This document shows, piece after piece, positions 1 to 49,644 of a stretch of 49,644 bases of DNA. Numbering within the stretch: position 1 is the first letter of the stretch; every line of letters starts with the position of its first letter. Origin of the DNA: Sneathiella sp. (GTDB lineage: Bacteria > Pseudomonadota > Alphaproteobacteria > Sneathiellales > Sneathiellaceae); assembly GCA_017643685.1 (NCBI GenBank), contig JAEPMY010000010.1, positions 1 through 49,644 on the forward strand. The letters run 5' to 3'. The translations under genes and the position numbers were made by a program. Below the pieces are notes generated by a model. That model made no database searches. It worked only from the letters and a program-made list of their open reading frames with translations, and was not told where the DNA came from.

Positions 1-484
1 GTTGACTAACACGCGCGGTGATGTTGAGCTCTTTCGCGGCGAAGATAACCTGTTTTTTCTCAACAAGAACAGATGCCCCGACTTCGTTGACGACCTTCTT
101 AACGATCGGCTCCATCTTATCTTCAATTTTACTGATGGCGAGATTACGCGAGGCTGCTAACTGACGAAGTTTTGCCTTAAACTCGCTTTCATATTCACGC
201 ATCTCTGTCGCCAGTTCTCTCTGTTTTTGGGAGAACTGCTCAGGCGGTAGGATAGCCCTTTGCTGGTTCAATGTCGTCTGACGTTCACCAAAAGATGTCT
301 GCTTTGCCTTCGCATCCGCCCGAAGCGCATCATCTTTTGCTTTCAGTTGCTTATCGATATCCTGCATCGCAGGGCTGTCAACCAGGACACGCCCCAGATC
401 CATCACTGCGATCCGTTCCTGAGCGGAGACGGTTAGCGGGGCGACGAGCGCCAGCAACATAATGACTGCCAGTTTTTGAAACAT
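1..484 (-). CDS. skp: OmpH/Skp family periplasmic chaperone (3' end cut by window)
   Basis: Periplasmic holdase chaperone that carries unfolded outer-membrane proteins to the Bam complex. The 161 visible codons start at an ATG (482-484) with a signal peptide (MFQKLAVIMLLALVAPLTVS, cleaved near SAQ), followed by the strand typical of OmpH/Skp (ERIAVMDLGRVLVDSPAMQ) and a charged, Gln/Lys/Glu-rich stretch (about residues 45-115) that would form the coiled-coil tentacles. The protein then returns to the beta body (ASVLVEKKQVIFAAKELN). The C-terminus runs off the left edge, so full length and stop are not seen. It lies 19 bp downstream of bamA, the usual bamA-ompH order, and is probably on the same transcript. 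Confidence 0.9.
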   Translation of the reverse strand, partial: MFQKLAVIMLLALVAPLTVSAQERIAVMDLGRVLVDSPAMQDIDKQLKAKDDALRADAKAKQTSFGERQTTLNQQRAILPPEQFSQKQRELATEMREYESEFKAKLRQLAASRNLAISKIEDKMEPIVKKVVNEVGASVLVEKKQVIFAAKELNITARVSQ

Positions 485-503
485 AACTACCTATATAGAA
501 TTT

Positions 504-2786
504 TTAGAATCGAGTACCAAACTCAAGCTGGAAAATCTCGTCCTTGTCGAAAGACTCTTTCAGGAAAGGATAAGAAATATTCACCTGAAGCGGCCCGAAT
601 GGTGATGTCCAGTTCACCCCAACGCCAGCAGAGGCACGGAGGCTAGCTTCGTCCACAATATCAGGATCGTTGTCATCAATGCCTGTTGCGGTACCTGCAT
701 AAACAAAAGTTCGCCCAACAAGACCAAATTCCTCAGGGAAACCTAATGGGAAACGAACTTCAGCCTTTGCGACTGCGTACACATTTGCACCAAGACCGTC
801 ACCGGATGGTTCATCACGCGGACCAATACCAGATTTTTCAAAACCACGGAAGGAACGGCCGCCAATTTTGTACCTTTGTGAGAGAATAACATCTTCACCG
901 AGGCCGAAGATATAGCCAACATCACCACCAAGGCTGAGTACAACATCGTCATCAACAATAGGGAAAAATTCAATATATTCGGCTTCAGTCGCAATTGAGT
1001 ATACATCACCACCAACCCCAGAATAAGTCTGCCCAACCGAGAATTTACGGCCTTCAGTTGGCATTACAAAATCATCAAGGTAGTTAAACGTGAATTTATA
1101 CCCGACAGACGAGATAAGGAACTCCCCTTCAGACTTCTTAATACTCGTTGAGGCATCGGCCCCGACGTTGTCAATTTTCTCATTGACCAAAGAGTAATTT
1201 ACTGAAGATGAGATATTTTCAGTGATAGGGAAACCAAACCGAATCTGCCCACCAGTGCGGCGTACATCATAGTTACCTGTGTCCTGATTATCTGCAAAAG
1301 TATGGAATAGATCAAATCCTGCGCTTAGGTCTTTATCTAAGAAATATGGTTCTGTAAAGCCGAGGTCAATCTGCTGGTTTTCAGCCCCCATTGAGATTTT
1401 AAAACGAAGGTCCTGACCGCGGCCAAGGAGGTTTCTCTCTCGGATTTGCAGATCAGCAGAAACAGAGTCTTGTGTAGAGAAACCAGCACCAACACTCAAT
1501 TCACCAGTGGACTTTTCTTGTACATCCACATTAATCACAGTTTTGTCAGGATCAGATCCTTCTTCCTGGGTAACTTCAGCTTTCTCAAAGAAACCGAGCC
1601 CCCGAATGCGTGCGCGTGACTTACGTAGCAGCGCAGTATTAAACGCATCGCCTTCAACGAGACGGAATTCGCGACGGATCACGTGGTCGAGGGTCCGAAC
1701 GTTACCTGTGATGTTAATGCGCTCGACATAAACACGAGGACCTTTTTTAATCTCAAACTTCAAACCGATTGTAAGCGCCTCAGGATCGCGATCCACTTTC
1801 GGCCGAACGTTTACAAACGCGTACCCAAGACGGCCAAGCTCGAACGTGATGTCCTGAATGCTTTCCTCAATAAGGTCTGCGTTATAAGTCTGGCCTTCGA
1901 TAGTTTTGAGAAGTGGTTTGATCTGATCTGGCTGCAGGTCTTTAAGCTCACTAACCACATCAATTTTGCCGAACTTATACTGCTTACCCTCTTCCAGTGC
2001 GAACGTGATAAAGAAACCGTCACGATCCGGTGTCAATTCAGCGATCGCAGAAGTCACCCGGAAATCCGCATAACCTTTGGAGAGGTAATATTTCCGGAGC
2101 AGCTCACGGTCATATGTCAACCGATCCGGGTCGTATGTATCTCCATCTGAGAGGAAGTTGTACCAACGGCTCTCGGTCGTGGAAATCTGACTCCGCAGAC
2201 GTTTATCTTTAAATTTCTTGTTTCCAATGAAACGAATTTTTTTGATGCCTGTTTCTTCACCTTCGTTAATCTCAAAGACGAGATCGACACGGTTTTCAGG
2301 AAGCTGGATCACTTTGGGCTCAACAACGGCAGCAAAGCGACCGCTGCGGCGATATACAGTGATCAACCGCTGCACATCATTTTGAACACGAGCACGTGTA
2401 TAGACAACCCGGGGGCGAAGTTGAACCTCAGCACTCAAAATATCATCACCGACGCGGAGGTTACCCTCAAACGCAAGACGGTTGATAATCGGGTTCTCAA
2501 CGACACTGACAATGACGGCGCTGCCTTCACGGCGGATGGAAACGTCAGCAAACAGTCCTGTATTAAAGAGAGCTTTTAGAGATTTATCGACGCGGGCACG
2601 ATCATAAGGGGACCCTACTGTGAAGAGCAGATAGGATTTTACAGTAGCCGCCTCAATCCGGCGGTTACCTTCGATACGCAGATCGCTGATAACGCCTGCA
2701 GACTGAGCATATGCCACATTCTGAGCCGAATAAGTAACATTAAGAACTGCCGCAAAAAGCATGCAGACAAAAACTGTTACGCGCAA
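504..2786 (-). CDS. bamA: Outer membrane protein assembly factor BamA
   Basis: Central pore of the Bam complex, which inserts beta-barrel proteins in the outer membrane. The 760 residues begin with a signal peptide (cleavage near AYAQ, about residue 28), then five POTRA domains (about residues 30-425; starts ISDLRIEGNRRIE, INRLAFEGN, IKKIRFIGN, FGKIDVV, VERINITGN), then the 16-strand barrel. The lid-loop motif appears as SFRGFEKSGIGPRD, equivalent to VRGF. The last residue is Phe in the C-terminal beta-signal (LEFGTRF). The start chosen is a TTG (2784-2786) preceded by a G-rich ribosome site (GGTGGGAAT); an in-frame ATG at 2762 would leave a shorter, less basic signal peptide. It sits 53 bp after rseP. 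Confidence 0.96.
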   Translation of the reverse strand: MRVTVFVCMLFAAVLNVTYSAQNVAYAQSAGVISDLRIEGNRRIEAATVKSYLLFTVGSPYDRARVDKSLKALFNTGLFADVSIRREGSAVIVSVVENPIINRLAFEGNLRVGDDILSAEVQLRPRVVYTRARVQNDVQRLITVYRRSGRFAAVVEPKVIQLPENRVDLVFEINEGEETGIKKIRFIGNKKFKDKRLRSQISTTESRWYNFLSDGDTYDPDRLTYDRELLRKYYLSKGYADFRVTSAIAELTPDRDGFFITFALEEGKQYKFGKIDVVSELKDLQPDQIKPLLKTIEGQTYNADLIEESIQDITFELGRLGYAFVNVRPKVDRDPEALTIGLKFEIKKGPRVYVERINITGNVRTLDHVIRREFRLVEGDAFNTALLRKSRARIRGLGFFEKAEVTQEEGSDPDKTVINVDVQEKSTGELSVGAGFSTQDSVSADLQIRERNLLGRGQDLRFKISMGAENQQIDLGFTEPYFLDKDLSAGFDLFHTFADNQDTGNYDVRRTGGQIRFGFPITENISSSVNYSLVNEKIDNVGADASTSIKKSEGEFLISSVGYKFTFNYLDDFVMPTEGRKFSVGQTYSGVGGDVYSIATEAEYIEFFPIVDDDVVLSLGGDVGYIFGLGEDVILSQRYKIGGRSFRGFEKSGIGPRDEPSGDGLGANVYAVAKAEVRFPLGFPEEFGLVGRTFVYAGTATGIDDNDPDIVDEASLRASAGVGVNWTSPFGPLQVNISYPFLKESFDKDEIFQLEFGTRF

Positions 2787-2839
2787 ATTCCCACCCCCCG
2801 AGCGGACAAAGAAAAGTCTTTAGTTTTTAAAAGCTTTCG

Positions 2840-3991
2840 TTACGAAAACAGACCCGTGAAAAAGTCCTTTACCCAAGGCTTATTCAGGTCATTCCATGTT
2901 GCAAATATCATTAGCATTAGAACGAGTGTTAGTCCAATGCGGAAACCATATTCCATAAATTTTTCGCTAACAGGACGCCCAAGAACAGCTTCCAGCGAAT
3001 AAAACAGCAGATGTCCGCCATCCAGCATTGGAATTGGGAACAAATTGATCAGGCCCAAGCTGATAGATACAAAAATCATAAAGTTGAATAGGGACAAGGC
3101 ATTCTGGGTAAAATCCTGCCCCCGTTTGGCGGCATCGCCAGACATTTTCAGGATACCGAGCGGACCGCTCAACTCCTGAGTATCACGGGCGCCCGTGATC
3201 ATCTGCCATGCACCTTTTAGCGTCGCAGCAGTCACAAACCAGGTCTGATCGACCGCACTGACCAGAGCTGAGCCCGGACCATGGTCTTTAAATTCACGTT
3301 GAGTGGAGCGAATGCCCAGCTGACCGATTTTCTGCGTATTACCGTCAGCATCTTTATATTCAACAATATCTGGAACAATGTTGAGAGATACCAGCTCCCC
3401 ACTGCGGTCAATGACCATCTTAAGCGGCTCATCCAACCCAACAATCACATGTTGGCGGAGTTGTTCAAAACTGTCGATTTCATCCCCATCAACTGAGAGA
3501 ATACGATCTCCCGGCAGAATACCGGCCTCGTAAGCCGCACTATTTTCAACGACCTCAGAAGCGACAGGTGGCGTGTGCGCCTGCCCCAGGAAAAAGTGCA
3601 TTGCGGTCAATGCGACGATGGCAAAGATATAGTTTGCGGCCGGCCCCGCAAAAACAACTGCCGCCCGCTGCCACAAAGGCTTATGATGGAACGAGACTTT
3701 CTGCTCTTCGGGGCTTAACGCGTCGATGTCACGTTCCGCATTACTGGCAACGCCAGCATCCCCAAAAAATTTGACATATCCGCCAAATGGAATGGCGCTC
3801 ACCCGCCAGCGGCAGCCATACTTGTCGTACCAGCCAAACAATTCACGGCCAAAGCCAATGGAAAATGTATCCACTTTAACGCCACATAGGCGCGCCACTT
3901 TGTAATGGCCATACTCGTGGATAAACACAAGTACGGTAATGACAATCAGAAAGGCAGGAATATAAACCCAATTTTCTGCAATCCAGCCCAT
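2840..3991 (-). CDS. rseP: RIP metalloprotease RseP (site-2 protease, M50)
   Basis: Intramembrane zinc protease that cleaves anti-sigma factors and leftover signal peptides in the inner membrane. The zinc-binding HExxH motif is visible in the first membrane helix (FIHEYGHYKVARLCGVKV), and the second metal-ligand motif near the C-terminus (NLFPIPMLDGGHLLFY). One PDZ domain lies between (EAGILPGDRILSVDGDEI), fewer than the two of E. coli RseP as far as I can see. I start at ATG 3989-3991 because GGAG lies seven bases before it; an upstream in-frame TTG at 4003 adds four residues. It lies between dxr and bamA, a standard neighbourhood that ties envelope stress to barrel assembly. Confidence 0.95.
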   Translation of the reverse strand: MGWIAENWVYIPAFLIVITVLVFIHEYGHYKVARLCGVKVDTFSIGFGRELFGWYDKYGCRWRVSAIPFGGYVKFFGDAGVASNAERDIDALSPEEQKVSFHHKPLWQRAAVVFAGPAANYIFAIVALTAMHFFLGQAHTPPVASEVVENSAAYEAGILPGDRILSVDGDEIDSFEQLRQHVIVGLDEPLKMVIDRSGELVSLNIVPDIVEYKDADGNTQKIGQLGIRSTQREFKDHGPGSALVSAVDQTWFVTAATLKGAWQMITGARDTQELSGPLGILKMSGDAAKRGQDFTQNALSLFNFMIFVSISLGLINLFPIPMLDGGHLLFYSLEAVLGRPVSEKFMEYGFRIGLTLVLMLMIFATWNDLNKPWVKDFFTGLFS

Positions 3992-4021
3992 TGCTGTCTC
4001 CAATCACAAATTACATGTCTT

Positions 4022-5215
4022 TTAAATCAGTGAAGATGCTTTGCTTCGTGCCCATGCATCTGCCGCCATCACATCGTCGATATTGTGTAGAATACCAAAA
4101 TTTGAAGCCTGAAGCACTTTATCAACGATTGTGGCGATTTCAAGAAAACCGATTTTTCTCTTCAGAAAAGCCGATACCGCAATTTCATTCGCTGCATTAA
4201 GAATTGCCGGCGCCCCGCCCCCAGCTGTCAGCGCTTCACGCGCCAACCGAAGGGCCGGAAAGAGAGTTTCATCAGGTTCAAAAAATGTCAGAGATGAAAT
4301 CTTCGCCAAATCCAGCCGCTCAGCTTTAAAACTGTACCGGTCTGGCCATCCCAACGCATAAGAAATCGGTGTGCGCATATCCGGGGATCCCATCTGCGCC
4401 AAAACAGACCCATCTCCATACTCAACCATACTGTGCACCACAGATTGCGGATGCACGATGATATCAATCTGATCTTTTTCAACCGGGAAAAGGTGATATG
4501 CTTCAATAAGTTCGAGGCCCTTATTCATCATGGTTGCTGAATCAATCGAGATCTTAGCCCCCATATCCCAGTTGGGATGCGCCAATGCCTGATCCGGTGT
4601 AACGAACGCCATAAATTCGTGGCACTTCCCATGAAAAGGCCCGCCCGAGGCCGTCAGAATAATTCGCTCGATGGAGGAAAGCTGATCCTGCTCAAAAACC
4701 TGAAAAATAGCATTATGCTCGCTATCTACCGGTAAAAGATGAGCTTGCTTTTTGGCAACCTCCGCCATGACGATATCACCAGCACAGACAAGCGCTTCTT
4801 TGTTGGCGAGCGCAACCACCTGCCCCGTTTTAATAGAACTTAAGGTTGGTGCCAGTCCTGCGGCCCCGACAATCGCCGACATGGTCCAATCAACAGGTTC
4901 TGCCGCTGCTTCTATAAGCGCGTCCTCACCCGCTGCAACTTCAATTGAGGTTCCCTGCAAAAGGTCTTTGAGCTCCTGATATTTATCTTGATCTGCGATG
5001 ACAGCAATATCAGCATCTAGTGCCTTCGCCTGTTTTGCCAATTCTGTTGCATTGCTATGCGCGGTCAGAACAGCGATATCAAAAGCGTCGGGGGCTTCTT
5101 CAATGAGGCGAATAGTACTGCATCCCACAGACCCGGTAGAACCTAAAATGCTGACCCGCTTTACGCCGTTTGCTGTCGCACCCGCTTTGATGTCTATTTC
5201 TGCCACATCCGTCAT
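4022..5215 (-). CDS. dxr: 1-deoxy-D-xylulose 5-phosphate reductoisomerase
   Basis: Converts DXP to 2-C-methyl-D-erythritol 4-phosphate with NADPH, the committed step of the MEP isoprenoid pathway. The 397-residue protein has the NADPH-binding start (VSILGSTGSVGCSTIRLI), the ALANKEALVCAG motif, the metal/substrate motif DSEHNAIFQ, and the conserved SIDSATMMNKGLELIEA helix. A short N-terminal extension (about 18 residues) precedes the Rossmann fold. It starts 2 bp after the cdsA stop, so the two are probably translated together. Isoprenoid supply fits the nearby uppS, which consumes isopentenyl diphosphate. Confidence 0.97.
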   Translation of the reverse strand: MTDVAEIDIKAGATANGVKRVSILGSTGSVGCSTIRLIEEAPDAFDIAVLTAHSNATELAKQAKALDADIAVIADQDKYQELKDLLQGTSIEVAAGEDALIEAAAEPVDWTMSAIVGAAGLAPTLSSIKTGQVVALANKEALVCAGDIVMAEVAKKQAHLLPVDSEHNAIFQVFEQDQLSSIERIILTASGGPFHGKCHEFMAFVTPDQALAHPNWDMGAKISIDSATMMNKGLELIEAYHLFPVEKDQIDIIVHPQSVVHSMVEYGDGSVLAQMGSPDMRTPISYALGWPDRYSFKAERLDLAKISSLTFFEPDETLFPALRLAREALTAGGGAPAILNAANEIAVSAFLKRKIGFLEIATIVDKVLQASNFGILHNIDDVMAADAWARSKASSLI

Positions 5216-5217
5216 GA

Positions 5218-6027
5218 TTAACTACCAGCACACATTTTAAGGATATATAGGGCAGGCGCGACAAAGAGCACACCATCAAGCCGATCCAGCACCCCACCAT
5301 GACCCGGGATCAGGTTGCTCGCGTCCTTGATATCAAAATATCTTTTCCAGCCAGATTCAAAGAAATCTCCGACTTGGGCCAAAATGGCAAGTCCGGTCCC
5401 AACGAATGCAAGGATAAGTGGCTGAACATCCAAATCCAACAGATACCGGTTCACCAAAATGGCTGTCAGTGCAGCACAAAGCATCCCACCGATCAAACCT
5501 GCCCATGTTTTGTTTGGGCTAATGGCCGTGGCAATCTTGGGGCCGCCAATCCCCCGCCCGACGAAATACGCCCCAATATCGGTTGCCCAGACAATTAAAA
5601 ACAAGGACAGCGTCCAATACATACCCGCATCATCAGTCCCTCGAATTTCGAGCAACGAAATAACTGGAATTCCAATATAGACAGGGCCAAGGAAACCGCC
5701 GCGCCACTCTCTCTCTTCTTTTTGGAACCAGGTAAGTCCCAAAATACCCAAAGAAGCAAAGGCAGCGCCCAGCACCGCAACTTCGACAAAATCATCAAAT
5801 GCGAAATACAGCGCGACCAACAGCCAGATTGACACAAGCAGAATATAGCTTGAAACATTTTTCTGAAAGGAAGTCCGACACCACTCAACACTCATGCCAA
5901 CAGTGGCAAGCGCCAGAAATAATAGGTACCAGAAACTTCCATAATAAATCGCAGCAACGGCGATCGGCGCCAATACAAGCGCCGACATAATTCTTAACTG
6001 TAATGAGGAAAAAGACTGACTAGGCAC
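5218..6027 (-). CDS. cdsA: Phosphatidate cytidylyltransferase
   Basis: Makes CDP-diacylglycerol from phosphatidic acid and CTP in the inner membrane, the entry to phospholipid synthesis. Multiple membrane spans are visible (for example PIAVAAIYYGSFWYLLFLAL), and the family signature is at the C-terminus: FDIKDASNLIPGHGGVLDRL with the two Asp residues that bind metal. The start is uncertain. An ATG at 6060 would overlap uppS by 41 bp. I prefer the GTG at 6025-6027, which gives the family's usual short lead before LQLRIMSALVLAP and overlaps uppS by 8 bp. Confidence 0.94.
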   Translation of the reverse strand: MPSQSFSSLQLRIMSALVLAPIAVAAIYYGSFWYLLFLALATVGMSVEWCRTSFQKNVSSYILLVSIWLLVALYFAFDDFVEVAVLGAAFASLGILGLTWFQKEEREWRGGFLGPVYIGIPVISLLEIRGTDDAGMYWTLSLFLIVWATDIGAYFVGRGIGGPKIATAISPNKTWAGLIGGMLCAALTAILVNRYLLDLDVQPLILAFVGTGLAILAQVGDFFESGWKRYFDIKDASNLIPGHGGVLDRLDGVLFVAPALYILKMCAGS

Positions 6028-6754
6028 TGATGGCACCGTAACGTCGATTACGAGTAGCAAACTCTTCTACAGCAATTTGCAAGTCCTGCTTGGTAAAGTC
6101 AGGCCACAGGATATCCAAAAAGAAAAATTCAGCATAAGCAGCTTGCCAAAGCAGGAAGTTGCTAATCCGTTTTTCACCGCTTGTACGGATAATCATATCT
6201 GGATCCGGAATATCTGAAGTCTGTAGAAAATCACCAAAATTCTCTTCAGAAATATCTTCGGCGTTTACGTCGCCTGATTTTACTTTTTCAGCTAATCTTT
6301 TGGCAGCTTCAGCAATCTCTGCCCGGCCGCCATAACTCAGCGCTATAGTCAAATGCAGTTTATCTTTATCCGCTGTTTTTTGAACCAGCTCCTCCGCCAG
6401 TTTTTGAACATCTTTTGGTAACCGATTGATATCACCTATAAAAGTGACCTTTACATCGGCTTCCAATAGAGATTTCAATTCTTTCTTGAAGAAGAAACGG
6501 AACAATCCCATCAAATGATTGACTTCTTCGGTCGGACGGGCCCAATTTTCAGAAGAAAACGCAAACAGTGTCAGGTAAGGAATGCCGAACTCCCGGCATC
6601 CTTTAATAGCCTCTCGCACAGCGTTCGCCCCCTGCTCATGCCCTTGCATGCGAGACATGGAGCGGCGATTAGCCCAGCGACCGTTGCCATCCATAATGAT
6701 GGCAACATGCTCAGGCCGCGATGGCAGAAGATCTTTTTTCCCAACAACCTCCAT
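6020..6754 (-). CDS. uppS: Undecaprenyl diphosphate synthase (cis-prenyltransferase)
   Basis: Condenses eight isopentenyl diphosphates on farnesyl diphosphate to give the C55 lipid carrier for peptidoglycan and polysaccharide. The 244 residues contain the signature HVAIIMDGNGRWAN with catalytic Asp22, the substrate motif FAFSSENWARP, and the closing region II with SGEKRISNFLLWQAAYAEFF. This last stretch carries the Arg residues that bind diphosphate (RTSGEKRIS). It starts 6 bp after the frr stop and overlaps cdsA. Confidence 0.97.
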   Translation of the reverse strand: MEVVGKKDLLPSRPEHVAIIMDGNGRWANRRSMSRMQGHEQGANAVREAIKGCREFGIPYLTLFAFSSENWARPTEEVNHLMGLFRFFFKKELKSLLEADVKVTFIGDINRLPKDVQKLAEELVQKTADKDKLHLTIALSYGGRAEIAEAAKRLAEKVKSGDVNAEDISEENFGDFLQTSDIPDPDMIIRTSGEKRISNFLLWQAAYAEFFFLDILWPDFTKQDLQIAVEEFATRNRRYGAISA

Positions 6755-6760
6755 CTGTGA

Positions 6761-7318
6761 TCAGACCTGCATGATTTCCTTTTGCTTTTCGCCAAGGGCC
6801 TCATCGACCTTCTTCACATATGTGTCTGTCAGCTTTTGAATTTCATCTTCCGCTAATTTCACATCATCTTTGGAATAGTCACCGTCTTTTTCTGCCGCCT
6901 TCGCATCATCAATACCGTGACGACGTACGTTACGGATCGCAACTTTTGCCTGCTCCGCATAGCCACTGGCAACTTTTGTCAGGTCAACACGACGCTCTTC
7001 GGTCAGTTCCGGGATCGGCACACGAACGGTTGTCCCGTCGACAACCGGGTTCAGACCAAGACCAGAGTTACGAATGCCTTTTTCAACAGCGGACACATTG
7101 CCTTTGTCCCATACGGCGACGGCCAGCATACGTGGTTCTGGGGCACTTACAGTCCCAACCTGCTGCAACGGCATTTCTGCGCCATATGATTCAACCGTTA
7201 CTGGCTCCAGAAGGCTCACGTGAGCACGGCCAGTCCGCAGGCCTGCAAATTCCTGCTTGAGCGCGTCCAACGCGCCATTCATACGTTTTTCTAGATCTTT
7301 AAAGTCAGGCTCAGCCAT
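6761..7318 (-). CDS. frr: Ribosome recycling factor
   Basis: Splits post-termination ribosomes together with EF-G. The 185-residue length is exactly that of the family, with conserved blocks [20 protein letters not shown] and [24 protein letters not shown]. The ATG at 7316-7318 is preceded by a strong ribosome site (GAGGGAG, about 6 bp upstream). A TTG five codons further upstream overlaps that site and is unlikely to be the start. It sits 71 bp after pyrH, the usual pyrH-frr pair. Confidence 0.97.
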
Positions 7319-7389
7319 CGAATTCTCCCTCAAACAGTACGATATATCGTTCCTGATACTGGTTATAGTAAAAACGCGGCAAAATCGCG

Positions 7390-8106
7390 TCAGACAACCT
7401 CAGTAAATTGTCCCTCTTTACACAAAACGTGTGAAAATGCCCCTTCTTCGTGAATAGAAAAGACAAGAATTGGAATGTTATTCTCGCGCGCCAGAGAAAT
7501 GGCAGCTGCATCCATAACTTTCAGATCCTTTGCGATCACTTCCAGATGTGTCAGTGTTTCAAAGCGAACAGCGTCATCAAATTTATTCGGATCTTTATCG
7601 TAAACGCCGTCCACATTTGTCCCTTTTGCAAGGGCATCACATTTCATTTCAGCTGCACGGAGTGCCGCGGCAGTATCAGTTGTGAAGAACGGATTACCTG
7701 TCCCTGCAGCGAAAATAACGATACGACCTTTTTCAAGGTGACGCTCTGCCCGACGGCGGATATATGGCTCACAAACAGTTGCCATTGGGATAGCAGACAA
7801 CACTCGGCTGTCCATGCCTTCTTTTTCAATTGCATGCTGAAGGGCCAATGCGTTCATGACCGTGGCCATCATACCCATATAATCGGCATTGGCCTGGTCC
7901 ATCCCTTGCGCCGTCCCAGAGACACCCCGGAAGATATTACCGCCCCCCACGACGATACAAATCTCAACACCCATTTCGTGGGCCTGTTTTACATCGCGTG
8001 CAATGCGGGATGCTGTTTCAACATCAATGCCATATTGTTGGTTCCCCAAAAGAGCCTCACCAGAGCATTTCAACAGAACCCGTTTATATTGTGGCTTATT
8101 TGACAT
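7390..8106 (-). CDS. pyrH: Uridylate kinase (UMP kinase)
   Basis: Phosphorylates UMP to UDP for pyrimidine nucleotides. The 238-residue protein belongs to the hexameric bacterial amino-acid-kinase type. It has the N-terminal phosphate loop [14 protein letters not shown], the glycine-rich [10 protein letters not shown], the UMP-binding Asp region ([16 protein letters not shown]) and the ATP-site block [20 protein letters not shown]. It follows tsf across 151 bp holding the tsf terminator, so it probably needs its own promoter in 8107-8200, although I could not point to a convincing one. Confidence 0.97.
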
Positions 8107-8200
8107 TATCGTCCCCGAACACAGAAAATATGACCAACAGAATTTCGGGATGACAGCATACAGGATTGTGACGAATTGAAAAGATATCCTGTCTTCCCAT

Positions 8201-8233
8201 AAAAATAAGGCGGCCTCGTAACCGAGACCGCCT
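8201..8233 (-). terminator. Intrinsic terminator after tsf
   Basis: On the minus strand an 11-bp stem (AGGCGGTCTCG with CGAGGCCGCCT, one G-T pair) closes a 4-base loop and is followed by TTATTTTT. It starts 25 bp past the tsf stop and points the same way. Confidence 0.85.
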
Positions 8234-8257
8234 GTCTTACAGAGACATGCCTGCTAA

Positions 8258-9184
8258 TTAGCCACGAACAGCGGCAGCAACTTCAGCAGCAAAATCGTCT
8301 TCTTCTTTTTCGATACCTTCACCAACGGCGAAACGAGCCATTGCTGTCAGTTTGATCGGGCTGCCGATTTCTTTCGCAGCAAGCTCGATTGCTTTCTCAA
8401 CAGTGTTTTCGCCGTCAATAACGAATGTCTGTTTCAGAAGAACAACTTCCTGGTAGTATTTATTAATACGACCACCGATCATTTTCTCGATGATTTCTTC
8501 AGGCTTACCAGATTCGCGAGCCTGCTCAGTCAGAACAGCGCGCTCACGCTCAACCAATTCTGGATCCAGATCGTCAACGCTTATGGACTCTGGGTTTGTT
8601 GCCGCGATGTGCATCGCCAGCTGCTTACCAAGAGCGTTCAGCTTGTCCGCGTCACCTTCAGATTCCAGAGCAACCAGAATACCGATTTTACCAAGGCCGT
8701 CAGTGACAGCATTGTGAACGTAAGAAGCAACAACACCGTTAGAAACTTCAAGTTTCTTCGCACGGCGCAGAGACATGTTCTCGCCGATTGTGGCGATTGC
8801 ATTTGTCAGAGTAGCTTCGACATTATCAGAGGAACCTGGGAATGTGGCCGCTTTAACAGCGTCCAGATCGTCACCAACTTCAGCAACAACAGTCGCGATA
8901 CCGGATACGAGTTTCTGGAAATCTTCGTTACGACCAACAAAGTCAGTTTCAGCATTCACCTCAACGATGGCGCCTGTGTTACCGTTGGCAACAACTGCAA
9001 CCAGACCTTCAGCAGCAACACGACCAGATTTTTTGGAAGCAGTTGCGAGGCCTTTAGTGCGAAGCCAATCGATAGCCGCATCCAGATCGCCATTGGCTTC
9101 TGTCAGGGCTTTTTTACAATCCATCATACCTGCGCCGGATTTTTCGCGCAGTTCTTTCACCAATGAAGCAGTAATAGCAGACAT
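8258..9184 (-). CDS. tsf: Elongation factor Ts
   Basis: Guanine nucleotide exchange factor for EF-Tu. The 308 residues show the N-terminal UBA domain ([20 protein letters not shown]), the core with the Phe that wedges into EF-Tu ([15 protein letters not shown]), and the second core repeat ending [19 protein letters not shown]. The start ATG (9182-9184) has GAGG eight bases upstream. It sits 78 bp after rpsB, with a terminator-like hairpin between, and is followed by a strong terminator. Confidence 0.98.
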
Positions 9185-9218
9185 AATTAAATCCTCATGT
9201 CTTTAGTGTTTCGAGTGT

Positions 9219-9255
9219 AAAAAACGTGTCACACATCCATTGCGAATGTGTGACA
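9219..9255 (-). terminator. Hairpin with T-run between rpsB and tsf (attenuator-like)
   Basis: A perfect 10-bp stem (TGTCACACAT pairing with ATGTGTGACA, 9-base loop) is followed on the minus strand by CG and then six T. It lies in the 78-bp rpsB-tsf gap and would let only part of transcription pass from rpsB to tsf. A partial terminator between these genes is known from E. coli; its strength here is inferred. Confidence 0.7.
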
Positions 9256-9262
9256 AGCAGTT

Positions 9263-10072
9263 TTATTCAGCTTTAGCTTCTTCCGCAGCTTCGGCAGGTG
9301 CTTCCGCTGGAGCTTCTTCTGCGGCTGCAAGCTGTTCCATTTCTGGCTCAACAGCTTCACCGAGATCGGCGCCAGAGGCAGCCATTTCTTCGGAGATACC
9401 ATCGAGAACAGCCTGTTTGAACAGATCGCAATACAGGTTGATCGCACGCAGCGCGTCATCGTTACCTGGAACTGGGAAGTCGATGCCTTCTGGATCGGAG
9501 TTACTGTCGAGGATCGCAACAACCGGAATGCCCAGTTTGTTAGCTTCTTTAACAGCCAGCTCTTCTTTGTTTGTGTCGATGACAACGATAATGTTCGGCA
9601 GGCCGCCCATATCTTTAATACCACCGAGAGCCAGTTCCAGCTTATCCCGCTCGCGTGTCATTTTCAGGACTTCTTTTTTTGTCAGACCCTGAGTGTCAGA
9701 AGACAGAATTTCTTCAACGCGACGCAGACGCTTAATGGATTCAGAAACAGTTTTCCAGTTTGTCAGCATACCGCCGAGCCAACGGTGGTTTACGTAGAAC
9801 TGTGCGCACTGCTTTGCGCTTTCAGCAACAACATCAGAAGCCTGACGCTTTGTACCAACGAACAGAACACGGCCGCCGCCAGATACTGTGTCACGCACTG
9901 CTTTCAGTGAGTGGTGCAGCATTGGAACAGTCTGCTGAAGGTCGATGATGTGGATGTTATTACGTTTGCCGAAGATGTATGGACCCATTTTAGGGTTCCA
10001 ACGGCGAGCCTGGTGGCCAAAGTGTACACCAGCTTCCAAAAGCTGACGCATAGTAAAGGTTGGCAGTGTCAT
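9263..10072 (-). CDS. rpsB: 30S ribosomal protein S2
   Basis: Small-subunit ribosomal protein needed for S1 binding. Family blocks are intact: [53 protein letters not shown] and the CDPEG-like loop [18 protein letters not shown]. The ATG at 10070-10072 has AAGGAG about 10 bases upstream; the longer open frame starting at 10171 has no such support. At 269 residues it is longer than the roughly 240 of E. coli because of an acidic Ala/Glu-rich C-terminal tail ([20 protein letters not shown]). It is the first gene of the rpsB-tsf unit. Confidence 0.97.
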
Positions 10073-10190
10073 CCTGCGATACTCCTTTTCCGGTTGAACC
10101 TCCGTAGGGCTGCGGTTCAGATTTCTGAACACCGGATGGGCATTACCAACACAGCAATACCCGAACCCCACGTGTGAATTAACAGGGCGG

Positions 10191-10219
10191 TATCTATCCG
10201 CTTATGAGGAAAGACGCAA
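10191..10219 (-). promoter_or_regulatory. Candidate rpsB promoter
   Basis: TTGCGT (10214-10219), a 17-bp spacer and TAGATA (10191-10196) lie 119 bp before the rpsB start and just past the dnaE hairpin. Both hexamers match consensus only in part. The resulting leader of about 110 bases contains a 7-bp inverted repeat (10115-10130, GTTCAGA and TCTGAAC). Confidence 0.3.
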
Positions 10220-10221
10220 GG

Positions 10222-10262
10222 GAAAAGATGCGAGAAACGCAAAAATCAGCGCTTTTTCTCGC
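10222..10262 (-). terminator. Probable terminator after dnaE
   Basis: Directly after the dnaE stop an imperfect hairpin (minus strand GCGAGAAA with TTTCTCGC, plus inner GCGC/GCG pairing) is followed by ATCTTTTCCC. The T-run is short, so termination may be incomplete. Confidence 0.5.
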
Positions 10263-10268
10263 GATCCG

Positions 10269-13200
10269 TTAAATATCATGGACATCCTGAACGCCAGGTA
10301 CGTATTTCAGCGCCTGCCGCACTTCGGGAGAGATATTGAAACGATGCTCAAGATCGAGCTCAACCTCTTTATTATCCCCCTCAAGATTTAGAACGAAAGC
10401 AACACGACCACGGCCGCGCCCCGCCCCCCCAAGGATCTGAGAAATCTGGCCAAGCGGATTGTCGTCATCAAGGAAGATACGCACCCCATCACCCGTCTGC
10501 GCGGCGACATGTTCAAGGCGCTGAACGGAGTTGGCCGTAATCCGCGGCTGGTCATTTTCAACATCCATATGGCCGCTGACGCTGACCACAACAGAATTAC
10601 CAACCTCCAGAATTTCGCGGCACTGCATCAAGGTTTCTTCGAACAAAGTCACTTCAAACGCACCCGCCGCATCTGAGAGCTGAACAAAGGCGAGTGCCTT
10701 ACCCTTCTTCGTCTTGATCTGACGCTTGCCCATAATTGTCCCGGCAAGCTTTGATGCACTTTCCGCTGCGGAAAGGTTAGAGAGAAACTTTATACTGCTT
10801 TTCACGCCCGCTTTATCCAATGTCTTGGCATAAGCATCAAGCGGGTGACCGGAAAGATAAAAACCAACAGCATCGAACTCTTGCTTCAGCTGCTCCATTG
10901 AGGTCCAACGACTGGCTTTCGCCATAACGGGCCCGACTGAGTTTTCAGATGCCCCGCCGCCACCGCCGAACAGGTTCACTTGCCCCGATCCACGCTCTTC
11001 TTCCATCTGCTGCGCATGACGAAGAATATTTTCCAATGAGGCAAAAGTTTGTGCCCGGTCCCCATTTAAAACATCAAACGCACCTGCCCGCACAAGATTT
11101 TCAGCTTGTCGCTTATTCAGATGTTTTGGGTTCAACCGGGAGGCAAAATCAGAAATGTCTTTGAAAGGCCCATTCTGGCGGCGCTCCTCCACGATACCGG
11201 CCATGGCATCCCGGCCCACATTCTTGACCGCGGCCAAAGCATACCGAACCGCCCCCTCGTCCCCCTCGAATTCAACGTTAAATTCGACTTCGGACTGGTT
11301 CAGGCACGGCGGATAAAGCGGAATACCGTTCTTTTCCATATCCTGCCGGAAAATGTTCAGCTTATCCGTATTATTGATATCGAGGCTCATGGACGCCGCC
11401 ATAAACTCAACCGGATAGTTCGCTTTCAAATAAGCCGTATGATAGGAGACGAGCGCATAAGCCGCCGCGTGCGATTTGTTGAAACCATAACTCGCAAATT
11501 TCGCCACCAGATCGAAGATATGACTGGCCTGTTTTGGATCAACGCCCTGCTCTTCCGCCCCATCACAGAAACGAGCCCGCTGCTTATCCATCTCCTCTTT
11601 AATCTTCTTACCCATAGCGCGGCGAAGCAAATCCGCTTCGCCAAGGCTGTATCCAGCAAGAACCTTCGCGATCTCCATCACCTGCTCCTGATAGATGATC
11701 ACGCCATAGGTTTCTTCCAGAATATGCTCAAGCTTTGGATGAAGAAGGTTTGGCTCCTCCTCACCATGCTTACAGCGGATATAGGTGGGAATATTTTCCA
11801 TTGGGCCCGGACGGTAAAGGGCCACAATCGCGATAATATCCTCAAAGGCGTCAGGGCGCATCTTCCGCAGCATATCGCGCATGCCCGAACTCTCGAGCTG
11901 GAACACGCCGACCGTATCGCCGCGGGTCAACAGCTCAAACGTCGCCTTATCATCCAGTGGGATCGAAGAGTAATCGATTTCAATTCCCCGTTTGGCAATC
12001 AAATCCTTCGCCCGGTCCAACACGGTCAAAGTCTTAAGACCCAAGAAATCGAACTTCACCAGCCCCGCCGTTTCCACATATTTCATGGAATATTGCGTCA
12101 CTGGCATGTCAGAGCGAGGGTCTCGGTACAGCGGAACCAGCTCATCAAGCTCCCGGTCCCCGATCACAACGCCCGCCGCATGGGTGGAGGCATGTCGATA
12201 CAAGCCTTCAAGCTGCAATGCAATTTCAATTAGGCGCGCAACCTCTGGATCATTCCGCTGTGCTTCCCGCAAGGGAACTTCAGAATCCAAAGCTTCCTGC
12301 AATGTCATCGGGTTTGCAGGGTTTGACGGGATCAGCTTACTGATGCGGTCCACCTGACCATAAGGCATCTGCAACACGCGCCCCACATCGCGGATCGCCG
12401 CCTTAGCTTGCAACTTACCAAAAGTGATAATCTGCGCCACCTGATCATGACCATATTTATCCTGCACATAACGGATAACGCGTTCCCGCTTATCCTGACA
12501 GAAGTCGATATCAAAGTCGGGCATGCTGACACGTTCCGGGTTCAGGAACCGCTCAAACAGCAAACCAAAGCGAAGGGGATCCAGATCCGTAATGGTGAGC
12601 GCCCACGCCACCACGGAGCCAGCACCGGAGCCACGCCCGGGCCCCACCGGAATATTGTGCTCCTTTGACCACTGAATAAAATCCGAAACGATCAGGAAGT
12701 AGCCCGGGAAGCCCATCTGGTTAATGATGCCCGTCTCATATTCCAACCGCTCCCAATATTCTTTGGCTTTCTCCTCACGGGTGGCAGCGTCCATATCGTC
12801 GGTAAAAACCGCATGCTCAAGACGTTTGCGAAGCCCTTCTTCTGCCATCGCGCGCAGCTCTTCCGCCTCGTTCCGCCCCGCGCCTGAATCAAAGGCTGGC
12901 AGAATTGGATCACGAACGGGAGATAAAACGGCGCAGCGCTGCGCGATGACAACGGTGTTATCAATGGCCTCTGGCAGGTCACTGAAAAGCGCCTTCATCT
13001 CATCAGCAGATTTGAAATAATGTTCTTCGGTGCGACGGGGGCGCTCCAACTCACCGACATAAGAGCCAGACGCGATACACAAAAGCGCATCATGGGCGTC
13101 ATACATTTTCCGCTCAGGGAAGAAACATTCATTGGTCGCCACGAGCGGGATATCATATTCATAGGCGAGCTCTAGAAAGCGTGGCTCGGTACGTTGTTCC

Positions 13201-13748
13201 GACTCAATATTATGGCGCTGAATTTCCATATAAAGGCGACCGTCAAAAACCGCCTTCAATCGCGCAAGCAGCTCAACCGCCTCTTCATCCTGATCTGAGA
13301 GGATCAATCGGCCGAGCGGTCCGCCAGCACCGCCGGTCAGGCAAATAATACCATCGCTATGATTTTGAAGGACCTCGAAAGGGACCTGTGCGGTCTCCCC
13401 TGCCTCTGTTTTCAAAAAGGCATGAGAGGTCAATTTCAGAAGATTATAATAACCCGCATCATTTTGGGCGAGTAGAACAAGAGGTGTTGGTTCAGGACGA
13501 CGGCCATTTCGCTCTAGCGGGCCCTCACTGGTCAGAGCAATCTGACACCCCATGATAGGCTGCACCCCGGCCCCCGGCAGCGTCAATGATGCCTCAAGAC
13601 TGCCGAACATATTACTTGTATCTGTGATTGCCACCGCAGGCATGGCGTATTGATCACAAAGCTTGGTCAGCATCTTGACCGGGATCGCGCCCTCTGAGAG
13701 GGAATAAGCGGTATGAACCCGAAGATGTACAAACCCGGCATGTGACAT
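10269..13748 (-). CDS. dnaE: DNA polymerase III subunit alpha
   Basis: Replicative polymerase catalytic subunit, 1159 residues, equal to the E. coli length. In order: PHP domain (VHLRVHTAYSLSEGAIPVKM to about 280), palm with the catalytic pair in MPDFDIDFCQDKR (about 395-410), the third catalytic Asp region (LVKFDFLGLKTLTVLDRA), fingers (YGVIIYQEQVMEIA, DLLRRAMGKKIKEEM), helix-hairpin-helix (SRLNPKHLNKRQAENLVRAG), a Gly-rich linker, and the OB fold (LAGTIMGKRQIKTKKGKALA). The ATG at 13746-13748 has GGAAGG seven bases upstream. An in-frame GTG at 13790 overlaps the likely -10 box. A DnaA box and an SOS-controlled small gene lie directly upstream. Confidence 0.97.
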   Translation of the reverse strand: MSHAGFVHLRVHTAYSLSEGAIPVKMLTKLCDQYAMPAVAITDTSNMFGSLEASLTLPGAGVQPIMGCQIALTSEGPLERNGRRPEPTPLVLLAQNDAGYYNLLKLTSHAFLKTEAGETAQVPFEVLQNHSDGIICLTGGAGGPLGRLILSDQDEEAVELLARLKAVFDGRLYMEIQRHNIESEQRTEPRFLELAYEYDIPLVATNECFFPERKMYDAHDALLCIASGSYVGELERPRRTEEHYFKSADEMKALFSDLPEAIDNTVVIAQRCAVLSPVRDPILPAFDSGAGRNEAEELRAMAEEGLRKRLEHAVFTDDMDAATREEKAKEYWERLEYETGIINQMGFPGYFLIVSDFIQWSKEHNIPVGPGRGSGAGSVVAWALTITDLDPLRFGLLFERFLNPERVSMPDFDIDFCQDKRERVIRYVQDKYGHDQVAQIITFGKLQAKAAIRDVGRVLQMPYGQVDRISKLIPSNPANPMTLQEALDSEVPLREAQRNDPEVARLIEIALQLEGLYRHASTHAAGVVIGDRELDELVPLYRDPRSDMPVTQYSMKYVETAGLVKFDFLGLKTLTVLDRAKDLIAKRGIEIDYSSIPLDDKATFELLTRGDTVGVFQLESSGMRDMLRKMRPDAFEDIIAIVALYRPGPMENIPTYIRCKHGEEEPNLLHPKLEHILEETYGVIIYQEQVMEIAKVLAGYSLGEADLLRRAMGKKIKEEMDKQRARFCDGAEEQGVDPKQASHIFDLVAKFASYGFNKSHAAAYALVSYHTAYLKANYPVEFMAASMSLDINNTDKLNIFRQDMEKNGIPLYPPCLNQSEVEFNVEFEGDEGAVRYALAAVKNVGRDAMAGIVEERRQNGPFKDISDFASRLNPKHLNKRQAENLVRAGAFDVLNGDRAQTFASLENILRHAQQMEEERGSGQVNLFGGGGGASENSVGPVMAKASRWTSMEQLKQEFDAVGFYLSGHPLDAYAKTLDKAGVKSSIKFLSNLSAAESASKLAGTIMGKRQIKTKKGKALAFVQLSDAAGAFEVTLFEETLMQCREILEVGNSVVVSVSGHMDVENDQPRITANSVQRLEHVAAQTGDGVRIFLDDDNPLGQISQILGGAGRGRGRVAFVLNLEGDNKEVELDLEHRFNISPEVRQALKYVPGVQDVHDI

Positions 13749-13782
13749 GGAACGACCTTCCAATTGAGACTTTATTCGGCCC

Positions 13783-13791
13783 ATTATCACA
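13783..13791 (-). promoter_or_regulatory. Extended -10 box, probable dnaE promoter
   Basis: TGTGATAAT on the minus strand fits the extended -10 form TGnTATAAT with one mismatch, 34 bases before the dnaE start. No good -35 hexamer precedes it, which extended -10 promoters can tolerate. Confidence 0.4.
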
Positions 13792-13827
13792 TACCTTTTT
13801 CAAAAGATAAGATCTTGACTCCCGCCA

Positions 13828-13849
13828 ACAGAAAATTTTCTGTGGATAA
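13828..13849 (-). promoter_or_regulatory. 16-bp palindrome joined to a perfect DnaA box upstream of dnaE
   Basis: ACAGAAAATTTTCTGT (13828-13843) is a perfect palindrome, and the minus strand across its edge reads TTATCCACA (13841-13849), an exact DnaA 9-mer. It lies about 95 bp before dnaE. DnaA acts as a transcription factor in Alphaproteobacteria, so a link between initiator level and polymerase synthesis is possible. One such 9-mer per window is not far from chance. Confidence 0.4.
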
Positions 13850-13861
13850 ATCCTGAATTTC

Positions 13862-13969
13862 TTATCCGGTGAAGCTATGGACGATCTCCGCCCAGAAGAC
13901 GAGCGTCGCCATTACACTCCCAAATACGACAAGTTCGAAACCGCTTTTTACAAGTTTGATTTTGCTCAT
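13862..13969 (-). CDS. 35-residue single-span membrane protein, probable SOS-induced SidA-like division inhibitor
   Basis: The ORF begins at ATG 13967-13969 with a strong ribosome site (GGAGG, 5 bases upstream) and ends at TAA 13862-13864. The product has a basic N-terminus (MSKIKLVKSG), one hydrophobic span (about residues 11-29, FELVVFGSVMATLVFWAEI) and a short polar tail (VHSFTG). Its promoter carries an exact alphaproteobacterial LexA box, so expression should be SOS-induced. Caulobacter SidA is a 29-residue, single-span, LexA-controlled peptide that blocks division through FtsW; this gene matches it in size, topology and control. I see no residue-level proof of homology, so function is inferred. 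A membrane peptide toxin is the main alternative. It lies 113 bp upstream of dnaE and may be co-transcribed with it. Confidence 0.75.
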   Translation of the reverse strand: MSKIKLVKSGFELVVFGSVMATLVFWAEIVHSFTG

Positions 13970-13996
13970 ATCAGCCTCCATTAATCTGTTGAGGCG

Positions 13997-14025
13997 ATAA
14001 TGTTCTTTTTTTGTTCTCATGTCAA
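13997..14025 (-). promoter_or_regulatory. Near-consensus promoter of the 35-codon gene
   Basis: Minus strand: TTGACA (14020-14025), exactly 17 bp, CATTAT (13997-14002). Transcription would start near 13990, giving a leader of about 20 bases before the ATG, which contains the GGAGG ribosome site. The -35 is perfect and the -10 matches at four of six positions. Confidence 0.75.
14002..14016 (-). promoter_or_regulatory. LexA operator (SOS box) GAAC-N7-GAAC
   Basis: Minus strand GAACAAAAAAAGAAC, a direct repeat of GAAC with seven bases between. This is the form bound by alphaproteobacterial LexA (Caulobacter, Rhodobacter, Sinorhizobium types). It fills the spacer between the -35 and -10 of the promoter above and touches the first base of the -10, an ideal repression position. 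A further inverted pair, TGTTCTC (14012-14018) and GAGAACA (14033-14039), overlaps it. Confidence 0.78.
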
Positions 14026-14108
14026 ACAAAAGGAGAACATTTTTATTTTATCCAAATATATCAGCACCTTGACTTTATCGAGGGATACGATTTTTTAATG
14101 AGAAATAC

Positions 14109-14153
14109 GAATCAATATAATCAAACAAGAATCAGATTAGGTCGTAAGAATCA
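14109..14153. repeat. Three GAATCA repeats spaced about two helical turns
   Basis: GAATCA occurs at 14109-14114, 14129-14134 and 14148-14153 (20 and 19 bp apart), with a related AATCA at 14119-14123, in the AT-rich gap between the lolD terminator and the SOS promoter. Otherwise I see nothing in 14041-14152. Phased repeats may be a protein-binding array, or chance in AT-rich DNA. Confidence 0.3.
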
Positions 14154-14175
14154 AAAAAGGGCGCCATAGGCGCCC
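14153..14175 (-). terminator. Intrinsic terminator after lolD
   Basis: Minus strand GGGCGCC, TAT loop, GGCGCCC followed by six T (A-run at 14153-14158). It starts 28 bp past the lolD stop and separates the proS-lolCD unit from the SOS promoter. Confidence 0.88.
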
Positions 14176-14202
14176 CCTCTATAAAAGATCTATAATCAGA
14201 AA

Positions 14203-14883
14203 TTAGTCTTCAATCAGCTGATGATCCCTCACCTGAACAATCCGATCCATTCGGGCGGCGAGTTCCCGGTTATGAGTAGCGACAAGCGCACCCACATTCT
14301 GTTTTCGTAGCAAATTCACGAAATTCTCAAACACCATATCAGATGTTGCCTCATCCAGATTACCTGTTGGCTCATCTGCTAAAAGCAATGAGGGATGATT
14401 TGCAAGCGCACGGGCAATCGCAACCCGCTGCTGTTCACCACCAGAGAGACGCGCCGGACGGTGGGTCAATCGATGACTTAGCCCCATTAGCTCCAGAAGC
14501 TCCGTAGCGTTGTTCTTGGCTATGGATTTAGAAACGCCGGAAATCAGATTTGGCATCATCACATTCTCAAGCGCAGAAAACTCCGGCAGGAGATGATGGA
14601 ACTGATACACAAAGCCGATGTCATTGCGGCGAATACGGGTGCGTTTGTTATCTTTTGATGCCGTGCAATCCTCACCATTGATCAGAACTTTACCACTGGT
14701 TGGTGGCTCCAAAAGTCCTGCAATCTGCAACAAAGTGGATTTACCAGCACCGGACTGCCCCAGCAGCGCCACGATCTCGCCCGGGCGAATGCTCAGATTA
14801 ACCGCCTGTAAAATCTCCAATCTTTCACCAGCCTGCTCAAACACACGGGTGACGTTTTCAAGTTGCAACACCGGACTATTCAT
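14203..14883 (-). CDS. lolD: Lipoprotein-releasing ABC transporter ATPase LolD
   Basis: ATPase that powers release of outer-membrane lipoproteins from the inner membrane to LolA. All ABC motifs are present in 226 residues: Walker A GQSGAGKST, Q-loop VYQFHHLLPEFSALENV, signature LSGGEQQRVAIARAL, Walker B LLLADEPTGNLD, and the H-loop VATHN. The Q-loop FHHLLPEF is typical of LolD rather than of MacB. I use the ATG at 14881-14883, which overlaps the permease stop by 8 bp and so suggests coupled translation; a longer frame to 14958 would run deep into the permease gene. Confidence 0.95.
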   Translation of the reverse strand: MNSPVLQLENVTRVFEQAGERLEILQAVNLSIRPGEIVALLGQSGAGKSTLLQIAGLLEPPTSGKVLINGEDCTASKDNKRTRIRRNDIGFVYQFHHLLPEFSALENVMMPNLISGVSKSIAKNNATELLELMGLSHRLTHRPARLSGGEQQRVAIARALANHPSLLLADEPTGNLDEATSDMVFENFVNLLRKQNVGALVATHNRELAARMDRIVQVRDHQLIED

Positions 14884-16123
14884 AGCGAAGCGCCTCCACC
14901 GGATCGAGGCGCGCCGCGCGCCAAGATGGGTAAATAGTCGCCGCCAGCGAGATGACAAGCGCCATAATCACGACAGATGTCACTTCCGATGGGTCAACCT
15001 TCGCTGGCAGATTAGAGAGGAAATAAATCTCTGCTGAGAATAGCTCCGCCCCTGTCAGACCTTCGATAATCTGTTTGATCTCGTCAATATTCGCACAAAA
15101 CCCGAGCCCCAACAGAAAACCAAATAAGGTTCCGATGACACCAATGCTCGCCCCGGCAATGAAGAAGACCCGCATGATCATCCCCCGCGTCGCCCCCATC
15201 GTACGAAGGATCGCAACATCCCTGCCCTTATCTTTCACCAGCATGATCAAGCTGGAGATAATATTGAAAGCCGCCACCAGGATAATGAGCGTGAGGATCA
15301 GGAACATCACATTCCTCTCCACTTCAAGCGCATTAAAGAAGCTGGCTCGGGATTGCTGCCAATTATAAATGAACGCTCGCATGGTGACGGCATTAATGAC
15401 GTCGGAGCGGATTTTAAGGGCCGTGTCCGGATCGGTCGCAAAGACCTCGAGCGAGGTAACCCCTTCCCCATATTTAAAATAGGTTTGCGCAGCACTGAGC
15501 GACATGAAGAGATAACCGCTGTCATATTCATACATACCCGTGTTGAACAATCCGCCAACCGTGTATGTCTTAACCCGCGGCACATTACCAAAGACAGTGC
15601 TGGTTGTCTTAGGCGAGAGAAGTTTGACCTTATCGCCAACAGACAACCCAAGGCTCTGTGCAAGACGATAGCCGATCAGGATCGATTTCCCTTCTGCATA
15701 CCCCTCGGTAGAGCCAAGGAAAATATTCTCGGACAAAACTGTCAGGCTATCCAGATCCTGCGGGGTCAAGGCCCGAACCAATGCGCCGCTGGCATTTGAT
15801 CCAGCCGTTGCCATCACCTGACCCTCGATCAGCGGGGTGACACGCACCACGTCATTCAATGCAGAAAGGCGATTAACAGTGAGATCATAGTCAACGAGCA
15901 GACCATTCTCCGGGGCTTTGATCTCGTAATGTCCGTTCATACCCAGGATCCGGTCCAGCAATTCTGCCCGGAACCCGTTCATAACGGACATCACGATAAT
16001 GAGTGTCGCCACCCCAAGCCCAATTCCCAGAAAAGAAAAGAGTGCGATTACCGAAATAAAACCTTCTTGTCGCCGCGCCCGCAAATAACGGAGCGCCATA
16101 GTCCATTCAAATCTGGAAAACAC
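14876..16123 (-). CDS. lolC: Lipoprotein-releasing ABC transporter permease (LolC/LolE family)
   Basis: Inner-membrane permease that works with LolD to extract lipoproteins. The 415 residues have the family layout: first membrane span (FISVIALFSFLGIGLGVATL), the signature IIVMSVMNGFRAELLDRILG, a periplasmic domain (about 50-270), then three C-terminal spans (MFLILTLIILVAAFNIISSL onward) with the coupling-helix region VAILRTMGATRGMIMRVF. Only one permease gene is present, as in many Alphaproteobacteria, which would give a homodimer. The start is GTG 16121-16123, 6 bp after proS; an ATG at 16099 would cut off the conserved N-terminus. Confidence 0.93.
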   Translation of the reverse strand: MFSRFEWTMALRYLRARRQEGFISVIALFSFLGIGLGVATLIIVMSVMNGFRAELLDRILGMNGHYEIKAPENGLLVDYDLTVNRLSALNDVVRVTPLIEGQVMATAGSNASGALVRALTPQDLDSLTVLSENIFLGSTEGYAEGKSILIGYRLAQSLGLSVGDKVKLLSPKTTSTVFGNVPRVKTYTVGGLFNTGMYEYDSGYLFMSLSAAQTYFKYGEGVTSLEVFATDPDTALKIRSDVINAVTMRAFIYNWQQSRASFFNALEVERNVMFLILTLIILVAAFNIISSLIMLVKDKGRDVAILRTMGATRGMIMRVFFIAGASIGVIGTLFGFLLGLGFCANIDEIKQIIEGLTGAELFSAEIYFLSNLPAKVDPSEVTSVVIMALVISLAATIYPSWRAARLDPVEALRYE

Positions 16124-16129
16124 GATGGA

Positions 16130-17443
16130 TTATCCTATCAGTTTGGCAAGGGCTGCTTCAGGAGACAGTTCTTCTTTTTCACCGGTTTTCCGGTTCTTCA
16201 CTTCAACCACACCGTTTTTCACGCCGCGCGGCCCAACAGAGAACTGCCAAGGCAGACCGATCAGATCCATATTGGCAAACTTCGCACCGGCACGATCAGA
16301 TGTATCATCGTAAAGAACCTCAACCTCCGCCGCATTCAACTTGGCATAAAGGTCTTCACATGCCGCATCACAGGCCTCATCACCGGATTTCAGGTTAATC
16401 AAACCAACCTGGAACGGGGCGACCTCTTCTGGCCAAACGATACCGTTTTCATCGTGACATGCCTCGATGATGCCACCCACAAGACGGGAGACACCGATAC
16501 CGTAAGACCCCATGGACACGGTCACATCTTTGCCGTCCGGTCCTGTAACATTGGCGCCCATAGCTGCGGAATATTTCTGACCAAAGTGGAAGATATGTCC
16601 AACTTCGATACCACGGCGCGTCACCAACTCATCCCCAGAGATTGGGCAGTTGTCTGGATCGTGCATTTCATCTGCCGCTGCGTACAAACTGGTCCACGTG
16701 TCCACAATCCCCTGCAGCTCTTCCGGGCTGTAATCTCTGTCTTCAGGTGTCTGAAGGTTCAGAACGTCTTTATGGTAGAATACCTCACTCTCACCTGTGT
16801 CGGCCAGAATGATGAACTCATGAGACAAATCACCGCCAATAGGGCCCGTGTCCGCACGAAGCGGAATAGCCTGCAACCCAAGGCGCGCATAAGTCTTCAG
16901 ATAAGCGACGAACATGCGGTTATAAGCGATTTTCGCGCCTTCATAATCCAGATCAAAAGAATAAGCATCTTTCATCAGGAACTCGCGGCCCCGCATCACC
17001 CCAAAACGCGGACGAACCTCATCCCGGAATTTCCACTGAATATGATACAGGTTCAGCGGCAGATCCTTATAGCTGCGCACGTTGGAGCGGAAAATGTCCG
17101 TCACCTGCTCTTCATTGGTTGGGCCGTATAGCATTTCACGGTCATGGCGATCGGTAATGCGCAGCATTTCCTTACCATAGTCGTCATAACGATTGGACTC
17201 GCGCCATAATTCAGCTGGCTGAATGGTTGGCATCAGAATTTCAAGCGCGCCTGCTTTATTCTGTTCGTCCCGAACAATATTCTCGATGTTCTTCAAAACC
17301 TTCTGACCAAGTGGCAGCCAGGAATAGATCCCTGCAGAAGACTGCTGGATCATGCCGGCGCGCAGCATCAAACGGTGAGAGGCAATTTGTGCTTCCTTTG
17401 GATCTTCCTTCAAAGTCGGCATAAAATAACGGGAGAGACGCAT
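16130..17443 (-). CDS. proS: Prolyl-tRNA synthetase, short form without editing insert
   Basis: Charges tRNA-Pro. At 437 residues it lacks the roughly 180-residue INS editing domain found between motifs 2 and 3 in the E. coli enzyme. Class II motifs are visible: [19 protein letters not shown], the [11 protein letters not shown] block, motif 2 ([20 protein letters not shown]), motif 3 ([17 protein letters not shown]), then the anticodon-binding domain (about 340-437). This short type is standard in Alphaproteobacteria, where a separate ProXp-ala protein usually clears Ala-tRNA-Pro. The ATG has AGAGGG five bases upstream. lolC follows after 6 bp. Confidence 0.97.
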
Positions 17444-17567
17444 GAAACCCTCTGTTTAATTCGCAAAATCGCGTAAGTGTATAACTGGCCCTAGATTAAG
17501 GCGTTTTTCAGACTTTTAAAGGGATTTGGCAAGATTGCAAGTCAGAAGGCCTAAATGAAGGCTCTGA

Positions 17568-18005
17568 TCATTCCTGACCATAGATCTGGACGCACTTTTC
17601 AGCGATGGCGTGAAGTGCCGTGTCGGCCAATGGTTGATCGTTAAAGTAAAACTTTCCCGACAACATATCGTAGCGAACTTGTCCCACCTGAACCTCAGCA
17701 TTTTGAAGCGCCCTGCTCGGCGGTGACGCCAGATCATATAAATCTTTCAAGGGGAGTGAGAGATCGATGATAATTTCATCTTTCAGAAATTTAGGCTGAT
17801 CCTGTAAATCAGCTGGTGCCACGGGTTTTCCGTGCACATCTACGCCGGGCTTATACGTCACATCATCCCGCGCGACATGCTTCTGAATGCGAGCGCAATT
17901 CTCCTGGCTCGTCTCAATCCGCACCTCTTCCGCCAGAGCTAAGGCGGGGCAAGAAAGCATTAAAAAGCCAACTACATAGGCAAAGTTTCGCATCAAAGCC
18001 CTCAT
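17568..18005 (-). CDS. Secreted protein of unknown function
   Basis: A 145-residue protein with a clear signal peptide (MRNFAYVVGFLMLSCPALAL, cleaved near ALA-EE) and a small mature domain holding two Cys (in ENCARI and EKCVQI). The block YKPGVDVHGKPVAPADL resembles a recurring, unnamed alphaproteobacterial periplasmic family as I remember it; this was not searched. The first ATG (18003-18005) overlaps the acyltransferase stop as ATGA. A second ATG at 17993 with GAGGG upstream gives a cleaner signal peptide and may be the true start. The 124 bp to proS hold no clear terminator. Confidence 0.7.
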   Translation of the reverse strand: MRALMRNFAYVVGFLMLSCPALALAEEVRIETSQENCARIQKHVARDDVTYKPGVDVHGKPVAPADLQDQPKFLKDEIIIDLSLPLKDLYDLASPPSRALQNAEVQVGQVRYDMLSGKFYFNDQPLADTALHAIAEKCVQIYGQE

Positions 18006-19966
18006 TGGAGACGGTTATAAAGTTCTTCCACTATATCCCGAGTTCCAAGAACGCTCAAATGATCATCGTCAGTATAAAGTGGCTTGTCCCCTTCCAAAAC
18101 GCGGCACGTCTCGTCATCACACAGAAACTCCTGAGGATAAATAACAGAAACACCATCGAGTTTTTCAAGTTCCGCTAATGTTTCCAGGACAATTTTTTGC
18201 CGCTCTAAATATGTGCTGGTCTTATTGTCTGGCAGTTGTCCAATACCTGACCAGTAGCGAATTAAAGTGTCTGGGACGTGGTAGGCAATTTCGGGAACGG
18301 GCCCCACAATAATGATCTCTGCCCCCGCTTCGCGAATTGCCTTTGCTGTTCGAAGGAACGCATCCCGAAAACTTAACTCTGCTCCGTCATTCAGCTGATC
18401 AAATATTTTATAAGGACGGCCACCATCACCAGGTGATCGTACATCCGATCCTAAATTTGCCCAACGACCGGACAACACAACTGTATCAATCTTCTCCGTC
18501 CGCAAAAACTGCAGAATTTTATTATTAAAACTGGGGCAAATTTCTCTGTTTTTAGCACGCGATGTTGTGATGTGAATAAATGGCGGGCAATCTGGGAGCC
18601 CCACAGAGTAAAAACGGAAGTCATCTACTGAATGATAATATTTATACCCGCGGCCAATCATACCGGCGTGTGAGTCTCCCCAAGAAAAAACAGACTTTTC
18701 CAAGGGGTTTCCAGTTCTACAAATAGAATATTTAGAAGGGATAGGATCACCTAATTGATATCTTTGGAGACACCTTCCCCTTCCATAACGCCCTCTTTCT
18801 TCTTCCAAAAACGCAGATACCGAAAGGGATTTTTCTGTCATACGTGAAGGTATCCCATCTGACTGATCCACCCATAATCCAACAGAGATCAAGAAGGATA
18901 AGCCAACTCCCAGACCATAGGAGACGTGCCTAAACTTCATCTTTTGCGCATTCAGGGCCCGCTTTTCGAGCAATTCCCATGATATTGCTGCCCAAACCAG
19001 ACTAAACACCAAAATACCAACCTGCTCGGTTAGCTCTAGTGGTCTGGAAAGATATAGCCTTACAAAAACAATTACAGGCCAATGGATTAGGTAGATGGAA
19101 TAAGACAATCGACCCAAATATGTCATTACGCGAGAGCTGAGGAGAGGGCTTAAGAAATGAGCTCCCTGTTGACCCGCAAAAATCAAAAAGGCGGATCCTA
19201 GAACCGGAATTAAGGCCGCCTCCCCAGGGAAACGAACATCCTCATCTATCCAGAAAATCGCCAGTAAAAGTAATCCTGTTCCCGCAAGAGCGATGATATT
19301 GCGGGCACCACCGGTTAGCTTCAGGTCTCTCCCATAGAGTGCAATCAACCCACCAAGTCCTAGCTCCCAGAAACGTGACATAGGCAAAAAGAATGCGTTT
19401 GTTTCGTTATGGCGCACCATCACAACGTTAAAAGCAAACGAGGCAATGGTCACAATCAAAACAATATGCTTGGCAGACAAACGCCGCAGCTTCCATAGTC
19501 CAAGTAGAAGGAGCGGAATAATGATGTAAAACTGCTCTTCGACGCCTAGTGACCAAGCGTGCAGAAAGGGTTTTTGGTGAGCTGCATCGCCAAAATAGCC
19601 GGACCGATCATAAAAATAGAAGTTAGCGCCGAACACTAAAGTTGCGAAAGCACTGCCCCCAAATTCCGCATATTCACGGGGGCCGAGAACAAAATATCCA
19701 ACTGCAAAACTAAATAAAAGAACAGCAAACAGTGCGGGCAGGATGCGCCGAATTCGCCGCTCAAAAAAATGTTTTAAGGAAAAAGTGCCATCCTGTAACT
19801 GGTCGGCAATTTTAGGAATAATTAGATAGCCCGATATGACAAAAAAGGTATCTACGCCAACAAACCCGCCAGAGAATGATGTAAACCCAAGGTGAAATAG
19901 AAAAATCACCATAGCAGAGATGGCCCGAAGGCCATCTATATCACCACGGTATTCTGGCAACTTCAT
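18002..19966 (-). CDS. Acyltransferase-3 family membrane protein with C-terminal SGNH domain (OafA/OatA-like)
   Basis: Probable O-acyltransferase that moves acetyl groups across the inner membrane onto a surface polysaccharide or cell-wall sugar. The 654 residues consist of an Acyl_transf_3 domain (about 5-340, roughly ten membrane spans) with the catalytic-type His25 (FHLGF), GFVGVDTFFVISGYL and RRIRRILPA, one further span (about 348-366), and an SGNH hydrolase domain with GDSH (Gly430-His433) and the C-terminal D633-x-x-H636 (TDDDHLS). The acceptor is not deducible, since no polysaccharide genes lie nearby. It splits the usual DUF1467-proS neighbourhood, and its codons look more AT-rich than its neighbours', so it may be acquired. 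Confidence 0.88.
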   Translation of the reverse strand: MKLPEYRGDIDGLRAISAMVIFLFHLGFTSFSGGFVGVDTFFVISGYLIIPKIADQLQDGTFSLKHFFERRIRRILPALFAVLLFSFAVGYFVLGPREYAEFGGSAFATLVFGANFYFYDRSGYFGDAAHQKPFLHAWSLGVEEQFYIIIPLLLLGLWKLRRLSAKHIVLIVTIASFAFNVVMVRHNETNAFFLPMSRFWELGLGGLIALYGRDLKLTGGARNIIALAGTGLLLLAIFWIDEDVRFPGEAALIPVLGSAFLIFAGQQGAHFLSPLLSSRVMTYLGRLSYSIYLIHWPVIVFVRLYLSRPLELTEQVGILVFSLVWAAISWELLEKRALNAQKMKFRHVSYGLGVGLSFLISVGLWVDQSDGIPSRMTEKSLSVSAFLEEERGRYGRGRCLQRYQLGDPIPSKYSICRTGNPLEKSVFSWGDSHAGMIGRGYKYYHSVDDFRFYSVGLPDCPPFIHITTSRAKNREICPSFNNKILQFLRTEKIDTVVLSGRWANLGSDVRSPGDGGRPYKIFDQLNDGAELSFRDAFLRTAKAIREAGAEIIIVGPVPEIAYHVPDTLIRYWSGIGQLPDNKTSTYLERQKIVLETLAELEKLDGVSVIYPQEFLCDDETCRVLEGDKPLYTDDDHLSVLGTRDIVEELYNRLQ

Positions 19967-19983
19967 ATATCAGTTCCGGAAGA

Positions 19984-20241
19984 TTAGTTACGATTGATAA
20001 TGCCGCGAAGATCTATCAGTTCCAGTTCGATGACTGTATAGAGCAACGCAAACAGGATACCGGTTACAATTGTGGTTGCGAGCAGCTTTTTCCAGATGGC
20101 TGGGTTGGCCGGTGCACTTTCAACGGTGCCGGGTTCAACCTCGCCCTCGTCCTGCTGAGTGCGAACTCCCCACGGCAAAACCGTGAAGAGAACCACAAAC
20201 CACATAATGCTGTAGACAACCAAACCGCCCACGAACGTCAT
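19984..20241 (-). CDS. DUF1467 family small membrane protein
   Basis: An 85-residue protein with two membrane spans (about 5-25, VVYSIMWFVVLFTVLPWGVR, and about 52-72, TTIVTGILFALLYTVIELE) joined by an acidic linker. The LPWGVR motif after the first span is the family hallmark. Function is unknown; the gene commonly sits between mce and proS in Alphaproteobacteria, as it nearly does here. The ATG has AAGGG eight bases upstream, and the gene starts 12 bp after mce. Confidence 0.88.
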   Translation of the reverse strand: MTFVGGLVVYSIMWFVVLFTVLPWGVRTQQDEGEVEPGTVESAPANPAIWKKLLATTIVTGILFALLYTVIELELIDLRGIINRN

Positions 20242-20253
20242 ATCAACTACCCT

Positions 20254-20658
20254 TTAAACCTGTTCCAGCTCAACCAATGTGCCGTTAAAATCTTTTGGAT
20301 GCAGGAACAGAACCGGCTTTTTGTGGGCGCCAATTTTTGGCTCCCCATCGCCAAGGATCCGTGCCCCTTCTTTGACCAGCTTGTCACGAGCGGCCAGAAT
20401 ATCCTCTACCTCGTAGCAGACATGATGAATACCACCAGATGCATTTTTGGAGAGGAAACCAGCAATTGGAGAGTTTTCACCAAGCGGATAAAGCAGTTCG
20501 ATTTTCGTATTATCCAGCTCAACAAAAATCACAGTTACACCGTGATCAGGCTCATCCTGAGGCGCACTTACTTTTGCACCCAGAACATCACGATAAGTTT
20601 TTGCCGCTGCATCCAGATCAGGTACAGCAATCGCAACATGGTTCAGACGACCAATCAT
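20254..20658 (-). CDS. mce: Methylmalonyl-CoA epimerase
   Basis: Interconverts (R)- and (S)-methylmalonyl-CoA in propionyl-CoA breakdown. The 134-residue protein is a vicinal-oxygen-chelate fold made of two beta-alpha-beta modules: metal-ligand His in RLNHVAIAVPDLDAA, then SGGIHHVCYEVEDI, and the last ligand Glu in GTLVELEQ. The ATG has AGAGG six bases upstream. It lies between rnj and DUF1467; the mutase genes are not in the window. Confidence 0.93.
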   Translation of the reverse strand: MIGRLNHVAIAVPDLDAAAKTYRDVLGAKVSAPQDEPDHGVTVIFVELDNTKIELLYPLGENSPIAGFLSKNASGGIHHVCYEVEDILAARDKLVKEGARILGDGEPKIGAHKKPVLFLHPKDFNGTLVELEQV

Positions 20659-20706
20659 CTTCTACCTCTCTTTAACTCTCTGTCATCACCCTTTGAAACG
20701 GGCATA

Positions 20707-22371
20707 TTATTCTTCGATACGCACTACATATACATCGGTGAGCGGGCGTCTTCCACACAACTTTCTAAAAAACCGTCGGACGGCTTGCGTTGCCTGCGCT
20801 TCAACTGCTTTATCATCAAGCCGAGACGCTTTCGTTAGATCATAATGCTCAGAGATAATATACTTCCCTAACTCATTGTGAAGATAAGGGAAATTATCTT
20901 CATCCACGACACCTTTCAGGCGAACCACCGGATCTTCTGTAATCTGTCCTGCTTCATTTACGATCAACAGGCCACTCGCAGATCCATTAAATGAGAATTT
21001 CCGCCGATCAGCGAGGAAGTCAGCCTCAAGCGGAGACAATCCACCCGCATCCACCGCAAGGCGGCCGGAATGGACGTGATCAATAATCTCTGGTGTTTCG
21101 GGCGCTAATTTCAGCATGTCGCCATTTCGAATGGAGATCGCCGTCTCCACCCCAAGGGTGAGGGCGAACTCACAATGCTCTTCCAGATGACGGGCTTCCC
21201 CGTGAACGGGGACGGCAACTTTAGGCTTTACCAATTCATACATTTGCGCCAATTCATCCCGGGCAGGATGACCGGACACATGGACAAATTCGTCCATCTC
21301 GGTGATCACATTAACCCCACTGTCCGTCAGCTGATTATGAAGCGCATACAGCGTTTTCTCGTTCCCAGGGATCACCTTGGAGGAGAAAATAACCGTGTCA
21401 TCTTTTGACAGAGTTACATGCGGATGTTCGTCACGGGCGATGCGCGCCATGGCGCCTCGCGGCTCTCCCTGACTACCAGTACACAGGTAAAGCGTCTTTT
21501 CAGGCGGCAGGAAACCTGCATCCTGTTCATTAATAAATGCCGGTAAGTCATTGAGATATCCGGATTTTCTCGCAACCTCTGTCATCCGGTGCAATGATCG
21601 ACCGACCAGAACCACATGCCGGTCATGCTTTGCGGCAATTTGGGCAATTGTCACCACCCGCGCAATGTTTGAGGCAAAGGTGGTGAAAGCAACACGACCG
21701 GTTTTGATCCGACCCAAAAGCTCATCAAGGCTATCCTGCACGTCCCCTTCAGAGCCGGTGGAGCCTTTCTTAAAGACGTTTGTTGAATCACAGACAAGGG
21801 CCAAAACCCCCTCTTCCGTAATGTCCTTCATCCGTTCCAAATCACTGGCAGGACCAACCACAGGGCGCGCGTCCAGCTTCCAGTCACCGCTATGAACTAC
21901 CCGTCCATAGGGTGTCGTGATGGTCAGCGCCTGCATCTCAGGGATCGAATGGGTTAGGTCCACAAATTCCATATCAAATGGACCAAGGGACAGGCTACCG
22001 CCGGGCATAATGGTGTTCAGCTCGACAAGATCTTCAAGGCCTTTCTCGCTGAGCTTCCCATAGAGAATTTCGGCTGTGAACGGGCTTGCGAATACAGGAC
22101 AGTTTAAATCCGGCCACAAATGCGCAACTGCTCCGACATGATCTTCGTGAGCATGGGTGATCACCATCCCCAGTAAATCTTCTGTTTTGTCTTTGAACCA
22201 GCTGATATCCGGAACGATCAGGTCTATTCCCGGCGCGCGATCATCTGCAAAGGAGATCCCGCAATCCACCATCAACCATTTACCGTCACATCGGTAGAGA
22301 TTGAGGTTCATTCCAATTTCGCCGCTTCCACCGAGGGGCAGAAAATATAACCCTGACTCCAAGATACTCAT
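20707..22371 (-). CDS. rnj: Ribonuclease J
   Basis: Beta-CASP metallo-beta-lactamase that trims and degrades RNA with 5' exonuclease and endonuclease activity. The zinc motif is His73-Ala-His75-Glu-Asp77-His78 (THAHEDHVGA). It is followed by the metal ligand region LTHSIPEMQALTI and VHSGDWKLD, the beta-CASP motifs (VCDSTNVFKKGSTGSE, TFASNIARV, CTGSQGEPRGAMARI), and HVSGHPARDELAQM. The C-terminal domain (about 450-554) is present. The start ATG at 22371 has a poorly placed AAGG directly before it. The gene follows two unknown paralogs instead of the usual coaX. Confidence 0.95.
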   Translation of the reverse strand: MSILESGLYFLPLGGSGEIGMNLNLYRCDGKWLMVDCGISFADDRAPGIDLIVPDISWFKDKTEDLLGMVITHAHEDHVGAVAHLWPDLNCPVFASPFTAEILYGKLSEKGLEDLVELNTIMPGGSLSLGPFDMEFVDLTHSIPEMQALTITTPYGRVVHSGDWKLDARPVVGPASDLERMKDITEEGVLALVCDSTNVFKKGSTGSEGDVQDSLDELLGRIKTGRVAFTTFASNIARVVTIAQIAAKHDRHVVLVGRSLHRMTEVARKSGYLNDLPAFINEQDAGFLPPEKTLYLCTGSQGEPRGAMARIARDEHPHVTLSKDDTVIFSSKVIPGNEKTLYALHNQLTDSGVNVITEMDEFVHVSGHPARDELAQMYELVKPKVAVPVHGEARHLEEHCEFALTLGVETAISIRNGDMLKLAPETPEIIDHVHSGRLAVDAGGLSPLEADFLADRRKFSFNGSASGLLIVNEAGQITEDPVVRLKGVVDEDNFPYLHNELGKYIISEHYDLTKASRLDDKAVEAQATQAVRRFFRKLCGRRPLTDVYVVRIEE

Positions 22372-22442
22372 CCTTTAAAACTGTAGCCCCTGCCATAGCA
22401 GTAAACGCCCGTTTTCGGAAGGACTTTCCCGCGGTTTCGCAG

Positions 22443-22925
22443 TTATTGCGGTGTAACTGTTGCCTCTGATTTTTCAGGACTAGGGATCATAGAGATCAAT
22501 TCGGGAATTTGATAATCCCGCGGTATTCCAAGGGAGGCTCTGACTTTTAGCTCTAAATCTTTGTCAGAAGCATGCAGAATTATATAACTGACCTGCTTTT
22601 CGTCCATCAATGACAATAACATCCGCACAACGCCGTGTGCCAGAAGGCTGTCGACAATAAGAACTTCGGTATAAGTTCCCCGGCTCACCGTCGCTTTTTG
22701 CATCATGCTTGCAATATGGACGAGCGCCTCACGACTGAGATCGATTTCACAGCCCCTAAGATCAATAAGCCGGTTAAGATTAGGCCTGTAATTTGGCTCA
22801 AGGGACACTCTTTCACCGCGTTGAACAACAATATCCTGGGTTACCCTGCCCTTATGACGAATAAAAATGCAGTTGACGTCTGGATCGATGAAATATTCGT
22901 AATTATCTGTTTTCATTGCATTCAC
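22443..22925 (-). CDS. Unknown protein, second of a tandem paralog pair
   Basis: A 160-residue soluble protein without signal peptide or membrane span. It aligns along its length with the product of the gene just upstream: YEYFIDPDVNCIFIRH against YRFQIMPEKNVVFVKH, then NRLIDLRGCEIDLS against NRLIDCRYCKIDLS, then YTEVLIVDSLLAHGVVRML against YTEILLVSGMLSRGFSRML. Predicted alternating strands and helices, with a strand-Asp/Arg turn, recall STAS/SpoIIAA-like folds, but I cannot assign a family. The GTG start overlaps the upstream stop (GTGA); an ATG three codons later (22916) aligns better with the paralog's start. Confidence 0.72.
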   Translation of the reverse strand: MNAMKTDNYEYFIDPDVNCIFIRHKGRVTQDIVVQRGERVSLEPNYRPNLNRLIDLRGCEIDLSREALVHIASMMQKATVSRGTYTEVLIVDSLLAHGVVRMLLSLMDEKQVSYIILHASDKDLELKVRASLGIPRDYQIPELISMIPSPEKSEATVTPQ

Positions 22926-23395
22926 CGTTTAAGCGCGACTGATGTACAATCAGTATGAGAGCGGAATGGTAGGCCAAGGAACTCTGGAAAAATGAATTCC
23001 GCATCCAACCCCAGCAAGTTACAAACCTTTTCTTCCAGCTCTGGATCATTGTCCCAGAGAACTTCGTAGCTGATATCTAATCGGTCAATCATCGCCACCA
23101 ACATTCGTGAAAAACCGCGCGATAACATACCGGAGACCAATAAGATTTCGGTGTAATAGCCCCGCTCAGTGCGTTGGCTGGAAATGAGTTCAGCAATGTC
23201 CTGTAATTCTTTAGGGCTCAGGTCTATTTTACAATATCGACAGTCAATCAACCTATTCATGCCAGCCGCAGAAAAGGGATGCTCTCTCACAGCCTGAGAG
23301 CGTCGTTTTACGTTTGCCAAGTTGATTTCGTTATAATGCTTAACGAAAACAACATTTTTTTCAGGCATGATCTGAAATCGGTACAGCTCAGACAT
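22922..23395 (-). CDS. Unknown protein, first of a tandem paralog pair
   Basis: A 157-residue cytoplasmic-looking protein, about 30% identical by eye to the next gene's product, with the shared core GMNRLIDCRYCKIDLS and RGYYTEILLVSGMLSRGFSR. Two Cys in the core (DCRYCK) are reduced to one in the paralog (LRGCE). The ATG has GGGG six bases upstream. It is transcribed from its own AT-rich promoter region and overlaps the next gene by 4 bp. The pair sits between coaX and rnj, which are usually adjacent, so it is an insertion relative to the common order. STAS-like folding is only a guess. Confidence 0.75.
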   Translation of the reverse strand: MSELYRFQIMPEKNVVFVKHYNEINLANVKRRSQAVREHPFSAAGMNRLIDCRYCKIDLSPKELQDIAELISSQRTERGYYTEILLVSGMLSRGFSRMLVAMIDRLDISYEVLWDNDPELEEKVCNLLGLDAEFIFPEFLGLPFRSHTDCTSVALKR

Positions 23396-23411
23396 GTGCG
23401 CCCCAATGATT

Positions 23412-23453
23412 TTTGTAACGTTAATATTAAATATTGTATATTTTTGTTACAAA
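23412..23453 (-). promoter_or_regulatory. AT-rich promoter flanked by an 8-bp inverted repeat
   Basis: Minus strand TTGTAA (23447-23452), 17 bp, TAATAT (23424-23429), about 30 bases before the first paralog gene. TTTGTAAC (23412-23419) and GTTACAAA (23446-23453) are perfect inverted arms that bracket the whole promoter, with TAACGTTA nested at one end. This is a plausible operator arrangement; the regulator is unknown. Confidence 0.45.
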
Positions 23454-23490
23454 TTCAAGCGCACAATTAAAATAGTTTAATTATCCGGCC

Positions 23491-24261
23491 TTAATTCTTG
23501 TTTCTATGGTAAATTTCGACCAGACCAGTAAGCGTTAGATCGCGGTCAATATGGTCGATAATTTCAGTCCCACGTGCCAGTAAAGGTGCGAGCCCGCCAG
23601 TCGCAACAGTGGTAAGAGGCGCCCCATATTCCGCACGCATGCGCTGAATAAGCCCCTCAACCATGCTGATATACCCCCAATAGATACCAGACTGCATACA
23701 TTCGATAGTATTCTTCCCGATCACCTTGCGGGGGCGTTCAACAGCAATGCGCGGCAGTTTTGCCGCAGCGCCATGCAACGCATCAAGGCTTAGATTCACC
23801 CCCGGTGCAATAACACCACCAGCGTAATTCCCATCAGAATCAACAACATCAAGCGTAGTCGCGGTGCCAAAATCGATCACAATGGTATCCCCACCATATT
23901 TGGCATGGGCCGCAACGGCATCAACCAGGCGGTCGGCCCCCGCTTCTTTCGGATTATCGATCTGAGGGGTCATGCCAATTTCAACATTTGGCTCCCCAAT
24001 CACGAGTGGGGTGCAATTGAAATAGCGTTTGCAAAGACCTTTGAGATTAAAAAGCGCCCCGGGAACTACAGTCCCGATAATGACGTCTTTAATATCCGCC
24101 ATATTTACCTGATCAAGATGCATCGCCTGGCTGAGCCAAACACCATATTCTTCGGCAGTGCGCGACGTAGAGGTTGCAATCCGCCACTCTGTCACAAGGC
24201 TACGTCCGGAAAAAGCGGCGAAGGTGATATTCGTGTTGCCCACGTCAATTGCTAGAAGCAT
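23491..24261 (-). CDS. coaX: Type III pantothenate kinase
   Basis: Phosphorylates pantothenate in the first step of coenzyme A synthesis, in the CoaX (ASKHA) fold, which is resistant to CoA feedback. In 256 residues: phosphate motif MLLAIDVGNTNITFAAF, GADRLVDAVAAH with the catalytic Asp, VIDFGTATTLDVVD, GGVIAPGVNLSLDALH and the C-terminal VATGGLAPLLA. It lies 18 bp after birA, the normal order downstream of the nuo genes. Confidence 0.96.
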   Translation of the reverse strand: MLLAIDVGNTNITFAAFSGRSLVTEWRIATSTSRTAEEYGVWLSQAMHLDQVNMADIKDVIIGTVVPGALFNLKGLCKRYFNCTPLVIGEPNVEIGMTPQIDNPKEAGADRLVDAVAAHAKYGGDTIVIDFGTATTLDVVDSDGNYAGGVIAPGVNLSLDALHGAAAKLPRIAVERPRKVIGKNTIECMQSGIYWGYISMVEGLIQRMRAEYGAPLTTVATGGLAPLLARGTEIIDHIDRDLTLTGLVEIYHRNKN

Positions 24262-24279
24262 CTACTCAGTCCCTGAAAT

Positions 24280-25041
24280 TTAGTCTCCAGGAAAGAACAC
24301 TTCCCCGGCGCTTATTTCTTTTATGGTTTCTTCATTCTGCTGGAGAATAAGGGCACCATCGTCGCTCAGGCCTTTGAAAATACCGGACAATTCGGCATTA
24401 GGTAATCTGGCAACAACAGGACCACCAATCCCCTTTGCATACTTTAACCATTCATCGCGAACAGGTGCAAAGCCATTTTGCTGCCATTCCATGTAAAATT
24501 TTAAAAATTTTTCCGCATAACGGGAAAGCATCTCTGCTGGATCAATCCGAACCCCATTCTCTAACATGGATGTGGCAGGAAGCCCTTCGGTCGCCTTTGG
24601 ATAATGTTTGAGGTTCACCCCGGTCCCAATGACCAGCCAATCCAAATGACCATCAGGTTTGGATTTACTCTCAAGCAGGATACCCGCGATCTTCTGACCG
24701 TTCACCAAGACATCGTTAGGCCATTTCAAATTGACGTCGATATCGCTGGATAATAGCGGCCGCACCGCGTGATAAAGGGCAACCGCAATCAGAAAAGAGA
24801 GTTTCGCAGCTTCATGAGAGCTGCAGTTTGGGCGGATCATCAAGGAGCAATATAGATTACCAGCGGGGCTTGCCCACGCTCGGCCGCGGCGGCCGACACC
24901 GCCTGTTTGGCTATTTGCAACAACCAGTTGCCCGGAAGGAGCCCCCTCTTCCGCTAACCGCTTGGCTTGAATACTAGTTGAGTCAACCTCATCAAAGGCG
25001 GTTAGAGAAAAAAAGGGCGGCAGATCCAATCTGTCGCCCAT
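24280..25041 (-). CDS. birA: Biotin--[acetyl-CoA-carboxylase] ligase
   Basis: Attaches biotin to the carboxylase carrier protein through biotinyl-AMP. It is a 253-residue monofunctional form, without the N-terminal DNA-binding domain of E. coli BirA. The biotin loop reads QTGGVGRRGRAW: the first Arg of the usual GRGRRG is Val, while the two following Arg are kept. Other landmarks are LKWPNDVLVNGQKIAGIL, with the catalytic Lys, and GTGVNLKH. The C-terminal SH3-like cap is visible (GIFKGLSDDGALIL). It starts 15 bp after nuoN. Confidence 0.95.
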   Translation of the reverse strand: MGDRLDLPPFFSLTAFDEVDSTSIQAKRLAEEGAPSGQLVVANSQTGGVGRRGRAWASPAGNLYCSLMIRPNCSSHEAAKLSFLIAVALYHAVRPLLSSDIDVNLKWPNDVLVNGQKIAGILLESKSKPDGHLDWLVIGTGVNLKHYPKATEGLPATSMLENGVRIDPAEMLSRYAEKFLKFYMEWQQNGFAPVRDEWLKYAKGIGGPVVARLPNAELSGIFKGLSDDGALILQQNEETIKEISAGEVFFPGD

Positions 25042-25056
25042 TTCTTATAAGTCCTG

Positions 25057-26496
25057 TTAGTTAAACAGCGCGCTGGCTGCATGTGCTGCGCTAGACAGCA
25101 AAGGTGCCGGATAGACGAAGAACAGCAGGGTAATGACACCGCATACCCCCATGATCACGCCCATTGACCGCTGCATTGGGACAAAGCCTTCTTTTGGCTC
25201 ATCAAAATACATCACCTTCACAATGCGGAGATAATAGAACGCACCAACAGCAGAAGTTACCAGACCGATAATCGCCAGCGGATACAGACCTGCATCGATT
25301 GCTGCCAGGAAGACGTAAAATTTACCAAAGAAACCAGCCAGCGGCGGAATACCTGCAAGCGAGAACATGAACATTGCCAGAAGCGCTGCCATGTAAGGCT
25401 TTGTTTTACCAAGACCAGCCAGTTCATTGATATCTTCAACCATGCCTTCTTTTGCCCGCATGGACAGGATAATCGCGAAAGTACCGATATTCATGATCAC
25501 ATAAAGTGTCATGTAAATTAGGATACCGCGAACGCCCTCTTCCGTACCGGCGGCCAGACCAACAAGCGCATAACCAATGTGACCGATGGACGAATAAGCC
25601 ATCAGACGCTTGATGTTTTTCTGGTTGATCGCCGCAAACGCACCCAGAGCCATTGTCAGGATGGAAATGAAGACGATGATTTGCTGCCACTGCGCGACAA
25701 CGTCACCGAAAGGCATCGCAAATGTCCGAATGAACAACGCCATACCAGCAACTTTTGGTGCCGCTGCAAAGAAGGCTGTCACAGGCGTTGGAACACCTTC
25801 ATAGACATCTGGTGTCCACATATGGAATGGAACCGCAGATACCTTAAATGCCAAACCGGCAATCAGGAAAACGATACCCACAAGCAGGCCGAGACCTGTT
25901 TCGATACGACCGCTGGACAGGCCATCGGCAATCACACCAAAGTTGGTGGAGCCAGTGAAACCATAAACCAGAGACGCGCCGTATAGGAGCATACCAGAGG
26001 ACAACGCGCCCAGAACAAAGTATTTCAGGCCCGCTTCTGTCGCCCGCAGGCTGTCCCTGCGGAAAGCTGCGGTCACATAGAGTGACAAGCTCATCAGCTC
26101 GATACCCAGATACATGGACATCAGGTCATAAGCAGAAATCATAACCATCATGCCGAGAACGGCAATCAGCATCAGGATTGGAAATTCAAAGCGTGCCATC
26201 TTCTCACGCTTGTTGAAATCCATGCTCATGATAACGGCCAGTGCAGAAGCACCAAGCGCCAACAGCTTCATGAAGTTAGAGAAAGCGTCCACACGGTAAA
26301 GATCACTCAAACCGCTTTTCGCCTCACCACTGCCCATCAGGACAAGAACCGCGGCGACACCGATAGACAGAACAGCCAGCCAGGAAACCAGCCCTGTAGA
26401 GCCATTCCCCCGGAAGACGCCGATCATCAGCAAGGCCATTGCTGCGACAGCCAGAAAGATTTCCGGAAGTGCAATTGAAATTTCAGGCAATACCAT
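25057..26496 (-). CDS. nuoN: NADH-quinone oxidoreductase subunit N
   Basis: Antiporter-like proton-pumping subunit of complex I, inner membrane, 479 residues with about 14 spans. Diagnostic stretches are [13 protein letters not shown] (conserved Glu of the fifth helix), [20 protein letters not shown] and [20 protein letters not shown] (lysine channel residue). It starts 14 bp after nuoM and ends the nuo block before birA. Confidence 0.97.
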
Positions 26497-26510
26497 TTTT
26501 CGACACCTAC

Positions 26511-28022
26511 CTATTTAGCCGCGTGCAGCGAAGACTTGACCATTTCCATGGACGCCTGATGCTGCTCCATCAGATTTGTAACAGACGCATGCATGACATC
26601 CAGGAACGGATCCGGATACACACCAATCCAAAGTGCCACTGCGATCAGCGGTACAAAGATGGCGATTTCACGCTTGTTCACGTCCAGCATTGTTTTCAGA
26701 TCTTCTTTAACAAGCTCACCGAAGACCACCCGGCGATAGAGCCAGAGGCTGTAAGCTGCGCCAAGGATCACACCAGTTGTTGCGAAGAACGCAGTTACTG
26801 TGCTGACCTGATACGCACCGACAAGGATCAGGAACTCACCAACAAAGCCACTTGTGCCCGGCAGGCCAATTGTCGCCATTGTGAAGAACATGAAGATCAG
26901 CGCGTATTTAGGCATCCGGTGAACCAACCCGCCGTAACGGGCAATCTCACGTGTATGCAGACGGTCATAGACCACACCAACACACAGGAAGAGCGCACCA
27001 GAAACAATACCGTGACTGATCATCTGCAGAATACCACCTTCAAGCCCCTGCTGGGTGAAAGTGAAGACACCGATTGTGATAAAACCCATATGCGCCACAG
27101 ATGAGTAGGCAATCAGCTTTTTCATGTCTTTCTGAACCAGTGCCACCAAAGACGTGTAAATGATGGCAACGACGCTCATAAAGAAGACAAGCGGTGTGAA
27201 ATATTCGGAAGCTTCCGGGAACATTGGAATGGAGAAACGAAGCAAACCGTAACCACCCATTTTCAGAAGCACACCCGCTAGAATGACGGAACCCGCTGTT
27301 GGCGCCTGCACGTGAGCATCTGGAAGCCATGTGTGAACCGGCCACATTGGCACCTTAACCGCGAAGGACGCGAAGAAGGCCAACCAGAGCCAAAGCTGCA
27401 GATTGCTATCGAAGTTTGTCGCCATCAATGTTGGAATGTCTGTTGTTCCTGCGATCACATACATTGTGATCATCGCAGCCAGCATCAGAACGGAACCAAG
27501 CAGTGTATAGAGGAAGAATTTGTAACTCGCATAAACGCGGTTCTTACCACCCCAAATACCGATAATCAGGAACATCGGGATCAGACCTGCCTCGAAGAAC
27601 AGGTAGAACATCACCATATCCAGGGCACAGAACACACCGATCATCAGTGTTTCCATGATCAGGAAGGCGATCATATATTCGCGAACCCGTGTTGTGATCG
27701 CATCCCAGCTTGCCAGAACACAAATAGGCATCAGGAATGTGGTCAGAATGATGAACAGCATGGAAATGCCATCAACACCCATATGGTAGTTAATACCACC
27801 GCCCAGCCATTCCGCCTTTTCAACCATCTGGAAACCACCCTGACTATTGTCAAACATGTACCAGATGCCGAGGGACAGAACGAAAGTCACCAGCGTTGTC
27901 AGAAGCGCAACTGCGCGCGCATTCCGTGCTGCCACTTCTTCCTTACCACCTGTCAGCATGATCAATACCACGCCCGCCAGTGGCAGGAAGGTTACCCATG
28001 AGAGAATATTGAAATCAGCCAT
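26511..28022 (-). CDS. nuoM: NADH-quinone oxidoreductase subunit M
   Basis: Antiporter-like proton-pumping subunit of complex I, 503 residues. Key motifs: [20 protein letters not shown] (conserved Glu), [20 protein letters not shown] with broken-helix Lys, [14 protein letters not shown], and [20 protein letters not shown]. It lies between nuoL (3 bp) and nuoN. Confidence 0.98.
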
Positions 28023-28025
28023 GAC

Positions 28026-29963
28026 TTAGTGTCCACCACCGGATAGGAAGAAGAAGGAAACAAATGCTGCAATACCGATCAGCATCGCGAAGGCGTAGTG
28101 GTAAACATAACCACTCTGCAGCATGGAGGCCCGCTTAGCGAGATCCACAACCCGTGCTGCCACACCATTTGGCCCCAGACCGTCAATGATCATTGTATCA
28201 CCGATGGCCCACAGTTTCTTGCCAAGCCATTTGGATGGACGAACGAAGACATAGTCATACAGTTCGTCGAAATACCATTTGTTCAGCAGGAACTGGTAAA
28301 GGGCGGAGTGTGTTTTCGCCAATTGAACAGGAATGTCTGTACGGCGGACATACATATTCCAAGAGACGAGCAAACCGAGCAGCATCGCGCCAAGTGGAAG
28401 CAGGATCACCCAAAGTGGCGGATGATGGAACTCTTCCATAACTGTATTTGTCTCGCTCAAGAAGATCGCTGTGCCCCAGAACTCTTTGTAATGCTCGCCA
28501 ATGAAGTATGGCGCGAAGACAAAGCCGGCACCCAAAGCACCAATTGCCAGCACATAAAGTGGGATCAACATGACCTGTGGGCTCTCATGGACGTGAGACA
28601 TGACTTCTTTGTCAGCGCGTGGCTTACCGTGGAATGTCATGAATACCAGACGCCAGGAGTAGAAGGACGTCATCACAGCCGCACCAACACCACACCAGAA
28701 TGCATATTCACCAACACCAGGACCGAAGGCGTAAGCTGCCTCGATAATCGCGTCTTTGGAATAGAAGCCGGAGAGGAATGGGAAACCGGTCAGCGCAAGC
28801 GTCCCGATAAACATCATGATGTAAGTGACTTTGATGTGTTTCCACAAACCACCCATTTTCCGCATGTCCTGCTCGTCAGAGACCGCATGGATCACAGAAC
28901 CGGAACCAAGGAACAACAACGCTTTAAAGAAGGCGTGTGTGAACAGGTGGAAAATAGCAATTGGATAAGCCCCAACACCGATCGCGAAGAACATGTAACC
29001 CAACTGAGAACAGGTGGAATACGCGATCACACGCTTGATGTCATTTTGCACCAGACCAATTGTCGCTGCGAAAAACGCCGTAGAGGCACCCACCACAGTT
29101 ACAACAGCAAGCGCCGTCGGAGAGAATTCAAAGATCGGGGAACAACGGGCAACCATAAAGACACCCGCGGTCACCATTGTCGCCGCATGGATCAGCGCTG
29201 ACACTGGTGTTGGACCTTCCATCGCATCTGGAAGCCAGGTGTGCAGGCCAAGCTGGGCAGATTTACCCATAGCGCCAACAAACAGCAGCAAACAGATGGT
29301 TGTCAGGATATCAACTTCAAACCCGAGGAAATTGAAAGTGTTACCCGCTTCGCTTGAGGCCGCGGCAAACACCGTATCAAACGAGATGCTATCAAATACC
29401 AGATAGATCGCCATAATACCGAGCGCAAAACCGAAGTCTCCCACACGGTTCACAACAAACGCTTTCATGGAAGCGGCGTTTGCAGATGGTTTTTTATACC
29501 AGAAACCGATCAGCAGGTAAGAAGCCAGACCAACGCCTTCCCAGCCAAAGTATAGCTGCAGGAAGTTGTCAGCGGTCACCAGCATCAACATCGCAAAGGT
29601 AAAGAGCGACAGATACGCCATAAAGCGAGGTTTGTGCGGATCATGGGACATATAGCCAATGGAATACAGGTGCACCAGAGACGACACCGTATTCACCACA
29701 ACCAGCATAACCGCTGTCAGTGTATCAATGCGTAGGCTCCAGCTTACATCGAAGCTACCGGAATCGATCCAGGTAAACAGTTCGATAGTAAGCGGGTTAC
29801 CGCCAATGGCGACCTGAAAGAAGGCGACCCAAGAGAGGATGGCACTGGTTGCTACCGCACCGGTGGTGACAATCTGGCTGCCACGATCACCGATTTTGCG
29901 GCCGCCAAGGCCAGCAATCAGGGATGCAATCAGCGGAAGGAAGACAATGAGGACGTACATCAT
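28026..29963 (-). CDS. nuoL: NADH-quinone oxidoreductase subunit L
   Basis: Distal antiporter-like pump of complex I with the long lateral helix, 645 residues. Motifs: [14 protein letters not shown]-like sequence ([19 protein letters not shown]), [35 protein letters not shown], and [20 protein letters not shown]. The C-terminal lateral helix region (about 540-645) is present. Two adjacent ATG codons (29963, 29960) can serve as start; AAGG lies about ten bases before the first. Confidence 0.98.
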
Positions 29964-29974
29964 TTTTCTGAGCC

Positions 29975-30283
29975 TTAGCCTTTCATGTGATGGATGTCCT
30001 CAACCGCAATTGAGCCGCGGTTTCGGAAATATACAACAAGGATCGCAAGACCAATCGCCGCCTCACCGGCAGCAACAGTCAGAATGAACAAGGTGAATAC
30101 CTGCCCTACCATGTCATTAAGGAAGGTAGAGAAAGCCACCAGATTGATATTCACTGACAGAAGGATCAATTCGATCGACATCAGGATAACAATCACGTTC
30201 TTACGGTTTAGGAAGATCCCAAAAACGCCAAGTGTCAGAAGAATGGCGGATAGGATCAGGTAATGGGCAAGTCCGATTTCCAT
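29975..30283 (-). CDS. nuoK: NADH-quinone oxidoreductase subunit K
   Basis: Small three-span membrane subunit of complex I, 102 residues. The membrane Glu residues of the E-channel are visible in [20 protein letters not shown] and in [14 protein letters not shown] strong ribosome site (GGAGGGG) precedes the ATG. Confidence 0.98.
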
Positions 30284-30295
30284 GATTTCCCCTCC

Positions 30296-30910
30296 TTACA
30301 CGCCTTGGCCTGGTTCGACTTTACGAACCGCCATGGCTTCTTCTGGACGACGATAAACCTGATCAGCAATGACCTGTTTCTTAACGCCTGGACGCTGACG
30401 GTGTGTCAGAACAATGGCGCCGATCATAGCCACCAGCAGCACCATACCGGCCGCCTGGAACAGATAGACATATTTGGTATAGAGCAGATTACCGATTTGC
30501 TCTGTGTTGGTCATATTGCTGAGCTCACTTGTCGGCGCAGTCACGACGGTGAGCGCGTCCGGATCAAGGTGCCAACCACCAACAACCAGCAGAATTTCCA
30601 CCAACAGGATGAAGCCAACCAATGCACCGATCGGTAGGTAGTTCAAAAACCCTTGGCGAAGTTCTGAGAAGTTGATGTCGAGCATCATCACCACAAAGAG
30701 GAACAGTACCGCAACCGCGCCCACATAGACGACCACAAGGATCATCGCAATGAATTCAGCCCCTAGCAGCAAGAACAGCGCCGCAGAGTTGAAAAAGGCG
30801 AGGATGAGAAACAGAACCGAGTGAACCGGGTTCTTGGAAGCGATTACCATGAAGGCAGAAGCAACCGTCAGAATTGCAAACAGGTAGAAAGCAAGTGTTG
30901 CCACAATCAT
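30296..30910 (-). CDS. nuoJ: NADH-quinone oxidoreductase subunit J
   Basis: Five-span membrane subunit of complex I, 204 residues. NPVHSVLFLILAFFNSAALF and EFIAMILVVVYVGAVAVLFL, including the pi-bulge third helix, are typical. GAGGAGG lies before the ATG. There are 65 bp between it and nuoI. Confidence 0.97.
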   Translation of the reverse strand: MIVATLAFYLFAILTVASAFMVIASKNPVHSVLFLILAFFNSAALFLLLGAEFIAMILVVVYVGAVAVLFLFVVMMLDINFSELRQGFLNYLPIGALVGFILLVEILLVVGGWHLDPDALTVVTAPTSELSNMTNTEQIGNLLYTKYVYLFQAAGMVLLVAMIGAIVLTHRQRPGVKKQVIADQVYRRPEEAMAVRKVEPGQGV

Positions 30911-30975
30911 GACTTTCCTCCTCTCGCTGGTGTTGACGAATATTTCATTACAGGGGTCACTATTCTCATCCCATC

Positions 30976-31464
30976 TTAGCGATATGGCGTATCAGCGTTC
31001 AGGTTCTGAGCAATTTCCTGCTCCCACCGGTCGCCATTGGCCAACAATTTATCTTTATCGTAGAACAGCTCTTCACGGGTTTCCGTTGCGAACTCGAAAT
31101 TCGGACCTTCAACAATCGCATCCACTGGACAGGCTTCCTGACAGAAACCGCAGTAAATGCATTTAGTCATGTCGATGTCATAACGGGTTGTCCGGCGGCT
31201 GCCATCCTCACGCGGTTCTGCATCAATGGTAATTGCCAGGGCGGGACATGCCGCCTCGCACAATTTACAGGCAATGCAGCGCTCTTCCCCATTGGAATAA
31301 CGGCGCAGGGCATGCTCACCGCGGAAACGCGGGCTGAGAGGTCCCTTCTCGTACGGATAGTTCACCGTCGCCTTGTTTTTGAACATGTAGCTGAAAGTTT
31401 TCGCCATACCCTGGACGATCTCTCCCAACAACAGGCTTCGTGCTTGTTTATCGATTAAGCCCAT
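30976..31464 (-). CDS. nuoI: NADH-quinone oxidoreductase subunit I
   Basis: Peripheral subunit carrying iron-sulfur clusters N6a and N6b, 162 residues. Two 4Fe-4S motifs are complete: [12 protein letters not shown] and [12 protein letters not shown]. The alphaproteobacterial N-terminus ([20 protein letters not shown]) and [11 protein letters not shown] are conserved with the mitochondrial TYKY subunit. It starts 33 bp after nuoH. Confidence 0.98.
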
Positions 31465-31497
31465 AATTCTCTAGCCTTCTACCTATATCCATTCTTA

Positions 31498-32523
31498 TCA
31501 AGCTGGAACCATGTCGAACGCGACAAGGAAACCGGCCGTTACAACCACCCAGAATAGGGAGATCGGCAGAAATACTTTCCAACCCAGACGCATCAGCTGG
31601 TCATATCGGTAACGAGGCAGTGTCGCCCGCACCCAGATAAACACAAACAGAAGCGCCGCTACTTTGATACCGAACCAGATCACACCAGGGATCCAGTTAA
31701 ACGGAGCAATATCAACAGGAGGCAACCAGCCACCAAGGAACAGGATCGTGCACAATGCGCACATCAGGATCATGTTCATATATTCCCCAAGGAAGAACAG
31801 CGCGAAGGCCATAGAGGAATATTCGGTCTGATAACCCGCAACAAGTTCCGCTTCAGATTCCGGCAAGTCAAATGGATGCCGGTTTGTTTCCGCAAGAATG
31901 GAAACAAAGAAGATGATGAACATTGGGAACAATGGAATGAAATACCAGTTCAGAATGCCCAGATCCCCTGACTGCGCGCGAACAATCTCGCTGAGGTTCA
32001 AAGAACCAACGCAAAGCAGAACCGTGATAATCACAAATCCAATTGAAACCTCGTAAGACACCATCTGCGCCGCGGAGCGAAGTGCCCCAAGGAACGGATA
32101 ACGAGAGTTGGAGGCCCAACCAGAAATAATAATACCGTAAACACCCAAGGAAGAGATCGCGAACAGGTACAGAATACCCACGTTAATGTCCGCCAGAACC
32201 CAACCATCATCAAACGGGATCACCGCCCAAGCAATCAAAGCAAGGAAGAAAGTGATCATCGGTGCCAGCAGGAACAGAAACTTGTTGGCGCCAGTTGGAA
32301 TAATGGTTTCCTTGAAGAACAGCTTCGCCCCGTCCGCGAACGGCTGAAGCATACCGAACAGACCCACAACATTCGGGCCTTTCCGAAGCTGCATGGCGCC
32401 CATTACCTTACGTTCGTAAAGTGTCAGATACGCCATCGCGATCAGCATAGGAACGACAATCGCCAGAATCTGCGCGAGAATAATAACTGTCGGCAGAAGA
32501 TATGAATTCCAGAACTCAACCAT
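31498..32523 (-). CDS. nuoH: NADH-quinone oxidoreductase subunit H
   Basis: Membrane subunit forming the quinone chamber and the junction to the pumps, 341 residues. Motifs: [59 protein letters not shown] and [18 protein letters not shown] use the ATG at 32521-32523, which overlaps the nuoG stop by 8 bp; the open frame extends 11 codons further to 32556 but that part is inside nuoG and not conserved. Confidence 0.97.
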
Positions 32524-34579
32524 GTGTTCCTGTCCCCTCTTCACTGTCAGCCGCAAAAGCCTGGCTGCATTCAGCCATGATGCCGCTGGCCCGCGAAATC
32601 GCGTTGGTCAGGTAATTATCGGAAATTGGATTTGTAAACGGTACGTCAGAAACATTGCCGGCCGCGCCGAAGTCACCCCAGGCTGCAGCTGTGACCATAT
32701 CAACATCTGCAAAATGTGGTGCCACTTCGACCATTTTGGCCCGAAGCTCTTCCATTGTGTTATATGGCAATGTTTTACCAGCGACCTCAGACAGTGCGCG
32801 AATGATTGTCCAGTCTTCGCGGGCCTCGCCAGGTCCGAAAACGGCCCGTGTGGAGAGCTGCGGACGACCTTCTGTATTCACCCAGAGACCATCTTTTTCA
32901 GTGTAGGCAACACCCGGCAGAATAACATCTGCCACATGCGCACCTGCGTCACCGTGGCTACCCTGGTAAATCACGAAAGCTTTTTCCAGCTTGGACGTGT
33001 CGATTTCGTCGGCACCCAGCAGGTAAACAACTTCCATCTCACCAGCTTCAGCCGCTGCCAGCATGCCAGCAACGTCTTTGCCGCCTTCGCCCGGAACAAG
33101 TCCAAGATCCAGACCGGCAACGCGAGAAGCCGCAGTATGCAGAACGTTAAAGCCGTTCCAATCCGCACCGATCATACCAGTGTCATCAGCAATTTTCTTA
33201 GCCAGAGCCAGAATTGCCGCGCCATCTTCACGGGTCAAAGCACCCTGCCCGATGATAATCATTGGGCGTTCAGCTTTTTTCAGAACCTCAGCGAAGGAAT
33301 GTTTGCCATTTGCAACATCTTCCAGAGATTTCGCACCCGCACCGATATATTCACGGGCATAAGTCAGATCCACATCTTCACCAATCAGACCGATTGGGAA
33401 TGGACCTTTTTTCCAACGCTTGCGAATTCGTGCATTGATCAGGGATGCTTCGTAGCGTGGGTTTGACCCGACGATCAGCAGCGCATCTGCGTCTTCAATA
33501 CCAGCGATTGTGGAGTTGAAGAGATAAGAGCTGCGAACGCTGGCGTCCAACTTGGCGCCATCCTGACGACAATCAACGCTTGTCACTTCAAATGCATCCA
33601 TCAGGTCTTTCAGCGCTTTCATGCTTTCCGCATCAACGATGTCACCTGTGATCGCGCCGATTTTACCAGCCTCTGTGGCGTTCAGTTTATCAGCAACAAC
33701 CTGCAATGCCTCACTCCATGAAGCGGCTTGCAGTTTCCCGTCTTTGCGAACATAGGGGCTATCCAGACGCTGACGCTTCAAACCGTCATAAGAAAAACGG
33801 GAACGGTCAGAGAGCCACTCTTCGTTAATTTCCTCATTCAGGCGCGGCAGGATCCGCATCACTTCCTGCCCTTTACTGTCGATGCGAATATTTGCACCAA
33901 CCGCATCCAGAGCATCAACGCTTTCCGTTTTGCGAAGCTCCCAAGGGCGCGCTGTAAAAGCGTAAGGTTTAGAAGTCAGAGCCCCAACCGGGCAGAGATC
34001 AATGATGTTACCGGAGAGTTCTGAGTTCAGAGCTTCTTCCAGGTAAGTCACAATTTCCGTGTTTTCTCCGCGGTTTAGCGCACCAAGCTCATCCACGCCC
34101 GCAACTTCGGTTGCGAAACGGACACATCGTGTACAGTGAATGCAGCGTGTCATGGTGGTCTTAATCAGCGGCCCCATGTTCTTTTCTTTTACGGCCCGTT
34201 TGGTTTCGTCATACCGGCTATTGCCGGAACCGTAATACATGGACTGATCCTGAAGATCACACTCACCGCCCTGGTCACAAATTGGACAATCAAGTGGGTG
34301 GTTGATCAGCAGGAATTCCATGGCGCCTTCGCGCCCGTTTTTGACTTTTTCGGTGTTTGTGTGGATCACCATGCCATCCGCAGCAGGCATCGCGCAGGAA
34401 GCAACCAGTTTCGGCGCTTTCTCCATTTCCACAAGACACATACGGCAGTTCCCTGCAATAGAGAGCCGCTCGTGGTAACAGAAACGAGGGATTTCAGCGC
34501 CAGCCTCTTCACAGGCCTGCAACACTGTTGCCCCATTTTCTACAGTGACTTCTACACCATCAACGTTAAGTGTCGGCAT
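32516..34579 (-). CDS. nuoG: NADH-quinone oxidoreductase subunit G
   Basis: Large peripheral subunit with several iron-sulfur clusters, 687 residues. The 2Fe-2S domain ([19 protein letters not shown]) is followed by the His/Cys 4Fe-4S motif ([18 protein letters not shown]), the N4 cluster ([10 protein letters not shown] with IDLCPVGAL), and a molybdopterin-oxidoreductase-like domain (about 220-687) without an active molybdenum site. It lacks the extra N7 cluster Cys set as far as I can see. The ATG has GAGGAG six bases upstream. Confidence 0.97.
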
Positions 34580-34605
34580 ACTTCGCTCCTCAAGTAGCGT
34601 GCCAA

Positions 34606-35886
34606 TCAGGCCGCTTTCACGGCCTTACCGTTTTTAATTCGCTCTTCGATCACAGGGCGGAAATGACGTACCAGACCCTGAATTGGCCATGCAGCCGCGT
34701 CCCCAAGGGCGCAAATTGTATGACCTTCGATCCGTTTAGACACATCAATCAGCATGTCGATCTCTTCCAGATCCGCATCGCCAGTGACCAAACGTTGCAT
34801 CACACGCCACATCCAGCCTGTACCCTCACGGCATGGGGTACACTGACCGCAGCTTTCATGCTTATAGAAGTGCGAGAGACGCTCAATCGCGGCAATCACA
34901 TCTGTGGATTTGTCCATCACAATGACAGCCGCCGTACCAAGGCCACTTTGAACCTCTCGCAGGCTGTCAAAGTCCATCAGGACATCATCGCAAATGCTTT
35001 TCGGAAGAAGCGGAACAGAAGATCCACCCGGGATAATGGCAAGCAGGTTGTCCCAACCGCCGCGAACACCACCCGCGTGCTTTTCGATCAGCTCGCGAAG
35101 TGGAATGCCCATTTCTTCTTCCACATTACATGGATTGTTTACGTGACCGGAGATACAGAACAGCTTCGTGCCTGTATTGTTAGGACGGCCAAGACCCGCA
35201 AACCACTCTGCGCCGCGACGCAGAATTTCTGGACCAACCGCGATGCTTTCCACGTTGTTTACAGTGGATGGGCAACCCCATGCACCAACATTCGCAGGGA
35301 ACGGAGGTTTCAGACGTGGCTGACCTTTATTGCCTTCAAGGCTTTCGATCAGGGCTGTTTCCTCACCGCAAATATAGGCACCGGCCCCGCGATGAACGTA
35401 GATATCGAAATCATATCCGCTGCCACAGGCATTTTTACCGATCAGACCGTCGGCATATGCTTCCTGAATGGCTTCATTCAGGTGAATGGCTTCGTTCACA
35501 AACTCACCACGGATATAGATATAAGCCGCAATCGCGCGCATGGCGAAGCCGGCAACCAGACAGCCTTCCAGAAGACGGTGTGGATCAAAACGCATGATCT
35601 CCCGGTCTTTACAGGTTCCTGGCTCAGATTCGTCGGCATTAACGATCAGATAGTTTGGACGACCATCAGACTCTTTTGGCATAAAGGACCATTTCAGGCC
35701 GGTCGGGAAGCCCGCACCGCCGCGACCACGAAGGCCACTGCCTTTGATCTGCTCAATGATCTCATCATTGCCAATTTCAAGAAGCTTCTTGGTATTGTCC
35801 CAAACGCCCCGACGCTTTGCACCCGCAAGACGCCAGTCGTCCTGACCATACAGATTTGTAAAAATACGATCCTGGTCTTTCAGCAT
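34606..35886 (-). CDS. nuoF: NADH-quinone oxidoreductase subunit F
   Basis: NADH- and FMN-binding subunit with cluster N3, 426 residues. The nucleotide site is [20 protein letters not shown], the FMN region is [29 protein letters not shown] is conserved, and the 4Fe-4S ligands are in [17 protein letters not shown]. Start and nuoE stop share one base (TGATG), so translation is coupled. Confidence 0.98.
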
Positions 35887-36488
35887 CAGGCGTCTCCCGT
35901 TTTCTCTAGCAGAGTTGTTGGGCCACCGACAGGTGCAGAGTTGATACGATCAACCTGCGGTCCATGTGGTGGAACCTCATCTTTCGCCAGCTTATCCAGC
36001 AGAGCAGAGAAGTTCTCGGCGTTCAGATCTTCGTAGAAATCGTCATTCACCTGAACAACAGGCGCATTAACGCAAGCACCAAGGCATTCAACTTCCAGCA
36101 ATGTAAATTTGCCGTCTTCGGATGTTTCACCGTTATGAATACCCAGCTTGTCTTCACAGACTTTTACCAGATCATCACAGCCACGCAGCCAGCATGGTGT
36201 GGTCCGGCAAAGCTGCAGGAAGTATTTCCCGACAGGCTTCAGATTGTACATTGTGTAGAAAGAGGCCACTTCCAGAACGCGCATGTAAGGCACGCCCAGA
36301 TACTGACCGACATATTCAATGCACTCTTTAGAAAGCCAGTTTTCGTTCTGCCGCTGCGCCAGATCCAACAGAGGCATAACAGCACTTTGCTGACGGCCTT
36401 CTGGATATTTCGCAATAAAGACGGCTGCTTTCTCTTTGTTTTCAGGGGTAAATTCGAATGCCTTACCCGTCGTAATAACCTGACTCAT
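35886..36488 (-). CDS. nuoE: NADH-quinone oxidoreductase subunit E
   Basis: Thioredoxin-like 2Fe-2S subunit (cluster N1a), 200 residues. The four Cys ligands are in [11 protein letters not shown] and [10 protein letters not shown]. Overlaps nuoD by 4 bp and nuoF by one base. The C-terminal extension after the fold (about 165-200) is rich in Pro and Asp and is variable in the family. Confidence 0.97.
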
Positions 36489-37663
36489 CGATCCACCTCA
36501 CCGAACACAATATCCAAACTACCTAGGATCGCAGACGCGTCAGCCAACATATGACCACGTGTCAGGAAATCCATTCCCTGCAAGTGGGCAAATCCAGGTG
36601 CGCGAATTTTACAGCGATAAGGTTTGCTGGATCCGTCAGAAACCAGATACACACCAAACTCACCTTTTGGCGCCTCAATCGCGGTGTATGTTTCACCGGC
36701 TGGCACACGAACACCTTCGGTGTAGTGTTTAAAGTGGTTGATGAGCGCTTCCATGGAGGTTTTCATCTCGGTCCGGCGTGGCGGTGCCACTTTCGGATCC
36801 TCAGACAGAACTGGGCCTTCCGGCATGTTGTCCAGACACTGCTCCATGATTTTCATGGACTGGCGCATTTCTTCCATACGCATCAGGTAACGGTCAAAAC
36901 AGTCACCGTTCAGACCAACCGGAATATCAAAGTCCAACTCACCATATACATCATACGGCTGAGCTTTACGGATATCCCATGGCAGACCGGTAGAGCGCAG
37001 CATAACGCCGGAGAAGCCCCAGGCCATCGCCTCTTCCTGTGTAACCACACCAATATCAACGTTCCGCTGCTTGAAAATTCGGTTTTCAGTCAGCAGTGTG
37101 GAGATATCGTCGAGAACTTTTGGAAATTCTTTGATGAAAGTGCGGATGTCATCTTCCAGACCTTCTGGTAGGTCCTGATGAACACCGCCAACGCGGAAGT
37201 AAGCTGCGTGCATCCGCGCACCGCAAACCCGCTCATAGAATTCCATGAGAGTTTCACGCTCAACAAAGCCCCAAAGCATTGGTGTCGTCGCACCAACGTC
37301 CATGGCCTGCGCACAAACGTTCATCAAGTGATTCATCAGACGAGAGATTTCCGCGTAAAGAACGCGAATAAACTGAGCCCGGCGCGGAACCTCGCAGCCA
37401 ATCAGTTTTTCTGCCGCCAGAACAAACCCATGCTCCTGCGCCATTGGTGCGGAATAGTCGAGCCGGTCAAAATACGGCATCGCCTGCATGTAGGTTTTAT
37501 TTTCGATCAGCTTTTCAGTACCGCGGTGCAGAAGGCCAATATGTGAATCAACCCGCTCTACCAGCTCACCGTCCAGCTCAAGCACCATACGCAGAACGCC
37601 GTGAGCCGCAGGGTGCTGCGGTCCAAAGTTCAGGGTATAGTTTTTAATTTCAACTTCTGCCAT
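36485..37663 (-). CDS. nuoD: NADH-quinone oxidoreductase subunit D
   Basis: Forms the quinone site together with NuoB, 392 residues, related to NiFe hydrogenase large subunits but without the metal-binding Cys. Motifs: [51 protein letters not shown] and the terminal [16 protein letters not shown] overlap with nuoC. Confidence 0.98.
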
Positions 37664-38271
37664 CAGCCCTGCTCCGTCGCTTTTTCATCACCAGGGAGGA
37701 CGTATTCAACGCCTTCCCAAGGGCTTTGGAAATCGAATTTACGGAATTCCTGCGTAAGAGACACTGGCTCATAAACCACGCGTTTCTCTTCTTCGCTGTA
37801 GCGAACTTCCACATAACCGGTCAGTGGGAAATCTTTACGCAGCGGATGACCATCAAAACCATAGTCGGTTAGCATCCGGCGAAGATCAGGATGGCCTTTG
37901 AACATGATACCATACATGTCCCAAGCTTCCCGCTCGAACCAATTGGCCGCAGGATAGACAGAAACGGCACTATCAACAGGTGTCCGTGGGTCTGTCTGGA
38001 CTTTCAGCGTGATCCGCTGATTGTGCTTGAGGCTCAGCAGGTTGTAGACAACATCAAAACGCTGTGCGCGTTCTGGATAGTCCACACCGCAGATATCACT
38101 CAGCACCTGAAATTTGCAGCTTGAATCATCACGGAGGAAAGTCAGAACTTTTTTAATCCCGTCTGCCTTTACACCTACAAACAACTCACCATGTGCGATG
38201 TTTGTATCTGTGATGTCCTCGCCTAGCTCAGCCTTGATATGGGCTGCCAATTCTTTGAGAGCATTATCCAT
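37663..38271 (-). CDS. nuoC: NADH-quinone oxidoreductase subunit C
   Basis: The 30-kDa peripheral arm subunit, 202 residues, separate from NuoD unlike the E. coli fusion. Family signature [11 protein letters not shown]-like ([20 protein letters not shown]), [20 protein letters not shown], and the closing [20 protein letters not shown]. Starts 21 bp after nuoB. Confidence 0.97.
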
Positions 38272-38292
38272 TATGACGTCCGATCACCGTTG

Positions 38293-38847
38293 CTATCTGA
38301 CGAATGTCCCGGTCCGACGGATCTTCTTCTGAAGTTGGAAGATTCCGTAAACCAGTGCTTCGGCTGTTGGAGGGCATCCTGGTACGTAAACATCAACCGG
38401 AACAATCCGGTCACAGCCACGAACTACAGAATAGGAGTAGTGGTAATAACCACCACCATTTGCACAAGACCCCATGGAGATCACGTAACGTGGCTCTGCC
38501 ATCTGGTCGTAAACTTTGCGGAGGGCTGGCGCCATTTTATTGGTCAGCGTACCCGCGACGATCATGACGTCGGACTGACGCGGTGAACCACGCGGCACAA
38601 CGCCCAATCGTTCCATGTCGTAACGAGGCTGCCATGCGTGCATCATTTCAACAGCACAACAAGCCAGACCAAATGTCATTGGCCACAAGGACCCGGTCCG
38701 CGCCCAGTTTACAAGTTTATCCACCTGCGTAACGACAAAGCCTTTATCGTCCAGCTCCTGGCTGATACCGCGGAAGAACTCATCCTGCTCACCACCGAGC
38801 TCGATGCCGTTTGCGGCCTCAGGCACGCTTGAAGGATTTACTCCCAT
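38293..38847 (-). CDS. nuoB: NADH-quinone oxidoreductase subunit B
   Basis: Holds the last cluster, N2, which passes electrons to quinone; 184 residues from the preferred start. The N2 ligands are visible: tandem Cys in [14 protein letters not shown], then [15 protein letters not shown] and [14 protein letters not shown] choose ATG 38845-38847 (overlap of 10 bp with nuoA, AGGGAG seven bases upstream); an in-frame ATG at 38868 adds seven residues. Confidence 0.97.
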
Positions 38848-39203
38848 TCCAGGGCTCCCTTCTTCCATTCATAAACAAAACCGATAGTCAGAATTCCGAG
38901 GAACACCATCATGGACCAGAAGCCAAACATTCCGATATCACCCAGGGACACGGCCCATGGGAAGAGGAACGCTACCTCAAGGTCAAAGATGATGAATAGA
39001 ATTGCAACCAGATAGAAGCGCACATCAAATTGATTACGTGCATCATCAAATGGTTCAAAACCACATTCGTAAGGGGAAAGTTTCTCTGCGTCCGGATGCT
39101 GTCTCGCGACGATCATAGAGGCCACAATCATAATAGTGGCTAGCGCGCCTGCGACACCCAGAAAGATCAAAATGGGCAGGTATTCAAGTAGCAATGCTTC
39201 CAT
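38838..39203 (-). CDS. nuoA: NADH-quinone oxidoreductase subunit A
   Basis: Three-span membrane subunit of complex I, 121 residues, first gene of the operon. [20 protein letters not shown] with the redox-sensitive loop Cys, and [18 protein letters not shown], identify it. It is followed without interruption by nuoB to nuoN, a complete 14-subunit set. Confidence 0.98.
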
Positions 39204-39278
39204 CTTATCGATTATAGCGCCCCCTAATCGTAAGAGGATGACCGGATAGCGCTATTCCCTTTAGCTCAGTACAACTGC

Positions 39279-39319
39279 ATTATACTGTTGGGTTATACGG
39301 AAAAAAAGCCAATTAGCAA
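39279..39319 (-). promoter_or_regulatory. Probable nuo operon promoter region
   Basis: In the 235-bp gap before nuoA the minus strand has TTGCTA (39314-39319), 16 bp, TATAAC (39292-39297), and a second, perfect TATAAT at 39279-39284. The leader would be about 70-85 bases. I see no recognisable regulator site in the rest of the gap. Confidence 0.45.
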
Positions 39320-39438
39320 CCTAATTTCGCCATTTTTTTTAACCGTAACTATTCCGCAATGGTATAGGGAAACAGCCTTAATTTCTTATTAATTTTGTTT
39401 TCTTTAGGAAGGGTCAGCGGGGGAGCCACTTTAGTAAG

Positions 39439-39515
<77 letters not shown>

Positions 39516-39528
39516 GCTGTGAGGCCGT

Positions 39529-39588
39529 GTTTTATTGGAGGAGCCCCAAACTGTCAAGCAACATAAATGCTTTTTTTTCATTTTTTTT
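39529..39588 (-). promoter_or_regulatory. Strong tRNA-Asp promoter with A-tract upstream element
   Basis: Minus strand TTGACA (39552-39557), exactly 17 bp, TAAAAC (39529-39534), ending 13 bases before the tRNA. Two runs of eight A, 10 bp apart (39571-39578 and 39581-39588), lie just upstream and resemble an UP element. Confidence 0.72.
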
Positions 39589-39723
39589 CGCATTCTTAAA
39601 AAAGGTGAGGAAAACCGCCATTTAGGAGGCGAAAAAAGTTTGAAAAATCAGCTCATTTTCACCCCCTGCCCCAGTTTTTTTAAAAGAACTGTCATTGGGG
39701 GCCGTTAGTTTTTGTAATTTTGA

Positions 39724-39772
39724 GATTCAAAAAATTGAATCTGGTCGCGATATTCGCCCAAACCAGATTCAA
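39724..39772 (-). terminator. Nested inverted repeats, possible terminator or switch
   Basis: TTGAATCTGGT (39735-39745) and ACCAGATTCAA (39762-39772) are a perfect 11-bp inverted repeat, followed on the minus strand by six T (A-run 39729-39734). The arm TTGAATC can pair instead with GATTCAA at 39724-39730, so two hairpins compete. No gene upstream of it is known to need a terminator. Confidence 0.45.
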
Positions 39773-40150
39773 AAACACTCACATTAATCTAATAAAATCA
39801 ATATCTTATAAATAGAAATAATTTTATATTTCTGATATGGGTGTCTCATCTGATTCAAAATAGAGCCTCTAATTCACGGCTCCATTTCCTCCCTCGCAGA
39901 CCTGTCACGAGCCTCCCTATGATGGGAGTAGAAATCACCCCCGAAACCGCCAACGAAATATCCCTCCAAAACACCGTCATCAGACTGTCAAAAGTTGGTC
40001 ATGGAAGACTGCTAGAAAAGAGGAAGAAATAGCGTCGATAAACAACACCCCTCCTCCTGTCCTCCAAGAGGTATGACAGGAGGGAGAGAATACATATAGG
40101 GCACACGCGACCCGAATAAGGCAGTGAATAATCACCTTAGTCCCAAACGC
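39773..40150. other. AT-rich gap without a convincing gene
   Basis: Between the nested repeats and the tRNA-Val terminator I see no supported gene. It holds three inverted repeats: AGAAATA/TATTTCT (39814-39833), CTCCC/GGGAG (39912-39927) and CCTCCTGTC/GACAGGAGG (40053-40083). A plus-strand frame of 63 codons starting at GTG 39841 lacks a ribosome site and looks like chance. A small RNA is possible but not shown. Confidence 0.5.
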
Positions 40151-40176
40151 AAAAAAGCCCGCCAGAGGCGGGCCTT
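40151..40176 (-). terminator. Terminator after tRNA-Val
   Basis: GC-rich stem GCCCGCC with GGCGGGC, 3-base loop, followed on the minus strand by six T. The plus strand also has TTTT after it, so it could work in both directions. It starts 12 bases past the tRNA. Confidence 0.88.
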
Positions 40177-40187
40177 TTGAGGAACGA

Positions 40188-40264
40188 TGGTGGGTGATGA
40201 GAGATTCGAACTCCCGACCCCTTCGGTGTAAACGAAGTGCTCTAACCAGCTGAGCTAATCACCC
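40188..40264 (-). tRNA. tRNA-Val (TAC)
   Basis: A 77-base cloverleaf with encoded CCA. Acceptor stem GGGTGAT with ATCACCC, D arm TAGCTCAG, anticodon stem-loop CTTCGTTTACACCGAAG with TAC, T arm GGGAGTTCGAATCTCTC. TATACA ending about 27 bases upstream may be the -10 box. Confidence 0.96.
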
Positions 40265-40316
40265 GTTCGCGTCGTTGCGAGGCAGTGTATAACAGGGTAT
40301 TTTTCAGAAGGGAAGT

Positions 40317-40355
40317 AAAAAAAACGGGCCAGACCATTTTTTTTGGTCTGACCCG
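40317..40355 (-). terminator. Strong intrinsic terminator after the HU gene
   Basis: Minus strand stem CGGGTCAGACC with GGTCTGGCCCG (one G-T pair) around an A-rich loop, followed by eight T. It lies 27 bp past the HU stop. Confidence 0.92.
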
Positions 40356-40381
40356 CAGAATTCGTAAAAAGCTTATATAAA

Positions 40382-40654
40382 TTAGCCGTTTACTGCGTCC
40401 TTCAGAGCTTTACCAGCCTTGAATTTTGGCTGCTTAGAAGCTGGAATCTGAATTGTTTCGCCGGTGCGTGGGTTACGACCCTCAGAGGCTTTACGTTCAG
40501 ACACGCTGAAAGTGCCAAAGCCAACGAGGCGAACATCGTCGCCGCTAGAAAGTGCGCCTGTTACCGCGTCCAATACAGCATCAACAGCTTTTGCAGCATC
40601 AGCTTTGCTCAGACCAGCACCAGTTACGGCGTTCACGAGATCGTTCTTATTCAC
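40382..40654 (-). CDS. hupB: DNA-binding protein HU
   Basis: Histone-like dimer that bends DNA and shapes the nucleoid. The 90 residues carry the family core: MNKNDLVNAVTGAGLSKADA helix, GFGTFSVSERKASEGRNPRT with the DNA-minor-groove arm ending IQIPASKQPKFKAGKALKDA. It starts at GTG 40652-40654 with GGGGG upstream. It follows lon by 158 bp and ends at a strong terminator, the typical tig-clp-lon-hup order. Confidence 0.96.
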   Translation of the reverse strand: MNKNDLVNAVTGAGLSKADAAKAVDAVLDAVTGALSSGDDVRLVGFGTFSVSERKASEGRNPRTGETIQIPASKQPKFKAGKALKDAVNG

Positions 40655-40812
40655 TATAAGCCCCCTTCAAGTTAGGATAACACATTTTTAAAATTCCAAA
40701 ATATGTCCAACAAAAGACCAGAGAATACTAGAGACCACATTCGGCATGGTCAAAGGGAAAATTAAGGTTATCCCCAGCTTTTCTGCGCATTACGGACAGT
40801 TTTGGATAAATT

Positions 40813-43224
40813 TTAGTGAGTTGTCACTCCACCAGATACATTTTGGCGTGATGCTGCACTTGCGAGCTCCTGCGCAATGCGCTCTTCACTCCAGTCAAGT
40901 GGCTCCAACGGCTTGGTAAGAGCGATTTTCAACACCTCTTCCACGTCGGAAACAGGTATAATTTTAAGCCCTTCTTTCACGTTATCGGGAATCTCTGCCA
41001 AGTCCTTTTCATTCTCTTTCGGAATCAGGACAGTTTTGATCCCACCGCGAAGTGCTGCCAACAATTTTTCTTTCAAACCGCCAATTGGCAGAACACGGCC
41101 CCGAAGTGTCACCTCACCTGTCATCGCGACATCTTTATGCACTGGAATATTTGTCAGCACAGAAATTATGGATGTGACCATCGCCGTACCAGCGGACGGA
41201 CCGTCTTTTGGTGTCGCCCCTTCTGGAACGTGAACGTGAATGTCGTGACGATCAAAATCAGTTGGTTTGATTCCCATCTCCAAGCAACGAGACTGAACAA
41301 AGCTTTTCGCCGCCTGAATTGATTCCTGCATCACTTCACCAAGCTTACCTGTGATTTTCATCTGGCCTTTACCATAGAGTTTCACAGATTCAATGTTGAG
41401 AAGTTCACCGCCAACTTCGGTCCAAGCCAGACCTGTTACCATGCCAACCTGATCGTCTTCTTCAACTTCACCGAAGCGATGACGACGGACGCCCGCATAA
41501 TCTTCCAGATTTTCAGGAGTAACCGTAATTGTTTTGGCTTCACCAGTGACAATTTCTTTCACGGCTTTACGGGCCAGCTTGGCAAGTTCGCGCTCAAGAT
41601 TACGAACACCAGCTTCACGGCAGTAATAACGGATCAAATCACGGATTGCTTCATCTGTAATGGACCATTCGTCTTTTTTCAGACCGTGGTTTTTGACCTG
41701 CTTCTCAACCAAGTGACGTTTGGCGATTTCCACCTTTTCATCTTCGGTGTAGCCAGAAAGCTGGATGATTTCCATACGATCACGAAGCGGTCCCGGCATA
41801 TTCAGGGAGTTCGCAGTACAAATGAACATCACTTCAGACAAATCATACTCCACTTCCAGATAATGATCTGCAAAGTGAGTGTTTTGCTCTGGATCCAGCA
41901 CCTCAAGAAGTGCAGAAGACGGATCACCACGGAAATCATTACCCAGTTTGTCGATTTCATCGAACAGAAACAGTGGGTTAATGGATTTTGCCTTCTTCAT
42001 GGACTGAATGACCTTACCAGGCATGGAGCCAATATAAGTCCGGCGGTGACCACGGATTTCCGCTTCGTCACGAACGCCGCCCAGTGCCACGCGTACGAAA
42101 TTACGCCCTGTTGCTTTCGCAACAGACTGACCAAGAGATGTTTTACCAACACCAGGAGGGCCAACGAGGCAAAGAATAGAACCCTGATTTTTGCGAACAC
42201 GCTGCTGAACGGCAAGATATTCCAAAATACGCTCTTTGACTTTCTCAAGACCGTAATGATCATCATTGAGAATAGCTTCCGCGTTATTCAGGTCTTTCTT
42301 AACCCGGGTCCGTTTGCCCCAAGGAATGGTTAGCAACCAATCAAGGTAGTTCCGAACAACTGTCGCTTCCGCTGACATTGGGCTCATGCTCCGAAGCTTT
42401 TTAAGCTCCTGCTGGCATTTCTCTTCTGCCTCTTTTGTCAGTTTGGTTTTGGAGATTTTCTCTTCCAGTTCCGACAGCTCATCCTTGCCATCTTCCCCTT
42501 CACCCAGCTCCTTCTGAATGGCTTTCATTTGCTCATTCAGATAATATTCGCGCTGAGTTTTCTCCATCTGGCGCTTCACGCGGCTGCGAATTTTCTTCTC
42601 AACCTGCAGAACGCCGATTTCATCTTCCATCAAGCTGTAAACACGCTCGAGACGCTCCGCCGCGTTATCAATTTCGAGGAGTTCCTGCTTCTCGGTGATC
42701 TTAAGCGCCATATGAGACGCCATTGTATCAGCAAGTTTAGACGGCTCATCAATCTGATTAAGTGAAACCAGAACCTCAGGTGGCACCTTGCGGTTCAGTT
42801 TCACATATTGTTCAAACTGAGTGATAACGGAACGTGCCAAAGCTTCCAATTCCGGGCTTTCCTGATCTTTCTCTTCGATCAATTCAGCCTGAACCTGGAA
42901 AAAATCTTCGTTGTCGATAAAGTCAGCAATCTTTGCACGCTCGACACCTTCAACCAGAACTTTCACAGTTCCGTCAGGAAGTTTCAAAAGCTGCAAAACA
43001 GATGCAATGGTTCCGACCCGATGAATGTCGTCTTCACCCGGATCATCCTGGCTGGCATTCTTTTGGGCAACAAGAAGGATCTGTTTATCGTCCTGCATAA
43101 CATCTTCAAGCGCGCGAACGGATTTATCACGTCCGACGAACAATGGGACAATCATATGCGGAAAGACAACAATATCTCTCAGCGGAAGGACTGGAAAAAC
43201 CTGAGTTTGTGGTGTCTCGATCAT
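40813..43224 (-). CDS. lon: ATP-dependent protease Lon
   Basis: Degrades misfolded and regulatory proteins (in Caulobacter these include cell-cycle regulators). The 803 residues comprise an N-terminal substrate domain (about 1-200, FPVLPLRDIVVFPHMIVPLF), coiled helices, an AAA+ module with Walker A GPPGVGKTS, Walker B PLFLFDEIDK and sensor region, and the protease domain with Ser677 (KDGPSAG) and Lys720 (GGLKEK) as catalytic dyad. It sits between clpX (111 bp with a hairpin) and hup. Confidence 0.98.
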   Translation of the reverse strand: MIETPQTQVFPVLPLRDIVVFPHMIVPLFVGRDKSVRALEDVMQDDKQILLVAQKNASQDDPGEDDIHRVGTIASVLQLLKLPDGTVKVLVEGVERAKIADFIDNEDFFQVQAELIEEKDQESPELEALARSVITQFEQYVKLNRKVPPEVLVSLNQIDEPSKLADTMASHMALKITEKQELLEIDNAAERLERVYSLMEDEIGVLQVEKKIRSRVKRQMEKTQREYYLNEQMKAIQKELGEGEDGKDELSELEEKISKTKLTKEAEEKCQQELKKLRSMSPMSAEATVVRNYLDWLLTIPWGKRTRVKKDLNNAEAILNDDHYGLEKVKERILEYLAVQQRVRKNQGSILCLVGPPGVGKTSLGQSVAKATGRNFVRVALGGVRDEAEIRGHRRTYIGSMPGKVIQSMKKAKSINPLFLFDEIDKLGNDFRGDPSSALLEVLDPEQNTHFADHYLEVEYDLSEVMFICTANSLNMPGPLRDRMEIIQLSGYTEDEKVEIAKRHLVEKQVKNHGLKKDEWSITDEAIRDLIRYYCREAGVRNLERELAKLARKAVKEIVTGEAKTITVTPENLEDYAGVRRHRFGEVEEDDQVGMVTGLAWTEVGGELLNIESVKLYGKGQMKITGKLGEVMQESIQAAKSFVQSRCLEMGIKPTDFDRHDIHVHVPEGATPKDGPSAGTAMVTSIISVLTNIPVHKDVAMTGEVTLRGRVLPIGGLKEKLLAALRGGIKTVLIPKENEKDLAEIPDNVKEGLKIIPVSDVEEVLKIALTKPLEPLDWSEERIAQELASAASRQNVSGGVTTH

Positions 43225-43300
43225 CGAATAAGCCTATTAGACCGACGCCACAGGCGGAAATCACGCATGCAACCCGCCGGCCCTAATTTTTTGGAAAGGT

Positions 43301-43326
43301 CGAGACGCCATTACCGGCGTCTCGAT
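43301..43326 (-). terminator. Perfect hairpin between clpX and lon
   Basis: TCGAGACGCC and GGCGTCTCGA form a 10-bp stem with a 6-base loop, 10 bp past the clpX stop. The minus strand continues CCTTTCC, without a proper T-run, so it is a weak terminator or an RNA-processing or stability element. Confidence 0.5.
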
Positions 43327-43335
43327 ATAATACTA

Positions 43336-44601
43336 TTACGCGCTGTCGCCGCTTGCTTCTTTGCGGTCAGCATAGATATAGAGCGGCTGCCCCTCACCTT
43401 CAACAACGTCTCCATTAATGACAATCTCTTCAACTCCTTCAAGAGTCGGGAGATCATACATAGGGTCAAGAAGAATTGCTTCAAGGATAGAGCGCAGACC
43501 ACGAGCACCTGTCTTACGTTCAATCGCCTTTTTCGCGATTGCCGTCAGAGCATCATCTGTGAAGTTCAGTTTCACTTCTTCCATTTCGAAGAGACGCTGA
43601 TACTGCTTCACCAGTGCATTCTTCGGCGCTGTCAGGATCTCAACAAGAGCATCCACATCCAGATCTTCCAATGTGGCAAGAACTGGCAAACGGCCGACGA
43701 ATTCTGGGATCATACCGAACTTAGTCAAATCGTCAGGCTCAACTCCTTTAAGGAGCTCACCTGTTTTACGATCATCTTCTGACTGCACATCAGCACCGAA
43801 ACCGATGGAGGTATCCCGTCCGCGAGAGGCGATAATTTTATCCAGTCCCGCAAACGCACCACCACAAATGAACAGAATGTTCGTTGTGTCCACCTGCAGG
43901 AATTCCTGCTGTGGATGCTTACGGCCACCTTGCGGCGGAACGGAAGCAACGGTGCCTTCCATGATTTTCAGCAATGCCTGCTGAACGCCCTCACCGGAGA
44001 CATCACGTGTGATGGATGGATTGTCAGACTTACGGCTGATTTTATCCACCTCGTCAATATAGACGATACCGCGCTGCGCCCGCTCGACATTATATTCAGC
44101 AGCTTGAAGGAGCTTGAGGATAATGTTTTCGACATCCTCACCCACATAACCGGCTTCGGTCAGGGTCGTCGCATCTGCCATTGTGAAAGGAACATCCAGA
44201 ATACGTGCCAATGTCTGTGCCAGAAGCGTCTTACCGCAACCGGTTGGACCGATCAGCAGAATATTGGATTTTGCCAATTCCACATCATCAGACTTAGATC
44301 CGTGGTGAAGGCGCTTATAGTGGTTATGCACCGCTACAGATAGGACCTTCTTCGCGTGCTTCTGACCGATCACGTAGTCATTCAGCACATCACTAATTTC
44401 CAATGGTGTCGGAACGCCGTCACTTGATTTGACGAGGGTGCTTTTATGTTCTTCGCGGATGATATCCATGCAGAGTTCGACGCATTCATCACAGATGAAT
44501 ACTGTCGGCCCTGCGATCAGTTTGCGTACTTCATGCTGGCTTTTGCCGCAGAAGGAGCAATACAGGGTGTTTTTTGAATCTCCGCCACTTAATTTGGTCA
44601 T
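43336..44601 (-). CDS. clpX: ATP-dependent Clp protease ATP-binding subunit ClpX
   Basis: AAA+ unfoldase that feeds ClpP. The 421 residues contain the zinc-binding domain ([17 protein letters not shown] with CDECVELC), Walker [13 protein letters not shown], Walker [11 protein letters not shown], the pore loop GYVGEDVE, and the IGF loop for ClpP docking ([10 protein letters not shown]). The ATG at 44599-44601 has GGAG seven bases upstream; a GTG two codons earlier is less likely. Confidence 0.98.
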
Positions 44602-44820
44602 AGACACTCCAATATTTCGTTGGACTTTCCATATTAGCCATCGACCGACGGACCGACAACAATAATGTTCATATGTTGTTTTACGTCGTATGCATACAGC
44701 CGGATTTCAACGCCCAAGGCTTCTTTTTATACCCTTTTGCTATCAATAATCCGTTAACAACGCAAGCGGGCGGCGAAATAGATCCGCCGCCCGCCCAAAT
44801 CATTCATAAAATTGAATCAA

Positions 44821-45471
44821 TCAGTCAGTTTTGGACTTGCTATCCTTGTCGTCACCTGCGTCTGGACGCTTGGACACAACCTCGTCGATCAGGCCAAAAC
44901 TTTTCGCCTCATCAGCAGTCATGAAATTATCGCGCTCCATTGACCGTTCAATGACTTCCAAAGGCTGCCCTGTGTGATGAACATAAAGATCATTCAGACG
45001 CGCCCGGATTTTCAGGATTTCTTTTGCCTGAATTTCAATGTCTGTTGCCTGACCTTGCGCACCGCCAGATGGCTGGTGGATCATGACACGTGCATTTGGA
45101 AGTGCAAAACGCTGACCTTTTGTTCCTGCTGTTAGCAGGAATGATCCCATGGATGCCGCCTGCCCTACACAAACTGTAGAAATTTCCGGCTTGATATACT
45201 GCATGGTGTCATACATCGCCAAACCAGATGTCACAACGCCACCCGGGCTATTGATATACATATTGATTGGCTTGTTTGGGTTTTCAGCCTCAAGAAACAG
45301 AAGCTGCGCAGTAATGAGGCTGGCCATGCCATCGTGAACCTGCCCGGTCACAAAGATAATACGCTCTTTCAATAGGCGAGAATAAATATCATATGAACGC
45401 TCGCCGCGGGCAGTTTGCTCAACCACCATCGGAACGAGAGTATTCATATAAGTATCAATCGCATCAGCCAT
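44821..45471 (-). CDS. clpP: ATP-dependent Clp protease proteolytic subunit ClpP
   Basis: Tetradecameric serine protease of the ClpXP and ClpAP machines. The 216 residues have the complete triad: Ser107 (GQAASMGS), His132 (MIHQPSGG) and Asp181 ([11 protein letters not shown]). The N-terminal processing region precedes [20 protein letters not shown] lies eight bases before the ATG. The 220 bp to clpX contain no clear terminator; the upstream region has two large inverted repeats. Confidence 0.98.
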
Positions 45472-45499
45472 CGTGTTTTCCTCAATTTATTTTGTCGTC

Positions 45500-45563
45500 T
45501 TTCCAATGTGCATATGAATTGGAAAATTACCACCCTAAAACGCACATTATTTTATTTATGTGC
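45500..45563 (-). promoter_or_regulatory. Two inverted repeats in the clpP upstream region
   Basis: TTTCCAAT (45500-45507) with ATTGGAAA (45518-45525) and GCACAT (45542-45547) with ATGTGC (45558-45563), each with a 10-base spacer. Both contain ATGTGCAT-like sequence, which also repeats directly. They lie 29-92 bp before the clpP start, where operators would be expected. No sigma-32-type promoter was recognised. Confidence 0.4.
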
Positions 45564-45570
45564 ATTCATC

Positions 45571-45623
45571 AAAAAAGGCGGCCGTCTCTTTCCCTAACCG
45601 GGTCAGATGACGGCCGCCTTTTT
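45571..45623 (-). terminator. Strong terminator after tig
   Basis: GGCGGCCGTC and GACGGCCGCC form a perfect 10-bp stem with a 22-base loop and T-runs on both sides (six on the minus strand). It lies 21 bp past the tig stop and may also work on the plus strand. Confidence 0.85.
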
Positions 45624-45643
45624 AATTCTCAAATCCGGTTGGA

Positions 45644-47095
45644 TTAGTCGTCTTTTTTCTTAGCTGCTGCTTTTTTCTTCGGAGCGGCTTTTTTCTTAGG
45701 AGCCTCTTCTCCGTCTTTTTTAGCAGCTGCTTTCTTCTTTGGTGCCGCTTTCTTCTTAGGCTTCTCTGCAGGTGCCTCATCTGGGTCTGCAGTCAGCTCT
45801 TCGAAGGAGACTTTCTTCTCAGTCACGTCAGCGAGTTCAGCAATGAAATCGATAACTTTGTCTTCGAAGATTGGGGCACGCAGATTGTTCTGCATTTCAG
45901 GGTTCTGCTGGAACATCTGGAAGATTTGCTGTTCCTGACCTGGGAAGTTACGCGCCTGAGCCAGCATTGCCTGCTGAACTTCTTCGGTTGTGACTTCGAT
46001 ATTGTTCAGACGACCAACTTCTGCAAGCAGCAGACCAAGACGCACACGGCGCTCAGCAATGCTGTCATATTCTGCTTTCAGTTCGTCTTCGCTCTGATCC
46101 TGGTCTTCCAACTTCTCACCGGAGCGCTCGAGCTCTTCCTGGAACTGTTTCCAGATGCTGTCGAACTCAGCCTGTTTCATTCCTGGAGGAACTTCGAAAT
46201 CATGACCATCTGCAAGTGCGTCAAGCATGTTACGTTTCAGTGTCTGACGGGACAGCTGGTTGTAATCTTCTTCGATACGACCGCGAACCGCGTCTTTCAG
46301 TGCTGCCAGATCGTCAAGGCCAAGTTTCTTAGCAAACTCGTCATCAACTTCTACTTCTGCAGCTTCCTGAACTTCGTGAATTTTCACTTCGAAAACAGCT
46401 TCTTTACCAGCAAGGTGCTCTGCACCGTAGTTTTCTGGGAAAGTCACGTTCACTTCAACTTCTTCACCGCCTTTTTGGCCGATCAGCTGATCTTCAAAGC
46501 CTGGGATAAACTGACCAGAGCCGAGTTCAAGCTGGTGACCTTCTGCGCTACCGCCTTCGAAAGCTTCACCGTCAACTTTACCAACGAAGTCCATCAGAAC
46601 TGCGTCGCCAGCTTTGGCTTTACGGTTACGGGCAACTTTCTTGAAGTTTTTCTGAGAAGCAGCGATCTGTTGAACGGCTTCGTCAACTTTTTCGTCTTCA
46701 ACGTCAGCAGCAAGTTTTTCGATTTTCAGCTTGGAGAAGTCCATCGGTGTGAACTCTGGCATCACTTCAACTTCGATAGTGAATTCCAGATCGGAACCCT
46801 CTTCGAATTTAGTGATTTCAATTTTCGGCTGCTGTGCAGGACGCAGTTCGTTGTCATTCAGAGCTTTCTGGCTGCTTTCGTTGACAACTTCCTCAAGGAC
46901 TTCGCCCATTACCTGACCGCCAAAGCGCTGACGCAGAATGGCCATAGGGACTTTACCTGGACGGAAACCTGGCAGTTTTACCTGTTCACCAACTGTAGTC
47001 AGTTTTTCTGTAACTTTGGAGTCGATATCAGCGGCCTCAACGACAACTGTAAAATCCCGTTTCAGCCCTTCAGAGCTCGTTTGTGTAACCTGCAT
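45644..47095 (-). CDS. tig: Trigger factor
   Basis: Ribosome-bound chaperone and peptidyl-prolyl isomerase that receives nascent chains. The ribosome-docking loop GFRPGKVPMAILRQRFG is intact, the FKBP domain spans about 150-245 (GDAVLMDFVGKVDGEAFEGG, FIPGFEDQLIGQKGGEEVEV), and the helical C-domain runs to about 435. At 483 residues it is about 50 longer than E. coli Tig because of a Lys/Ala/Pro tail in which KKKAAPKKKAAAKK occurs twice. A tRNA-Leu gene lies 74 bp upstream on the same strand. Confidence 0.97.
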   Translation of the reverse strand: MQVTQTSSEGLKRDFTVVVEAADIDSKVTEKLTTVGEQVKLPGFRPGKVPMAILRQRFGGQVMGEVLEEVVNESSQKALNDNELRPAQQPKIEITKFEEGSDLEFTIEVEVMPEFTPMDFSKLKIEKLAADVEDEKVDEAVQQIAASQKNFKKVARNRKAKAGDAVLMDFVGKVDGEAFEGGSAEGHQLELGSGQFIPGFEDQLIGQKGGEEVEVNVTFPENYGAEHLAGKEAVFEVKIHEVQEAAEVEVDDEFAKKLGLDDLAALKDAVRGRIEEDYNQLSRQTLKRNMLDALADGHDFEVPPGMKQAEFDSIWKQFQEELERSGEKLEDQDQSEDELKAEYDSIAERRVRLGLLLAEVGRLNNIEVTTEEVQQAMLAQARNFPGQEQQIFQMFQQNPEMQNNLRAPIFEDKVIDFIAELADVTEKKVSFEELTADPDEAPAEKPKKKAAPKKKAAAKKDGEEAPKKKAAPKKKAAAKKKDD

Positions 47096-47169
47096 GAACG
47101 ATCGCCCGTCATTTTAGTTAAAGTTCGTATTTAAATAGCAAGCAGCATGTGAGCCGATTGCCTGAATTA

Positions 47170-47253
47170 TGGTGCGGGTAGAGGGAGTCGAACCCCCACA
47201 CCAAAGGTACTGGTACCTAAAACCAGCGCGTCTACCAATTCCGCCATACCCGC
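47170..47253 (-). tRNA. tRNA-Leu (TAG)
   Basis: An 84-base class II tRNA with long variable arm and encoded CCA. Acceptor stem GCGGGTA with TACCCGC, anticodon stem-loop CTGGTTTTAGGTACCAG with TAG, variable arm TACCTTTGGTG, T arm GGGGGTTCGACTCCCTC. No terminator separates it from tig. Confidence 0.96.
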
Positions 47254-47397
47254 GTATAAGAATATCACTGCCTATGAGCAGCGAAATAATCATCAAATGC
47301 GTCACCACATCGTCATGAAGCGGCGTCTATAGCACATGATTTCCAGCTATGCCTAGAGTATTTCTGGCAACTTTTGAATAAAAAAGCATTTTTATTG

Positions 47398-47417
47398 AAA
47401 AAAACCCTGAAAACAGG
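47398..47417 (-). terminator. Second, weaker terminator downstream of the 76-codon gene
   Basis: CCCTG and CAGGG with a 4-base loop, followed on the minus strand by six T. It lies about 20 bp beyond the first terminator. The rest of 47254-47397 shows nothing definite. Confidence 0.5.
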
Positions 47418-47433
47418 GCTTTTGACTGCGCAA

Positions 47434-47464
47434 TAAAAAAGCGCCCATCTCACTTAGAAGGCGC
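47434..47464 (-). terminator. Terminator after the 76-codon gene
   Basis: AGCGCC and GGCGCT stem with a 14-base loop that can pair further, followed on the minus strand by six T, 33 bp past the stop codon. Its direction supports the minus-strand reading of the gene. Confidence 0.75.
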
Positions 47465-47496
47465 TTAATCTGCAATATCATAAAGGGGATGATGTA

Positions 47497-47727
47497 TTAC
47501 GCGACGTGAAAGTCCTTGGCGAAAGCATCCAGTGCCAACAATCTAATTCCTTGCGGATCTTTCTTGCTGCTACAGATCAGAGTTTTCTCAAACCTGACAT
47601 GGGGGATACCCTGATCGTCATCCGTGATGCTGATAACACGGGCTTCTTCACGGGCATTTACGCGCATGTCGCGGCAGTATACTGCGCCGCAGGCAATTTT
47701 CTCTTTGAGATTGGTGCGTCTAAACAT
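47497..47727 (-). CDS. Conserved small protein of unknown function
   Basis: A 76-residue soluble protein, MFRRTNLKEKIACGAVYCRD at the start, then RVISITDDDQGIPHVRFEKT and a C-terminal LALDAFAKDFHVA. From memory it resembles short alphaproteobacterial proteins with a GIPHVRF core and LALxSF ending; no search was done. The layout of small beta strands with many basic residues could suit nucleic-acid binding, but that is a guess. It stands alone between nnr and tRNA-Leu, with two terminators behind it. Confidence 0.68.
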   Translation of the reverse strand: MFRRTNLKEKIACGAVYCRDMRVNAREEARVISITDDDQGIPHVRFEKTLICSSKKDPQGIRLLALDAFAKDFHVA

Positions 47728-47832
47728 GATATTGTACCTGATCCTTTACAATCCCCTTCAATCTATTGGAATATAAAAGGAAAAAGTAAATAAACCCTTT
47801 ACAGTAGAATTACTGGTAAACTCCTGCAAAAT

Positions 47833-49311
47833 TTACGCACATTTAGCATCAAGTTTCTGAAAAATTTCGGGAATTTTGGCTTCAATATCTTCGGCGATCA
47901 ATCCGCGCCCAAACAGATTTCCAGCCTCTCCATGCACCCAAACCGCACAGGAAACTGCCAAAAATGCAGAGGCCCCGGATAAAGACAGCCCTCCGATAAG
48001 ACCGGCGAGCGCGTCACCTGACCCCGCGGTTGCAAGCCATGGCGGCGCGTTGACATTCAGCACCGCATCACCTGATGGAGAGGCAATAACTGTGGTCGCC
48101 CCTTTCAATAAAGTGACCGCCCCCGACATTTTTGCGGCTTTTCTACATTTTTCCAGATGGCTTCCGGTCACATTAAACAGACGGGCAAATTCCGCCTCAT
48201 GGGGCGTCAGGATCACCTCACCGGATTTTTTATCTGCAATCGCCTCAAATAATGTTTCCGGATCATCCTGAAAAACGGTGAGCGCATCAGCATCCAAAAT
48301 AACAACGGCAGGTGTTTGTAGCGCCGCCAGCACATATTCACGCGTTCGCTCTGTTACGCCATTGGCCGGACCGATCAAAACAGCTCCAATACGTTTCGAC
48401 CGAAGCCAGTCTTCAAACTGACCAGCGTCATCCATTTTAGTGACCATCACCGCCTCAAGAGCGGTGCTATAAACCATCAACGCGGCGGGAGGACTGACAA
48501 CAGTCACCGCCCCTGCCCCGGCGCGCAGCCCTGCGCGGGCTGCAATCCGCGCCGCACCCGTTGAACTGACACCACCGCCGTTAATCGCCAGATGTCCGCG
48601 TGCGTATTTATGACCGGACATTTGCGGGGCTGCCATTTGATCCCACCAAAGCGACGGGTCATTTTTGAGAACACGGATATCCAGATCATCAAGAACATCT
48701 TCCGGGATACCGATATCTATAACGGACAGCTCCCCCACATATTCACGGGCGGGCAATAGATAGTGACCGATTTTCGCCCGAAAAAAGGTAACGGTTAAAT
48801 CAGAAACCACTGCACCTTGAGAGACTTCTCCGCTGGTGCCGTTGACGCCACTTGGTACATCAACGGCAATAATCGTTGCGCCTTCCTTTTTGGCTTTCCC
48901 CAGCAAAGTCGCAACTGGCTCTGGCAAGTCGCCGCGAAAACCAGCTCCAAAGACGGCATCTATAACAATTGCCTCTCCGTTATAGTCAGTAGCACCTGTA
49001 AGCGGCGCCACATCCCCTCGGTACACCCCATACATGGAAGCGGCATCGCCGGTTAGATCTTCTGGATCGCCAAAGACCAGAACCCGCACATCCCAACCCG
49101 CCTTGGACAGCAGGCGCGCCGCAACATAACCATCCCCGCCATTATTGCCGGGACCACATAAAATCAGCACGGACGCTTGTGAATAGCGTTTGAGGATTTG
49201 GTCAGTGATCCCGCGCCCTGCATTTTCCATCAATTTCAACCCCGCAATCCCCGCCTCCATGGCGGCGGCGTCTGCGGCATACATTTGTTGAGTGGAAAAT
49301 AACTCGTACAC
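47833..49311 (-). CDS. nnr: Bifunctional NAD(P)H-hydrate epimerase / ADP-dependent dehydratase
   Basis: Repairs hydrated NADH and NADPH. The N-terminal YjeF epimerase domain (about 1-205) has CGPGNNGGDGYVAARLL and VDVPSGVNGTSGEV. The C-terminal YjeF-C/NnrD kinase-like domain (about 220-492) has ALVIGPANG-like (AVLIGPANGVTE), LDADALTVF, ILTPHEAEFARLF and the nucleotide motif LATAGSGDALAGLIGGL. The start is GTG 49309-49311 with AAGGG upstream, 10 bp after the amidase stop, so the two are likely co-transcribed. Confidence 0.96.
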   Translation of the reverse strand: MYELFSTQQMYAADAAAMEAGIAGLKLMENAGRGITDQILKRYSQASVLILCGPGNNGGDGYVAARLLSKAGWDVRVLVFGDPEDLTGDAASMYGVYRGDVAPLTGATDYNGEAIVIDAVFGAGFRGDLPEPVATLLGKAKKEGATIIAVDVPSGVNGTSGEVSQGAVVSDLTVTFFRAKIGHYLLPAREYVGELSVIDIGIPEDVLDDLDIRVLKNDPSLWWDQMAAPQMSGHKYARGHLAINGGGVSSTGAARIAARAGLRAGAGAVTVVSPPAALMVYSTALEAVMVTKMDDAGQFEDWLRSKRIGAVLIGPANGVTERTREYVLAALQTPAVVILDADALTVFQDDPETLFEAIADKKSGEVILTPHEAEFARLFNVTGSHLEKCRKAAKMSGAVTLLKGATTVIASPSGDAVLNVNAPPWLATAGSGDALAGLIGGLSLSGASAFLAVSCAVWVHGEAGNLFGRGLIAEDIEAKIPEIFQKLDAKCA

Positions 49312-49321
49312 GGGAACACCC

Positions 49322-49644
49322 TTATTTAAGTAGGTTAGACAAATCCGGGCGTTTACCCGTTACGGGGGACAATTTCTCAAATGCCGCCGCGGCCCGCAGA
49401 ACCAACTGATCCTGATGCATCGGCCCGACGATCTGCAACCCAATTGGCAAACCTTCTGAAGAAAGCCCGCAAGGCACAGAACAAGCTGGTTGTTGCGTTA
49501 AATTAAATGGATAGGAATAAGGCGTCCAATCCACCCAGTTTCCGTCTACTGGCATAACTGGGTCATGTTCTGGCGCCATTGTTCCCGCCTTAAACGCCGT
49601 CACCGCAAGGGCGGGCGTCAGCAGCAAATGATACTTTTCGTGGA
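49322..49644 (-). CDS. Amidase (C-terminal part; 5' end beyond window)
   Basis: About 107 codons of the end of an amidase-signature enzyme, reading HEKYHLLLTPALAVTAF, then PFNLTQQPACSVPCGLSS, GLPIGLQIVGPMHQDQ and ending near LLK. These are the usual C-terminal blocks of the GatA/AtzF-type family. The Ser-cisSer-Lys catalytic region lies outside the window, so substrate cannot be judged. It is followed after 10 bp by nnr. Confidence 0.9.
   Translation of the reverse strand, partial: HEKYHLLLTPALAVTAFKAGTMAPEHDPVMPVDGNWVDWTPYSYPFNLTQQPACSVPCGLSSEGLPIGLQIVGPMHQDQLVLRAAAAFEKLSPVTGKRPDLSNLLK

Follow-up and report, generated by a model that had tools for sequence, protein, structure and literature searches.

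SidA of Caulobacter, the closest described counterpart of the peptide considered here, is reported as a 29-residue inner-membrane protein which interacts with FtsW and FtsN (PMC4211646) and whose gene, CCNA_02004 (PMC10769358), is controlled by LexA (PMC4211646, PMC12700426); suppressors of SidA in ftsW and ftsI are known (PMC4211646). The LexA motif of Caulobacter is given as GTTCN7GTTC (PMC9578287, PMC12700426), and its dnaE gene as CC1926 (PMC1839093). DidA of the same bacterium is also a small single-span division inhibitor, but its description sets it apart: it has 71 residues, is SOS-independent, being induced by DriD and not through LexA, and binds FtsN (PMC4211646). In Gram-positive bacteria, a different lineage, YneA and SosA resemble SidA by description as SOS-controlled membrane proteins stopping division, and FtsW is the reported target of YneA (PMC13396833). 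TisB and DinQ of Escherichia coli, again compared by description, are SOS-linked single-span membrane peptides too, but act on the membrane (PMC11575346, PMC3567139). Searches of open-access literature, judged from titles and the beginnings of abstracts, turned up no description of SidA relatives outside Caulobacter, and the matches to "SidA homolog" concern other things of the same name.

Organization of the locus

The locus lies in a stretch of Sneathiella sp. DNA of 49,644 nucleotides, analysed as a whole and referred to below as the window. It comprises the following features:

14203..14958, minus strand: lolD, the upstream neighbour (frame as listed; the true start may be internal)
14154..14180, minus strand: intrinsic-terminator-like hairpin after lolD, between lolD and the peptide gene
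14024..14038, minus strand: second, degenerate operator-like repeat GTTCTCCTTTTGTTT, overlapping the -35 hexamer
14020..14025, minus strand: -35 hexamer TTGACA, from the promoter scan
14002..14016, minus strand: predicted LexA operator GAACAAAAAAAGAAC, GAACN7GAAC inside the -35/-10 spacer
13997..14002, minus strand: -10 hexamer CATTAT, from the promoter scan
13975..13979, minus strand: ribosome-binding site GGAGG, 5 bases (CTGAT) ahead of the ATG
13862..13969, minus strand: 35-codon ORF for a single-span membrane peptide, a SidA family candidate (from translation, conservation and selection)
13841..13849, minus strand: 9-mer TTATCCACA, between the peptide gene and dnaE
10269..13790, minus strand: dnaE, coding for the DNA polymerase III alpha subunit (start at GTG 13790 or ATG 13748)

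The ORF, for which the preliminary description names no strand, is encoded on the minus strand, and translation of the opposite strand gives a different product. It starts with ATG at 13969, ends with TAA at 13864-13862, and its product is MSKIKLVKSGFELVVFGSVMATLVFWAEIVHSFTG. The 35 residues comprise a basic N-terminus (K3, K5, and K8) and one hydrophobic span, with a hydropathy of 2.01. Purine-rich sites like GGAGG are visible ahead of most of the homologous Sneathiella ORFs. The preliminary description, made from the letters of the window, had reported a short ORF with GGAGG 5 bases before its ATG, a basic N-terminus, a single membrane span, and a position before dnaE, all of which were borne out by translation and by reading of the sequence. 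A gene of 35 codons is tiny and easily overlooked. No NCBIfam model matches any of the 20 Sneathiella peptides, and the sole Pfam match, that of YmiC to one of the 20 at E = 0.081, was judged to be due to chance; the peptides are therefore nameless in both collections.

The neighbours recognized by NCBIfam code for LolC/E, LolD (TIGR02211, 271.8 bits, below the cut-off of 307.75), DnaE, and ribosomal protein S2. The dnaE gene lies directly downstream of the peptide gene and is matched by NF004226 with 1506.9 bits; its product begins with MSHAGFVHLR when read from 13748. The hairpin at 14180-14154 has 12 pairs and a T-rich tail (one such site found versus 0.4 expected), and, judged from its sequence, would close the lolD unit and separate it from the peptide gene.

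Promoter and predicted LexA operator

The two hexamers are separated by a 17-base spacer, agree with the consensus in 10 of 12 positions, and form the only promoter-like site found in a scan of 13700-14250, where 1.3 would be expected by chance. The spacer is filled by GAACAAAAAAAGAAC, which agrees exactly with the LexA motif of Caulobacter, and a repressor bound there would be expected to block RNA polymerase. At a position similar to that of the degenerate repeat GTTCTCCTTTTGTTT, one relative (L039) has an exact GTTCN7GTTC. In all 21 Sneathiella loci with the gene, the chosen start is preceded at a distance of 45-58 bases by a GAACN7GAAC box, and the LexA-type promoter described earlier ahead of the ORF was recovered as a predicted operator conserved to this extent.

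The motif by itself is not above chance genome-wide, with 82 copies on both strands of 3.43 Mb versus 101 of the backwards pattern, nor is it in the window, with one copy versus 1.62 expected. At this chance-level frequency the box was rejected as sole evidence; its significance rises above chance because it is conserved in 21/21 Sneathiella loci and the frame behind it is under purifying selection.

One lexA gene was found in the source genome (PF01726, 54.8 bits; TIGR00498, 167.8 bits), and GAACTTTTGTAGAAC, with the same box motif, lies 36 bp before its start. Inspection covered 28 stretches around boxes, eight of them delivered by the genome-wide motif scan and 20 picked by eye from the 82, which together hold 30 boxes; 23 of these fall inside longer ORFs and seven are intergenic by the rule applied. 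The intergenic ones include the boxes of the peptide gene and lexA, and those situated directly before an rSAM_PA0069 radical SAM gene (C23, L005) and an ImuA-like gene (C84, L363), the latter matched with 28.7 bits, below the cut-off of 150. A box ca. 235 bp ahead of an aminotransferase-like ORF (L364) was not accepted as marking an SOS gene.

Conservation and selection in Sneathiella

The peptide gene directly precedes dnaE in 21 of 24 Sneathiella genomes, the source genome included, always with the box. As to the three misses, the contigs of G007 and G013 end just before the site, while G010, a 65% complete genome, has dnaE with other DNA upstream of it. The G010 locus (L385) retains TTATCCACA and dnaE, with unrelated DNA at the place of the peptide gene, which suggests loss, rearrangement, or faulty assembly; since dnaE stands there without the upstream peptide, the gene may be dispensable.

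In the 20 distinct Sneathiella sequences M1, K8, F11, E12, F16, F25, W26, and V30 are invariant. The pattern of synonymous and non-synonymous change, whose absence would, according to the preliminary description, have spoken against the gene, is present, with pN lower than pS in 210 of 210 pairs, a median dN/dS of 0.137 over the 48 unsaturated pairs, and variability of 0.174, 0.168, and 0.451 at the first, second, and third codon positions, respectively. The ORF is a real, selected coding frame. Its shortness and the commonness of the box motif could point to a chance ORF, a reading which is left with practically no probability by the conserved frame and length and by the purifying selection, and which was rejected.

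In the one genome of the sister genus (G024), the corresponding position is taken by MFETQKLLRQGIEAVVMLAALYAIFTWATLIDGLIG, with GAACAAAACAGGAAC ahead of it; the peptide receives 7.6 bits from the Sneathiella profile. The search which established the presence of the peptide in the 21 genomes also gave matches away from the dnaE locus, i.e., those in G042 and G034 and four second matches with E > 0.3. Searched class-wide, the Sneathiella-only profile matches 21 of 387 genomes at E ≤ 0.1, six of them Sneathiella; the other 15 (E of 0.007-0.09) were judged to be chance matches. In the Sneathiella loci L034, L036, and L038, the peptide stop codon is closely followed by an inverted repeat (GTTGCGG ... 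CCGCAAC type), as judged by eye; none was seen in the window.

A dnaE-linked peptide family

The survey of regions upstream of dnaE in alphaproteobacteria comprised 190 loci, i.e., the best 80 matches of a scan plus 30 and 80 from a class-wide dnaE search; five are Sneathiella loci and a few have little upstream DNA. The class-wide search matched 217 of 222 genomes, and the latter 80 loci were chosen among the matches listed, mostly one per family. The exact box occurs in 47 of the 190 loci, and in 36 it is followed within 130 bases by an ORF of 22-50 residues with a membrane span; the same rule applied with five altered motifs gave 0, 0, 1, 1, and 1 loci, and on the opposite strand two. A profile built of all members recognizes 41 of the 190 loci on the forward strand and none on the other, many of these loci having contributed to the profile, and 38 of the 41 have the exact box.

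The family is composed of single-span peptides of 26-47 residues, and its carriers include Caulobacter, Phenylobacterium, Brevundimonas, Maricaulis, Aquisalinus, Stappia, Rhizobium, Sinorhizobium, Neorhizobium, Bradyrhizobium, Tardiphaga, Aureimonas, Ahrensia, and Methylorubrum. It is patchy, since 149 of the 190 dnaE loci are without a member; nine loci have the box and no member, and among the 80 best-scan loci 56 lack a member, including the Rhodobacteraceae-type, Acetobacteraceae-type, and Mesorhizobium loci of the set. The earlier proposal of an extension of SOS division-inhibitor peptides to one more alphaproteobacterial lineage has to be widened, since what emerges looks like a family spread patchily over several lineages. 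In the Bradyrhizobium-type loci L116, L125, L129, and L154, the first box is followed, ahead of the start codon, by another one in the opposite orientation (GTTCTTCATACGTTC or GTTCTTCATATGTTC).

The strongest test of the family is a whole-genome search free of any positional constraint. The profile of 37 members, run against 387 genomes, gave 30 hits at E < 1e-4, six of them in Sneathiella, and all 30 adjoin dnaE with an exact box nearby; 13 of the hits carry a peptide used in the profile and 17 do not. A further 18 matches fall between 1e-4 and 0.01, several of them in long frames or with a stop codon, and at least two (G077 and G136) adjoin dnaE. The first class-wide family profile had given 18 matches at E ≤ 0.002, 15 beside dnaE and three (L164, L168, and L169) elsewhere.

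So constant an association with dnaE, together with the finding that a scan of the window revealed no terminator-like site between the peptide gene and dnaE, could also mean that the ORF is a leader peptide or upstream ORF setting dnaE expression, the purpose being damage-induced transcription of dnaE. This explanation is improbable, as it is the amino acid sequence that is under selection, the distance from the peptide stop codon to the dnaE codons for FVHLR varies from 128 to 184 bp (16 Sneathiella loci measured), and dnaE has conserved upstream elements of its own. One of these is TTATCCACA, which we take to be the DnaA-box consensus and which is present in 21/21 Sneathiella loci with the peptide gene; the conserved block following it may, as judged by eye, be the promoter of dnaE itself. 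In the survey, 16 of the 190 loci have TTATCCACA no more than 300 bp ahead of the dnaE match (11 forward and seven reverse, two having both), and five of these are Sneathiella loci; four other 9-mers gave 0 or 1.

Relation to SidA of Caulobacter

The family of genomes designated f59 holds those of Caulobacter: in its genus g291, 54 of the 55 genomes are recognized by the PopZ model, which among 14 controls gives a match only in Caulobacter vibrioides. The Caulobacter-group profile matches 71 of the 79 f59 genomes at E ≤ 0.1 and 67 below 1e-6. Among the 30 best f59 loci dnaE is near in all, and of the 27 peptides readable in full 23 have exactly 29 residues; an exact box is present in 20 of these 27 loci, and one with at most one mismatch in all 27. 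The PopZ protein of G479 is identical over 132 residues to the chain of PDB entry 6xry, presumably C. crescentus PopZ, and this genome was taken as C. vibrioides/crescentus; G531, whose PopZ differs from 6xry, was dropped as a candidate. Between lolD and dnaE, G479 has a gene for a single-span peptide of 29 residues, accompanied by one exact box and two near-boxes. This peptide appears to be SidA by its length, its place, and the locus numbers, that of sidA, CC1927, adjoining that of dnaE, CC1926.

The gene order lolD - peptide - dnaE is common to the window and the Caulobacter genomes, and SidA, brought in by the preliminary description as a precedent, proves to be more than an analogy. The two systems share a very short single-span peptide with a basic N-terminus, LexA-type boxes, and a location between lolD and dnaE in the C. 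vibrioides-like genome. They differ in peptide length (29 residues in SidA versus 35 in Sneathiella) and in promoter anatomy: 26 of 27 Caulobacteraceae loci have at least two boxes (allowing one mismatch), while the window has one exact box filling the promoter spacer.

The sequences themselves can be matched only through intermediate lineages. A direct hhalign comparison of the Sneathiella and Caulobacteraceae peptides alone gave a probability of 0.4%, and the best score of a Caulobacteraceae-only profile on the Sneathiella peptides was 0.6 bits. A profile built without either group scores the window peptide at 15.3 bits and the C. vibrioides-like peptide at 17.5 bits, a value reached by none of 300 shuffles. 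With a profile including Caulobacteraceae and free of Sneathiella, the window ORF ranks first among the 1368 stop-to-stop frames of the window (13.4 versus 5.9 bits), and the window peptide scores 15.1 bits, again not reached by any of 300 shuffles. Applied to all 21 Sneathiella peptides, the same profile gives 5.6 to 24.0 bits; for six of them the score is equalled by at least two of 300 shuffles, and for two of the six by 11 and 15. In profile-profile alignment by hhalign, the score of 23.7 exceeds the highest value from 200 column shuffles, 20.5; with a smaller set the probability was 71.4%. The shared register begins with a basic residue next to which stands D, E, S, or N, and runs over 17 positions to what is, in many of the lineages, a tryptophan. 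Taken together, the common place, promoter, and register make common descent the likelier explanation, which for the pair of Sneathiella and Caulobacter is however transitive.

Proposed function

Its position, promoter anatomy, and profile-level kinship make the peptide quite probably a SidA-family SOS division inhibitor. In the mechanism we propose, DNA damage would activate RecA, leading to cleavage of LexA, which would leave its site between the promoter hexamers. Bulk synthesis of the peptide would follow; it would insert in the membrane with the lysine-rich N-terminal end on the cytoplasmic side, and its uncharged helix would contact the late divisome (FtsW/FtsI/FtsN), holding the assembly inactive, so that septum synthesis would wait for repair. 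LexA binding, SOS induction, membrane topology, binding of FtsW, FtsI, or FtsN, and the division block are what we infer from these features by analogy with SidA. No single residue of it singles out FtsW as the target.

A peptide of this size class, with one span and predicted LexA-type control, would also suit an SOS-induced single-span peptide which acts on the membrane itself and not on the divisome, causing depolarisation and dormancy as TisB or DinQ would. TisB-like toxins have an amphipathic, charge-bearing helix and an antisense RNA partner. In the Sneathiella peptides, unlike in an amphipathic channel former, the 12 residues following F11-E12-x are uncharged in 21/21 cases, and the peptide found at this locus in Caulobacter appears from its length and place to be SidA, which makes a TisB-like action unlikely, though somewhat less so than a leader role. 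These two are the main rivals of the SidA-type division inhibitor.

Biological significance

The locus may bear on the way in which alphaproteobacteria other than Caulobacter pause division after DNA damage. SidA-type peptides appear to form an alphaproteobacterial family anchored at dnaE, and a simple locus rule, a membrane peptide of 26-47 residues preceded by a LexA-type box and immediately followed by dnaE, points to candidates in Rhizobium, Sinorhizobium, Bradyrhizobium, Methylorubrum, Brevundimonas, Maricaulis, and Sneathiella. More speculatively, and with a probability that we put below even, SidA may be one branch of an old family of dnaE-tied microproteins of alphaproteobacteria, in which the damage-induced promoter may co-transcribe the division block and dnaE as one unit, dnaE being served also in undamaged cells by its own DnaA-box promoter. 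If this is true, the supply of polymerase would rise while division is held.
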